From Acidobacteriota bacterium (GTDB lineage: Bacteria; Acidobacteriota; Terriglobia; Acidiferrales; UBA7541): 42,640 nt of DNA. The translations under genes were made by a program, and so were the position numbers. Below the pieces are notes generated by a model that was given only the letters and a program-made list of their open reading frames with translations, did not search any database and was not told where the DNA came from. Shown piece by piece: positions 1-42,640 of the stretch. Position 1 is the stretch's first letter; every line of letters begins with the position of its first letter. The stretch spans positions 15,975-58,614 of the forward strand of contig PMHK01000150.1 of assembly GCA_003156635.1 (NCBI GenBank), in the 5' to 3' direction.

Positions 1-221
1 CCCAGCATTTCGATCGTGTACGGACCCGGAGTCGCTTCCGATTGGCCGTGGCCGCGAGAGTCATAGCGCAAAACCCGGTAGGTTTTCGACAGCGTGGATC
101 TTTGCGCGTCCCACATGTGCAGGTTCGTGCCCAGCGAATTGGAAAACAGTATCACTGGAGCGCTACCTGCGCCGTCGAACTGATAATGCAACGACGCGCC
201 GTTGATTTTGGTGTGCGGCAT
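1..221 (-). CDS. pcaD: 3-oxoadipate enol-lactonase, N-terminal part (runs off the window)
   Basis: Translating the minus strand from the ATG at 219-221 gives 73 residues of an alpha/beta hydrolase before the window ends. The visible SNSLGTNLHMWD and RYDSRGHGQS blocks are characteristic of PcaD, which hydrolyses 3-oxoadipate enol-lactone to 3-oxoadipate in the cytoplasm. The nucleophile elbow and the rest of the triad lie outside the window. A GAAGGGAAC ribosome-binding site sits just upstream of the ATG. The gene follows pcaB by 23 bases on the same strand, the usual pcaBD pairing, so co-transcription is likely. Another alpha/beta hydrolase is possible, but the context and both blocks support PcaD. 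Confidence 0.85.
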   Translation of the reverse strand, partial: MPHTKINGASLHYQFDGAGSAPVILFSNSLGTNLHMWDAQRSTLSKTYRVLRYDSRGHGQSEATPGPYTIEML

Positions 222-244
222 GCTCTGTTCCCTTCCAATACGGA

Positions 245-1591
245 TCAGGACGAAGTCTTTTTGCTCGCGGCCAGGACCCGATCGATCATCTCGCGCGCAG
301 CCCCGGTATATTGTTTAGGATCCAACGATCGATCGATATCCGCGGCGGAAAAATTCTTGGATATTTCGGCATCGCCGAGCAACACCTCGCGAAATGACTT
401 ACCCGTATCGATAGCCTGGTGCGAGGCGCGCTCGACCAGCTCATGAGCCGCCGCTCTTCCGATTTTCTTGGCCAGCACCATGGCCACACATTCCGCCATC
501 ATCAAACCATGAGCGGCGTTCAGATTCTCGGTCATGGCGGCTTGGTGAATCTGCAGACCATCGAGAATTTGAATCGAGTGCGCTAGAGCTCCCGCGGTGA
601 GCATGCAGATCTCGGGCAGCGTTTCCCATTCGGCATGCCATCCGCCAAGGCCGCGCTCGTGCTCCTGCACCATTGCCGCGAGCATGGTCGAAACCAAAGC
701 GGGGACGCGAATCGCGGCAGCAAGAATGACACCGCAGCCGACCGGGTTTCGTTTATGCGGCAGCGTCGAAGAGCCGCCGCGGCCAGGTGCGGATGGCTCA
801 GCCAATTCGCCAATTTCGGTCTGCGACATCAGCGAAATATCGCGCGCAATTTTCCCCAGCGTTCCGGTGAGCAATCCGAACGTGGTAGCGACTTCCGCTA
901 TGCGATCGCGCTGCGCATGCCAGGGAATTTCCGGCAACGCCAATTTCAATTCGCCCGCCAGCGCTTGCGCCACGTGCGGGCCATCTTTTCCCAGCGCCGC
1001 GAGAGTGCCGACCGCGCCGCCAAATTGCAAGACCTCGACACGCTTACGAGATTCAACCAGGCGCTCACGATGGCGTTCGACCGCGTCCAGCCAGCTCGCG
1101 AATTTCAGGCCCAGTGTGATGGGCGACGCTTGCTGCAGCCAAGTGCGACCGGCGAGCAGCGACTCCCGGTGAGCGATGGCGAGGCGCTGAAGCGCAGCCG
1201 ACACGCGCGCGAGTTTTTCTGCGGTATCGTCGAACGCCTCGCGCAATTGCAGAACCAAGCCGGTATCGATCGCGTCCTGGCTGGTCGCGCCAAGATGCAC
1301 GACTCCCGCGGCCGCCGAATCAGATTGGGCAACCAGCGTAGTGAGTTCCTTAACCAGCGGTATCGCGAGATTGCCGGCGAGCGCCGCGGATTTCGCCAGC
1401 GCCTCGTGCGAGTACAACTTGGCGTGGCATTGGGCCTGAATGGCAGGCGCCGACGCCGCAGGAGCAACGCCGGCCTGCGCGAGGGCTCGCGCCAGCGCCG
1501 CTTCGAAATCGAGCATGCGCTGTAAACGGTTCGCGTCGGAGAAGATCTCGCGCATGCGGTCGGTGGTGAATAGTGGATCGAGTAATCGCAT
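245..1591 (-). CDS. pcaB: 3-carboxy-cis,cis-muconate cycloisomerase
   Basis: This 448-residue cytoplasmic enzyme belongs to the fumarase/aspartase superfamily and converts 3-carboxy-cis,cis-muconate to 4-carboxymuconolactone in the protocatechuate branch of the beta-ketoadipate pathway. The superfamily signature is seen as GGSSTLPHKRNP. The N-terminal LLDPLFTTDRMREIFSD and the region GGWHAEWETLPE look like PcaB rather than adenylosuccinate lyase. I chose the ATG at 1591, because homologues begin close to the LLDPLF segment; an in-frame start 11 codons upstream (1624) is possible. It is followed by pcaD and preceded, 84 bases away, by a Tat-exported flavoprotein on the same strand. The protocatechuate dioxygenase genes are not in the window. 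Confidence 0.9.
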   Translation of the reverse strand: MRLLDPLFTTDRMREIFSDANRLQRMLDFEAALARALAQAGVAPAASAPAIQAQCHAKLYSHEALAKSAALAGNLAIPLVKELTTLVAQSDSAAAGVVHLGATSQDAIDTGLVLQLREAFDDTAEKLARVSAALQRLAIAHRESLLAGRTWLQQASPITLGLKFASWLDAVERHRERLVESRKRVEVLQFGGAVGTLAALGKDGPHVAQALAGELKLALPEIPWHAQRDRIAEVATTFGLLTGTLGKIARDISLMSQTEIGELAEPSAPGRGGSSTLPHKRNPVGCGVILAAAIRVPALVSTMLAAMVQEHERGLGGWHAEWETLPEICMLTAGALAHSIQILDGLQIHQAAMTENLNAAHGLMMAECVAMVLAKKIGRAAAHELVERASHQAIDTGKSFREVLLGDAEISKNFSAADIDRSLDPKQYTGAAREMIDRVLAASKKTSS

Positions 1592-1675
1592 CGTTCGACG
1601 GAGCTCCCGTACGAGCCGTAGCATTCCACGGAAAACACTCCATGTCCAAGCGGAAACCTGTGGCGCGGAGATTTT

Positions 1676-3652
1676 CTAGCCGGCGGACGCCTTGCTGAAC
1701 CGCGACACTTCCTTCACCGCGCGATAGGCCTGATCGATAGCCGCGTTGGTGTAGGCGAAAGCTTCGGCGTCGGAATTCGCGATCGAGATTCGTCCAAAGG
1801 GCTGACGGCCGACTACGCAGGGCTGCTGATCTTCCGGCCAATCCGGGTCGAAAAGCGAATTGTACTCGTAGGCGTAGCCATGCGGCCAACGATTGACCGT
1901 GATCGCCTGAATGTCGCGCGCCGGATCGAAGCCGGCGGGTGAAAGTATCGCGCCGAGTTGCTCGCGAATGTGCTTCTCGAAAGTCGAGAAGGGCATGGTG
2001 TACAGCTCCATGCGCCCCGCGCGTTGCTGGTCGCGCGCCGGCAGACCCGCTTTGCACGGAACGCGTTCCAGGTGCAGCAAACACGATTCGTCGGGATTGC
2101 CGGGGAATTTGTATGCGCCCATGCTGACCGGAAAATCGAGCGTCACCGAATCGAAATAACTTCCCGGGCAGCGGATTCCGCTGACGCCCAGCTTTTTGAA
2201 GGATTGCCAGTTCGCAATCTGCACGTTGGTGTAGACGATGGGAACTTTCACACCATAAGTCAGCGCAGTTTTTTGCGCTTCGGGAAGTTCCGGGCACATG
2301 AACGGAATCACCATATTCCAGCAGGCCAGGATGCAGGTTGCCCCGCGAACGGCGCGCGGTTTTCCGTCGCGCACGTAGGTGATTTCTACTTCGGTCGACG
2401 CGCCGGGATCTCCAAGGTTGCGCGCGTGAGTCACCGTGCTGTTCAGCCGGATGCGCACCGGCGACGAGCCATCGTCGAGCGATGCGTAATTCAGTTTCGC
2501 GGTGACGATATCTTCCATCGTGCTGCCTGGAGCGGACGCGGGAATCAGCGAGCGCACCAGCAGCCGCGCGATCGAAGCGTTGCCATCGGGAAAATGGCAA
2601 ATGTACGGCTCGTCCGAGGCTTGCTTGGTGATCTCGACTCCGAGGCCCGGACCCGGAGGGCCGGACAAATCCATGCCGCCGAATCCCGGGTAGCCCAGGC
2701 CGGCCATGTCTCCAGCCGGAACCGCGTCGATGCCGATGCCGTAGAGGCCGTACGTTTCAGTTTGCAAAAAAGGAATCGTGTCGGGACTAAACTTTGCATA
2801 TTTCAGCAGGAAATCTTTGTAACTGGTCCTGGCCAGCAAAACTTTACGGTCCCAGGACGACATGCCCGGCAAGTAGTCTTCCTTATCCGCATACAGGCGT
2901 TTCAGGTCAGCTTTTGCCGCGGCGGATAGCGGCGTCTGGGCCAGGAATTCAGCTCGATCGGTCTTGCCTCCTTCCTCATCGAGATCGTCGGTTTTCTTGC
3001 CGGAACCGACCACCAGCTTGTCGACTCCAAACGTTTTCTGGTCGAAGAACACGCCGCGTTGCAAACCGTGCGACTTGTTGAAATCCTGATCGTAGTATTT
3101 GTAAAACTTCTGAACGTCGATGCCCAATTCCTGAAACAGGTCCTTCGCTTGGGCGCTGTAGAGCTTCGGTGCGGCGATGGATTGCGTGCCGCCATAGCCG
3201 AGCAAGGTTCCCTTGGCGGTGTGGAATTCATTGCGGCGCGCATGGCCGCCGAAATCGTCGTGGTTTTCGAGAATCAGAATTTTCGCGTCGGGACCGGCGA
3301 CTTTTCTATAGAAATACGCGGCGGAGAGGCCGCTGATGCCGCCACCCACAATAATCAGGTCGTAGGTTTCGGCATCCTGCGAGGGAGCGCCCCAGGTGTT
3401 GCCGTCGCGCAGGGCGTGGCCGACTTCCATGACCGCGTCGGTGGTGCCGCGCATGCCGGTCAGCGCCGGCGGGTAATACTCATTCGAAGTTGCGGATGAA
3501 AAGGGAGAACGAGGAAGGCCAAATAGGTCGAGCCATTGGGAATTCTGAAATGCTAACGAACCACCCACCGCGATACCAAAACCGTTAAGGAAATCCCGCC
3601 GGGCAATTAGACGCCCCAGGCCCCAATCTTTGTCGCGCTTTTCACGGTCCAC
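1676..3652 (-). CDS. Tat-exported FAD-dependent oxidoreductase, spermidine-dehydrogenase-like
   Basis: This 658-residue protein begins with a twin-arginine signal ([16 protein letters not shown] near residue 18), so it is probably exported folded with its cofactor. A Rossmann dinucleotide-binding motif, [14 protein letters not shown], lies around residue 105. The stretch [11 protein letters not shown] before it and the overall length match proteins annotated as spermidine dehydrogenase (SpdH), a periplasmic flavin/haem amine dehydrogenase. I see no CxxCH motif, and I cannot confirm haem binding or the substrate. The start is a GTG (3650-3652) with GGGGGAG very close upstream. It precedes pcaB on the same strand, so co-transcription with the pca genes is possible, though an amine oxidase has no obvious role there. 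The family call is firm; the exact substrate is not. Confidence 0.72.
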
Positions 3653-3676
3653 ACTCTCCCCCAGAGATTTTGACCA

Positions 3677-3709
3677 CCGGGCAAGCGCTGCCGCGCAGCA
3701 GCGACCCGG
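3677..3709. other. GC-rich imperfect hairpin in the 3653-3819 gap
   Basis: CCGGG (3677-3681) pairs with CCCGG (3705-3709), and CGCTGC (3686-3691) pairs with GCAGCG (3698-3703), with a small internal loop between the stems. It lies between the end of the FHA gene and the start of the Tat flavoprotein gene, both on the minus strand. It could be a weak terminator for the FHA transcript or a leader structure for the flavoprotein. There is no T-run after it in the minus direction, so neither role is certain. Confidence 0.4.
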
Positions 3710-3808
3710 CTTTAGATTTTAGGTTATGAGCATACCCCAATGCGACGAGGAGGCAGGGGAGCAAATTCTGGCGGGTTTTCTACGAGGGAGGATTTGAGAG
3801 ACGGTAGC

Positions 3809-3826
3809 GCTTAATGTGCTTAATGT
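3809..3826. repeat. tandem duplication of GCTTAATGT at the FHA gene stop
   Basis: Two exact 9-bp copies of GCTTAATGT lie head to tail and contain the TAA stop (3820-3822) of the FHA gene plus a second copy of the same triplet further on. It looks like a recent slip duplication at the gene end. I see no functional consequence beyond this. Confidence 0.6.
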
Positions 3827-4368
3827 GCGGCGACGGCGACGCGAATCTTGGTTTCGCCGATGCGGAACTCGGCGCATTCGTTCAGGCGGGCAGCCAGGAC
3901 TCGTTTTTCGCCGATGTAGGTGCCGTTGGTGGATCGCAGGTCACGCAGGAGAACCGAATCGTTTTTTACTTCTATGGCGCAATGCAGCCGGGAGACCTTG
4001 GGATCGTCGACTTCGATATCGGCTCCGCCGCGCAGTCGCCCAATGGTGACCAGCGGGACGGTCATATCGCATTCGACTCCGCGTGACATGCCCTGGATCA
4101 CCGAGATCTGGATCGATTTGTGGTCCGGCAAGTCGAGACCAGCCGCCCGCGATTCATCCGAGCGCTCCACGCGACTGGCGCCGAACTGGCGCTCGGCATC
4201 CAGAATGGGATTGAATTCGATGGTTGAAGAATTTTGATCTGGGGGCGTCAAATCCACCAACGAGCTCTGGGCGCACATCCAGCAGCGAACTTGAGCCATT
4301 CGCCGGCCGGCGTTGCGCGAATCATCCAGTTCGATTTGAGCGGCACAGTGGGGGCATCGGGCGCGCAT
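3820..4368 (-). CDS. zinc-ribbon plus FHA domain protein
   Basis: This 182-residue protein has two parts. Residues 5-32 hold two cysteine pairs (CPHC and CWMC) that probably form a small zinc ribbon. Residues about 95-180 form an FHA domain with the phosphothreonine-pocket motifs GRLRGGADI, SRLHC and STNGTYIG. FHA domains bind phosphothreonine peptides, so this is likely a cytoplasmic adaptor in Ser/Thr kinase signalling; no kinase gene is nearby. I see no signal peptide or membrane segment. The ATG at 4368 has only a distant AGGA-like sequence upstream. It stands alone, divergent from boxR and followed at some distance by the Tat flavoprotein gene. The domain call is firm; the partner is unknown. 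Confidence 0.82.
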   Translation of the reverse strand: MRARCPHCAAQIELDDSRNAGRRMAQVRCWMCAQSSLVDLTPPDQNSSTIEFNPILDAERQFGASRVERSDESRAAGLDLPDHKSIQISVIQGMSRGVECDMTVPLVTIGRLRGGADIEVDDPKVSRLHCAIEVKNDSVLLRDLRSTNGTYIGEKRVLAARLNECAEFRIGETKIRVAVAAH

Positions 4369-4480
4369 GGGGCAACTATCGTCCTGGAGTGCGTACGTGG
4401 CTATGGTACGAAAAGGCTAATTTCTGGCTCGTTTGCGATCGACTCTTTCTTCGCTGGAAGGGTTCGTAAGAGGGGCACAA

Positions 4481-4491
4481 TAGTGCACCTC
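4481..4491 (+). promoter_or_regulatory. candidate BoxR operator, upstream copy (TAGTGCACCTC)
   Basis: This is the first of two 11-bp TAGTGCAYCTC sequences in the boxR upstream region. They are 118 bases apart and differ at one position. It is also part of a short inverted repeat, GCAC-AATA-GTGC. BoxR and BzdR operators of Azoarcus are described, from memory, as containing TGCA repeats, which makes this a candidate operator. Assignment is by inference only. Confidence 0.45.
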
Positions 4492-4598
4492 TCCTGGAAC
4501 GAAACCTTAGAGACAAGTTAACTATATTGAATACAGGTATTTAACTACGAAAGCGCGGTCTATTAGCGAATGCTTGCCGGGAAGGGCGACGTGTATTA

Positions 4599-4609
4599 TA
4601 GTGCATCTC
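4599..4609 (+). promoter_or_regulatory. candidate BoxR operator, start-proximal copy (TAGTGCATCTC)
   Basis: This is the second TAGTGCAYCTC copy, ending six bases before the chosen boxR ATG at 4616. Bound regulator here would block transcription or initiation of boxR and the downstream boxCB genes, consistent with autoregulation. These are the only two TGCA tetramers I see in 4369-4615. The site sequence is seen; the function is inferred. Confidence 0.45.
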
Positions 4610-4615
4610 AGAGAT

Positions 4616-5527
4616 ATGAGCCGCCTTTCCCTACCCGTTCGGCCGCTACCTCCCACAGGGACTGTTGGCGTCCCGCACGACGCTGAATTCTTGCTTTTCG
4701 TCGGTAATAAGGTCCGCGAGGCACGCAGTCGCCGTGGAATGACTCGAAAAATGCTGGCTCATGAGGCAGATGTTTCGGAACGGCATCTGGCGCAAATCGA
4801 ACTGGGCGAGGGGAACGTCTCGATCGTGCTCCTGCGCCGGATCACCACCGCGTTGAATATTCCCATCGCCGAGGTTTTCACTGCCGATAAGCCGAACGCG
4901 GAGGCAGAAGACGCGCTTCGCCGGGTTCTGGAACGGGTTCCAGGCGCGCAACTCGAGACGGTCGTATCGCGTTTGCGCCGCGAATTTGGAGAAAACGATC
5001 TGGCCCGGCGCGGGCGAATTGCGTTGATCGGCTTGCGCGGCGCGGGAAAATCGACGCTCGGCTCCAAGCTGGCCGAAGATCTCGAAATTCCGTTCGTCGA
5101 ACTCGACCAGGAAATCGAAAAAGACGCGGGGATGGACTTGGCGGAGATTTTTTCGCTGTACGGACAGACCGGCTACCGGCGCATCGAGAAAAAAACGCTT
5201 GATCGTGTTTTGCGCGAACATGCGCGCGTGGTGATCTCGATCGGCGGCGGCGTGGTTTCCGAAAAAGAGACCTACGATCAATTGCTGGCCAATTGCTTCA
5301 CCGTATGGATCAAGGCTCACCCGGAAGAACATATGTCGCGAGTGGTGGCCCAGGGAGATTTTCGCGCCATGGCGGATAACACCGAGGCGATGGAGGATCT
5401 TCGCCGCATCCTCGAAGCGCGCGAACCGCTGTATCGCCGCGCGGATGTGCAATTGGAAACCTCGCGCGAGACCGTGCTTCAGAGCTTTTTGAAATTGAAA
5501 CAGGCCGTGCAATCTTCGGAGAAGTAG
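4616..5527 (+). CDS. boxR: BoxR-type regulator: XRE helix-turn-helix fused to a shikimate-kinase-like domain
   Basis: This 303-residue protein joins an N-terminal XRE helix-turn-helix (about residues 28-88, with RRGMTRKMLAHEADVSERHL) to a C-terminal shikimate-kinase fold (about 133-300). The fold has an intact P-loop, GLRGAGKST, followed by ELDQEIE and the IGGGVV loop. In the BoxR/BzdR family the kinase-like domain senses benzoyl-CoA and releases repression of the box genes. I chose ATG 4616; a TTG start 14 codons earlier (4574) is possible, and neither has a strong ribosome-binding site. The stop codon at 5525-5527 overlaps the AGGAGG of boxC, so boxR is the first gene of a boxRCB operon. 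Two TAGTGCAYCTC sites upstream suggest autoregulation. It is not a biosynthetic AroK. Confidence 0.9.
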   Translation: MSRLSLPVRPLPPTGTVGVPHDAEFLLFVGNKVREARSRRGMTRKMLAHEADVSERHLAQIELGEGNVSIVLLRRITTALNIPIAEVFTADKPNAEAEDALRRVLERVPGAQLETVVSRLRREFGENDLARRGRIALIGLRGAGKSTLGSKLAEDLEIPFVELDQEIEKDAGMDLAEIFSLYGQTGYRRIEKKTLDRVLREHARVVISIGGGVVSEKETYDQLLANCFTVWIKAHPEEHMSRVVAQGDFRAMADNTEAMEDLRRILEAREPLYRRADVQLETSRETVLQSFLKLKQAVQSSEK

Positions 5528-5535
5528 GAGGCATC

Positions 5536-7209
5536 GTGGACGTGGCCACAACGCAGCAGGAATTTGCTCCGGTCGATTATCAAACCGATCCGTCGAAGTA
5601 CAAACACTGGCGCATTGCATACGACGCGCCAGTGGCGACGCTGACCATGGACGTGAATGAGGAAGGCGGGCTGCGTCCCGGATACAAACTGAAGCTAAAT
5701 TCCTACGACCTCGGCGTGGACATCGAGCTTCACGACATCCTGCAGCGGGTGCGCTTCGAACATCCGGAGATTCGCACAGTGGTCCTGACCAGCGCCAAGA
5801 ACCGCGTGTTTTGTTCCGGCGCGAACATTTACATGTTGGGTCTTTCCTCGCACGCCTGGAAAGTGAATTTCTGCAAATTCACTAACGAAACCCGCAACGG
5901 CATCGAGGATTCCAGCGCGCATTCCGGTTTGAAATTTCTGGCGGCTTTGAACGGCACGACGGCGGGCGGCGGTTATGAACTAGCCCTGGCCTGCGACGAG
6001 ATTGTGCTGGTCGACGATCGCTCCTCGGCGGTCAGCCTTCCGGAAGTTCCCCTGCTCGGCGTGCTGCCCGGAACCGGCGGTTTGACGCGCCTAACCGACA
6101 AACGAAAAGTACGCCGCGATCACGCCGATATTTTTTGCACCAACGCCGACGGCGTGAAGGGCCAGCGGGCCAAGGATTGGGGCTTGGTGGACGATTCGAT
6201 CAAGACGCAGGCATTCGCGGAACACATCAGGCAACGCGCGGCGAAACTGGCGGAGCTGAGTGATCGGCCGACCGGCGCGAAAGGGATTGAATTGACGCCA
6301 CTGGCCCGAACCGTGGATGAATCGGGCCGCCACTATAAATATGTCGACGCGAAGCTCGACCGCGAAGCGCGAACCGTGACGCTAACAGTTCACGCGCCGG
6401 AATCTGGCGAACCGATGACCTTAGACGCGGCGGTGGCTGCCGGCGCGCGATGGTGGCCTCTACAAATGGCCCGGGAATTGGACGACGCGATTCTTGGATT
6501 GCGCACCAGCGAAGCGGATCTGGGTTTGTGGATTCTGAAAACGGCAGGGAACGCTGACGCCGTGGTGAAAATGGACGAATTCATTCTCGCCAATCAGAAA
6601 AATTGGTTCGTGCGGGAAGTTCTGGGAATGATGCGACGGACTTTCGCGCGCCTGGATGTGACCTCACGCTCGATGTTCGCGCTGGTCGAGCCGGGATCGT
6701 GTTTCGCCGGAACGTTACTCGAATTCGCGCTGGCCGCGGATCGTGGGTACATGCTTGACACGCCGGAAGGATCGGAAAAAGCCTCGATGAGGCTTTCCCC
6801 GATGAACTTCGGCGCCTTGCCGATGGTGAATCACCTGTCGAGGCTCGCCGCGCGCTTTTATGGGGATGATGCGCAACTGGAAAAGCTGCGCGCCATGAAT
6901 GGGCGAGCGTTAGGCGCGCAAGACTCGCTCGAAGCTGGCTTAGTCACCGCGGCGCTCGATGAACTGGATTGGCAGGACGAAGTCCGCCAGGCTATCGAAT
7001 CGCGCACGGCGCTATCGCCCGATGCCTTGACCGGGATGGAAGCGAATCTGCGGTTTGGATTGCCAGAAACTCTGGAGACCAGAATTTTTGCCCGACTCTC
7101 GGCCTGGCAGAACTGGGTCTTCGTGCGGCCCAACGCCGTGGGCGACAGCGGCGCGCTGAAAGTCTACGGAACCGGAGCGCCGGTGAAATTCAAGTGGGAG
7201 CGAGTTTAA
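5536..7209 (+). CDS. boxC: benzoyl-CoA-dihydrodiol lyase (2,3-epoxybenzoyl-CoA hydrolase), BoxC
   Basis: This 557-residue member of the crotonase (enoyl-CoA hydratase) superfamily hydrolyses 2,3-epoxybenzoyl-CoA and opens the ring, releasing formate and 3,4-dehydroadipyl-CoA semialdehyde. Length and sequence fit BoxC. The N-terminal half carries crotonase motifs FCSGANIYMLG and LNGTTAGGGYELALACDEI, with PEVPLLGVLPGTGGLTR after them. A second, more diverged crotonase-like half follows, with EPGSCFAGTLLEFALAADR. The start is GTG at 5536, fixed by a strong AGGAGG ending five bases before it. It lies 8 bases after boxR and 47 bases before boxB. The identity is secure. Confidence 0.95.
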   Translation: MDVATTQQEFAPVDYQTDPSKYKHWRIAYDAPVATLTMDVNEEGGLRPGYKLKLNSYDLGVDIELHDILQRVRFEHPEIRTVVLTSAKNRVFCSGANIYMLGLSSHAWKVNFCKFTNETRNGIEDSSAHSGLKFLAALNGTTAGGGYELALACDEIVLVDDRSSAVSLPEVPLLGVLPGTGGLTRLTDKRKVRRDHADIFCTNADGVKGQRAKDWGLVDDSIKTQAFAEHIRQRAAKLAELSDRPTGAKGIELTPLARTVDESGRHYKYVDAKLDREARTVTLTVHAPESGEPMTLDAAVAAGARWWPLQMARELDDAILGLRTSEADLGLWILKTAGNADAVVKMDEFILANQKNWFVREVLGMMRRTFARLDVTSRSMFALVEPGSCFAGTLLEFALAADRGYMLDTPEGSEKASMRLSPMNFGALPMVNHLSRLAARFYGDDAQLEKLRAMNGRALGAQDSLEAGLVTAALDELDWQDEVRQAIESRTALSPDALTGMEANLRFGLPETLETRIFARLSAWQNWVFVRPNAVGDSGALKVYGTGAPVKFKWERV

Positions 7210-7256
7210 CTCTCGAAATTTGCAACACTTCATAATTTTGGAATCAGGAGACGGGC

Positions 7257-8681
7257 ATGATCGATTACACCGAAAAAATTCCGAACAACGTCGACTTGGG
7301 ACGGGACCGGGTCTTGCAGCGCGCGCTGGAACATTGGCAGCCGGCGTATATGAACTGGTGGTACGACATGGGCCCCAGCGAAAGCCACGCGCTGGAAGTG
7401 TATCTGCGCACGGCGACGAGCGTCGAACCGGACGGCTGGGCGCAATTTGGCTACGTGCGCATGCCGGAATATCGCTGGGGAATATTTTTGCAGCCACGCG
7501 ATGGCGACCGGCAAGTGAATTTCGGTGTACATAAGGGCCAGGCCGCGTGGCAGGAAGTTCCGGGCGAATATCGCTCGACGCTGCGGCGCGTGATCGTGAC
7601 TCAAGGAGACACCGAGCCAGCTTCCGTGGAACAACAGCGGCTGCTGGGCATGTGCTGCCCTTCGCTCTACGATCTGCGAAATATTTTTCAGGTGAACGTC
7701 GAAGAGGGGCGGCATCTGTGGGCCATGGTTTATCTGCTGCACCGCTATTTCGGCCGCGACGGCCGCGAAGAGGCCGAGGCGTTGCTCGACCGCCGCTCCG
7801 GTGATGCCGACAATCCGCGCATTCTCGGCGCGTTCAATGAACCGACTCCGGACTGGCTGGCATTTTACATGTTCACGTTTTTCACCGACCGCGATGGAAA
7901 ATTCCAGCTTTCGGCACTGGCCGAATCCGGCTTCGACCCGCTGGCGCGCACTTGCCGCTTCATGCTCACTGAAGAAGCTCACCACATGTTTGTCGGTGAA
8001 ACGGGAGTCAGCCGGATTTTGCAACGAACCTGCGAAGTGATGGGCGAACACAAAGTTTCGGCTCCGGCGGACGTCCGGGCACTCGGCGTGATCGATCTGG
8101 AAACGATGCAGAAGTATCTGAATTTCCACTTCAGCGTGACCATCGACCTATTTGGTTCAGATGCGTCGTCGAACGCTGCGAGCTACTACACCACGGGGCT
8201 GAAGGGCCGCTACGACGAAACCAAGATTGACGACGATCATGTGCTGACCAACGCGGAATATCCGGTCTTCGAAGTTTCCGGAAACAAAATTGTCTCGCGA
8301 CAGGTTCCGGCTTTAACCGCCCTGAACGAGCGTCTGCGCGATGACTATATCGCCGAGATCCAGGCCGGCGTCGACCGCTGGAACAAAATCATCGAAAATG
8401 CCGGTATTCCCTTCCGCCTGGTGCTGCCGCACAAAGGATTTCACCGGCAGATTGGAAACTTCGCGGGAAAACACATCAGCCCGGACGGAGAAGTTCTGAC
8501 CAAGGAAGCGTGGGAGAATCACCAGAACAACTGGCTACCGAGCGCTGAAGACCAACAGTTTGTGCAATCCCTGATGCGCGGCCGGGTGATCGAACCCGGT
8601 AAATTCGCCAACTGGATTGCTCCGCCGATTCGCGGCATCAACCGTCAACCACTCAATTTCGAATACGTGCGCTTCAACTAA
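7257..8681 (+). CDS. boxB: benzoyl-CoA 2,3-epoxidase, diiron oxygenase subunit BoxB
   Basis: This 474-residue diiron protein inserts one oxygen atom of O2 into benzoyl-CoA to give the 2,3-epoxide. The likely iron ligands are visible: E120, the EEGRH motif (E150, H153), D211 and the TEEAHH motif (E240, H243). The spacing is that of a class I diiron ferritin-like oxygenase and of BoxB in particular. AGGAGA upstream supports the ATG at 7257. The partner reductase BoxA, which passes electrons from NADPH, is not in the window; it must be encoded elsewhere or be replaced. The gene ends the boxRCB operon and is followed by a strong terminator. Confidence 0.95.
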   Translation: MIDYTEKIPNNVDLGRDRVLQRALEHWQPAYMNWWYDMGPSESHALEVYLRTATSVEPDGWAQFGYVRMPEYRWGIFLQPRDGDRQVNFGVHKGQAAWQEVPGEYRSTLRRVIVTQGDTEPASVEQQRLLGMCCPSLYDLRNIFQVNVEEGRHLWAMVYLLHRYFGRDGREEAEALLDRRSGDADNPRILGAFNEPTPDWLAFYMFTFFTDRDGKFQLSALAESGFDPLARTCRFMLTEEAHHMFVGETGVSRILQRTCEVMGEHKVSAPADVRALGVIDLETMQKYLNFHFSVTIDLFGSDASSNAASYYTTGLKGRYDETKIDDDHVLTNAEYPVFEVSGNKIVSRQVPALTALNERLRDDYIAEIQAGVDRWNKIIENAGIPFRLVLPHKGFHRQIGNFAGKHISPDGEVLTKEAWENHQNNWLPSAEDQQFVQSLMRGRVIEPGKFANWIAPPIRGINRQPLNFEYVRFN

Positions 8682-8719
8682 GACTCTGAGGGCTTGCAAT
8701 CGGATCCATAAATGAAAAA

Positions 8720-8757
8720 AAGAGGCTCGCTCCGGGAGACTGCGAAGCGAGCCTCTT
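8720..8757. terminator. bidirectional rho-independent terminator after boxB
   Basis: A perfect 12-bp stem pairs AAGAGGCTCGCT (8720-8731) with AGCGAGCCTCTT (8746-8757) around a 14-base loop. A run of T follows on the plus strand, and a run of A precedes on the left, which reads as T on the minus strand. It separates two convergent genes, boxB and the secreted phosphoesterase, and can stop transcription from both sides. Confidence 0.92.
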
Positions 8758-8791
8758 GGTTTTTACGATCGGACTAAAATCATCCGGTCAG

Positions 8792-10432
8792 TTATTCGGT
8801 TGGCCTGCCCAGCGGAAAGCCCGTGGAAGGATCGAGAATCAGCCGCGGATTTGGCGCCGTAACGTTGAAATCAAAAAAGCCATTCAACGTTCCGGCTCGC
8901 TGATCCAGCGAGCCTTCACCGATGCGTCCGAGGCCCCAGTTATCTTCGATGAAGCGCAGAATCGAAGACTGGTCGGTCACCCGGCTGTCGATGTAGTTCT
9001 TCTTGGCGTACGGCGAAATCACCATCAACGGAAGACGCGGGCCATAACCGCAACGTCCCGGAGTTCCGCCGGCAGCAGTGACGCCGCAGGTACCGGGCCC
9101 GGTGAGGTTGTCATCGGAAACGTCCGATTGATTGACCACGATGTCCATGGCGTGATCGTACCAACCGTCGGAGTCGTCGTAAGCAATGATGATTGCCGTA
9201 TCCTTCCAATATAGGCTGCCTTGAATCGCGTTGATGGTATTGACCAGAAAGGTCTGCTCGTCGAGCGGATCCGAGTAGCCTGCATGGCCGTCCTGAGCGC
9301 CCTTGGCCTTCAGGAAAGAAACGGAAGGCAAACGACCCTCAGTCAGCGCGACGTAGAACAGGCTTAGATCGTACTGGTGATTGGCCTGATCGGTCTTGCC
9401 GATCATGCCAAGATTTTGCGGCGGCAGGTGGTTCGGGTTCGCCGTGGATTGGTAATACTGAAACGGCTCATGGTGCGGGATGTAGTCATGCGTGCCGTTG
9501 GGCGAAGCGAGTCCGGCACTTTCCGTGCCGCAGGCTGGCGTTCCGTCGGGGTTCTTGCCCACCGTCGCGAAACCACCGGCAAACCAACCCCAGGTTACGT
9601 TCTGCTTGTTCAGCAAGTCACCAACATTCAAGCCGGACATGGTGACGCGCGTCGATTTGGCCGTGCCCACATCGGGCGTGGTCAGGCAATTGTCAAAGCC
9701 CGGCCGGGCGTCGCCGATCAGCGCGCCAAAGCTTTGCGCGCCTGCGATGTCTCCGCTGGCATTGCCCGGAGTTACGCCGTCGGCCGCAAAAGGCAGCAGC
9801 GTGGCGCAGCAGGTGTTTCCACTGACGAGATTAATGGCTCCCACGCTGGAGGGTCCGAAGTTCGTGCCATAGGAATTGTCGCTCATCGCGTAGTGCTGCG
9901 CATAATTCCACAAGGCGGTCACGGTGTTCCCATCGTAGTAGCTCATGACGATGCCTGTGCCTTTGCCATCATCGAAACAGAAGTTGGGGTTTGTCGGCGG
10001 AACAGGCTGCCCATTCGCACCAATAGCATTTCCTGAACCGACTTTCTCTGGAAACTTATCCATCAGGCCCCGGTCGAAAGCGGATTGCTCGTCACCGTAA
10101 TCGTGATCTTGATCGCAAGTCACGGCGTTGACGGGGCCGAGCCGAAAGGGCTGGGTCGAATTTGGATTTTCATCGAGCAAGCCGCCGCCCAGCAAATTAT
10201 TCACGCGCGGAGTTTCCGGAATGCTCCTAAAGGGCGTAACCCCTTTCGGATTCAGGGCATGGGGGTAGGTACCGAAATAGTGGTCGAAAGAAACGTTTTC
10301 GTCGAAGATGACGACCACGTGCTTGATCGGGGTGGTCGTTTCTTCCTGGCCAAACGAGGGCGACGGCAGCGCGGCGCCAAGGGCAAGTGCTGCGAGCCCG
10401 TAGGCGAGGAACCGTAACGGCATTCGAATCAT
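8792..10432 (-). CDS. secreted phosphoesterase of the phospholipase C / AcpA acid phosphatase family
   Basis: This 546-residue protein has a signal peptide (residues 1-28, ending SPSFGQ) and is probably periplasmic or secreted. The N-terminal metal/active-site motif FDENVSFDHYFGTYPH and the later DDSDGWYDH are typical of the phosphoesterase family that includes bacterial phospholipase C and Francisella AcpA. The family hydrolyses phosphomonoesters or phospholipid head groups; I cannot tell which here. ATG 10432 is fixed by a strong AAAGGAG seven bases upstream. The multicopper oxidase upstream is on the same strand but 203 bases away, so it probably has its own promoter. It converges with boxB across the bidirectional terminator. 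Confidence 0.85.
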   Translation of the reverse strand: MIRMPLRFLAYGLAALALGAALPSPSFGQEETTTPIKHVVVIFDENVSFDHYFGTYPHALNPKGVTPFRSIPETPRVNNLLGGGLLDENPNSTQPFRLGPVNAVTCDQDHDYGDEQSAFDRGLMDKFPEKVGSGNAIGANGQPVPPTNPNFCFDDGKGTGIVMSYYDGNTVTALWNYAQHYAMSDNSYGTNFGPSSVGAINLVSGNTCCATLLPFAADGVTPGNASGDIAGAQSFGALIGDARPGFDNCLTTPDVGTAKSTRVTMSGLNVGDLLNKQNVTWGWFAGGFATVGKNPDGTPACGTESAGLASPNGTHDYIPHHEPFQYYQSTANPNHLPPQNLGMIGKTDQANHQYDLSLFYVALTEGRLPSVSFLKAKGAQDGHAGYSDPLDEQTFLVNTINAIQGSLYWKDTAIIIAYDDSDGWYDHAMDIVVNQSDVSDDNLTGPGTCGVTAAGGTPGRCGYGPRLPLMVISPYAKKNYIDSRVTDQSSILRFIEDNWGLGRIGEGSLDQRAGTLNGFFDFNVTAPNPRLILDPSTGFPLGRPTE

Positions 10433-10485
10433 AATTCTCCTTTAAATCGGTAAGCCAAAGATGTGGTGACGCTAGAGTCCCGATG

Positions 10486-10506
10486 AACTCGAATAGATTC
10501 GGAGTT
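10486..10506. other. near-palindrome upstream of the phosphoesterase gene
   Basis: AACTCGAAT-AG-ATTCGGAGTT forms a hairpin or dyad with a single unpaired base, centred about 63 bases before the phosphoesterase ATG. It could be an operator or a leader structure. The rest of the 203-base gap (10433-10635) shows only the strong ribosome-binding site next to the ATG. Confidence 0.35.
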
Positions 10507-10635
10507 GCAACAACCGAGTAAGGTAAGAGGCTCGCTAGCTCTATGGAAATACGCTGCGTTTGTTATTCCGGTGTGAACGAAAAGTGAAAACTTGGCGGAG
10601 CACGCGCTGCAGCGTTGAAGTACCAAAAACCTGTG

Positions 10636-12426
10636 TTACTTCGATGGTGCTTCGACGCGAACGGTCCCCATCATGCCGCCATCTTCGTGCTCCAGCAGGT
10701 GGCAGTGATAGACAAACGTGCCAATAATCCGCGGATTGCGGAAATCCATTTTTAATTTCACCGAAGGGTAATCCGGGCTGGTCCCATCCCAATAGGGAAC
10801 GTTAATGGTGTCGCGCAAAAATGGCTCTTCCAGCGGCACGCCGTTCCAGTCTTCCAGTTGAAAATGGATTTGATGAATGTGAAACGCATGTAATTCGCGG
10901 GTCCGATTTTCGATCGTCCACTCTTCCACGTTTCCCTGCTGCACCACGATGTTCGGCGCCGTGTCGTTCATATCGAACTGTTTCGGTTTTTGCCCCTCGA
11001 CCGTGATGTAGAACTTCGTCGGGCTGTTGGGATTCTTCGGATCTTCCGGCTCTTCGGAAAAATAAAGCCGGCGTTGCACAACGGCGGGAAAATTTCCAAC
11101 CCAGTGGGGATTGGCGCCAGCCGATGGGGCGGGTTCTCTACTCGAACCTTTCATCGACGAGGAAACCAATTTCCCCTGAGCGTCGCCGTAGGCAACCGTA
11201 TCGGTCGGAGGGGCTAGCCGCGAGACGGTAGAAGGAGCATCGTCAGTGGCTACAATCTTCGCCAGTGGCCGGGTCGGGTCGTTCTCGCCAACCGGCCCGG
11301 TATCGACGGTGCGGGTGATCAGGCTGGCCTGAGATCCTGCCGGAGGGCCCTTCACGATGAATTCCACCCTTCCCGCCGGAGGCACCAGCAAATGCGCGCG
11401 AAATACCACATCGTGCGGCGGGTCACCGTCTTCCTGTACGGGGACGCCATCAAGCGCGACCACGCCTACCAGCTGCGGCTTGGCGTCATAGAGCAGTTGG
11501 AGATCCAGGTAGGTAAAAGCGGAGGCGTTCAAGACTCGCCACAACTCTTTCCCTCCCGGCTTTAGCTTAATGACCGCCGGACTGTAATCCGGAAACGGAA
11601 CCGAAACAAAATTGATCGAGAGGTCTTTGGCTGGCTTGCCGGTGCCCGTTCCAGTGTTCATGATCTCGCCTTCGGCGTCGCGCAACACCAGTGGCGGCGG
11701 CATGGAAGCGGACGCCACTGGCTCCGCGTCACGATGCAGCAGGTCCTCGTCTCGGATAACGAGGACCCGCTCCGGCAAGCCGGCGACGATTGGCGCTTCG
11801 CGTTCCAGGCCTTCGATGATCAGCGCCCCGGATGCTCCGCCCAAGGCCTGCACTTTAGTGAAGCCGTGCGGATGAGGGTGATACCAATACAGGCCAGGGG
11901 ACGCATCGAGCGGGACTTGAAAGTGGTATTCAAATGGAGGGTCGGACGGACCGATCAGCGTCTTCAGAGTTTCGTCCTGGTGGCAAACCGGGGGAATGTT
12001 AAGACCATGAAAATGAAGATTCGTGGCGGTGGCGGACATAACGCCAGTTACGCACGGATCGCTTGACGCGGCCTTTGCCCGCTGGTGCTCCGGCGTCGGC
12101 ATCGCTGCGGCATTTCCGGGGCCGTTTAATGCATTCTTCAGCCGGAGGACGAGCCAGTCGCCCGGACTCAATCGCAAATTGGGCGAAAGGCTCCCGTCGC
12201 CGTACACGTAGCAGTAGCGCGTGCGTCCCTCAGAGTCCTGGTAATTCCGATACGTCAGATCGACGGTGAGTACGCCGTTTTTGCTGCGCAGGTCTTCCGG
12301 TTCGGGAACTTCGGACCCTGCCGCTGGGCGCGGGCACACCGGAGCGGGCGCAGCCTGCGCGAGCGCAGCCGCGCTCGATGCCAACAGGATCCATAAGGTC
12401 AACCAACCGTAATACACCGTGCGCAT
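10636..12426 (-). CDS. secreted multicopper oxidase (laccase-like)
   Basis: This 596-residue protein has a signal peptide (residues 1-24, cleaved near ALAQA). It carries all four copper-ligand blocks of a three-domain multicopper oxidase: HFHG, HPHPHG, HAFHIHQIHF and HCHLLEHEDGGM. The last block has the cysteine, the flanking histidines and an axial methionine for the type 1 copper, so the electron-transfer chain to the trinuclear centre looks complete. Such enzymes oxidise phenolics, Cu(I), Fe(II) or Mn(II) with O2. The substrate cannot be read here, and I do not see a methionine-rich CueO-type insert. GGAG just before the ATG at 12426 supports the start. It diverges from the prolyl isomerase gene. 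Confidence 0.88.
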   Translation of the reverse strand: MRTVYYGWLTLWILLASSAAALAQAAPAPVCPRPAAGSEVPEPEDLRSKNGVLTVDLTYRNYQDSEGRTRYCYVYGDGSLSPNLRLSPGDWLVLRLKNALNGPGNAAAMPTPEHQRAKAASSDPCVTGVMSATATNLHFHGLNIPPVCHQDETLKTLIGPSDPPFEYHFQVPLDASPGLYWYHPHPHGFTKVQALGGASGALIIEGLEREAPIVAGLPERVLVIRDEDLLHRDAEPVASASMPPPLVLRDAEGEIMNTGTGTGKPAKDLSINFVSVPFPDYSPAVIKLKPGGKELWRVLNASAFTYLDLQLLYDAKPQLVGVVALDGVPVQEDGDPPHDVVFRAHLLVPPAGRVEFIVKGPPAGSQASLITRTVDTGPVGENDPTRPLAKIVATDDAPSTVSRLAPPTDTVAYGDAQGKLVSSSMKGSSREPAPSAGANPHWVGNFPAVVQRRLYFSEEPEDPKNPNSPTKFYITVEGQKPKQFDMNDTAPNIVVQQGNVEEWTIENRTRELHAFHIHQIHFQLEDWNGVPLEEPFLRDTINVPYWDGTSPDYPSVKLKMDFRNPRIIGTFVYHCHLLEHEDGGMMGTVRVEAPSK

Positions 12427-12638
12427 CTAGACTCCGATTCCCTGTTGTGGCAAAGGCAATCTGTCGCTCTTGGGCTTAAAGCGCGGACCGCAACCGCCTG
12501 GTCCCAGAAGAAATGGCTTGGAAAGTTTAGTCTGTTCCCGGACTCCACATGTGAACGCCAGATGAATGCTCGTTTACTGGGATGTACGGGAAGAGGTTTT
12601 AAAGGCGGAACAGCAGCCCTCTGCTGGACCCGCGAGAT

Positions 12639-12669
12639 TTGAGCCCGAAGCCAAGATTCCAGCTACAAT
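12639..12669 (+). promoter_or_regulatory. possible promoter of the prolyl isomerase gene
   Basis: TTGAGC (12639-12644) and TACAAT (12664-12669) are separated by 19 bases. The -10 is good, but the spacing is long. If real, transcription would begin about 12-15 bases before ATG 12689. Nothing else stands out in 12427-12688. Confidence 0.3.
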
Positions 12670-12688
12670 ATTGTTCGTAGAATATGAA

Positions 12689-13726
12689 ATGATGCAGCAG
12701 ATGAAAAATCGCCAACTCGTGCCCTTCGTCATGCTCCTCGCCCTTGGGACCCTGGCTCCTTGCGGCGCGCAAGCGCCGGCCCAAACCAAGCCCGCACCTA
12801 CCGGCGAGATCGTCGCGCGGGTGAACGACCAGCTCATCACGCTGGCCGAATATCAGAAAGCCGAGCAGCAATTGCGCGACGAAGCGGCCCAGGATTGTCA
12901 GGGCTGTCCGCCGGAAAAAATTGAAGCCCAGTTCAAAGCGCAGCAAAAAGATTTGCTGCGCGGTTTGATCGATCAGGTGTTGATGGTCCAGCGCGCCAAG
13001 GATATGGGCATCAGCGTCGAATCGGACCTGAACAAGCGCCTCGACGAAGTTCGCCAGCAGAACGGCCTCGCCACCGTAGCGGATCTGCAAAAAGGCGTCG
13101 AAGCTTCGGGCCTCAGTTGGGAGGATTACAAGACCACGTTGCGCAATTCACTGCTGCAGAAAGAAGTGGTACGGCGCGAAGTCGGCTCGCATCTCGACGT
13201 TTCCAGCGACGAAGTGAAGCAATACTACGAATCGCATCCGCAGGAATTTACCCCGCCCGAACGCGTGATTCTCTCCGAAATTTCACTCAGCACGGAAGGC
13301 AAGAATCCCGACGAATTCGACGCCGTGCGCAAAAAAGTCGAAGGCCTGCGCTCCAGCGTCCTCAACGGCGACGATTTCCATCAAGTCGCCGCGATGTATT
13401 CCCAGGGCAGCACCGCGAAAGACGGCGGCAACTTGGGCACCTTCGCCAAAGGCCAGCTCGCGCCGCAGATCGAAGCGATTGTCTTCCAGACTGGCAAAGG
13501 CCAGCTCACCGACGTGATCCAAACCCGCAGCGGCTTCGAATTTTTTAAGGTCGAAGATCATCTGCCGTCCGCCTTGCAGCCCATCGAGCAGGTCGACGCC
13601 GCGATTCGCAGCACGCTCTCCGCCCAGAAAATGCAGCCGCGCATGCGCGAATACCTCGCCGAACTCCGCGAACAAAGTTACGTCACCGTGCAGCCCGGGT
13701 ACATCGACAGCGCCCTACTGATCTGA
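12689..13726 (+). CDS. exported parvulin-type peptidyl-prolyl cis-trans isomerase (SurA/PpiC-like)
   Basis: This protein of about 345 residues has a signal peptide (MKNRQLVPFVMLLALG... to GAQA), a SurA-like helical N-domain (about 40-180, starting VARVNDQLITLAEYQKAEQ) and one parvulin domain (about 190-285, with ILSEISLS, AAMYSQGSTAKDGGNLGTF and GFEFFKVED). It is probably a periplasmic chaperone/isomerase that assists outer-membrane protein folding. Three in-frame ATGs (12689, 12692, 12701) precede the signal peptide. I used the first; 12701 is equally plausible. The frame is open further upstream to 12566, but that segment does not look like a signal peptide. The gene diverges from the multicopper oxidase and shows no operon partner. 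Confidence 0.87.
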   Translation: MMQQMKNRQLVPFVMLLALGTLAPCGAQAPAQTKPAPTGEIVARVNDQLITLAEYQKAEQQLRDEAAQDCQGCPPEKIEAQFKAQQKDLLRGLIDQVLMVQRAKDMGISVESDLNKRLDEVRQQNGLATVADLQKGVEASGLSWEDYKTTLRNSLLQKEVVRREVGSHLDVSSDEVKQYYESHPQEFTPPERVILSEISLSTEGKNPDEFDAVRKKVEGLRSSVLNGDDFHQVAAMYSQGSTAKDGGNLGTFAKGQLAPQIEAIVFQTGKGQLTDVIQTRSGFEFFKVEDHLPSALQPIEQVDAAIRSTLSAQKMQPRMREYLAELREQSYVTVQPGYIDSALLI

Positions 13727-13891
13727 TCCGTAGTCGTAGTGGTCGTAGCGTTGCAGTCTCAAAAAAAAAGTCTGCTTCCTGCAACTCGACTGCGACGACT
13801 TAGGGAGTTTCAGGAAATTTGACGAGATGCCGCATTAGATTTTAAGGCGGAACAAAAGTTCAAGACTTGGAGATTGGTTTGGCTGTAAAAA

Positions 13892-13968
13892 TGGTGGGGC
13901 TGGGGAGAGTCGAACTCCCGACCTAAGGTTTAGGAAACCTCCGCTCTATCCAACTGAGCTACAGCCCC
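13892..13968 (-). tRNA. tRNA-Arg, anticodon CCU (codon AGG)
   Basis: The 77 bases on the minus strand fold into a full cloverleaf. The acceptor GGGGCTG pairs with CAGCCCC, the D-stem GCTC with GAGC, and the anticodon stem GAGGT with ACCTT around loop TTCCTAA. The T-arm is GGGAG-TTCGACT-CTCCC. The discriminator is A and a CCA end is encoded (13892-13894), followed by a T-run in the minus direction. All other arms pair perfectly apart from one G-T in the anticodon stem. Confidence 0.97.
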
Positions 13969-14023
13969 GTGGCGCGTATTTTAGCAGAATTGAGCACGGG
14001 CGTTCTGGCGATTGGCGGATGGA

Positions 14024-14278
14024 TTAAGCTGCTTCGTTGAAGGTGTCGCGTTTCTTGTAGGCGAGATAAAAAATCCCAAAGGTAATAACGGCTGGGGGAA
14101 ACATCAGGATCAGAATTCCGGTGTTGATGGCGTGGATGGTACGCGGGCCGGAAGCGGCGGCGTTTTGGTAGCACATGGCGCAGCCCTGGGCACCGAGCGA
14201 CGCGGGGCTGGCGATGAACGCTAGCGCGGTCAATAGGCGTGTAAGCGACTTTATAACGCTGTTGGATTTCGCGTTCAT
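14024..14278 (-). CDS. small exported/membrane protein with CAMCYQNAAASG motif
   Basis: This 84-residue protein has an N-terminal hydrophobic signal-like segment (about residues 10-30), a short loop with two cysteines in GCAMCYQNAAASGPRT, one transmembrane helix (about 50-72, INTGILILMFPPAVITFGIF) and a short basic tail. I remember the same layout as a conserved hypothetical protein in many Acidobacteriota, but know no function. The CxxC pair just outside the membrane could bind metal or form a disulfide. It lies next to tRNA-Arg on the same strand and diverges from the aldo/keto reductase. Confidence 0.7.
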   Translation of the reverse strand: MNAKSNSVIKSLTRLLTALAFIASPASLGAQGCAMCYQNAAASGPRTIHAINTGILILMFPPAVITFGIFYLAYKKRDTFNEAA

Positions 14279-14450
14279 CGGGAACTCCCCTGCGAAGTTT
14301 CAATCTACTCGCTGAACGTGCGCTTGTCCAGAAATGATGCGCCGGCGAGTACCCTTCCGGCCTGCTCCTTTGGCGGTTTGTGTTTCCGTATCTTTTCCGT
14401 ATCCTCAATGGCGGATTCTCACCGCCGATGGCAGTAACGCGAGGGGTCAA

Positions 14451-15422
14451 ATGAAATATCGAAAACTGGGACGGACCGGCATCGAGGCCAGCGACCTGTC
14501 GTACGGCCTGTGGGGCATGAGCGGGTGGAGCGGCTCCGACGATGCGGGCTCGCTGCGATCGTTGCAAGCCTCGGTTGATCTGGGCTGCAATTTTTTCGAT
14601 ACCGCCTGGGCCTACGGGAACGGCAAAAGCGACGGGCTGCTGGGCGAAACTCTGGCGCGCAATAAGAATAAACGTCTCTTCAGCGCGTCGAAAATTCCGC
14701 CAATGAACGATCGCTGGCCGGCCAAGCCGGAGTACGCCTACCAGGACGTTTTTCCCCACGACCATGTAATGAAATACGCGAAGAACATCCGCGAGAAACT
14801 ACGGGTCGATTCGATCGACGTGCTGCAATTCCATGTGTGGGACGACAGTTGGACGGACCAGCCCGAGTTTCGCGAAACGGTGGAGGAATTAAAATCCTCC
14901 AAATTGATTCGCTGGTTCGGATTGAGTTTGAACCGCTGGGAGCCGGCAAATGGAATCGCCGCAATCCGCACTGGCCTGGTTGACGCGGTGCAGGTGATCT
15001 ACAACATTTTCGATCAGGCGCCGGAGGACGAACTGCTTCCGGTTTGCCGGGAACTCAACATCGGCGTGATCGCGCGCGTGCCGCTGGACGAAGGCAGCCT
15101 GGGCGGCAAGATGACCCTGGAGACGAGATTTCCCGCCGACGATTGGCGCGCGTCATATTTTGGTCCCGAGAATCTGAAACCAACGATCGAGCGTGTCGAA
15201 GCCCTGAAGAAAATTGTGCCGCCCGGCATGACCCTGCCCGAGATGTCGCTGCGTTTCATTTTGTCCAATCCCGATGTAAGCACCGCCATCATCGGCATGC
15301 GCAATTTGAATCACGTGAAGGAGAATTTTGCCGCAAGCGATGCGGGGCCGCTCGATAAAGCGCTCCTCACCGAATTGAAGAAACACCGTTGGGATCGCGT
15401 TCCAGAATCCTGGGCCGACTAG
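14451..15422 (+). CDS. aldo/keto reductase
   Basis: This 323-residue NADPH-dependent oxidoreductase has a TIM-barrel fold. It shows MKYRKLGRTGIEAS at the start, DTAWAYGNGKSDGLLGE with the catalytic Asp/Tyr, SASKIPP with the lysine strand, and the coenzyme region LRFILSNPDVSTAIIGMRN near the C-terminus. The substrate is unknown; it resembles the YajO/Tas-like general class. I chose ATG 14451 with GAGGGG 4-9 bases upstream; the open frame extends to 14334, but the extra residues do not match the family. A direct repeat TTTCCGTATC (14383-14392 and 14394-14403) lies upstream. Its TAG and the TAG of the opposite SGNH gene overlap on a CTAG. Confidence 0.87.
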   Translation: MKYRKLGRTGIEASDLSYGLWGMSGWSGSDDAGSLRSLQASVDLGCNFFDTAWAYGNGKSDGLLGETLARNKNKRLFSASKIPPMNDRWPAKPEYAYQDVFPHDHVMKYAKNIREKLRVDSIDVLQFHVWDDSWTDQPEFRETVEELKSSKLIRWFGLSLNRWEPANGIAAIRTGLVDAVQVIYNIFDQAPEDELLPVCRELNIGVIARVPLDEGSLGGKMTLETRFPADDWRASYFGPENLKPTIERVEALKKIVPPGMTLPEMSLRFILSNPDVSTAIIGMRNLNHVKENFAASDAGPLDKALLTELKKHRWDRVPESWAD

Positions 15423-16732
15423 GCCGGGTTCGCACCACGCGATTGTTTCTTCGGTTTCGGCGCCACGGAAGTTTCGCTGGGCACCAGTTCGTAATGATGC
15501 GGAACCGGTTGGGCATCCGCGCGCTGGCGAGCGAGCGCCCGGTCTGAGGCCGCGGCAAGCTCTTTGATCGTTTCCGGAGTGACCTGATCTGCGGGCTTTA
15601 CGGCCAGGTCGAATATCTGCATCTCGAGCGTTCCCCTGATTTGCGTATCCATCCCCACGCGACGCGCCTGGTCGAGCATCGGCGTTTCGAGCAGCGCGAG
15701 ATTCACGCCAGCCGCCAGTTGTTCCGCCGGAAAGATTCCCACTTCCCGGCCATCAATGCGCAACTGATACGACCCTCGCGCCAGCGCGGTAACGCGCAAT
15801 GTTTCCAGGTCCAGCGCGCTGATCAAATCCGAGGAAGAAAGCGCCAGCTGCAGGATTGGGTCGGTGTCCAGCGGACCCAGCGGGAGCGGCAACGATTTAT
15901 CCATCTGCGCCCAGCGCAAATGATTGCCGTTCTTCGCCAGCTCGGTCACTTCCGTATTTGAAACTTGGGCAGTCGGCTTGGTTCCCGCGTCGACGTGCAC
16001 AAATGTCACTTCCGGCTTCGCGCCCCACGATTTCAGCAGATTCTCTGCCATGATCCAATGAATCGCAGGACCGGGATGGATGCGATCGGGAATCAGCAGC
16101 GTGTCGAGTGCGGCTTTTTTTGCTTGGGCGTTTTCCAGAGCCTGCACCACTGGCGCATTGAGATCGGCCACGCCCAAATGCTTTTCTGCCGCCAAGTCGC
16201 CTACGAATTCACCAAAGTGCTGCAAAACTTTGTTATAGCCGCCGACGAGCATTTCGGGGCGCGTCACATCATCGTACGCTGAGGGTTTGACCAGCGTCAG
16301 GCGCGCCTGCGGACAATTCTTTTGAATCGCATCGACTATCGAAACATAGCCGGTCTGATAGCTCGTGAAAATTTTGGGATCATACGCCTGATAAAAACCG
16401 TCATTCATGCCGAGCATGATGGTCACGACCGTCGGCTGGTGATCGAAAACGTCGCGATGCAGCCGCAGATCGATGGGTCCATACTTGCCGCCGCTGACTT
16501 TGTCGCCGCCGACGCCGGAGTGAAAAAACACGACATTGCGCCCGGGAAAACGAGTAAGGATAAATGTCTCGATATCGCTGGTATAAAGGCGCTGCTCCGT
16601 AATGCTGTCGCCATAGAAAACCACTCGATCGCCATCGATAATCGCAAAATCACTGGCGCCGGCGGATTTTTGCGCTTTTGCCGCGCCACAAGCCAAGAAC
16701 AACGCCATTACCAGCCAGACTCGCTTGATCAT
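15419..16732 (-). CDS. secreted SGNH/GDSL-family hydrolase
   Basis: This 437-residue protein has a signal peptide (residues 1-20, LACGAAKA). All four SGNH blocks are visible: the serine in YGDSIT, the glycine in SGVGGDK, the asparagine in LGMND, and the DxxH pair in PDRIHPG. It is therefore an active esterase/lipase-fold enzyme, probably periplasmic and perhaps acting on carbohydrate acetyl esters; the substrate cannot be read. The C-terminal ~180 residues form an extra domain after DRIHPG, longer than in a minimal SGNH protein. GGGAG upstream supports ATG 16732. It converges with the aldo/keto reductase and diverges from the radical SAM gene. Confidence 0.85.
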   Translation of the reverse strand: MIKRVWLVMALFLACGAAKAQKSAGASDFAIIDGDRVVFYGDSITEQRLYTSDIETFILTRFPGRNVVFFHSGVGGDKVSGGKYGPIDLRLHRDVFDHQPTVVTIMLGMNDGFYQAYDPKIFTSYQTGYVSIVDAIQKNCPQARLTLVKPSAYDDVTRPEMLVGGYNKVLQHFGEFVGDLAAEKHLGVADLNAPVVQALENAQAKKAALDTLLIPDRIHPGPAIHWIMAENLLKSWGAKPEVTFVHVDAGTKPTAQVSNTEVTELAKNGNHLRWAQMDKSLPLPLGPLDTDPILQLALSSSDLISALDLETLRVTALARGSYQLRIDGREVGIFPAEQLAAGVNLALLETPMLDQARRVGMDTQIRGTLEMQIFDLAVKPADQVTPETIKELAAASDRALARQRADAQPVPHHYELVPSETSVAPKPKKQSRGANPA

Positions 16733-16892
16733 GAACGCTCCCGAGCGTCGAGTCTGCCAGAAAAGCGGCCAGCGCTGAACCCCGAATTCACCTTACTTTT
16801 GCGACTTTCGCCGCGCGCACCGCACAGCACGCGCGCCAAGAGAAGACCTGCCAGATGTGGCATACTTAATGCATACGTCGCGACTGATTTTG

Positions 16893-17930
16893 ATGAGCGC
16901 CCGGAAAACAATTCGGAAGAAACTGCTCGCGGTGCATCGCAAACTGCGCGAGGCCCACATGCTGGCGAAGGGGCTCATCTCCACGCGCCATCCCGTGCTG
17001 GTGCACATTATTCCCATCCGGCGCTGCAATCTGGCCTGCACTTACTGCAACGAGTACGACGATTTCTCGAAGCCGGTGCCGACTGAAGAAATGTTCGCGC
17101 GCATCGACCGCCTGGGCGCGATGGGCACGTCGATCATCACCATCAGCGGCGGCGAGCCCTTGCTGCATCCCGACTTGGACGCCATCATCGCGCGGATCCG
17201 CAAAAACAGAATCATGGCCGGGATGATTACCAATGGCTACCTGCTGGTCGCCGATCGCATCGAGAAGCTGAACCGCGCGGGACTGGAATATCTGCAAATC
17301 AGTATCGACAACGTGAAGCCGGACGAGGTCTCAAAGAAGAGTTTGAAGGTGCTGGATCAGAAGCTGGAATTGCTGGCCAAGCACGCCGAGTTTCAGGTGA
17401 ACATCAATTCGGTGCTGGGCAGCGGCGTGGCCGATCCGGAAGATGCGCTGACCGTCGCGCATCGCGCGGTCGAGCTGGGCTTCACTTCCACCGTGGGAAT
17501 TCTGCACGACCACAACGGACAGCTGGAACCGCTCGGATCGCGCGAGCAGGAAATTTTCGAGGAAATTATTTCGCTCGAAAAGCGCTCGTTTACCCGCATC
17601 AACAAATTTCAGCACAATATCGCCAAGGGTCTCGAAAACGATTGGCGGTGCCGCGCCGGCGCGCGGTACCTGTACATTTGCGAAGACGGCCTGGTTCATT
17701 ATTGCTCGCAGCAGCGCGGATATCCCGGCGTGCCCCTGCTGCAATATACCGACGAACAGCGCCAGCGCGAATTTTTGACCAAGAAAGGCTGCGCGCCGCG
17801 CTGCACGGTTTCCTGCGTGCATCAGACCTCGGCCATGGATTCCTGGCGCAGCCCGCAGACCATCGACAACGGCTCGGCGCCGTCGGCTCAGGGCCTGGTG
17901 CAACTTAGCGGGTCTTCGTCACGAGATTAG
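16893..17930 (+). CDS. radical SAM/SPASM-like protein of unknown target
   Basis: With the start at ATG 16893 this is 345 residues. The radical SAM cluster motif CNLACTYC (C45, C49, C52) is followed by [11 protein letters not shown]. The C-terminal third contains seven cysteines, with [14 protein letters not shown] and [10 protein letters not shown], resembling a SPASM or twitch auxiliary Fe-S domain. Such proteins modify peptides or cofactors. No precursor peptide or partner gene is visible nearby, so the target is unknown. The frame is open to 16857, and starts at 16857 or 16869 cannot be excluded. A weak AT-rich hairpin with T-run (17931-17947) may terminate it. The RmuC gene follows 100 bases later. 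Confidence 0.8.
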
Positions 17931-18030
17931 ATTTCGAAAGAAATTTTGCGAAAACGAAAACGCTGGTGCGCGCAACAACTTCATTCCGAAAGTTAGGGCT
18001 CGAACTCACCCCATTTAAAGGATCGAATTG

Positions 18031-19131
18031 ATGAGTCCCGTCGTCTGGCTCGCGATTGGCGTGGTGGCCATTTTGGTGATTGGCGCGATTGTCTGGAGCG
18101 CCAGCCGCCGGGCGGACGCGCAATTGTCCGCCGTCCGCCAGGAAATGCAGCACTCGTTAGCTTCGCAGGGCCAGTCGGTCAACGCGCAAATCAACCACCT
18201 GACTCAAACGGTGACGACGCAACTGGGCCAAGTCCGCCAGGAACTGCTGACCGGCGTCGCTTCCTCCGGCAAACTCGCCAGCGACGCGCAAATCGCCATG
18301 GCCCAGCAAATGCAAACCTCGAACGAAACCATCCGCCGGATGAGCCAGCAACTGGGCGAAGTACAACAAGCCGGCCGTGAAATGTCGCAGTCGGCGCAAG
18401 CGCTGCAAAGCGTTCTGGGTGGCGCCAAAACGCGCGGGACCCTGGGCGAAGTGGCCCTCGAAAGATTGCTGCAAGATGCGCTGCCGCAAAGCGCGTACGA
18501 CGTGCAGCACCGTTTCGATTCCACCGGCGCGATCGTGGACGCGGTGGTGCACAGCGGCGAGCGCCTGCTCTGCGTCGATTCGAAATTCCCGCTCGAGGCG
18601 TATCGCCGGCTGGCCGACAACATAGAGGGTGCGCGCAAGGAATTTTCCGTCGCCGTGCGCAAACATGCGGACAGCATCGCCGAAAAATATATTCTGCCGC
18701 ACGAACACACCTTCGATTACGCGCTGATGTTCGTGCCCTCGGAAGGCGTGTATTACGAACTGATGATGACCGAAGATGCGAAGGGCGGCCAGCTCGACGA
18801 ATACTGCCGCAATAAACGAGTGTTCCCGGTATCGCCCAACACTTTTTACGCCTGTCTCAGCGCGGTGGCCTTGAGCCTGCAGGGCCAGAAAATCGAAGAA
18901 AACACTCGCCATATCCTGGCCGGAATGTCAGGATTGAAAAAACAGTTCGAGGTTTTCGATGAAGTGTATGAAAAACTCGGCAAACATCTGCGCAACGCCC
19001 AGCAAAGTTACGAAGAAGCAGACAGCCGCCTGAGCCGCACCCGCAATTCGCTGGAACAATTGACCCAGGGCGCGCTGGATGAGCCGGAAATCAAATCGCT
19101 GAATCCCATCGCCGACGAAAAACTTTTCTGA
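18031..19131 (+). CDS. rmuC: RmuC family DNA recombination-limiting protein
   Basis: This 366-residue protein has an N-terminal membrane anchor (about residues 3-24), a long coiled coil (about 30-130) and a RmuC domain (about 135-330, with TRGTLGEVALERLLQD and CVDSKFPLEAYRRL). RmuC limits inversion and recombination at short inverted repeats; its predicted nuclease-like fold is thought to act on DNA near the membrane. AAAGGAT lies about 8 bases before the ATG at 18031, which I prefer to the in-frame TTG one codon upstream. It stands alone, convergent with the secreted protein at 19171. Confidence 0.9.
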   Translation: MSPVVWLAIGVVAILVIGAIVWSASRRADAQLSAVRQEMQHSLASQGQSVNAQINHLTQTVTTQLGQVRQELLTGVASSGKLASDAQIAMAQQMQTSNETIRRMSQQLGEVQQAGREMSQSAQALQSVLGGAKTRGTLGEVALERLLQDALPQSAYDVQHRFDSTGAIVDAVVHSGERLLCVDSKFPLEAYRRLADNIEGARKEFSVAVRKHADSIAEKYILPHEHTFDYALMFVPSEGVYYELMMTEDAKGGQLDEYCRNKRVFPVSPNTFYACLSAVALSLQGQKIEENTRHILAGMSGLKKQFEVFDEVYEKLGKHLRNAQQSYEEADSRLSRTRNSLEQLTQGALDEPEIKSLNPIADEKLF

Positions 19132-19170
19132 ACGCCTGCCGCCCTGAATTCCCGACCGCCATCCGAAATA

Positions 19171-20268
19171 TTATTGCAGCGCGGCGCGCGCCGCTTCCAG
19201 CAGCGTCTTAAAATCGCCAGCAACGATGGCGGTCGTCATCGTTTGTAGATCGCGGGAAGTTTTTCCGGTGTCGTGGGGATGCTTCTCGAGGTCGTGCGCG
19301 TAGCCGTTAATGCGCGATTTCCATTCCTTGGGAGCCAACGGCGCGGCGGCCAATAAATATCGACGGGCCGACGTCGGGTCGACTGCCGGCAGTATTCGCG
19401 CGCGAAACGAAAAATCGCCGGCGCTGACCGCTTCGACGCTCACCTCGCCCGAATTTCCTGCGCCCGCCCCTGAAGTCAGTAGATCCTGGGTGTCTCCGCG
19501 CAAAAAGCGCAACACTCCCGGCGTGCGATTCTCCACCAGCACGCGCAACTGCTGATCCGATCCCTGGACGTGCAACGCGAGCTTGCTCTTTTTGCCCGGA
19601 ACCAGCGGCGGAATCGGCGGGTCGAAATGCAGGCTGACCAAAGTTGTGGCCGCTTCCCATTTTCCCGCCGAATTCTCGATCGTAATTCTCGCGGGCCCGG
19701 GAAGCGCCCGGGGGTTCGCAAGCACCACCACACATTCTGGCGAGGAGGCGAGCACGAAGGCCCGCTCGTCGTTAATCTTCACGCGGTTCGCGTCAGCTTG
19801 CTCCAGAAAATCCGCGCCGCAGATCGAGAATTGATCGACCAGCGAGACCACGGGAGCCACGGCGAGCGACTGTTTTCCGGTGAGCGATGCAGACGCATCC
19901 ACCAGCGCCGCGGAGCTGTTGCCGGAACCGCTGGCGATGATGACGGACATGTTGTCTGGCACGGTGAACGAAGCTCGTCCCGTCTTGTCCGTCTTCAACT
20001 TGAGCGTATCCCCGATCGATACGGTAATTCCCTCCGCCAGCCGGCCGTCGACGCCCAGCACCGCGAGCGTGGCCATTTTGCCGGCCACAAGTTTCGGGGG
20101 CAAAACAATGGAAACCGCCCAGGTGGTGAGCGCGTTCGATTGCGCGTCGACTCGGTTTTCAAGCGGCAGAACGGAGGCGATCAGAGCCGTCAGCAACCAC
20201 AAGACGATCGGCTTCCTTTTCCGAGAGCGGGTAGCGATCGTGGATGGGCGTGCGAGGATGCGCGCCAT
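19171..20268 (-). CDS. secreted protein of unknown function, coupled to the HD-GYP gene
   Basis: This 365-residue protein has a signal-anchor or signal peptide (hydrophobic stretch about residues 22-38, with ENRVDAQS after it). The remainder is beta-rich with Ala/Val/Thr-rich strands resembling Ig-like or carboxypeptidase-regulatory domains (about 45-125 and 210-310), then a helical C-terminus (KSRINGYAHDLEK... to the end). I do not recognise a family. Its ATG (20266-20268) overlaps the TAA of the GAF/HD-GYP gene in a TAATG, so the two are probably translationally coupled and work together. An envelope partner for a cytoplasmic signalling enzyme is one reading. Confidence 0.65.
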   Translation of the reverse strand: MARILARPSTIATRSRKRKPIVLWLLTALIASVLPLENRVDAQSNALTTWAVSIVLPPKLVAGKMATLAVLGVDGRLAEGITVSIGDTLKLKTDKTGRASFTVPDNMSVIIASGSGNSSAALVDASASLTGKQSLAVAPVVSLVDQFSICGADFLEQADANRVKINDERAFVLASSPECVVVLANPRALPGPARITIENSAGKWEAATTLVSLHFDPPIPPLVPGKKSKLALHVQGSDQQLRVLVENRTPGVLRFLRGDTQDLLTSGAGAGNSGEVSVEAVSAGDFSFRARILPAVDPTSARRYLLAAAPLAPKEWKSRINGYAHDLEKHPHDTGKTSRDLQTMTTAIVAGDFKTLLEAARAALQ

Positions 20269-22226
20269 TATTTGGGAGCGGGGGCGATCACCCGCTCATA
20301 CACTTTGGCATCGCGAAAAATATTGAAGAGCTCGCCGTCGATCTCGTCGGCGCGGACCGAAGATTCCAGAATGCTCAACGCCCGGTCCACCGGCACGGCT
20401 CGTTTGTACGGCCGGTCGGACGCGGTCAACGCGTCAAAAATATCGCAGATGGTCATCAGCTTGGTGGGCAACGGGATTTCGTCGCCGCGCAACTTGTACG
20501 GATATCCAGTGCCGTTTAATTTTTCGTGATGGGCGCGGGCGATATCTGGAATCCGGCTCAGCTCCTTGGTCCATGGAATTTGATTCAGGAAATTAAAGGT
20601 ATGGACCACGTGGGATTCGATCTGCAGCCGTTCCGCGGCATCGAGACTTCCCTTCGGAATCGAAAGCAGGCGTACTTCGTCAGGGTTAATGTAGGGCCGC
20701 TCAATCCCTTTGGTATCGATGTACGACTGGCGGGCGATGTCGCGCAGTTGACGAAACTTCCCTTCTTCGAGCAGCGTGGGCTCGTTGGTTTCGATAATAA
20801 ATTGAAAATAGTCTTCCAGGCGATTCATGCGCTGGTCGAAATCCTCGCTCAGCCGCGCAATTTCGGCCAGCGCGTCGCCGCGATCGCGCTCGATAAACAT
20901 CTGCAGCTTACGCCGCGCCATGCCCGCTTCCAGATCCTTGCGAATGTAATCGAAGCGTTGCTTCAGCAGGTCCATCTGGCCAGGATAAAGTTTCTTGGCC
21001 TTGACCAGCACGTCTTCGCGCACGCCGACTTTGCCGAAATCGTGCAGCAAAGCTGCGTACCGGATTTCCTTCATCTGCTCGGCGTCGAAGTGCGTGCCGC
21101 TGTATTTTCCGGTGTTGACGGAATCGAGTGTTTCGGCAAACGCTTCGGTATACGTGGCCACGCGCAGCGAATGGCCGGAGGTCGTGGGGTCGCGTTGTTC
21201 GATCGCGGTGACCGCCGCCTGGACGAAACCTTCGAATAGCGTTTCGATTTCCTGATACAGCTTGCGATTTTCGTAGGAGACCGCGGCCTGCGAGGCCAGC
21301 GAAAGCGCCAGTTGCACCGATCGCTCCGGAAAAGACTGGACCTGTTCCGCAACCGCGGCCTCATTTACCAGCCGCGCCGTCGCGTCGCGTTTGGAATTGA
21401 TGAGTTGCAATACGCCCAGCACTTCCCCTTTGGCGTTGCGCATCGGCAGGGTCATCAGCGATTTCGTGCGGTAACCGGAATCGCGGTCGTAGCGGTCGTT
21501 GAAATGAAACGGCAAATCCTTCGGCAGGTGGTGGGCATCCGCAAAATTCAAAACTTCGCCGTGCAGCGCGGTGTATCCGGCCATGGAGTCTTCCGCGAGC
21601 GGCAACGTAAATTCCTTGAACGGAAAATCCACGCTGTCGTTTTGGGTGAGCATGAAGCGCAGCCGGCGTTCGCGATTGTCTTCGTCCACCAAATACAAGG
21701 ACCCGGCATCGGCGCCAGTGATTTGCCGGGCCTTCTTCAGAATCAGAGTCAGCAGCGCATCGACGTCGCGCTCGGAAGAGAGCGCCACGCCGATCTCATT
21801 GAGCTGCTGCCGTTCGCGCTCGGCGATTTCCAGACCTTCGGCCGCCGCCCGGGACCGCTCCACGAGCTCAATATTTTCGAAGGCGATTGCGATCGTCTTT
21901 TCGAGTTCCCTCTTCGGTGCGTTCGCAGAGACGTAAGCAAAAAACGCTGCATCATCTGTGGACAATTTTGCAGATGAGGAGTCCCCCGCGATCACACCCA
22001 CGACACGCGTATGCGGGCCAGTGTTCCGAGTGTGCCGTACGAATTCCGCCGTATCCTTTTCAATATCGAGGAGAAAAACGCGAAGGGGATCTGTTGTATT
22101 CAATTCGACATTAATTTTGGAATCGGCCGGGGATATGGGCCGCAATTCGTACAAGTCCTTCAGAGGTTCGACCAGCGCCGCAGCCGCCGACCCCTGGCGA
22201 TACCAAATTTGTTTTTTTCTCGACAT
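20268..22226 (-). CDS. GAF plus HD-GYP phosphohydrolase with an enlarged catalytic domain
   Basis: This 652-residue cytoplasmic signalling protein has three parts. Residues 1-115 look like a diverged receiver-type domain. Residues about 150-320 form a GAF sensor domain (GADAGSLYLVDE). Residues about 330-640 form a HD-GYP domain. The metal-site motif HDFGKVGV is at 395-402 and HHEKLNGTGYP at 566-576, so catalytic residues are present. HD-GYP enzymes usually hydrolyse cyclic di-GMP. The two motifs are about 170 residues apart, much more than the usual 60-70, so a helical segment of roughly 110 residues is inserted (about 430-530). The TAA overlaps the next gene. A TATACT (-10-like) lies upstream, but I see no good -35. 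Confidence 0.85.
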   Translation of the reverse strand: MSRKKQIWYRQGSAAAALVEPLKDLYELRPISPADSKINVELNTTDPLRVFLLDIEKDTAEFVRHTRNTGPHTRVVGVIAGDSSSAKLSTDDAAFFAYVSANAPKRELEKTIAIAFENIELVERSRAAAEGLEIAERERQQLNEIGVALSSERDVDALLTLILKKARQITGADAGSLYLVDEDNRERRLRFMLTQNDSVDFPFKEFTLPLAEDSMAGYTALHGEVLNFADAHHLPKDLPFHFNDRYDRDSGYRTKSLMTLPMRNAKGEVLGVLQLINSKRDATARLVNEAAVAEQVQSFPERSVQLALSLASQAAVSYENRKLYQEIETLFEGFVQAAVTAIEQRDPTTSGHSLRVATYTEAFAETLDSVNTGKYSGTHFDAEQMKEIRYAALLHDFGKVGVREDVLVKAKKLYPGQMDLLKQRFDYIRKDLEAGMARRKLQMFIERDRGDALAEIARLSEDFDQRMNRLEDYFQFIIETNEPTLLEEGKFRQLRDIARQSYIDTKGIERPYINPDEVRLLSIPKGSLDAAERLQIESHVVHTFNFLNQIPWTKELSRIPDIARAHHEKLNGTGYPYKLRGDEIPLPTKLMTICDIFDALTASDRPYKRAVPVDRALSILESSVRADEIDGELFNIFRDAKVYERVIAPAPK

Positions 22227-22359
22227 GCCTGACCGCGCTGAACCAATTCGTTAAGTATAGCGAACGCAGGTTAAACCGGCGGTGATTCTACCTCAAAACC
22301 CAGCAGGCCGGTGCCGGGCCGCCGTGTTGGCGCGATGAGCTCGGCGCGGTTCGGCCGCC

Positions 22360-22388
22360 TTGAATCACTACGAACCGTTTGTTAGCCT
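22360..22388 (+). promoter_or_regulatory. possible promoter of the CHASE2-cyclase gene
   Basis: TTGAAT (22360-22365) and TAGCCT (22383-22388) are separated by 17 bases. Transcription would begin about 75-80 bases before ATG 22472. The element TTGTTAGCCT recurs in part at 36950, upstream of the ABC operon. Confidence 0.4.
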
Positions 22389-22471
22389 TGCGCAGATTTG
22401 AATCGCCAATAAAAGGCCAAAACGCGCCCGCAGGTGAGTTCGCGCAAACCAAAGCGATTCCAATTCCCTTA

Positions 22472-24868
22472 ATGGCCGAAGCTAAAACAGGCACCGTAGC
22501 AAAACTTTTTCGCGAATGGTGGGGCCACCGCGGCTCACTGGGTATCAGCTTCGCCGTAATGGTGTTTGCGCTGTGCGTGTATTTTGCGACCTTCGTCGGC
22601 GAACGGCCGATGCCGACATTCGATTCCATCGACCGCCTGGAACTCAACACCCTCGACGCCCGATTTCAGTTTCGCGGCCGCGTCACTCCCGATCCGCGGA
22701 TCGTGATTGTGGATATCGACCAGCATTCCCAGGAGCAACTGGGCCGCTGGCCGTTCCCCCGCATCAATTTCGCCCACGCCCTCGACGCCCTTCGCGAGGA
22801 CGGCGCCAAGGTGGTAGCTTTCGACATCACCTTCAGCAAAGCGGATGAAACCGCCCGGCCGCTGCAGGAACTTTCCGCGGACCTCGCTTCCGGCAAAAAA
22901 GGAGCAGCCGGCCTAAATCCAACGGTCCAGCTGGCCATCGCCGAAAAGGAAAAGCAATACAACTATGATCAACAACTCGCCGATTCCATCACGCGTTTCG
23001 GCCACGTCGTTCTGGGAAATTATTTCCTATACACCAAAACCGATTTGGCCGGGGTCTCGAACGAGGCTCTGGACAAATACGCCGCCTTGATTTCCTTTTT
23101 TCCTTATACCCAGGTCCGGCCGTCGCGCCCGCCACCTACGCGTGAAGATCGTGACCAGGAGCGGCTGAAGGTAATTCAAATTTACGAGAATCAATACCTG
23201 GTGCCGCGCGGAGCAGAAGCGAACGCGGACGTCTTCGTCGGAGCGATCGCCGCGGAAAAAGGCGGTGCTGGATTTTTTAATGTCGCCGTCGACGCCGATA
23301 CCGTCGTTCGCCGCATTCTTCTTGCGATTCCTTACGGCCGCGATGAAGATCGCAAAAACTGGGATTTCTATCCGTCGCTCGACGTGCAGACCGTCCGCCA
23401 GTATCTCGACCTCAGCAGCGACCAACCGGTGCTTATTTATGGAGACGCCGGAATCGCCAGTCTGGAATTTGGTCCCAAGCTCGTGGTCCATCCCGACGAT
23501 TTGAGCCGCCTTCTGGTGAATTTCCACGGGCCATCACGGACCTATCCTTACGTTTCGTTCGCCGACGTGGCCCTGAATAAATTTCCGCGCGGAACGTTCG
23601 CGGACAAAATCGTGCTGATCGGCGCTTCGGCTACGGGTATCGGCGATTTGCGGGCCACTCCGTTTGGCGGCATCGATTTCCCCGGAGTTGAAATTCACGC
23701 CAACCTGATTGACAACATCTTGAACCAGCAATTCCTGGTGCGGCACGCGCCGCAGGTTTTGACCGACATTGGATTTATCGTGCTTTTTGGCCTGCCGCTG
23801 GGCATGTGGCTGGCCCTGGTGCAACCGCGCTGGATGGCGCTGGGTCTGCTGCTGCTCGTGCCCTTTGGCGCCGTCGTGTATTGGGCTTTCCTGCATGGCT
23901 GGTGGCTGAATTTTATCGTTCCAGCGCTGTTCACGCTGGTGCCCAACGTCAGCCTGGTTGCGCTGTATCGCGTTTTTTTCGAAGAGCAGGAAAAACGGAA
24001 AATTCGCGGCGCGTTTCAGCAGTACGTCAGCCCGGAAGTCATTCGGCGTTTGCTCAGCGATCCGGAACGAGTGAAGCCGCGCAAGACCGAAGTGACCGTG
24101 CTGTTCAGTGACATTCGTGGTTTCACTTCGATCTCAGAGAACCTGGACGCTCAAGAATTGGCCGCGCTGCTCAACGCCTACCTGACGGATATGACCAAAA
24201 TTATTTTTCGCCATCAAGGCACGCTCGATAAATATATCGGTGACGCGGTGATGGCCATCTGGGGCGCGCCGTTCGACGCGCCGGATCACGCGGCGAAATG
24301 CTGCGTCGCCGCGGTGGATATGCTCGTGCGGCTTTCGCAAATGCAGAAAGACTGGCGGGCTCGTGGATTTCCGGAACTCGATATCGGAATTGGAATCAAT
24401 ACGGGCGTCGCTTCGGTCGGAAACATGGGCTCCGCGCTGCGTTACGGCTACACCGCGATGGGCGATTCGGTGAATCTCGCGTCGCGTCTGGAAGGGCTGA
24501 ACAAAGAGTACGGAACGCGCATCGTGATCAGCGAATCCACGCGCCGGGAAATTAAGAGCGATGATCTGATTTTCCGCGAACTGGATCTGATTCGGGTGAA
24601 GGGCAAGCATCAGCCCGTAACGATCTACGAAGTCTTCAGTGCCGACGCCAGTGCAAATGGCGGCAAAGAACTTGCCGAACTATTTGGACGCGGGCGCGAG
24701 GCCTACAAGCGGCAGGACTGGCGCGCCGCGAAATCTCTATTTGAAGAAGTTCTCGTACGCTGGCCCAACGACGCTCCGGCGCAGATTTTTTCCGCGCGCT
24801 GCGAGGAATACCTGGCGGAGAAGCCAGCCGTGGATTGGGACGGCGTCTACGAGATGAAGCACAAGTAA
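22472..24868 (+). CDS. membrane adenylate cyclase with CHASE2 sensor and TPR-like tail
   Basis: This protein of about 798 residues has a single N-terminal membrane helix (about 22-43), then an extracytoplasmic CHASE2 sensor (about 50-370, starting LNTLDARFQFRG... RIVIVDIDQHS). Three transmembrane helices follow (about 400-480), then a class III nucleotide cyclase domain (about 530-690). Catalytic motifs include VLFSDIRGFTS, DKYIGDAVMAIWGAP and YTAMGDSVNLASRLE; the lysine and aspartate that select adenine are present, so cAMP is the likely product. The C-terminal ~60 residues look like a TPR (GREAYKRQDWRAAKSLFEEVL). The frame is open from TTG 22379, but I chose ATG 22472 because the sequence before it is not conserved-looking. 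It diverges from the HD-GYP gene. Confidence 0.88.
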   Translation: MAEAKTGTVAKLFREWWGHRGSLGISFAVMVFALCVYFATFVGERPMPTFDSIDRLELNTLDARFQFRGRVTPDPRIVIVDIDQHSQEQLGRWPFPRINFAHALDALREDGAKVVAFDITFSKADETARPLQELSADLASGKKGAAGLNPTVQLAIAEKEKQYNYDQQLADSITRFGHVVLGNYFLYTKTDLAGVSNEALDKYAALISFFPYTQVRPSRPPPTREDRDQERLKVIQIYENQYLVPRGAEANADVFVGAIAAEKGGAGFFNVAVDADTVVRRILLAIPYGRDEDRKNWDFYPSLDVQTVRQYLDLSSDQPVLIYGDAGIASLEFGPKLVVHPDDLSRLLVNFHGPSRTYPYVSFADVALNKFPRGTFADKIVLIGASATGIGDLRATPFGGIDFPGVEIHANLIDNILNQQFLVRHAPQVLTDIGFIVLFGLPLGMWLALVQPRWMALGLLLLVPFGAVVYWAFLHGWWLNFIVPALFTLVPNVSLVALYRVFFEEQEKRKIRGAFQQYVSPEVIRRLLSDPERVKPRKTEVTVLFSDIRGFTSISENLDAQELAALLNAYLTDMTKIIFRHQGTLDKYIGDAVMAIWGAPFDAPDHAAKCCVAAVDMLVRLSQMQKDWRARGFPELDIGIGINTGVASVGNMGSALRYGYTAMGDSVNLASRLEGLNKEYGTRIVISESTRREIKSDDLIFRELDLIRVKGKHQPVTIYEVFSADASANGGKELAELFGRGREAYKRQDWRAAKSLFEEVLVRWPNDAPAQIFSARCEEYLAEKPAVDWDGVYEMKHK

Positions 24869-24889
24869 ACCGCAGGCGGATATTTTCTA

Positions 24890-25723
24890 TTATTTTTCGT
24901 CGTCAATCCGCACGACCACTGCTCCGGATCGCCCTTCGCTTTTCAATTTGTCCGCCAATTTCTGGGCCGCGTCCTCGCTGGGCAAGCGGCCCACGCGCAC
25001 GCGGTAGTACGTCCCATCGGTAACCTGGTAGGTTTCAATTGTGGCTGGAGGGTAGGCCGCGTCCATCTCCTCGCGAAACCGTTCCGCATTTTCCTGAACC
25101 TTGAACGCGCCCACCTGCACGCCGAATGATCCTTTCGTCGGATTCGGCCCCGAAAGAATTTCCAGGCGCACGTTCGCGGTGCCGGGCCCCCACATTTCGA
25201 TGGCCTGCGCCGCCGCCAGAGAAAGATCGATGATGCGATTGGCGACGAATGGCCCGCGGTCGTTGATGCGCACTTCGGTTTGCTTGCCGTTGGTCAGATT
25301 CGTCACCCGCACCACGGTGTTAAAGGGCAAAGTGCGATGCGCGGCCGTAAACGTGTGCATATCGTAGATTTCGCCATTCGACGTGCGGCGGCCGTTGAAC
25401 GGAGGCCCATACCACGACGCCACGCCTTCTTCGACGTAAGCGCCCGGAATAGCGGGCTGCCTTTCGTTGGCAGGCGGCGCACCAGAAGCCGGGGAAGCAG
25501 AGCCCGGCTGCGCCGCTGATGTCGAAGGCGCAGGCGCGGATGCTGGAGTTCGTGCCATCGCATTGTGGTGCGAGCAACCATTAAACGCGAGAACACACAG
25601 CGCGAGTGCGCCGGCGTGCCAGAGTCTTTTTGGAATGGCGAAAAAAACTGTTTCGCGAGAACTAAAGGCGGGTGCCGCAACACTCCCATAGGAAAATTTC
25701 TGCACCGAAAGATCAGATCCCAC
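24890..25723 (-). CDS. rlpA: septal-ring lytic transglycosylase RlpA-like lipoprotein
   Basis: This 277-residue protein has a lipobox (LAFNGC, about residues 45-50), a proline/alanine-rich linker, an RlpA double-psi beta-barrel domain (about 96-190, with GVASWYGPPFNGRRTSNGE and NDRGPFVANRIIDLS) and a C-terminal SPOR domain (about 195-270, KGSFGVQVGAFK... YRVRVGRL). RlpA cleaves naked glycan strands at the septum, and SPOR binds denuded peptidoglycan; it should sit in the outer membrane facing the periplasm. The start is uncertain: I used GTG 25723, and a second GTG at 25705 also fits. No strong ribosome-binding site is visible. It converges with the cyclase and diverges from the rhomboid gene. 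Confidence 0.88.
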   Translation of the reverse strand: MGSDLSVQKFSYGSVAAPAFSSRETVFFAIPKRLWHAGALALCVLAFNGCSHHNAMARTPASAPAPSTSAAQPGSASPASGAPPANERQPAIPGAYVEEGVASWYGPPFNGRRTSNGEIYDMHTFTAAHRTLPFNTVVRVTNLTNGKQTEVRINDRGPFVANRIIDLSLAAAQAIEMWGPGTANVRLEILSGPNPTKGSFGVQVGAFKVQENAERFREEMDAAYPPATIETYQVTDGTYYRVRVGRLPSEDAAQKLADKLKSEGRSGAVVVRIDDEK

Positions 25724-25803
25724 GCAGCTTCCCGATTGACTGGTTTGCGCTCATTTTCTCCGTGTATTATAAGAATGCACTTACTTTCTCGCAAGGAACC
25801 CTA

Positions 25804-26739
25804 TTGGACCTCTCTCCTCGTCTGCGCTGGAAACTCGATCGTTTTCGCGAACAAATGAGCGGCATGTTTGGCGGTGGCGCGAAGGAACCACGCCGGCCGC
25901 AGCTATGTCCCGCGTGCGGCACGCTGGTCGGTTCCACCGCTACCAAGTGTCACCAATGCGGCGCAAGCCTCACCTTCGGCATGGCCGCGGCGACGCGCTC
26001 GTTAAGCCGCCTGATGCCCACCGAATCGCCGGTGACTTACGGAATTCTTACGCTGAGCTGCCTGCTCTACGCCGCGACACTGATGGCCACCATTCGCACC
26101 AGCGGTTTGCAGGCCCCCGGAGGAAACGGGCTGGGCGCGCTGATGAGCCTGGGTGGAATCAACATCAACGTGTTGGTAAGGTTCGGTGCATCCGTCCCTT
26201 GGCCCTACGATCTGGTGCAACCTTGGCGGCTGATCATGGCGACGTTTCTGCATGGCAGCCTGCTGCACATCGCATTCAATATGTGGGTTTTGATGGACGT
26301 CGGCCCGCAGCTCGAAGAACTGTACGGATCAGCGCGCTATTTGTTCATTTATGTGGTGACAGGAATCGGCGCGTACATCGTCAGCGGGCTACTCGGCGGG
26401 CACGTCAGCATCGGCGGCTCCGGCGCATTGCTGGGCTTGATCGGCGTTATGCTCGCCATGACTATGGGGCACAAAAGCGCGGCCATGCAAATGTTGCGCA
26501 GCCAACTGATTCGGTGGTTGATCTACATCGGCGTTTTGGGAATCATGATGAGCGGGACCGACAATTATGCTCACGCCGGCGGACTGATCAGCGGCTTTCT
26601 GCTCGGGCGCGTCATGGTGGCGCGCCCGCCGATGTCTGACCAGGAGAAGACTCGAGCCACGCTGTTGGGCTGGACCTCAGGAATTCTGGTGGCCGCAAGT
26701 CTGGGAATCGTGGCGCTGGGAATTATCGTCGCGCACTAA
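25804..26739 (+). CDS. rhomboid intramembrane serine protease with N-terminal zinc ribbon
   Basis: From TTG 25804 this is 311 residues. Residues 35-52 carry two CxxC pairs (CPAC and CHQC), a zinc-ribbon module. A six-helix rhomboid domain follows (about 75-300). The catalytic serine is in GGSGALLG (S206) and the histidine in NYAHAGG (H257), with the oxyanion region HIAFNMW (N159) present, so the protease is predicted active. I chose TTG 25804 because AAGGA sits about 7 bases before it; ATG 25855 is an alternative that has no clear ribosome-binding site and still keeps the zinc ribbon. The substrate is unknown. It converges with the phosphatidyltransferase gene. Confidence 0.83.
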   Translation: MDLSPRLRWKLDRFREQMSGMFGGGAKEPRRPQLCPACGTLVGSTATKCHQCGASLTFGMAAATRSLSRLMPTESPVTYGILTLSCLLYAATLMATIRTSGLQAPGGNGLGALMSLGGININVLVRFGASVPWPYDLVQPWRLIMATFLHGSLLHIAFNMWVLMDVGPQLEELYGSARYLFIYVVTGIGAYIVSGLLGGHVSIGGSGALLGLIGVMLAMTMGHKSAAMQMLRSQLIRWLIYIGVLGIMMSGTDNYAHAGGLISGFLLGRVMVARPPMSDQEKTRATLLGWTSGILVAASLGIVALGIIVAH

Positions 26740-26754
26740 ACGCCGTCGGCGAAT

Positions 26755-27309
26755 TTAGGCGCCAGCGTGCAGACGGCGAGATACCACGATGCTGTAGTGC
26801 GCGCCCGAAATGCACACGAACGCGGCCACGCAATACGCGCAGATATCCTTCAAGTTCATGAGCGTGGAGTTATCGCGGATGGCCAGAACCAACACCAGAA
26901 ACACCATCAGGATTTCAAGGAACGTCGTGGCCTTGCCGTAAATGCTCGGCGGCAGCGACATGTAACCCACCGTAACGATGATCACGGCGCTCGCAATCAG
27001 CAGCAGCACATCGCGCCCCAGGACCATGATGGCCAGCCACCAGGTAATCTTCCCGTGGATCGCCAGCTCCAAATAAGAAAAGGACAGCAGCAGCTTATCC
27101 GCAATCGGATCGAGATACGCGCCGAGCGGCGTGCGTTGATTCAGCCCTCGGGCGAGTAGCCCGTCGAGCACATCGCTGGCGCCCGCGACCAGAAATATCC
27201 CCAGTGCCCATTCGTAGCGTTCATAGTGAATCGCCATGATAAAAAATGGCAGGAACATCAGGCGCAGGAAGGTGAGCTGGTTGGGGACCGTGAAGATTCG
27301 GCTAGTCAT
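26755..27309 (-). CDS. pgsA: CDP-diacylglycerol-glycerol-3-phosphate 3-phosphatidyltransferase
   Basis: This 184-residue membrane enzyme has the full CDP-alcohol phosphatidyltransferase signature D46VLDGLLAR followed by G63AYLDPIAD. It has about five hydrophobic helices, and IFTVPNQLTFLRL at the N-terminus is typical of PgsA. It transfers the phosphatidyl group from CDP-diacylglycerol to glycerol-3-phosphate, the first committed step to phosphatidylglycerol. A related CDP-alcohol transferase cannot be excluded from sequence alone. It is followed at 27343 upstream by the 103-residue unknown gene on the same strand, 33 bases away, so the two may be co-transcribed. Confidence 0.83.
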   Translation of the reverse strand: MTSRIFTVPNQLTFLRLMFLPFFIMAIHYERYEWALGIFLVAGASDVLDGLLARGLNQRTPLGAYLDPIADKLLLSFSYLELAIHGKITWWLAIMVLGRDVLLLIASAVIIVTVGYMSLPPSIYGKATTFLEILMVFLVLVLAIRDNSTLMNLKDICAYCVAAFVCISGAHYSIVVSRRLHAGA

Positions 27310-27342
27310 GATTGGTTTTCGTTGATTGGGTGAAAACGCCGC

Positions 27343-27654
27343 CTAGGCAAACTGGGCCAGATAATCCGCCACGGTGTGGCCCGTCTTGCGCGCGAAGGTA
27401 TCGGCGAGCGAAGGGATCGAGCCGCGCGATTCGTCCAGCGCGATTCGTTCGACGCGAGCCATGGGGAAAAACAAAGTCGGCAAGCCCATGCGGTCGCCAT
27501 CTTCCGGGTGCACGACCTGGCTGACGAAATGATCGAAAGAACTCAGATCGATTCCGCGAACGGTCACGCCGGCGTTCGAAATATCGAGCAGTTCGCCCCA
27601 CAGTTTTTCCTTCGGGGTATGCAGACTGATCACGACAATCGAATGCGGTTGCAT
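27343..27654 (-). CDS. conserved hypothetical protein, probably acidobacterial
   Basis: This 103-residue cytoplasmic protein begins at ATG 27654 behind CAGGAGAGG; ten in-frame codons upstream are ignored for that reason. The visible blocks are LHTPKEKLWGELLDISNAGV, VRGIDLSSFDHF, LFFPMARVERIALDES and a helical end. I remember similar short proteins in Acidobacteriota but know no function. The N-terminal half resembles a small beta-barrel of the PilZ or LSm sort, but I do not see the RxxxR motif of PilZ. It is followed by pgsA on the same strand. Confidence 0.68.
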   Translation of the reverse strand: MQPHSIVVISLHTPKEKLWGELLDISNAGVTVRGIDLSSFDHFVSQVVHPEDGDRMGLPTLFFPMARVERIALDESRGSIPSLADTFARKTGHTVADYLAQFA

Positions 27655-27749
27655 TGCCTCTCCTGACGAAGCTCGTGCGCCCATGTTATCCCAGGTCGCA
27701 TGCCGAATGGCGGCGAAGCTCGCGAATAGTATCGTCTGTTTCGGGCGGC

Positions 27750-28415
27750 CTACAGCGCCATCGTCTTCAGCGTCGGCGCCCGATGCAGCGCTGGTTCAGT
27801 AGCCTGCTGCACGTCTTCCGCAGTCACCCCTGGCGCAACTTCCAGCAGCACCAAACCCTCGGGACGAACCTCGATCACCGCGAGCTCGGTGACGATCAGG
27901 GAGACTACGCCCACGCCCGTCAACGGCAGGCTGCACTTTTTCACGATTTTAGACTCGCCGTCTTTGGTCGTGTGTTCCATCGCAATGATCACGCGCTGGG
28001 CTCCCGCGACCAGGTCCATCGCGCCGCCCATGCCTTTCAACATTTTCCCCGGGATGGCCCAGTTTGCGAGATTTCCCTTTTCGTCGACCTGCAAAGCGCC
28101 CAGTACGGTCACGTTGATGCGCCCGCTGCGGATCATCCCGAAAGAATCTGAGCTGGAAAAATAACTGCACCCGGGAATCTCGGTGATTGTTTCTTTTCCG
28201 GCGTTGATCAGGTCCGGGTCTTCATCTCCCTCGAAAGGATACGGACCAATTCCCAGCATTCCATTTTCGGATTGCAAGATCACTTCCATTGCCGGCGGCA
28301 GATAATTCGGAATCAGCGTGGGCAGCCCAATACCGAGGTTCACGTAAAATCCGTCACGCATCTCCTGCGCCACGCGCCGGGCGATCAGTTCCCTCTTCTC
28401 GTGGTCAGACGGCAT
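27750..28415 (-). CDS. scoB: 3-oxoacid CoA-transferase subunit B
   Basis: This 221-residue subunit carries the catalytic glutamate (E50) in [13 protein letters not shown], which forms the glutamyl-CoA thioester intermediate. The conserved [18 protein letters not shown] follows. Together with subunit A it moves CoA from succinyl-CoA to a 3-oxoacid. The substrate could be acetoacetate (ScoAB) or 3-oxoadipate (PcaIJ); sequence alone does not decide, although pca genes are nearby on the chromosome. Its ATG overlaps the end of subunit A by 11 bases. Confidence 0.88.
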
Positions 28416-29118
28416 GCTGGCTCCCGCGCTTTCTCACGGTGCGGCGCTCGATTCGCTTCTGGTAGTCGGCGCCCTGAAATATGGCGTCGACAAAAATTCC
28501 CGGCGTGTGCACGTGGTTCGGATCGAGCTCGCCAAGCTCAACCATTTCCTCGACCTCGGCAATCACGTGCGTCGCCGCCGTGGCCATCACCGCGTTGTAA
28601 TTGCGCGCGGTCTTGCGGTAGATGAGATTGCCCCAGCGATCGCCTTTCCAGGCTTTGATGAACGCGAAATCGCCGCGCAGCGCCGGAACCAGGACGTGCG
28701 GACGCCCGTCGAATTCTCGAATCTCCTTGCCTTCGGCGGCCAGCGTCCCGTAGCCCGTGGGCGTGAAAAACGCTGGAATGCCGGCGCCGCCGCAGCGAAT
28801 GCGCTCCGCCAGCGTTCCCTGCGGATTCAATTCCACTTCGATTTCTTTTTTCAGCGCGAGTTGCTCGAAGGCCTTGTTTTCGCCGACGTAGCTGGCAATC
28901 ATTTTGCGTATCTGTTTATTCCCCAGCAGAATGCCGATTCCAAAATCATCGATACCGGCATTATTCGAAACGACCGTGAGGTCTTTCGAGCCTTTTCGCC
29001 GCAGCGCGGCGATCAGATTTTCCGGAATGCCGCACAAACCGAAGCCGCCCATTAAAATTGTCGCGCCGTCCGGCACACGCGCGACCGCGGCGTCGGCATT
29101 GGCCGTTCGCTTATCCAA
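28405..29118 (-). CDS. scoA: 3-oxoacid CoA-transferase subunit A
   Basis: This 237-residue subunit shows [16 protein letters not shown] near the N-terminus, [12 protein letters not shown] and ITPTGYGT-like ([16 protein letters not shown]) blocks typical of the A subunit of succinyl-CoA:3-oxoacid CoA-transferase. The start is TTG at 29118, supported by GAGGG about 7 bases upstream. It overlaps scoB by 11 bases, so the two are made together. It lies about 86 bases after trpA on the same strand; whether it belongs to the trp transcript cannot be told. Confidence 0.88.
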
Positions 29119-29204
29119 CGAAGTTCCCTCTCATTTCAAGAATTACGATTAGGTTCGAGCGAGTTTACTGCAAACGAGAAACCTTTTTAAGAGCGTCTGG
29201 TGAT

Positions 29205-30074
29205 TTAGGCTTCGTTGCTCCGCCGGCTCACTCCAGCTCGCGCCGCGTTCTTCAGTGCGCGCACCAGGTCCGCGACGGCCATCGCCGCTCCTTCCGGCGA
29301 TGCCGCTTTTTCCACCGCGGCCATCAGCGCCGAACCCACCACGGCGGCGTCCGCAATTCCGCCCAGCACAGTCACGTGCGTTGGCAACGAAATTCCAAAT
29401 CCAACCGCCACCGGCAACGCTGTGAATTTTCGGGTGCGGCGCACCAGCGCCGGCAACTCGGGCGGAAGCGCATCGCGCGTTCCGGTCACGCCGGTTCGCG
29501 ATACCAGATACAGAAAACCTGTCGTGACAGCCGAAATCTGTGCCAGCCGCGCATCCGTTGAAGTAGGCGCGGCGAGGAAAATTGTGTCAAGGCCGCGACT
29601 CTGGAGCACCACACGATATTCGGCGCCTTCTTCCGGCGTCAAATCGGTGACCAGCACTCCGTCGGCTCCGGCCTTGGCGGCGTCCGCAAATTTTTCGATC
29701 CCCATCTGCAGAATCGGATTGAAGTAGCTGAACAGCACCAGCGGAACCTGTGTGTTGCGCCGCAAGCGCGTCACCAGCTCGAGAACGCCCGCGAGGGTAG
29801 TGCCGCTGCGCAGCGCGCGATCACTCGCGCGCTGAATCACCGGGCCATCGGCAACCGGGTCGCTGAATGGAACGCCCAACTCGATCACATCGGCCCCAGC
29901 TTCCGCCGCAGCCAGCACGATTTTCTCGCTGGCCTCGAGCGAAGGGTCACCTGCGGTGATATAAGCCACGATGCCCAGTTCGCCACTCGCGGAAAGTTCC
30001 GTGAATCGCGCCGAAATTCTGCGTGACGATTTCGTAGCCGGGGTCGTTGCGGGTGTAGCGAGGCCCTCAGACAT
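29205..30074 (-). CDS. trpA: tryptophan synthase alpha chain
   Basis: This 289-residue TIM barrel cleaves indole-3-glycerol phosphate to indole and glyceraldehyde 3-phosphate. The catalytic pair is visible in [17 protein letters not shown] (E65 and D76). The N-terminal ~18 residues (Thr/Ala-rich) and the C-terminal [14 protein letters not shown] extend a little beyond typical lengths. The ATG overlaps the trpB stop by 8 bases, as expected for subunits of one complex. It is the last gene of trpCFBA. Confidence 0.96.
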
Positions 30075-31281
30075 AGCGCGAAAGCGTCTCCATATCTTTG
30101 TCGCCGCGCCCGGAAACGTTCAGGATCACCAGCGTGTCCTTTTTCATCTGTGGCGCGCGGCGAATCAATTCTGCCCCGGCGTGGGCGGATTCGAGGGCCG
30201 GAATAATTCCTTCCGTGCGCGCCAAAGTTTTTGCCGCGGCAATCGCTTCGTCGTCCCCGATCGCCGCATACTCCGCGCGGCCCTGCTGCGCCAGCCAGGC
30301 ATGTTCCGGTCCCACGCCGGGATAGTCGAGCCCGGCGGAAATCGAATGAGTCGCCGCGACCTGACCGTCGAGGCTCTGCAAAATGTAGGTGTAGGTGCCC
30401 TGCAACACGCCGGGGCGTGCACCGCCGAAGCCACTCTCCGCCGCAAGTCGCGCGGCGTGTTCGCCCAAACCTTTTCCTCGCCCACCCGCTTCGACTCCCA
30501 GCATTTTCACCGACGCGTCGCGAATGAAATCGTAAAAAAGTCCGATGGCATTGGAGCCGCCGCCCACACAAGCGATTAAAAGATCCGGCAACCGGCCCTC
30601 GGCTTCCAGAATCTGCGCCCGCGCCTCTTCCCCGATAATCTTCTGAAAATCGCGAACCATCTGCGGATACGGATGAGCGCCGAGCACCGAGCCGAGCAAA
30701 TAATGCGAACTGGCGACATTGGTGACCCAATCGCGCATCGCTTCGTTGATCGCGTCTTTCAACGTCTTGCTGCCGGCATCGACACCCACCACTTCTGCGC
30801 CCAGCAGCCGCATGCGAAACACGTTGAGCTTCTGGCGCTCCATGTCCTCGGTGCCCATGTACACCGTGCACTCCAGGCCCAGCCGCGCCGCCACGGTCGC
30901 GCTCGCCACCCCGTGCTGGCCCGCGCCGGTTTCGGCGATCACGCGTTTCTTACCCATACGCAGCGCGAGCAAACCCTGGCCCAGCGCATTATTAATCTTG
31001 TGCGCGCCGGTGTGCAGCAGATCTTCCCGCTTCAGATATACGCGCGGGCCAAGCTGCTGGCTCAAGCGCGAAGCGAATTGCAGCGGTGTGGGCCGCCCGG
31101 CAAAATCGCGCAGCAGCGCATTCAATTCGGCATGAAATTTTGGGTCAGCCTGCGCCGCGGCGTAGGCGGTCTCGAGTTCTTCGAGTGGCGCAACCAGCGT
31201 TTCCGGCACGTAGCGGCCGCCGAATGGGCCGTAGCGGCCGCGTGCGTCAGGTGTCACCGATGGTCGTGTCGTGGCGCTCAT
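30067..31281 (-). CDS. trpB: tryptophan synthase beta chain
   Basis: This 404-residue PLP enzyme joins indole and serine into tryptophan. The PLP lysine lies in [13 protein letters not shown] (K95), and the glycine-rich phosphate loop GGGSNAIG is present. I chose ATG 31281: [15 protein letters not shown] follows after a short leader as in the family. The reading frame stays open 47 codons upstream, inside trpF, but that stretch has no family match. The ATG overlaps the trpF TGA (ATGA), directly after an A9 run. Confidence 0.96.
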
Positions 31282-31961
31282 GCTTTTTTTTTGACCTTGC
31301 CCTTCGTCCGGCGCTTCGCCTTCGACGCGGGGACTACTTTTCCCGGCGATTTCACGGCGCGCAAGAATGCGGCGAGCCGCTTCGAATCTTTCTTTCCTGG
31401 CCGCGATTCGACGCCCCCGCAAACATCAACGGCATAAGGTTTGCCCACGCGAATGGCTTCGGCCACGTTCTCGGCCGTCAGTCCGCCGGCCAGAAAAACA
31501 TTTGGACGCATCGGCGCGCGCCGCAGCAGCTTCCAATCGAAAGTCCTTCCGGTGCCGCCATACTGCTTCCCGTCAAAACCGTCGAGCAGCAGCGCGTCGG
31601 CCTTCGCAAATCGCTTCAATTGCGAAGAAAGCCCGTGGCCACGCACCGGAATCGCCTTCATCACCGGAAATTCGCGCTGCAATCGTTCCACCGTTTCCGG
31701 CGATTCGTCTCCGTGCAACTGGAGTTGCTGCAGTTTGACCTGGTGCGCGATGCGCAGAACGTCCGCTTCCGGCTCATTCACAAACACGCCGAAAGCTTTT
31801 ACGCGCTTCGGCAAACGCTTAACAATCCGCGCCGCTACCGCCGGCGCAGCATACCGCGGACTCTTGCGGTAAAAATTGAACCCTAAAAAGTCCGCCCCAT
31901 GTTTCACCGCAGTTTGTGCGTCCGCCAAATTTGTAATGCCGCAGATTTTCACCTTCACCAT
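31278..31961 (-). CDS. trpF: phosphoribosylanthranilate isomerase with basic C-terminal tail
   Basis: This 227-residue TIM barrel catalyses the Amadori rearrangement of N-(5-phosphoribosyl)anthranilate. The general base cysteine is C7 in [12 protein letters not shown], and the catalytic aspartate lies in [31 protein letters not shown] ends the conserved barrel. After it comes an unusual tail of about 25 residues rich in Lys/Arg ([16 protein letters not shown]). The final three lysines are encoded by A9 directly before the overlapping ATGA. It lies 6 bases after trpC. Confidence 0.95.
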
Positions 31962-31967
31962 CGCGGT

Positions 31968-32783
31968 CTATTCCGCCGAGCCAGCCGGCCGCAGCAAGTT
32001 CCCCAGCGCCGCACCCGGATCGTCCCGCGTCATCAGATGCTCGCCGATCAGAAATGCGTCAAACCCCGCGCTGCGCAGCCGGACCAAATCGTCATTCGAA
32101 TGCAGGCCCGACTCGCTCACCGCGAGGCAATCCTCCGGAATCGACTCCACCAATTCCAGAGAAGTTTCCAGATGCACCTGAAAATCGCGCAAGTCGCGAT
32201 TGTTCACCCCGACGATGCGCGCGCCGGCGCCCAGAACTCGCGCGAGTTCCTCGCCGGAATGAACTTCCACCAGCGCTTCCATCTTGAGCTCGCGCCCCAG
32301 TTCCAGCAGTTCGCGCAAAGTTTCGTCATCCAACACCGCCGCGATGAGGAGAAACGAATCGGCGCCCGCCGCGCGCGTCTCCCACACCTGCCAGGGATCA
32401 ACAATGAAATCCTTGCGCAGAATTGGAATCTTGGTCGCCTTGCTCGCTTCTTTCAGATCGCCCAACGAGCCCGAAAAGTAATCCTCTTCGGTCAGCACCG
32501 AAAGCGCCGCAGCGCCCGCGGCTTCCAGCCCCGCCGCGAGCGTCGACGGCGAATATTCCTTGCGAATCACACCCAGCGACGGAGAACTCTTCTTCAATTC
32601 CGAAATCACGTTCAATCCCGGCCGCGTCAGCGCGCCCGGGAAATCGCGCGGCGGCGGAATTTTCCTCTCGATCGCCATCTTCAGCGCCACCTCGGGCAGC
32701 ACCCGCTTGCGATGGGCCACCGAAGCTCGGCGAGCTTCGACAATCGTATCCAATATGTTTTTCGGCCGTGCGCTGGTTTCCAT
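31968..32783 (-). CDS. trpC: indole-3-glycerol phosphate synthase
   Basis: This 271-residue TIM barrel closes the indole ring from carboxyphenylaminodeoxyribulose phosphate. The active-site blocks are SELKKSSPSLG, ILRKDFIVDPWQV, NNRDL and SESGL. It is the first gene of trpCFBA. The promoter at 32857-32886 is convincing. The ATG at 32783 has no evident Shine-Dalgarno sequence; a small hairpin lies 12 bases before it. The missing trp genes (trpE, trpG, trpD) must be elsewhere. Confidence 0.96.
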   Translation of the reverse strand: METSARPKNILDTIVEARRASVAHRKRVLPEVALKMAIERKIPPPRDFPGALTRPGLNVISELKKSSPSLGVIRKEYSPSTLAAGLEAAGAAALSVLTEEDYFSGSLGDLKEASKATKIPILRKDFIVDPWQVWETRAAGADSFLLIAAVLDDETLRELLELGRELKMEALVEVHSGEELARVLGAGARIVGVNNRDLRDFQVHLETSLELVESIPEDCLAVSESGLHSNDDLVRLRSAGFDAFLIGEHLMTRDDPGAALGNLLRPAGSAE

Positions 32784-32794
32784 ATGTAATTCAG

Positions 32795-32808
32795 GCGTCG
32801 AAAGACGC
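32795..32808 (-). other. small hairpin in the trpC leader
   Basis: On the mRNA strand GCGTC-TTTC-GACGC forms a perfect 5-bp stem with a 4-base loop, ending 11 bases before the trpC ATG. No run of Trp codons or T-run terminator is visible in the roughly 65-base leader, so this is not a classical attenuator. Confidence 0.4.
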
Positions 32809-32856
32809 TGGAAGGCACACCCTCGGATGAGTACCGAAGGAAGAATCGCTACACCT

Positions 32857-32886
32857 ATGCTAAGCGCCGGACGGCGATGATGTCAA
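32857..32886 (-). promoter_or_regulatory. sigma-70-type promoter of trpCFBA
   Basis: Read on the minus strand, TTGACA (32886-32881) is separated by 18 bases from TAGCAT (32862-32857). The -35 is the perfect consensus. Transcription would begin about 65-70 bases before the trpC ATG. Confidence 0.7.
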
Positions 32887-32909
32887 TTTCGAGGGAAGCG
32901 AGACAAAAG

Positions 32910-34586
32910 TTACTTCAGAAGCGGTTGCGAATATCGAATGGGAATTCCGAAATTTGACCCGCCAAAACCTTTCAGGATGGCGACCGTCACCCCCACTACC
33001 TTGCCCTGATGATTAAAAAGCGGCCCGCCGGAACCACCCGAAGTCGTCTGCGCGTCGAACACGATTTTGTCCGGCAACACGTCGCCGACGTGTCCCTGCG
33101 TAATGATCGGCCGGATCAGATTGCGCCTGGCCAACTCCTTCAGCATGGCCGAAACGTCATTGCCGCTATCCTTCAAAATTTGTTGCGCCGTATCTTCGTC
33201 GGTCCGCGCCAGAATCGCGGCGAGTCCTGTCGCGTAACCCATCAGGATCACCGACTGGCCGCTCACGATGGATTGGTTCGTCGAATCCAGCGCCAGCACC
33301 GTGCGTTTCAAATCCTGCATGTCCACGCGGACCGAAGCTAGATCGGTTTCTTGCGAAATATCATTGATCTCCGCATGGAATGCGCGAGGGTCGCCCGGAA
33401 AATAAGCGCGGATGGTGGAAATCTGCGGCTGCAAGCCTTGCTTGGTGATGGCCGCAATCTCCTCGTTCTTCCACCAAGGTTCGGCCACGTGACGATTGGT
33501 GATGATGCGCCCATTCGGTCCCGCGACAAATCCGGTGCCGAAAACATCCATCTTCACTTCCGGCCCGGTGCCGTCGAGCGTCAGGATCGGGTTCCCTTGA
33601 CTGTCCTGCAACGGGTCGCCATCTTGATTCAACCCGCCGTAACGCAGCCGTTTTCCGGAGGGCTGATCGCTGAACGCCACCGCCACATGCAGCAAGCAGA
33701 CCGACTGCACGTCCGCGGGAATAATGGTCTGCGCCACGCTGCCTTGCGCTTCGAGTTTCTGCAAACGCAAATTGGTGTCCGCCAGCTGCTTTTGCAATCC
33801 GGCCGCATCATTCGGATTCGCGGTGGCCATCTGCGCTTTCAGGTCGGCGGCTTTCTGCTGCAGCTCGCCTTTCGCGGCAGCCGGAGCGGCCTCGGAGTCT
33901 TGCACCGTGCGCAATTTGCGGGCTTGTGCGATCAAATCCTGTTGGCGAATGAAGCCGCCCTCCAACTTCGTGAGCAAAGAGTTCGAGCGCGCCGTTTCCT
34001 TCTGCGCGCTGCGCGCAAAAAGAAAATAAATTCCAGCCATGACCAGCGCCAACGCCAGCACCGCGCCAAAGCCGGTCTTCAGCTTGCGGTCGAGCGACAC
34101 TGCGTTGCTGGCCATCGCCTCCGTAACCGCCAGCGCCTCGAACGCGGTGTGGGCGATCTGCTGGCCTTCGTCGGCGATGCGCATTTTGTCGCGCAGCTGA
34201 TTTTCAATGCGCTGCACCCGAAGGCGCGCGCGTACATGCGCCACAACCTCGCGAACGCTGAACGGCCGCGAGATCGCGTCGTTGGCGCCCAGATCGAGCG
34301 CGTCCGCCCGTTCGTCTGAACCGTTGCCAACCAACAAAAGCACGCGCATCGCCTCGGTGGTGGCCGTCCCCCGGATGATGGCGATTGTTTCTCGGGCGCT
34401 CGGATTTTCCAGACGCGAATCGAGTATCAGGATCGCTGCACCGTGCTGATGAATCGCGTCGAGGCCTTCACGTGTCGTGGCGAACCCGGTCACGTCATAG
34501 CCGGCCGTGCGCAACGCGTCCTGAATTTCCGCGCTGGTGGCCGGGTCGGGGTCGATGACAATTATTTTTTCGGGCGCGATGTCCAT
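32910..34586 (-). CDS. receiver domain-transmembrane-coiled coil-trypsin-like protease fusion
   Basis: This 558-residue protein combines domains that are normally separate. Residues 6-125 form a response-regulator receiver with D12/D14 and the phosphoacceptor D56 (LILDSRL), but the conserved lysine is replaced by arginine (SRPF, R107). One transmembrane helix follows (about 173-191), then a coiled coil (about 235-285). Residues about 290-558 form a trypsin/HtrA-like protease with a complete triad: H366 in TNRHVAEPW, D415 in ETDLASVR and S519 in TSGGSGGPLFN. The receiver would be cytoplasmic and the protease periplasmic, so phosphorylation could be relayed across the membrane. It has its own promoter (34626-34654). 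It is not a DegP: no PDZ domain is visible. Domain calls are firm; function is inferred. Confidence 0.85.
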   Translation of the reverse strand: MDIAPEKIIVIDPDPATSAEIQDALRTAGYDVTGFATTREGLDAIHQHGAAILILDSRLENPSARETIAIIRGTATTEAMRVLLLVGNGSDERADALDLGANDAISRPFSVREVVAHVRARLRVQRIENQLRDKMRIADEGQQIAHTAFEALAVTEAMASNAVSLDRKLKTGFGAVLALALVMAGIYFLFARSAQKETARSNSLLTKLEGGFIRQQDLIAQARKLRTVQDSEAAPAAAKGELQQKAADLKAQMATANPNDAAGLQKQLADTNLRLQKLEAQGSVAQTIIPADVQSVCLLHVAVAFSDQPSGKRLRYGGLNQDGDPLQDSQGNPILTLDGTGPEVKMDVFGTGFVAGPNGRIITNRHVAEPWWKNEEIAAITKQGLQPQISTIRAYFPGDPRAFHAEINDISQETDLASVRVDMQDLKRTVLALDSTNQSIVSGQSVILMGYATGLAAILARTDEDTAQQILKDSGNDVSAMLKELARRNLIRPIITQGHVGDVLPDKIVFDAQTTSGGSGGPLFNHQGKVVGVTVAILKGFGGSNFGIPIRYSQPLLK

Positions 34587-34625
34587 TTTGGTTCGTTTTG
34601 ATCCGCAGGCTAGATCCTTCTGCCC

Positions 34626-34654
34626 ATCCTAGAAGAGAATATGCCAAGATTCAA
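34626..34654 (-). promoter_or_regulatory. probable promoter of the receiver-protease gene
   Basis: Read on the minus strand, TTGAAT (34654-34649) and TAGGAT (34631-34626) are 17 bases apart. Transcription would start about 33 bases before ATG 34586. The -35 lies within the region just upstream of the divergent glycosylase gene. Confidence 0.5.
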
Positions 34655-34718
34655 ACTCGTTGGAATAGACGCGCGGCCGCAACGGTTCGATTCATTCCAT
34701 TTTTCGAAGGCAGGAAGC

Positions 34719-35405
34719 ATGGATTCACTGGCGCAAATTAACGCCGAAATCGTGGCCTGCCGCAAATGTCCGCGCCTCGTGCGCTATCGCGAAGCCGTCG
34801 CTCGCGAAAAACGGCGCTCTTTTCGCGATTGGGACTATTGGGGCAAGCCGGTTCCGGGATTCGGTGACCCCCACGCCCGTCTGATGATTCTCGGTCTCGC
34901 CCCCGCGGCCCACGGCGCGAACCGCACCGGGCGCATGTTCACCGGCGACCGCTCCGGCGATTTTCTGTACAAGGCGATGTACGCCGCGGGCTTCGCCAAT
35001 CAGCCCACGTCGGTGCGCCTCGGCGACGGTCTAGTCCTCAAAGATGCGTACATCGCCGCGACCGCGCGGTGCGCGCCACCAGCCAATAAACCGCTGCCGT
35101 CAGAGTTGCGGAATTGTCAGCCCTATTTCGTGCGTGAACTGGAAGTCTTGCAACCGCGCGCGATTCTGGTGCTCGGCGGGATCGCTCTGCGCTCTTACCT
35201 GGAATTATTGAAGCAGCAGCGGCACATCACGAATTTCGCCGCATACCCGTTCGGTCACGGAGCCATCCATCAGTTGCCCGCCCCGTTGCCCCGGCTCTTT
35301 GCTTCGTACCATCCCAGCCAGCAAAATACGTTTACCGGCAAACTTACGGATCGAATGTTGCTGAAAGTCTTTCGCGACATTCGCAAATATCTTGATCAGC
35401 AATGA
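34719..35405 (+). CDS. type-5 (UdgB) uracil-DNA glycosylase
   Basis: This 228-residue DNA-repair enzyme removes uracil and other deaminated bases. Motif A is GLAPAAHGANRTGRMFTGD, with alanine in place of the usual catalytic Asp/Asn, typical of family 5; motif B is SYHPSQQNTFTGKLT. Four cysteines (C14, C17, and those in ATARCAPP and RNCQPYF) are placed for the 4Fe-4S cluster of this family. I chose ATG 34719 with AGGAAG just upstream; the frame is open to 34641, but those residues precede the family N-terminus. It ends 6 bases before the convergent NCS1 gene. Confidence 0.9.
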   Translation: MDSLAQINAEIVACRKCPRLVRYREAVAREKRRSFRDWDYWGKPVPGFGDPHARLMILGLAPAAHGANRTGRMFTGDRSGDFLYKAMYAAGFANQPTSVRLGDGLVLKDAYIAATARCAPPANKPLPSELRNCQPYFVRELEVLQPRAILVLGGIALRSYLELLKQQRHITNFAAYPFGHGAIHQLPAPLPRLFASYHPSQQNTFTGKLTDRMLLKVFRDIRKYLDQQ

Positions 35406-35411
35406 CCGCCG

Positions 35412-36833
35412 CTAAACCGCCGGCTGCTTCGGCCGCGGCATAATCAGCAGGTAGGTAAAAAACGAAACCCCGAATCCGACGAACCATGCATAAGGATACA
35501 AACCTCGCAACGCCGGAACCTCGAGTCCGATGAGCGCCACCGCTGCGCCGGCGCACAACGCGCCAATCGCTCGCCAGTTGAACCCATGCGAATATTCATA
35601 TTCGCCTCCGCGCTCGAACATCGCGTCGGTATGCAGCACGCGTTTCCGCAGTAAATAATAATCCGCGATCATCACGCCCGCGATCGGGCCCAGAAAACTC
35701 GAATAGCCGACCAGCCAGCCCATCACGTAACTGCCATGGTTTGCCAGCCACCTCCACGGCTGCATCAGCAGCCCAATGAAACAGGTGATGATTCCTCCAA
35801 TTTTGAAACTGATCCGCCGCGGCCACAGATTCGAAAAATCATTCGCCGGCGAAACCACGTTGGCCGCGACATTCACGTTCAGCGTCGCGAGCAACAAGGC
35901 CAGCATCGCGACGACCACCGCGATCGGATTACCCAGCCTGCTGAGCACCACCACCGGATCCCAAACCGCCGCGCCGAACACCACGACCGTAGCCGAAGTG
36001 ACCGCAATGCCGATGAAAGAATAAAAAGTCATCGTCGTCGGCAAGCCCAGCGCTTGCCCCAGCATCTGTTCCCGTTGTCCTTTCGCGTAACGGGTAAAAT
36101 CCGGAATGTTCAGCGCGACGGTAGCCCAAAACGCCACGACGCCCGTGAGCGACGGCACAAAAAATGCAAAAAATTCCGAGAACGAATGAAATTTCGACGG
36201 CGTCGAGAGCATCGGACCCAGGCCGCCCGCTTTCACGTAGGCCCAACCGAGCATCGCCAAACCCAGAACCAGCAGCGCGGGCGCGGTGACTCCCTGCAAA
36301 TATCGAATCGTTTCAATGCCGCGCAGAATGACCGCCAGGTTCAACAACCAAAAAAGAAAGAAGCAGAGCCAGGGGTGATCCCATCCGGGGCGCACCGCCG
36401 CCAGCAACGTATTGATCGCTTCACCGCCAATCCAGGTTTGAATCCCAAACCAGCCGCAGGCCACCAGTGCGCGCAGAATCGCCGGAACATTCGCACCCAA
36501 CACGCCAAACGAGGAACGCGCGAAAACCGGAAACGGAATTCCGTATTGCGCGCCGGCATGCGCGTTCAAGAGCATCGGAATTAGCACAATCACGTTGCCC
36601 AGAAAAACCGTAACCAGCGCCTGCTTCCAGTTCATTCCCCCAGCGATCATCGCACTGGCCAGCATGTAGGTGGGTATATTGACGCTCATCGCCACCCACA
36701 GCGCCGCGTAGTTGTAAGTGCCCCAGGTCCGCCGATCGCGCGGGATCGGCGCGAGATCCTTGTTCCACAGTTGGGTGGAGATTCGGCCGCCTGACGCGGA
36801 TAGGGCGTCGCCGGTTTTTTCCGATTCAATCAT
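35412..36833 (-). CDS. NCS1-family nucleobase/hydantoin/allantoin cation symporter
   Basis: This 473-residue membrane protein has about 12 hydrophobic helices. It shows NCS1 signatures: DLAPIPRDRRTWGTYNYAALW at the start, GWFGIQTWIGGEAI, NIPDFTRYAKG and NVAANVVSPANDFSNLWP. These resemble the Mhp1 hydantoin transporter and PucI-type allantoin permeases, so the substrate is probably a nucleobase, hydantoin, allantoin or thiamine-like compound taken up with Na+ or H+. The exact substrate cannot be read, and no catabolic partner gene is adjacent. It diverges from the ABC operon; the intergenic region (36834-36991) holds the ABC promoter. Confidence 0.85.
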   Translation of the reverse strand: MIESEKTGDALSASGGRISTQLWNKDLAPIPRDRRTWGTYNYAALWVAMSVNIPTYMLASAMIAGGMNWKQALVTVFLGNVIVLIPMLLNAHAGAQYGIPFPVFARSSFGVLGANVPAILRALVACGWFGIQTWIGGEAINTLLAAVRPGWDHPWLCFFLFWLLNLAVILRGIETIRYLQGVTAPALLVLGLAMLGWAYVKAGGLGPMLSTPSKFHSFSEFFAFFVPSLTGVVAFWATVALNIPDFTRYAKGQREQMLGQALGLPTTMTFYSFIGIAVTSATVVVFGAAVWDPVVVLSRLGNPIAVVVAMLALLLATLNVNVAANVVSPANDFSNLWPRRISFKIGGIITCFIGLLMQPWRWLANHGSYVMGWLVGYSSFLGPIAGVMIADYYLLRKRVLHTDAMFERGGEYEYSHGFNWRAIGALCAGAAVALIGLEVPALRGLYPYAWFVGFGVSFFTYLLIMPRPKQPAV

Positions 36834-36928
36834 TGCGTTCGCTGCTCCCTGGTTTTACGAAAATGAATTGCGGCGCTTATACCTCTCGCCTCGCTCAGGG
36901 GCAACACTTTTCTACGGGGAGACGCGGT

Positions 36929-36958
36929 TTGACACCGTGCGTCCGCGATTGTTAGCCT
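36929..36958 (+). promoter_or_regulatory. probable promoter of the ABC importer operon
   Basis: A perfect TTGACA (36929-36934) is separated by 18 bases from TAGCCT (36953-36958). Transcription would begin near 36965, about 27 bases before ATG 36992. The architecture matches the trpC promoter (TTGACA-18-TAGCAT). Confidence 0.6.
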
Positions 36959-36974
36959 GCGGGCGACGCGCACG

Positions 36975-36989
36975 GAAGCGTCACGCTTC
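36975..36989 (+). promoter_or_regulatory. hairpin directly before the ABC ATPase start codon
   Basis: GAAGCG-TCA-CGCTTC is a perfect 6-bp stem with a 3-base loop that ends two bases before the ATG at 36992. The only Shine-Dalgarno-like sequence, GGAAG (36974-36978), lies in its left arm, so the hairpin would hide it. The structure is seen; a regulatory role is inferred. Confidence 0.45.
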
Positions 36990-36991
36990 GC

Positions 36992-37810
36992 ATGCCCAAC
37001 AATTCCTCAGGCAACTCGAATACTCCCTCCAATGTTTCCGCCGCGGACGCTTCCGCGACCGCTATTGAGCTGCGCCATGTCTCCTACAACCTCCCGAACG
37101 GGCGCTCCTTGCTGCACGATCTCAGCCTGACTGTAAAAAATGGCGAAACACTCGTGCTGCTCGGCCGCAGCGGCGCTGGTAAATCCACCGCACTGAAATT
37201 GATCAACCGCATGCTGGAATTAAGCGGCGGCGAAATTCGAGTCGAAGGCAAATCGACGATTGATTGGGATCCGATCGCGCTGCGCCGCCACATCGGTTAC
37301 GTTATTCAGGAAATCGGCCTGTTCCCGCACTACACCGTCGAACAAAACATTTCTCTCGTTCCGCGGCTGGAAAAATGGCCCGAGGATCGCACCCGCGCGC
37401 GCGTTGCGGAACTAATGAAGCTCGTCGGATTGGAGCCCGCAAAATTCCTGCATCGCCACCCGCACGAACTCTCGGGTGGCCAACGCCAACGCATCGGCAT
37501 CGCCCGCGCGCTCGCCGCCGATCCGCCCATTCTGCTGCTGGACGAGCCCTTCGGCGCGCTCGATCCGCTCACCCGCGGCGAACTGCAACGCGAATTCCAG
37601 GAACTCGAGCAGCTGATCCGCAAGACCATCGTCCTGGTCACGCACCATGTGGGCGAGGCGCTGCTGCTTGGTTCGCGCATTGGCGTGATCGAAGCCGGAG
37701 CCCTGGTTGGCCTCTATACCCCGAAGGAATTTCTGGCTGCCAAGGAACCGGTCGCCGCGGGTTACGTCGCGAATCTGCGGATGTATCCAAACGAGGAGGG
37801 CGACCTATGA
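36992..37810 (+). CDS. ABC transporter ATPase, glycine betaine/osmoprotectant type
   Basis: This 272-residue ATPase has the Walker A GRSGAGKST, signature LSGGQRQR, Walker B ILLLDEPFG and H-loop VTHH. It resembles OpuCA/ProV but lacks the C-terminal CBS domains that sense ionic strength in OpuA/OpuC, and its N-terminal ~23 residues are a Ser/Asn-rich extension. It energises the importer made with the permease and binding protein downstream. Its TGA overlaps the permease ATG (ATGA). The start is preceded by a hairpin that may mask the ribosome-binding site. Confidence 0.88.
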   Translation: MPNNSSGNSNTPSNVSAADASATAIELRHVSYNLPNGRSLLHDLSLTVKNGETLVLLGRSGAGKSTALKLINRMLELSGGEIRVEGKSTIDWDPIALRRHIGYVIQEIGLFPHYTVEQNISLVPRLEKWPEDRTRARVAELMKLVGLEPAKFLHRHPHELSGGQRQRIGIARALAADPPILLLDEPFGALDPLTRGELQREFQELEQLIRKTIVLVTHHVGEALLLGSRIGVIEAGALVGLYTPKEFLAAKEPVAAGYVANLRMYPNEEGDL

Positions 37811-38445
37811 CCTTGTTGCAGTTTTTTTCGCGCCATCATCGCGAAATCTTTCAAGGCACACTCGAACATATCTGGCTGGTCGGAATTGCGATGCTGCTCG
37901 CGGTGGGCATTGGCGTGCCGCTCGGAATTATCGTGGCCAAACGCCCGTGGCTTTCTAAGCCGATCCTCGGCGGCGCGAATATCGCGGAAACCATTCCCAG
38001 CCTGGCGCTGTTTGGTTTCTTGCTTCCGGTTCCCTGGCTCGGTGGACGCGCCGACCGCTTGGCCATTGCCGCGCTGGCGCTATACGCCCTGCTTCCCATC
38101 ATTCGCAACACGGCGGCGGGGATTACCGGCGTGCAACATGCGGTGCGCGATGCCGCGCGTGGCATGGGCATGACCGAACGCCAGATTCTGCTGCAAGTGG
38201 AATTGCCACTTTCATTTTCCACCATTCTCGCCGGCATCCGAATCGCCACAGTTTTGACCATTGGCATCGCCACGATTGCCGCCGCCGTGGGCGCCGGCGG
38301 CCTGGGCGAATTTATTTTCCGCGGCTTGGCGATGGTCAACAATCAACTCATCCTGGCCGGCGCAATTCCGGCGGCGCTTCTCGCGCTCGGCGCCGACGCC
38401 GTTTTGAGTTTGCTGGAACGCCGGCTGCGGCCCGTGCGCGCGTGA
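37807..38445 (+). CDS. ABC transporter permease, glycine betaine/osmoprotectant type
   Basis: This 212-residue protein has five to six transmembrane helices and the EAA-type loop (GMGMTERQILLQVELPLSFSTILAGIR) of a BPD-type permease. ETIPSLALFGFLLP is typical of OpuCB/YehY-like permeases. The ATG overlaps the ATPase stop. Only one permease gene is present, so it probably forms a homodimer. The start at 37807 is fixed by the overlap; the open frame upstream to 37264 is not coding. Confidence 0.88.
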   Translation: MTLLQFFSRHHREIFQGTLEHIWLVGIAMLLAVGIGVPLGIIVAKRPWLSKPILGGANIAETIPSLALFGFLLPVPWLGGRADRLAIAALALYALLPIIRNTAAGITGVQHAVRDAARGMGMTERQILLQVELPLSFSTILAGIRIATVLTIGIATIAAAVGAGGLGEFIFRGLAMVNNQLILAGAIPAALLALGADAVLSLLERRLRPVRA

Positions 38446-39335
38446 TGCGCCGCGCGTGGCTGATTGCCGTTGTGGCGGCCTTCGTCGCTTGCTCATTTTC
38501 TTCGTGCAGTCCGGACCGCCACGACGACATCGTGGTCGGCTCTAAAAACTTTTCGGAACAGGCTTTGCTCGGCGAAATTCTGGCGCAGCATATCGAAGCG
38601 CGCACCCATAAGCCGGTCACCCGGCGCTTTTATCTTGCCGGCACTTACATCTGCCAGCAGGCCTTGCTCGCCGGCCGCATCGATATGTACGTCGAATATA
38701 CTGGCACCGCGCTCACCGCCGTCTTGCGCGATCCGCTCCAATCGAATTCTTCGGCGGTCTTTGCGCGGGTGCAATCCGAATATAAAAAGCGGTTTGATCT
38801 GGATGTATTGCCGTCGCTCGGATTCAATAACACCTTCGCCATCGTCGTTCGCGGGGAAGACGCTCGCCGCCTGAACCTGAAAACCATTTCCGACGCGGCC
38901 CCACATGCTCACGACTGGCGCGCCGGTTTCGGATTCGAATTCATGGAGCGGCCGGACGGGTATCCCGGTTTGTCGCGGGTCTACGGGCTGACCTTCGCGG
39001 AACCGCCGCGCATTCTTGATCTGGGTTTGCTCTATCGCGCGCTGCTCGAAAAGCAAGTAGACATCGTGGCCGGCAACTCCACCGACGGCCTGCTGGCCGC
39101 GCGAGACTTGGTGCAGCTCGAGGACGACCGGCATTATTTCCCGCCGTACGACGCGGTTCCGGTCGCGCGCCCAGAAACCCTGACGCGTAATCCCGAAGCG
39201 CGCGCCGCGTTGCTGGACCTGGCGGGAAAGATTAACGACGAAGAAATGCGCAAGATGAACTACGCGGTGGATGGCGAACATCGCGACGCCTCAGAAGTCG
39301 CGCGCGATTTCCTGCACGCCAAGGGTCTCGATTAA
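38445..39335 (+). CDS. substrate-binding lipoprotein, glycine betaine/osmoprotectant type
   Basis: This 296-residue protein has a lipoprotein signal (FSSC, cysteine near residue 20) and an OpuAC-type binding fold. VGSKNFSEQALLGEIL and IDMYVEYTGTALT are hallmarks of the OpuCC/ProX/YehZ family. Its ATG overlaps the permease TGA in a TGATG; a GTG start one codon upstream is also possible. With the two genes before it, it completes a three-gene importer for a quaternary amine such as glycine betaine or choline. The precise ligand is unknown. Confidence 0.87.
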   Translation: MRRAWLIAVVAAFVACSFSSCSPDRHDDIVVGSKNFSEQALLGEILAQHIEARTHKPVTRRFYLAGTYICQQALLAGRIDMYVEYTGTALTAVLRDPLQSNSSAVFARVQSEYKKRFDLDVLPSLGFNNTFAIVVRGEDARRLNLKTISDAAPHAHDWRAGFGFEFMERPDGYPGLSRVYGLTFAEPPRILDLGLLYRALLEKQVDIVAGNSTDGLLAARDLVQLEDDRHYFPPYDAVPVARPETLTRNPEARAALLDLAGKINDEEMRKMNYAVDGEHRDASEVARDFLHAKGLD

Positions 39336-39371
39336 TTTGGTTTGCGCGGCGATGCCGTTGAATTGAAGAAA

Positions 39372-40130
39372 CTACTCGGCGTCCTGCAGTGTTTTGCAGT
39401 GCGCTTCCAGCGCCGTGCAGTACTGCCGCTGCGCGTCGAGTTCCGATTGCAATTTCTTGACGAGCAATTCCAGCCGGCGCATTTCGTTGCGCAGTTTCTG
39501 CAACTCTGCGGGCGGAGCCGACGGCGCACGTGGCGCCGGCGGCGCGACGGGCACGGGCTGTGAATTTAGGCGTGGCTGAAACGGCGGCGACGCAACTGGC
39601 GCAGCGCGATACACGGGCGCAGCGGCAACCGGCTGGTCGAGCGCGGGCGCGGCTGAAAACAACCCGCCAAGCACTCGCGACGCTTCCGCAGCATTTGCTT
39701 CCTCGTCACGCAAAGAGGTGCCGGGCAAGCTGGCAGGCCTCAGCAAGCTTTTTACCCGCGCGATCAGATCCTGCGGCTGGAACGGTTTGCGCACCAGCTC
39801 ATCGGCTTTCACCGCCATCGCTTTTTCCGCCACGCCGCGGTTCACTACACCTGACATCAGAATGACCGGAATCTTCCCGAGCTTTTCGTGCTGCTTGATG
39901 AACTCGCAGACCTCGTAACCGTCCTTGTCCGGCATGATCACGTCGGTAATCACCGCGTCGGGCGCATTATCCCCAAATTGCGCCAGCGCCGACGAAGCGT
40001 CTGCGCAAGTAATCACGTGAATGTTTTCCTTGCGGAAAGCGATCTTGATCACTTCGCGCATGGTCGCGCTGTCGTCGATGAAATACACGGTCGGAACCCG
40101 GGCCGCGGTAAGTGTTTGCGTTTCGGTCAT
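39372..40130 (-). CDS. response regulator with receiver domain and C-terminal coiled coil
   Basis: This 252-residue protein has a canonical receiver domain (about 12-130). It shows the acidic pair D19/D20, phosphoacceptor D63 in ITDVIMPDKDGYE, the serine in LMSG, and the lysine in RKPF (K115). A proline/alanine-rich linker follows, then a coiled coil (about 205-250, LRNEMRRLELLVKKLQSEL). There is no DNA-binding domain, so it acts by protein contact. I chose the ATG at 40130: AAGGA lies 7 bases upstream and the ATG overlaps the stop of the preceding gene (ATGA). An ATG at 40136 is also in frame. Confidence 0.86.
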   Translation of the reverse strand: MTETQTLTAARVPTVYFIDDSATMREVIKIAFRKENIHVITCADASSALAQFGDNAPDAVITDVIMPDKDGYEVCEFIKQHEKLGKIPVILMSGVVNRGVAEKAMAVKADELVRKPFQPQDLIARVKSLLRPASLPGTSLRDEEANAAEASRVLGGLFSAAPALDQPVAAAPVYRAAPVASPPFQPRLNSQPVPVAPPAPRAPSAPPAELQKLRNEMRRLELLVKKLQSELDAQRQYCTALEAHCKTLQDAE

Positions 40131-40987
40131 GACCATTCCTTTTCCGCATTTTCGTGCAGGGCGTCGTGCGGGCCGTCGTGTTGCTCCGCGTGCTGCCCGT
40201 CGTGCTGCCTCTGCTGATGATCGTCTTCCTGGCTCGCGTTCTGTTCTTCGTCCAGTTCGCGCATGGCGTCCAGCAACAGGTCGGTGGCCGAGCGCAGCAC
40301 CGTGCGCTGGGCCGCGGTGGTTCCGTAAACAAACTTGTAAACGCCCTTCTCCGCGCCCTGGCAGGTCTGAATAATTTCCTTCACCGCTTCATCGCCAAAC
40401 AGCGCGTCGCATTCCGCGTGCACAATCTCGCCGGCCTCGAAGAAGATGATCCCATCCGCGTCGGTAGCGTTGATGTGCAGCGCGCCGGTCTGCCGTGCTG
40501 GGCCCAGCATCTGAATCACGCCCGGCAGATCGAGATGCGAAAGGCTACCGCTCAAATCGGTGTCGGCGCTCAGCAACATTTGCGTCGGCTGAAATCCTTC
40601 CTGGCGGCTGATCAGAAAATTGCGTATATGCGCCGCAATATCCGAGGGCGGTTTGCGCCGGTCCACAAAGTCGTCGCAACCCGCGCGGTACGCTTCGAGC
40701 AGCGCCTGATCGCTTCCGCCGCCGCCAATCGCGATCAACGCAATATTCGTGGTTTTGGGATCGGCGCGCAGAATCGGCGCCATCTCCAGCGCGCCCATTT
40801 CGCGCAGATTCGTGGCGCACAATACCGCCGACGGAGCATTCCATTCGAGCATCGTCAGCGCGTAAGAAACTTGCGTGCACTGGACCACCTCAAAACCCAC
40901 GTGGCGCAGCGCGTCGCTGACCCGCTTCGAGAAATACACGTTGCTGTCGATCAGCAATATCCGCGGTGCCGAGGCTAACGCGTTCAT
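40127..40987 (-). CDS. degenerate receiver plus DUF4388 protein with histidine-rich tail
   Basis: This 286-residue protein has a receiver-like fold (about 8-125) in which the phosphoacceptor is missing: where an aspartate is expected (near residue 57) the sequence reads VLCATN. A DUF4388 (PatA-like) domain follows (about 140-245, DLSGSLSHLDLPGVIQMLG... FFEAGEIVHAE). The last 30 residues are rich in His/Asp/Gln with histidines at 257, 262, 266, 270, 274 and 278, spaced by four, encoded by 12-bp repeats. The tail may bind metal or form a helix with one His face. It overlaps both neighbours by 4 bases (ATGA) in the chemosensory operon. The exact role is unknown. Confidence 0.8.
   Translation of the reverse strand: MNALASAPRILLIDSNVYFSKRVSDALRHVGFEVVQCTQVSYALTMLEWNAPSAVLCATNLREMGALEMAPILRADPKTTNIALIAIGGGGSDQALLEAYRAGCDDFVDRRKPPSDIAAHIRNFLISRQEGFQPTQMLLSADTDLSGSLSHLDLPGVIQMLGPARQTGALHINATDADGIIFFEAGEIVHAECDALFGDEAVKEIIQTCQGAEKGVYKFVYGTTAAQRTVLRSATDLLLDAMRELDEEQNASQEDDHQQRQHDGQHAEQHDGPHDALHENAEKEWS
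40154..40213. repeat. five imperfect 12-bp tandem repeats encoding the histidine tail
   Basis: Reading the plus strand from 40154, five units begin GTG, GTG, GTG, GTG and GTG at 12-base steps (40154, 40166, 40178, 40190, 40202), with variants of GTGCxGxCCGTC. Because 12 is a multiple of three, copy-number change would keep the frame and add or remove four residues containing one histidine. It is inside the coding region at 40127-40987. Confidence 0.75.
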
Positions 40988-41469
40988 GCGCGCACCTCTG
41001 CGTTAGCCGCACCGTGCGCCGATTCCGCGCGCGGCGACACCAGCGCCTCAAGGTTCAGCACCTGAATCTTCTCGCCGTCCACATCGAGTGAACCCATAAA
41101 ATGTGCCGCTTGTCCGTCCTGCGCCGGAATCAATTCCGAATTGGACAGCTCGCATTCGCCATTCACCGGAATCGCGCTGGCCTCGGTTTCATTTCCGAAT
41201 TCGCGCCGCGCCACCAGATAAAATCGATGCACCGACGATTCCCGACCGCACAGCACGCGCGAAACGTCATACACCGGCACGATGCGGCCCCGGCGAACGA
41301 TGACTCCCGCGATCAGCGCCGTGGTGTTCGGGAAATGATGCAGCCGCACCGGCGGCGCCAGTTCCTCCACCAGCTCCGAGCGCAGCGCAAACCGCCGATT
41401 CCCCACGTGCAACAACACGTAGGAATGTTTGCTCGCCTGCTCCGCTCCGGTCATTGCCGCGCCCGTCAT
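40984..41469 (-). CDS. cheW: CheW-like chemosensory coupling protein, second copy
   Basis: This 161-residue CheW-domain protein (SYVLLHVGNRRFALRSELVEELAPP, then LIAGVIVRRGRIVPVYDVSRVL) probably couples a receptor array to a CheA kinase. I chose ATG 41469, which overlaps the previous cheW stop (ATGA); a longer open frame to 41616 is not coding. Its stop overlaps the next gene by 4 bases. CheA and receptors are outside the window. Confidence 0.82.
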   Translation of the reverse strand: MTGAAMTGAEQASKHSYVLLHVGNRRFALRSELVEELAPPVRLHHFPNTTALIAGVIVRRGRIVPVYDVSRVLCGRESSVHRFYLVARREFGNETEASAIPVNGECELSNSELIPAQDGQAAHFMGSLDVDGEKIQVLNLEALVSPRAESAHGAANAEVRA

Positions 41470-41999
41470 CCTTGCACCGCGCTTTCGAGCTGCTGGGTCG
41501 CGATGCTTACCGCAGCGGCTTGATCCAGCCGCGCAAATTCTTCCACGGTCAGAAATCCACCAGGATTGATCACTGGAATCACGCGATCCTCGAGATACGT
41601 CAGTCCCCGATACCATTTCCGCTCTTGGCCCTGAAATCCACGCGGCAGCGGATGAATTGTGGCCACGTCCGCCATGCGCTCGATCGAATCCACCAGTACC
41701 GCCGCGCGAATCTGCCGCAGAATCAGCACCAGCGTGGGTCGTGTCACGCGCAGACCAAAATGCGCGCAGCCGCTGACCACGTAGTACGTTCGCCGCGCGC
41801 GTTCCACCAGATGCCGCACCTTCGGAACTTCAGCTTGCTCGATTTCAATCGCCGTCCCGCCCAGGCTGTCCGTACTGCGAATTTCCTGCACCGCGTCCGC
41901 CGCAATCGCGAAGGTTTGATTCGCGATGCAAAATAAAATGACGGCTTCGCTGGCCCGCGCGCGCCGCGGCTTAGCCGCATCGGCCGTGGCGAACTTCAC
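41466..41999 (-). CDS. cheW: CheW-like chemosensory coupling protein, first copy
   Basis: This 177-residue CheW-domain protein has FCIANQTFAIAADAVQEIRS at the start and YLEDRVIPVINPGGFL near the middle of the second subdomain. The start is GTG at 41999, overlapping the cheB stop in GTGA. It is more diverged than the second copy and carries an extra segment (PLPRGFQGQERKW). Two CheWs in tandem suggest they differ in partner or in the array. It belongs to the five-gene operon running minus. Confidence 0.8.
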   Translation of the reverse strand: MKFATADAAKPRRARASEAVILFCIANQTFAIAADAVQEIRSTDSLGGTAIEIEQAEVPKVRHLVERARRTYYVVSGCAHFGLRVTRPTLVLILRQIRAAVLVDSIERMADVATIHPLPRGFQGQERKWYRGLTYLEDRVIPVINPGGFLTVEEFARLDQAAAVSIATQQLESAVQG

Positions 42000-42640
42000 C
42001 GTGCACCTGCCGGCACCAGCCGCGAAATCTGCACCACTCGCTTTTCGATCGCCGCGCTGATTTCGTCCAAAGGAAGAATTTCATCCACCGCTCCGGTCTT
42101 GATGGCCTCGGCAGGCATCCCGAAAATCATGGAAGTCGCTTCGTCCTGCGCGATCACGTAGCCGCCCGCGGCCTTGGCGAATTTCACGCCTTTCGCCGCG
42201 TCGTTCCCCATGCCGGTCAAAACCACCGCGACCGTTGCCCCGCGTGTGTGCGCCGCGACTGATTCCACCGCCACATCCGCGCAAGGACGATACCCGTCGA
42301 TTCGGTCGCCGGGGTCCAAGTTGAGTCTTCCGGTAAATGACAAGCGCACATGGTGCGAGCCGGGGCAAAGATAAATCGTGCCGGGCTGCATCGTTTCGTT
42401 CTGCTCCGCTTCTTTCACCGGCAGTTGCGATACTTCCGCCAGTTGCGTGGTAAACGGCTGGGTGAAAGCGGCAGGCATATGCACGACGAGCAATACGGCC
42501 GCGGGCAAATTCTTGGGCAAACCCGAAACCACGCGCATCACTGCCGCGGGACCGCCGGTCGACGCGGCGATGACGACCACGGGAATTCGATTTCCATTTT
42601 GATCGGTGGATGACGCTCGCCGCGATGAAACCGGAGCAGC
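41996..42640 (-). CDS. cheB: chemotaxis protein-glutamate methylesterase CheB, C-terminal part (runs off the window)
   Basis: The visible 214 residues hold the CheB methylesterase domain. The catalytic serine is in IAASTGGP, the histidine in LLVVHMPAAF, and the aspartate in VLTGMGNDAAKG. Upstream the frame stays open to the window edge and reads a Ser/Arg/Pro-rich linker (VSSRRASSTDQNGNRIP), typical of the hinge between a receiver domain and the esterase domain. So the receiver is probably encoded beyond the edge. CheB removes methyl groups from receptors for adaptation. The start codon is not in the window; the GTG at 42580 is internal. Confidence 0.9.
   Translation of the reverse strand, partial: AAPVSSRRASSTDQNGNRIPVVVIAASTGGPAAVMRVVSGLPKNLPAAVLLVVHMPAAFTQPFTTQLAEVSQLPVKEAEQNETMQPGTIYLCPGSHHVRLSFTGRLNLDPGDRIDGYRPCADVAVESVAAHTRGATVAVVLTGMGNDAAKGVKFAKAAGGYVIAQDEATSMIFGMPAEAIKTGAVDEILPLDEISAAIEKRVVQISRLVPAGAR

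Follow-up and report, generated by a model that had tools for sequence, protein, structure and literature searches.

What might a response-regulator receiver be doing on the cytoplasmic end of a protease that should be found across the membrane? This question is raised by a single gene within a 42,640-nucleotide stretch of DNA from a soil-dwelling acidobacterium, here called the window, i.e., the whole of the stretch that was analysed. A preliminary description read this gene as encoding an uncommon order of domains, that is, a receiver with an intact phosphoacceptor aspartate (D56), one transmembrane helix, a coiled coil, and lastly a trypsin-like protease, such that phosphorylation inside of the cell could switch proteolysis within the periplasm. 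Domain order and a phosphorylation switch nevertheless are separate claims, and they can be considered in turn. The gene and its main parts are these:

32910 to 34586, minus strand: whole gene, 558 amino acids plus stop, ATG start (open reading frame and full-length homologues)
34215 to 34571, minus strand: pseudo-receiver domain, residues 6-124, with degenerate active site (PF00072, E 3e-11; AlphaFold2 pLDDT 84-93 over residues 11-130)
34077 to 34214, minus strand: helical linker, residues 125-170 (AlphaFold2 model; 146-170 of low confidence)
34011 to 34073, minus strand: transmembrane helix, residues 172-192 (hydropathy; helix 170-211 in the AlphaFold2 model)
33717 to 34010, minus strand: helical or coiled-coil region, residues 193-290, presumably periplasmic (model and heptads)
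32913 to 33554, minus strand: trypsin-like protease, residues 345-558, of HtrA/DegQ-type fold and without PDZ (Pfam and structure search)

Within the 558-amino-acid protein, Pfam recognises Response_reg (PF00072) over residues 8-118 (E 3e-11) and Trypsin_2 over residues 350-533 (E 1.4e-17), with an overlapping Trypsin model as the sole additional match above cut-off. The order of domains is receiver, transmembrane helix, coiled coil, and then trypsin-like protease. An AlphaFold2 model (mean pLDDT 78, pTM 0.56) similarly begins with a receiver of (beta-alpha)5 fold, which is followed by a long helix, the transmembrane helix, a further three helices, and finally a trypsin fold, with alpha5 of the receiver continuing unbroken as a helix over residues 111-155; the orientation of domains relative to one another is unreliable in this model, with residues 146-170 and 191-212 falling below pLDDT 50. 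The transmembrane segment, at approximately residues 172-192, has a Kyte-Doolittle value of 2.38 in the window protein and of 2.0 or more in each of the 55 homologues, versus a median of 1.53 for the runner-up segment, and its Wimley-White octanol sum is favourable in 55 of 55. There is a single such segment, as previously proposed. As the receiver fold lacks a signal peptide and precedes this one transmembrane helix, the receiver should be cytoplasmic and the protease periplasmic.

The preliminary description called for a search for this order of domains among homologues, and the order indeed is conserved, being kept in 55 distinct proteins from four taxonomic families of the same class. Full-length homologues of the same order, at 35-74% identity, are found in many genomes, and within the same taxonomic family 59 of the 89 genomes have one at E <= 1e-40; the fusion therefore is neither a chance joining nor a frameshift artefact, the latter being ruled out by the keeping of order across all 55 distinct proteins. 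The fusion of receiver, transmembrane helix, coiled coil, and protease is genuine. A profile search finds the receiver-type fusion in further families of the class as well, and the form occurs also in family f11, for which there are genomes of good quality (G627 and G631). Homologue records with names are of Acidobacteria, Candidatus Acidiferrales, and Terriglobia metagenome-assembled genomes. There usually is one copy per genome, as is the case for the window's own genome, with two copies found in G456. A few split cases (L026/L114, L028/L115, G463, G464, and G467) have the appearance of broken frames, or of contigs that end within draft genomes. L114 (G029:C25:22491-22796), for example, is a receiver-only fragment of approximately 165 amino acids near a fusion gene which is itself frame-broken in that genome.

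The output end of the protein is the more easily described. Its relevant features are the following:

33489 to 33491, minus strand: His366 of the catalytic triad (55 of 55 members)
33342 to 33344, minus strand: Asp415 of the triad (55 of 55)
33030 to 33032, minus strand: Ser519 of the triad (53 of 53 complete members)
33126 to 33224, minus strand: helical insertion, residues 455-487, between two protease strands (predicted helices 455-459, 464-474, and 478-487)

The triad, H366/D415/S519, thus is complete, as first read, and is also invariant across the family. Comparison of the protease model using Foldseek and VIA-align gives, for DegQ (3pv5), a Z of 23.6 and an rmsd of 1.8 over 178 residues, and for DegP and DegS a Z of approximately 22-23. 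A PDZ domain is not found by Pfam in the 558-amino-acid protein at E values of up to 1, and the protein terminates at residue 558, directly past the final protease helix of the AlphaFold2 model. On the basis of its modelled structure, then, the protease is HtrA-like in its fold but, as it has no PDZ domain, is outside of the HtrA family as that family usually is defined. Similarity to the HtrA proteases DegS, DegQ, and DegP is in terms of fold and of the H-D-S order of the triad. DegS possesses a single transmembrane anchor, and in this too the two are alike. Differences from the HtrA family, in addition to the missing PDZ domain, are the extra insertion over residues 455-487, the large cytoplasmic domain, and the coiled-coil stalk. 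The insertion is common, in alignment, to both the receiver-type proteins and the FHA-type relatives considered below, and it might, by comparison with DegP, correspond to the HtrA activation loop LD.

HtrA proteases are known as trimers. In the helix preceding the protease, there is an unbroken heptad pattern (264/268/271/275/278/282/285/289), and this helix carries a motif of interest:

33750 to 33767, minus strand: RLQKLE, an instance of the trimerisation motif R-h-x-x-h-E, residues 274-279 (46 of 55 members, same column)

The motif's occurrence at the same column in 46 of 55 members can be compared with its occurrence anywhere in 3.8% of shuffled sequence. R-h-x-x-h-E usually is indicative of parallel three-stranded coiled coils, though it is seen with some dimers too (PMC3653964). 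The stalk, and with it the protein, probably is trimeric.

At the other end of the protein is the receiver, and it is here that the possibility of a phosphorylation switch has to be judged. By the term 'pseudo-receiver' I mean, following its published definition, a domain that is recognised as a receiver but which is without at least one of the five active-site residues (PMC12632262). By its sequence, the receiver domain of the 558-amino-acid protein falls within this definition. That is, the (beta-alpha)5 fold of a functional receiver is present while the full set of five active-site residues (two acidic residues, D, T/S, and K) is not. The codons in question are these:

34548 to 34550, minus strand: codon 13, Pro, where receivers have a metal-binding Asp (DD2, a Mg2+-binding acid; acidic in 0 of 55 members)
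34419 to 34421, minus strand: codon 56, Asp, at the nominal phosphoacceptor position (kept in 20 of 55)
34329 to 34331, minus strand: codon 86, Val, where receivers have Thr or Ser (T/S in 27 of 55)
34266 to 34268, minus strand: codon 107, Arg in place of the receiver Lys (Lys kept in 0 of 55; 12 residue types seen)

Only D12 and D56 are left of the five in the window protein, with P13, V86, and R107 representing losses. The residues which had been named originally, i.e., D56 and R107 along with those of the protease triad, all are found as stated. What was said of the receiver stands, with D56 present and Lys replaced by Arg at 107, but the losses at positions 13 (Asp to Pro) and 86 (Thr/Ser to Val) had been overlooked.

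The window protein is not exceptional in this regard. No more than three of the five residues are kept by any of the 55 aligned members, and 34 of them have S, E, G, N, T, or A at position 56 instead of Asp. The aromatic residue which in receivers is found at K-3, and which via Y-T coupling links phosphorylation to the dimer face, is absent from all 55. By comparison, all five residues are found in 28 of the 29 well-scoring receivers compared from the window's own genome, a control that comes from a profile search and which is biased towards well-scoring domains; in a looser control, consisting of 22-23 receivers from neighbouring and related loci, the DD2 Asp is found in 16 of 22 and the Lys in 17 of 22. 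The 55 members represent one clade, and the Lys and the second acid may each have been lost just once, in an ancestor, rather than 55 times independently. The variety of replacements at the lost sites and at D56 argues, at the level of sequence, for later free variation. Across the whole family, going by the alignment, the receiver has lost its phosphorylation chemistry.

Loss of chemistry is not equivalent to decay. Over 72 pairs, the receiver has a median dN/dS of 0.126, compared with 0.103 in the protease, i.e., the receiver is not decaying but instead is under purifying selection. Conservation furthermore is concentrated within one portion of the domain:

34215 to 34319, minus strand: alpha4-beta5-alpha5 face, residues 90-124, the best-conserved part of the receiver (entropy and interface residues)

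Entropy over alpha4-beta5-alpha5 is 1.06-1.16 bits, versus 1.20 bits for the protease and 2.4 bits for alpha1/alpha2. In the kpRstA dimer, this face is held together by salt bridges, Asp97-Arg111 and Glu92-Arg113, and by hydrophobic residues, Leu91 and Ala110 (PMC4117788). These interface positions map here, when counted from the conserved Lys position, to 103-117, 98-119, 97, and 116. Within the family, the corresponding residues are D/E103 (55/55) with R117 (53/55), D/E98 (53/55) with R119 (55/55), L97 (55/55), and A116 (52/55), and R123 is found in 54 of 55 members. The window's own copy deviates at two residues of the face, R117 being His and D102 being Asn. Dimer-face residues of the OmpR/PhoB type, as read from these aligned positions, thus are retained family-wide. 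Conserved alpha4-beta5-alpha5 residues support the fold in ordinary receivers too.

A perspective on what the N-terminal domain may be contributing is supplied by relatives of the protease from outside of the clade (L030-L032, L052, and L054-L082). These are found across the phylum and, as the extent of spread beyond Acidobacteriota, in one Planctomycetota genome (L052). They possess an FHA-like domain at the receiver's position, followed by a transmembrane helix and coiled coil before a homologous trypsin-like domain. Both types therefore combine a homologous transmembrane-coiled coil-protease portion with an N-terminal phospho-signalling fold, that fold being FHA in the relatives and receiver here. 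The Pfam family Yop-YscD_cpl matches 15 of 32 relatives, and a model of L065, which is a strongly diverged FHA-type protein, matches FHA structures as well as YscD and PscD. The likeness to YscD/PscD of type III secretion is limited to the FHA-type relatives and to their likewise being bitopic, with an FHA fold on the end within the cytoplasm, YscD and PscD instead being parts of a secretion ring rather than proteases. In canonical FHA domains, an Arg following a Gly binds phosphothreonine. That Arg is absent from every aligned FHA-type member, whereas a canonical FHA domain elsewhere in the window (L189) does possess it.

In a tree of the protease portion only, the root of which is not fixed, the receiver-type proteins are separated from the FHA-type proteins by a branch supported at 100/100. 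As the FHA type is more widely spread, the direction of change is inferred to be from FHA to receiver, i.e., probably an exchange of one 'dead' phospho-domain for another. Five relatives (L079, L149, L150, L060, and L061) are without a recognisable N-terminal domain. Three of these, L079, L149, and L150 from family f11, are 320-335 amino acids in length and have only a transmembrane helix before the protease; G631 has one short copy consisting of transmembrane helix and protease along with one receiver-type copy.

The reading favoured here, with moderate confidence, is of an HtrA-like protease, bitopic and probably trimeric, whose cytoplasmic pseudo-receiver serves in docking or oligomerisation independently of phosphorylation. 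The protein, that is, would be an inner-membrane serine protease made up of a cytoplasmic pseudo-receiver, a single membrane helix, a coiled-coil stalk, and a PDZ-less periplasmic protease of HtrA fold. The pseudo-receiver would act without phosphorylation of its own Asp, docking or oligomerising through its conserved alpha4-beta5-alpha5 face, and doing so either with itself, thereby clustering the protease, or instead with a cytoplasmic partner, e.g., a true receiver. The organism has approximately 70 other receivers. Such pairing would fix the protease's location, its assembly, or its partner. The pseudo-receiver presumably also would have replaced an FHA-fold domain that itself was without its phosphopeptide-binding Arg.

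This docking role is suggested by analogy, with PleD REC2 and with ChxR/HP1043 serving as working models. ChxR and HP1043 dimerise via the alpha4-beta5-alpha5 face without phosphorylation (PMC3960148). They are, like the domain here, OmpR/PhoB-like receivers without phosphorylation chemistry, and the residues of their kind of dimer face are found throughout the present family; their output, by contrast, is winged-helix DNA binding in the cytoplasm rather than a protease beyond the membrane. PleD is the best combined PDB profile match, with two domains at 55.4 and 52.2 bits, though single receiver domains of the OmpR/PhoB type score above it (CpxR, 76.7 bits). REC2 of PleD likewise is a degenerate receiver, displaying D-to-N along with S-R-P where the Lys motif would be, but it is flanked, within one soluble protein, by a true receiver and a GGDEF cyclase. 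Counting against the docking and trimer reading, in addition to the single-clade origin of the 55 sequences, the two deviant face residues of the window's copy, the part that face residues play in the fold of ordinary receivers, and the occurrence of the trimer motif in some dimers, is a mismatch of symmetry, i.e., a twofold receiver pair versus a threefold stalk.

A more specific version of events would have the dead receiver pairing with a phosphorylated true receiver, with a two-component signal in this way reaching the periplasmic protease, and evolution having exchanged FHA for receiver. This is a possibility, but an unlikely one. Alternatively, the pseudo-receiver might sense a ligand, its beta5-alpha5 surface binding a small molecule such as c-di-GMP and thereby controlling the protease across the membrane. 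The precedent is that of the kinase ShkA, in whose pseudo-receiver c-di-GMP is bound at the beta5-alpha5 surface (PMC7010744), and arginines at 119, 123, and 117 (55, 54, and 53 of 55 members, respectively) are found on the same element here; the likeness is a general one, of an Arg-rich, conserved beta5-alpha5 region. OmpR/PhoB-type dimer salt bridges explain the same arginines, however, and the FHA-type relatives, with another fold at this position, would require a different input, such that ligand sensing, as an argument by analogy, seems decidedly improbable.

From a different perspective, the receiver may be simply a leftover, serving as a passive anchor for which any folded cytoplasmic domain would suffice, with regulation solely periplasmic. 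Loss of the active site, the exchange with FHA domains, and the existence of relatives without an N-terminal domain all would be in keeping with this. A receiver dN/dS near to that of the protease, and conservation on one face rather than of the core alone, are not what a leftover should display, and the idea accordingly is given little credence. HtrA-type proteases can be activated by misfolded proteins, and information thus might flow from the outside in, i.e., the protease end would sense or hold periplasmic substrates while the pseudo-receiver, as output, would bind or release a cytoplasmic regulator via its conserved interaction face. The protein, however, is without a PDZ domain or any other sensor domain for the periplasm, nor was a conserved neighbour that could be such a regulator found among the gene neighbourhoods compared, which leaves this too with a slim chance. 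Most improbable is the classical phospho-switch of the preliminary description, in which a histidine kinase phosphorylates D56, the transmembrane helix relays, and the protease is turned on or off: D56 is present here and in 20 of 55 members, and Response_reg scores above the Pfam cut-off, but the second acid, the Thr/Ser, and the Lys (three of the five residues) are missing here, the Lys, DD2, and the Y-T aromatic are found in 0 of 55, the Asp is replaced in 34 of 55, and, in agreement with what had been noted at the outset, no histidine kinase is among the window neighbours examined.

The family is one of conserved pseudo-receivers outside of transcription, with an enzymatic output that should be across a membrane. 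How pseudo-receivers work has been described as an open question (PMC12632262), and the family provides a record of what stayed, one interaction face, versus what went, the phosphorylation site. The FHA sister group serves in addition as a natural control, as neither branch seems to need its N-terminal domain's own phospho-chemistry. Should a partner be found, then proteolysis beyond the inner membrane would here be controlled from inside the cell. The description of the domain order as uncommon is supported. No prior description of a receiver or FHA domain fused to a trypsin or HtrA protease was found in the open-licence literature, which is weak evidence of absence. Each of the modules is known, while their combination, along with a parallel loss of phospho-chemistry by two different domains at one position, appears to be undescribed.

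The neighbourhood of the gene varies. Within the same genus, the fusion gene is followed by trpC-trpF-trpB-trpA; in other genera, beside it, are lexA and a gene for a zinc-dependent phospholipase C or instead unrelated genes. A link to tryptophan synthesis was considered and dropped, as neighbours differ in those other genera. In genus g5, the fusion gene is flanked by lexA and the gene for the zinc-dependent phospholipase C, and the three share a strand (L108, L109, L112, L087, L088, L089, and L092). A role in anti-phage defence also was considered and rejected, with PADLOC matching generic trypsin-like parts only (best E 4e-10) and no whole system protein.

Other signalling genes are found in the window. 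On the minus strand at 40130-40987 is a receiver-DUF4388 protein whose receiver is degenerate (CATN in the Asp region and DRRKPP in the Lys region), and which belongs to a chemosensory cluster at 39375-42640 (long-tailed receiver, CheW, and a CheB-like end). A small protein consisting of a zinc ribbon and an FHA domain, encoded at 3823-4368 on the minus strand, displays the canonical phosphothreonine signature (GR, SRLH, STNGT) and possibly is a reader of Ser/Thr kinase signals. Lastly, a gene for a GAF-HD-GYP protein with approximately 150 unassigned N-terminal residues (20268-22226, minus strand) is divergent from one for a CHASE2-nucleotide cyclase (22379-24868, plus strand), that is, these are second-messenger enzymes encoded back to back.
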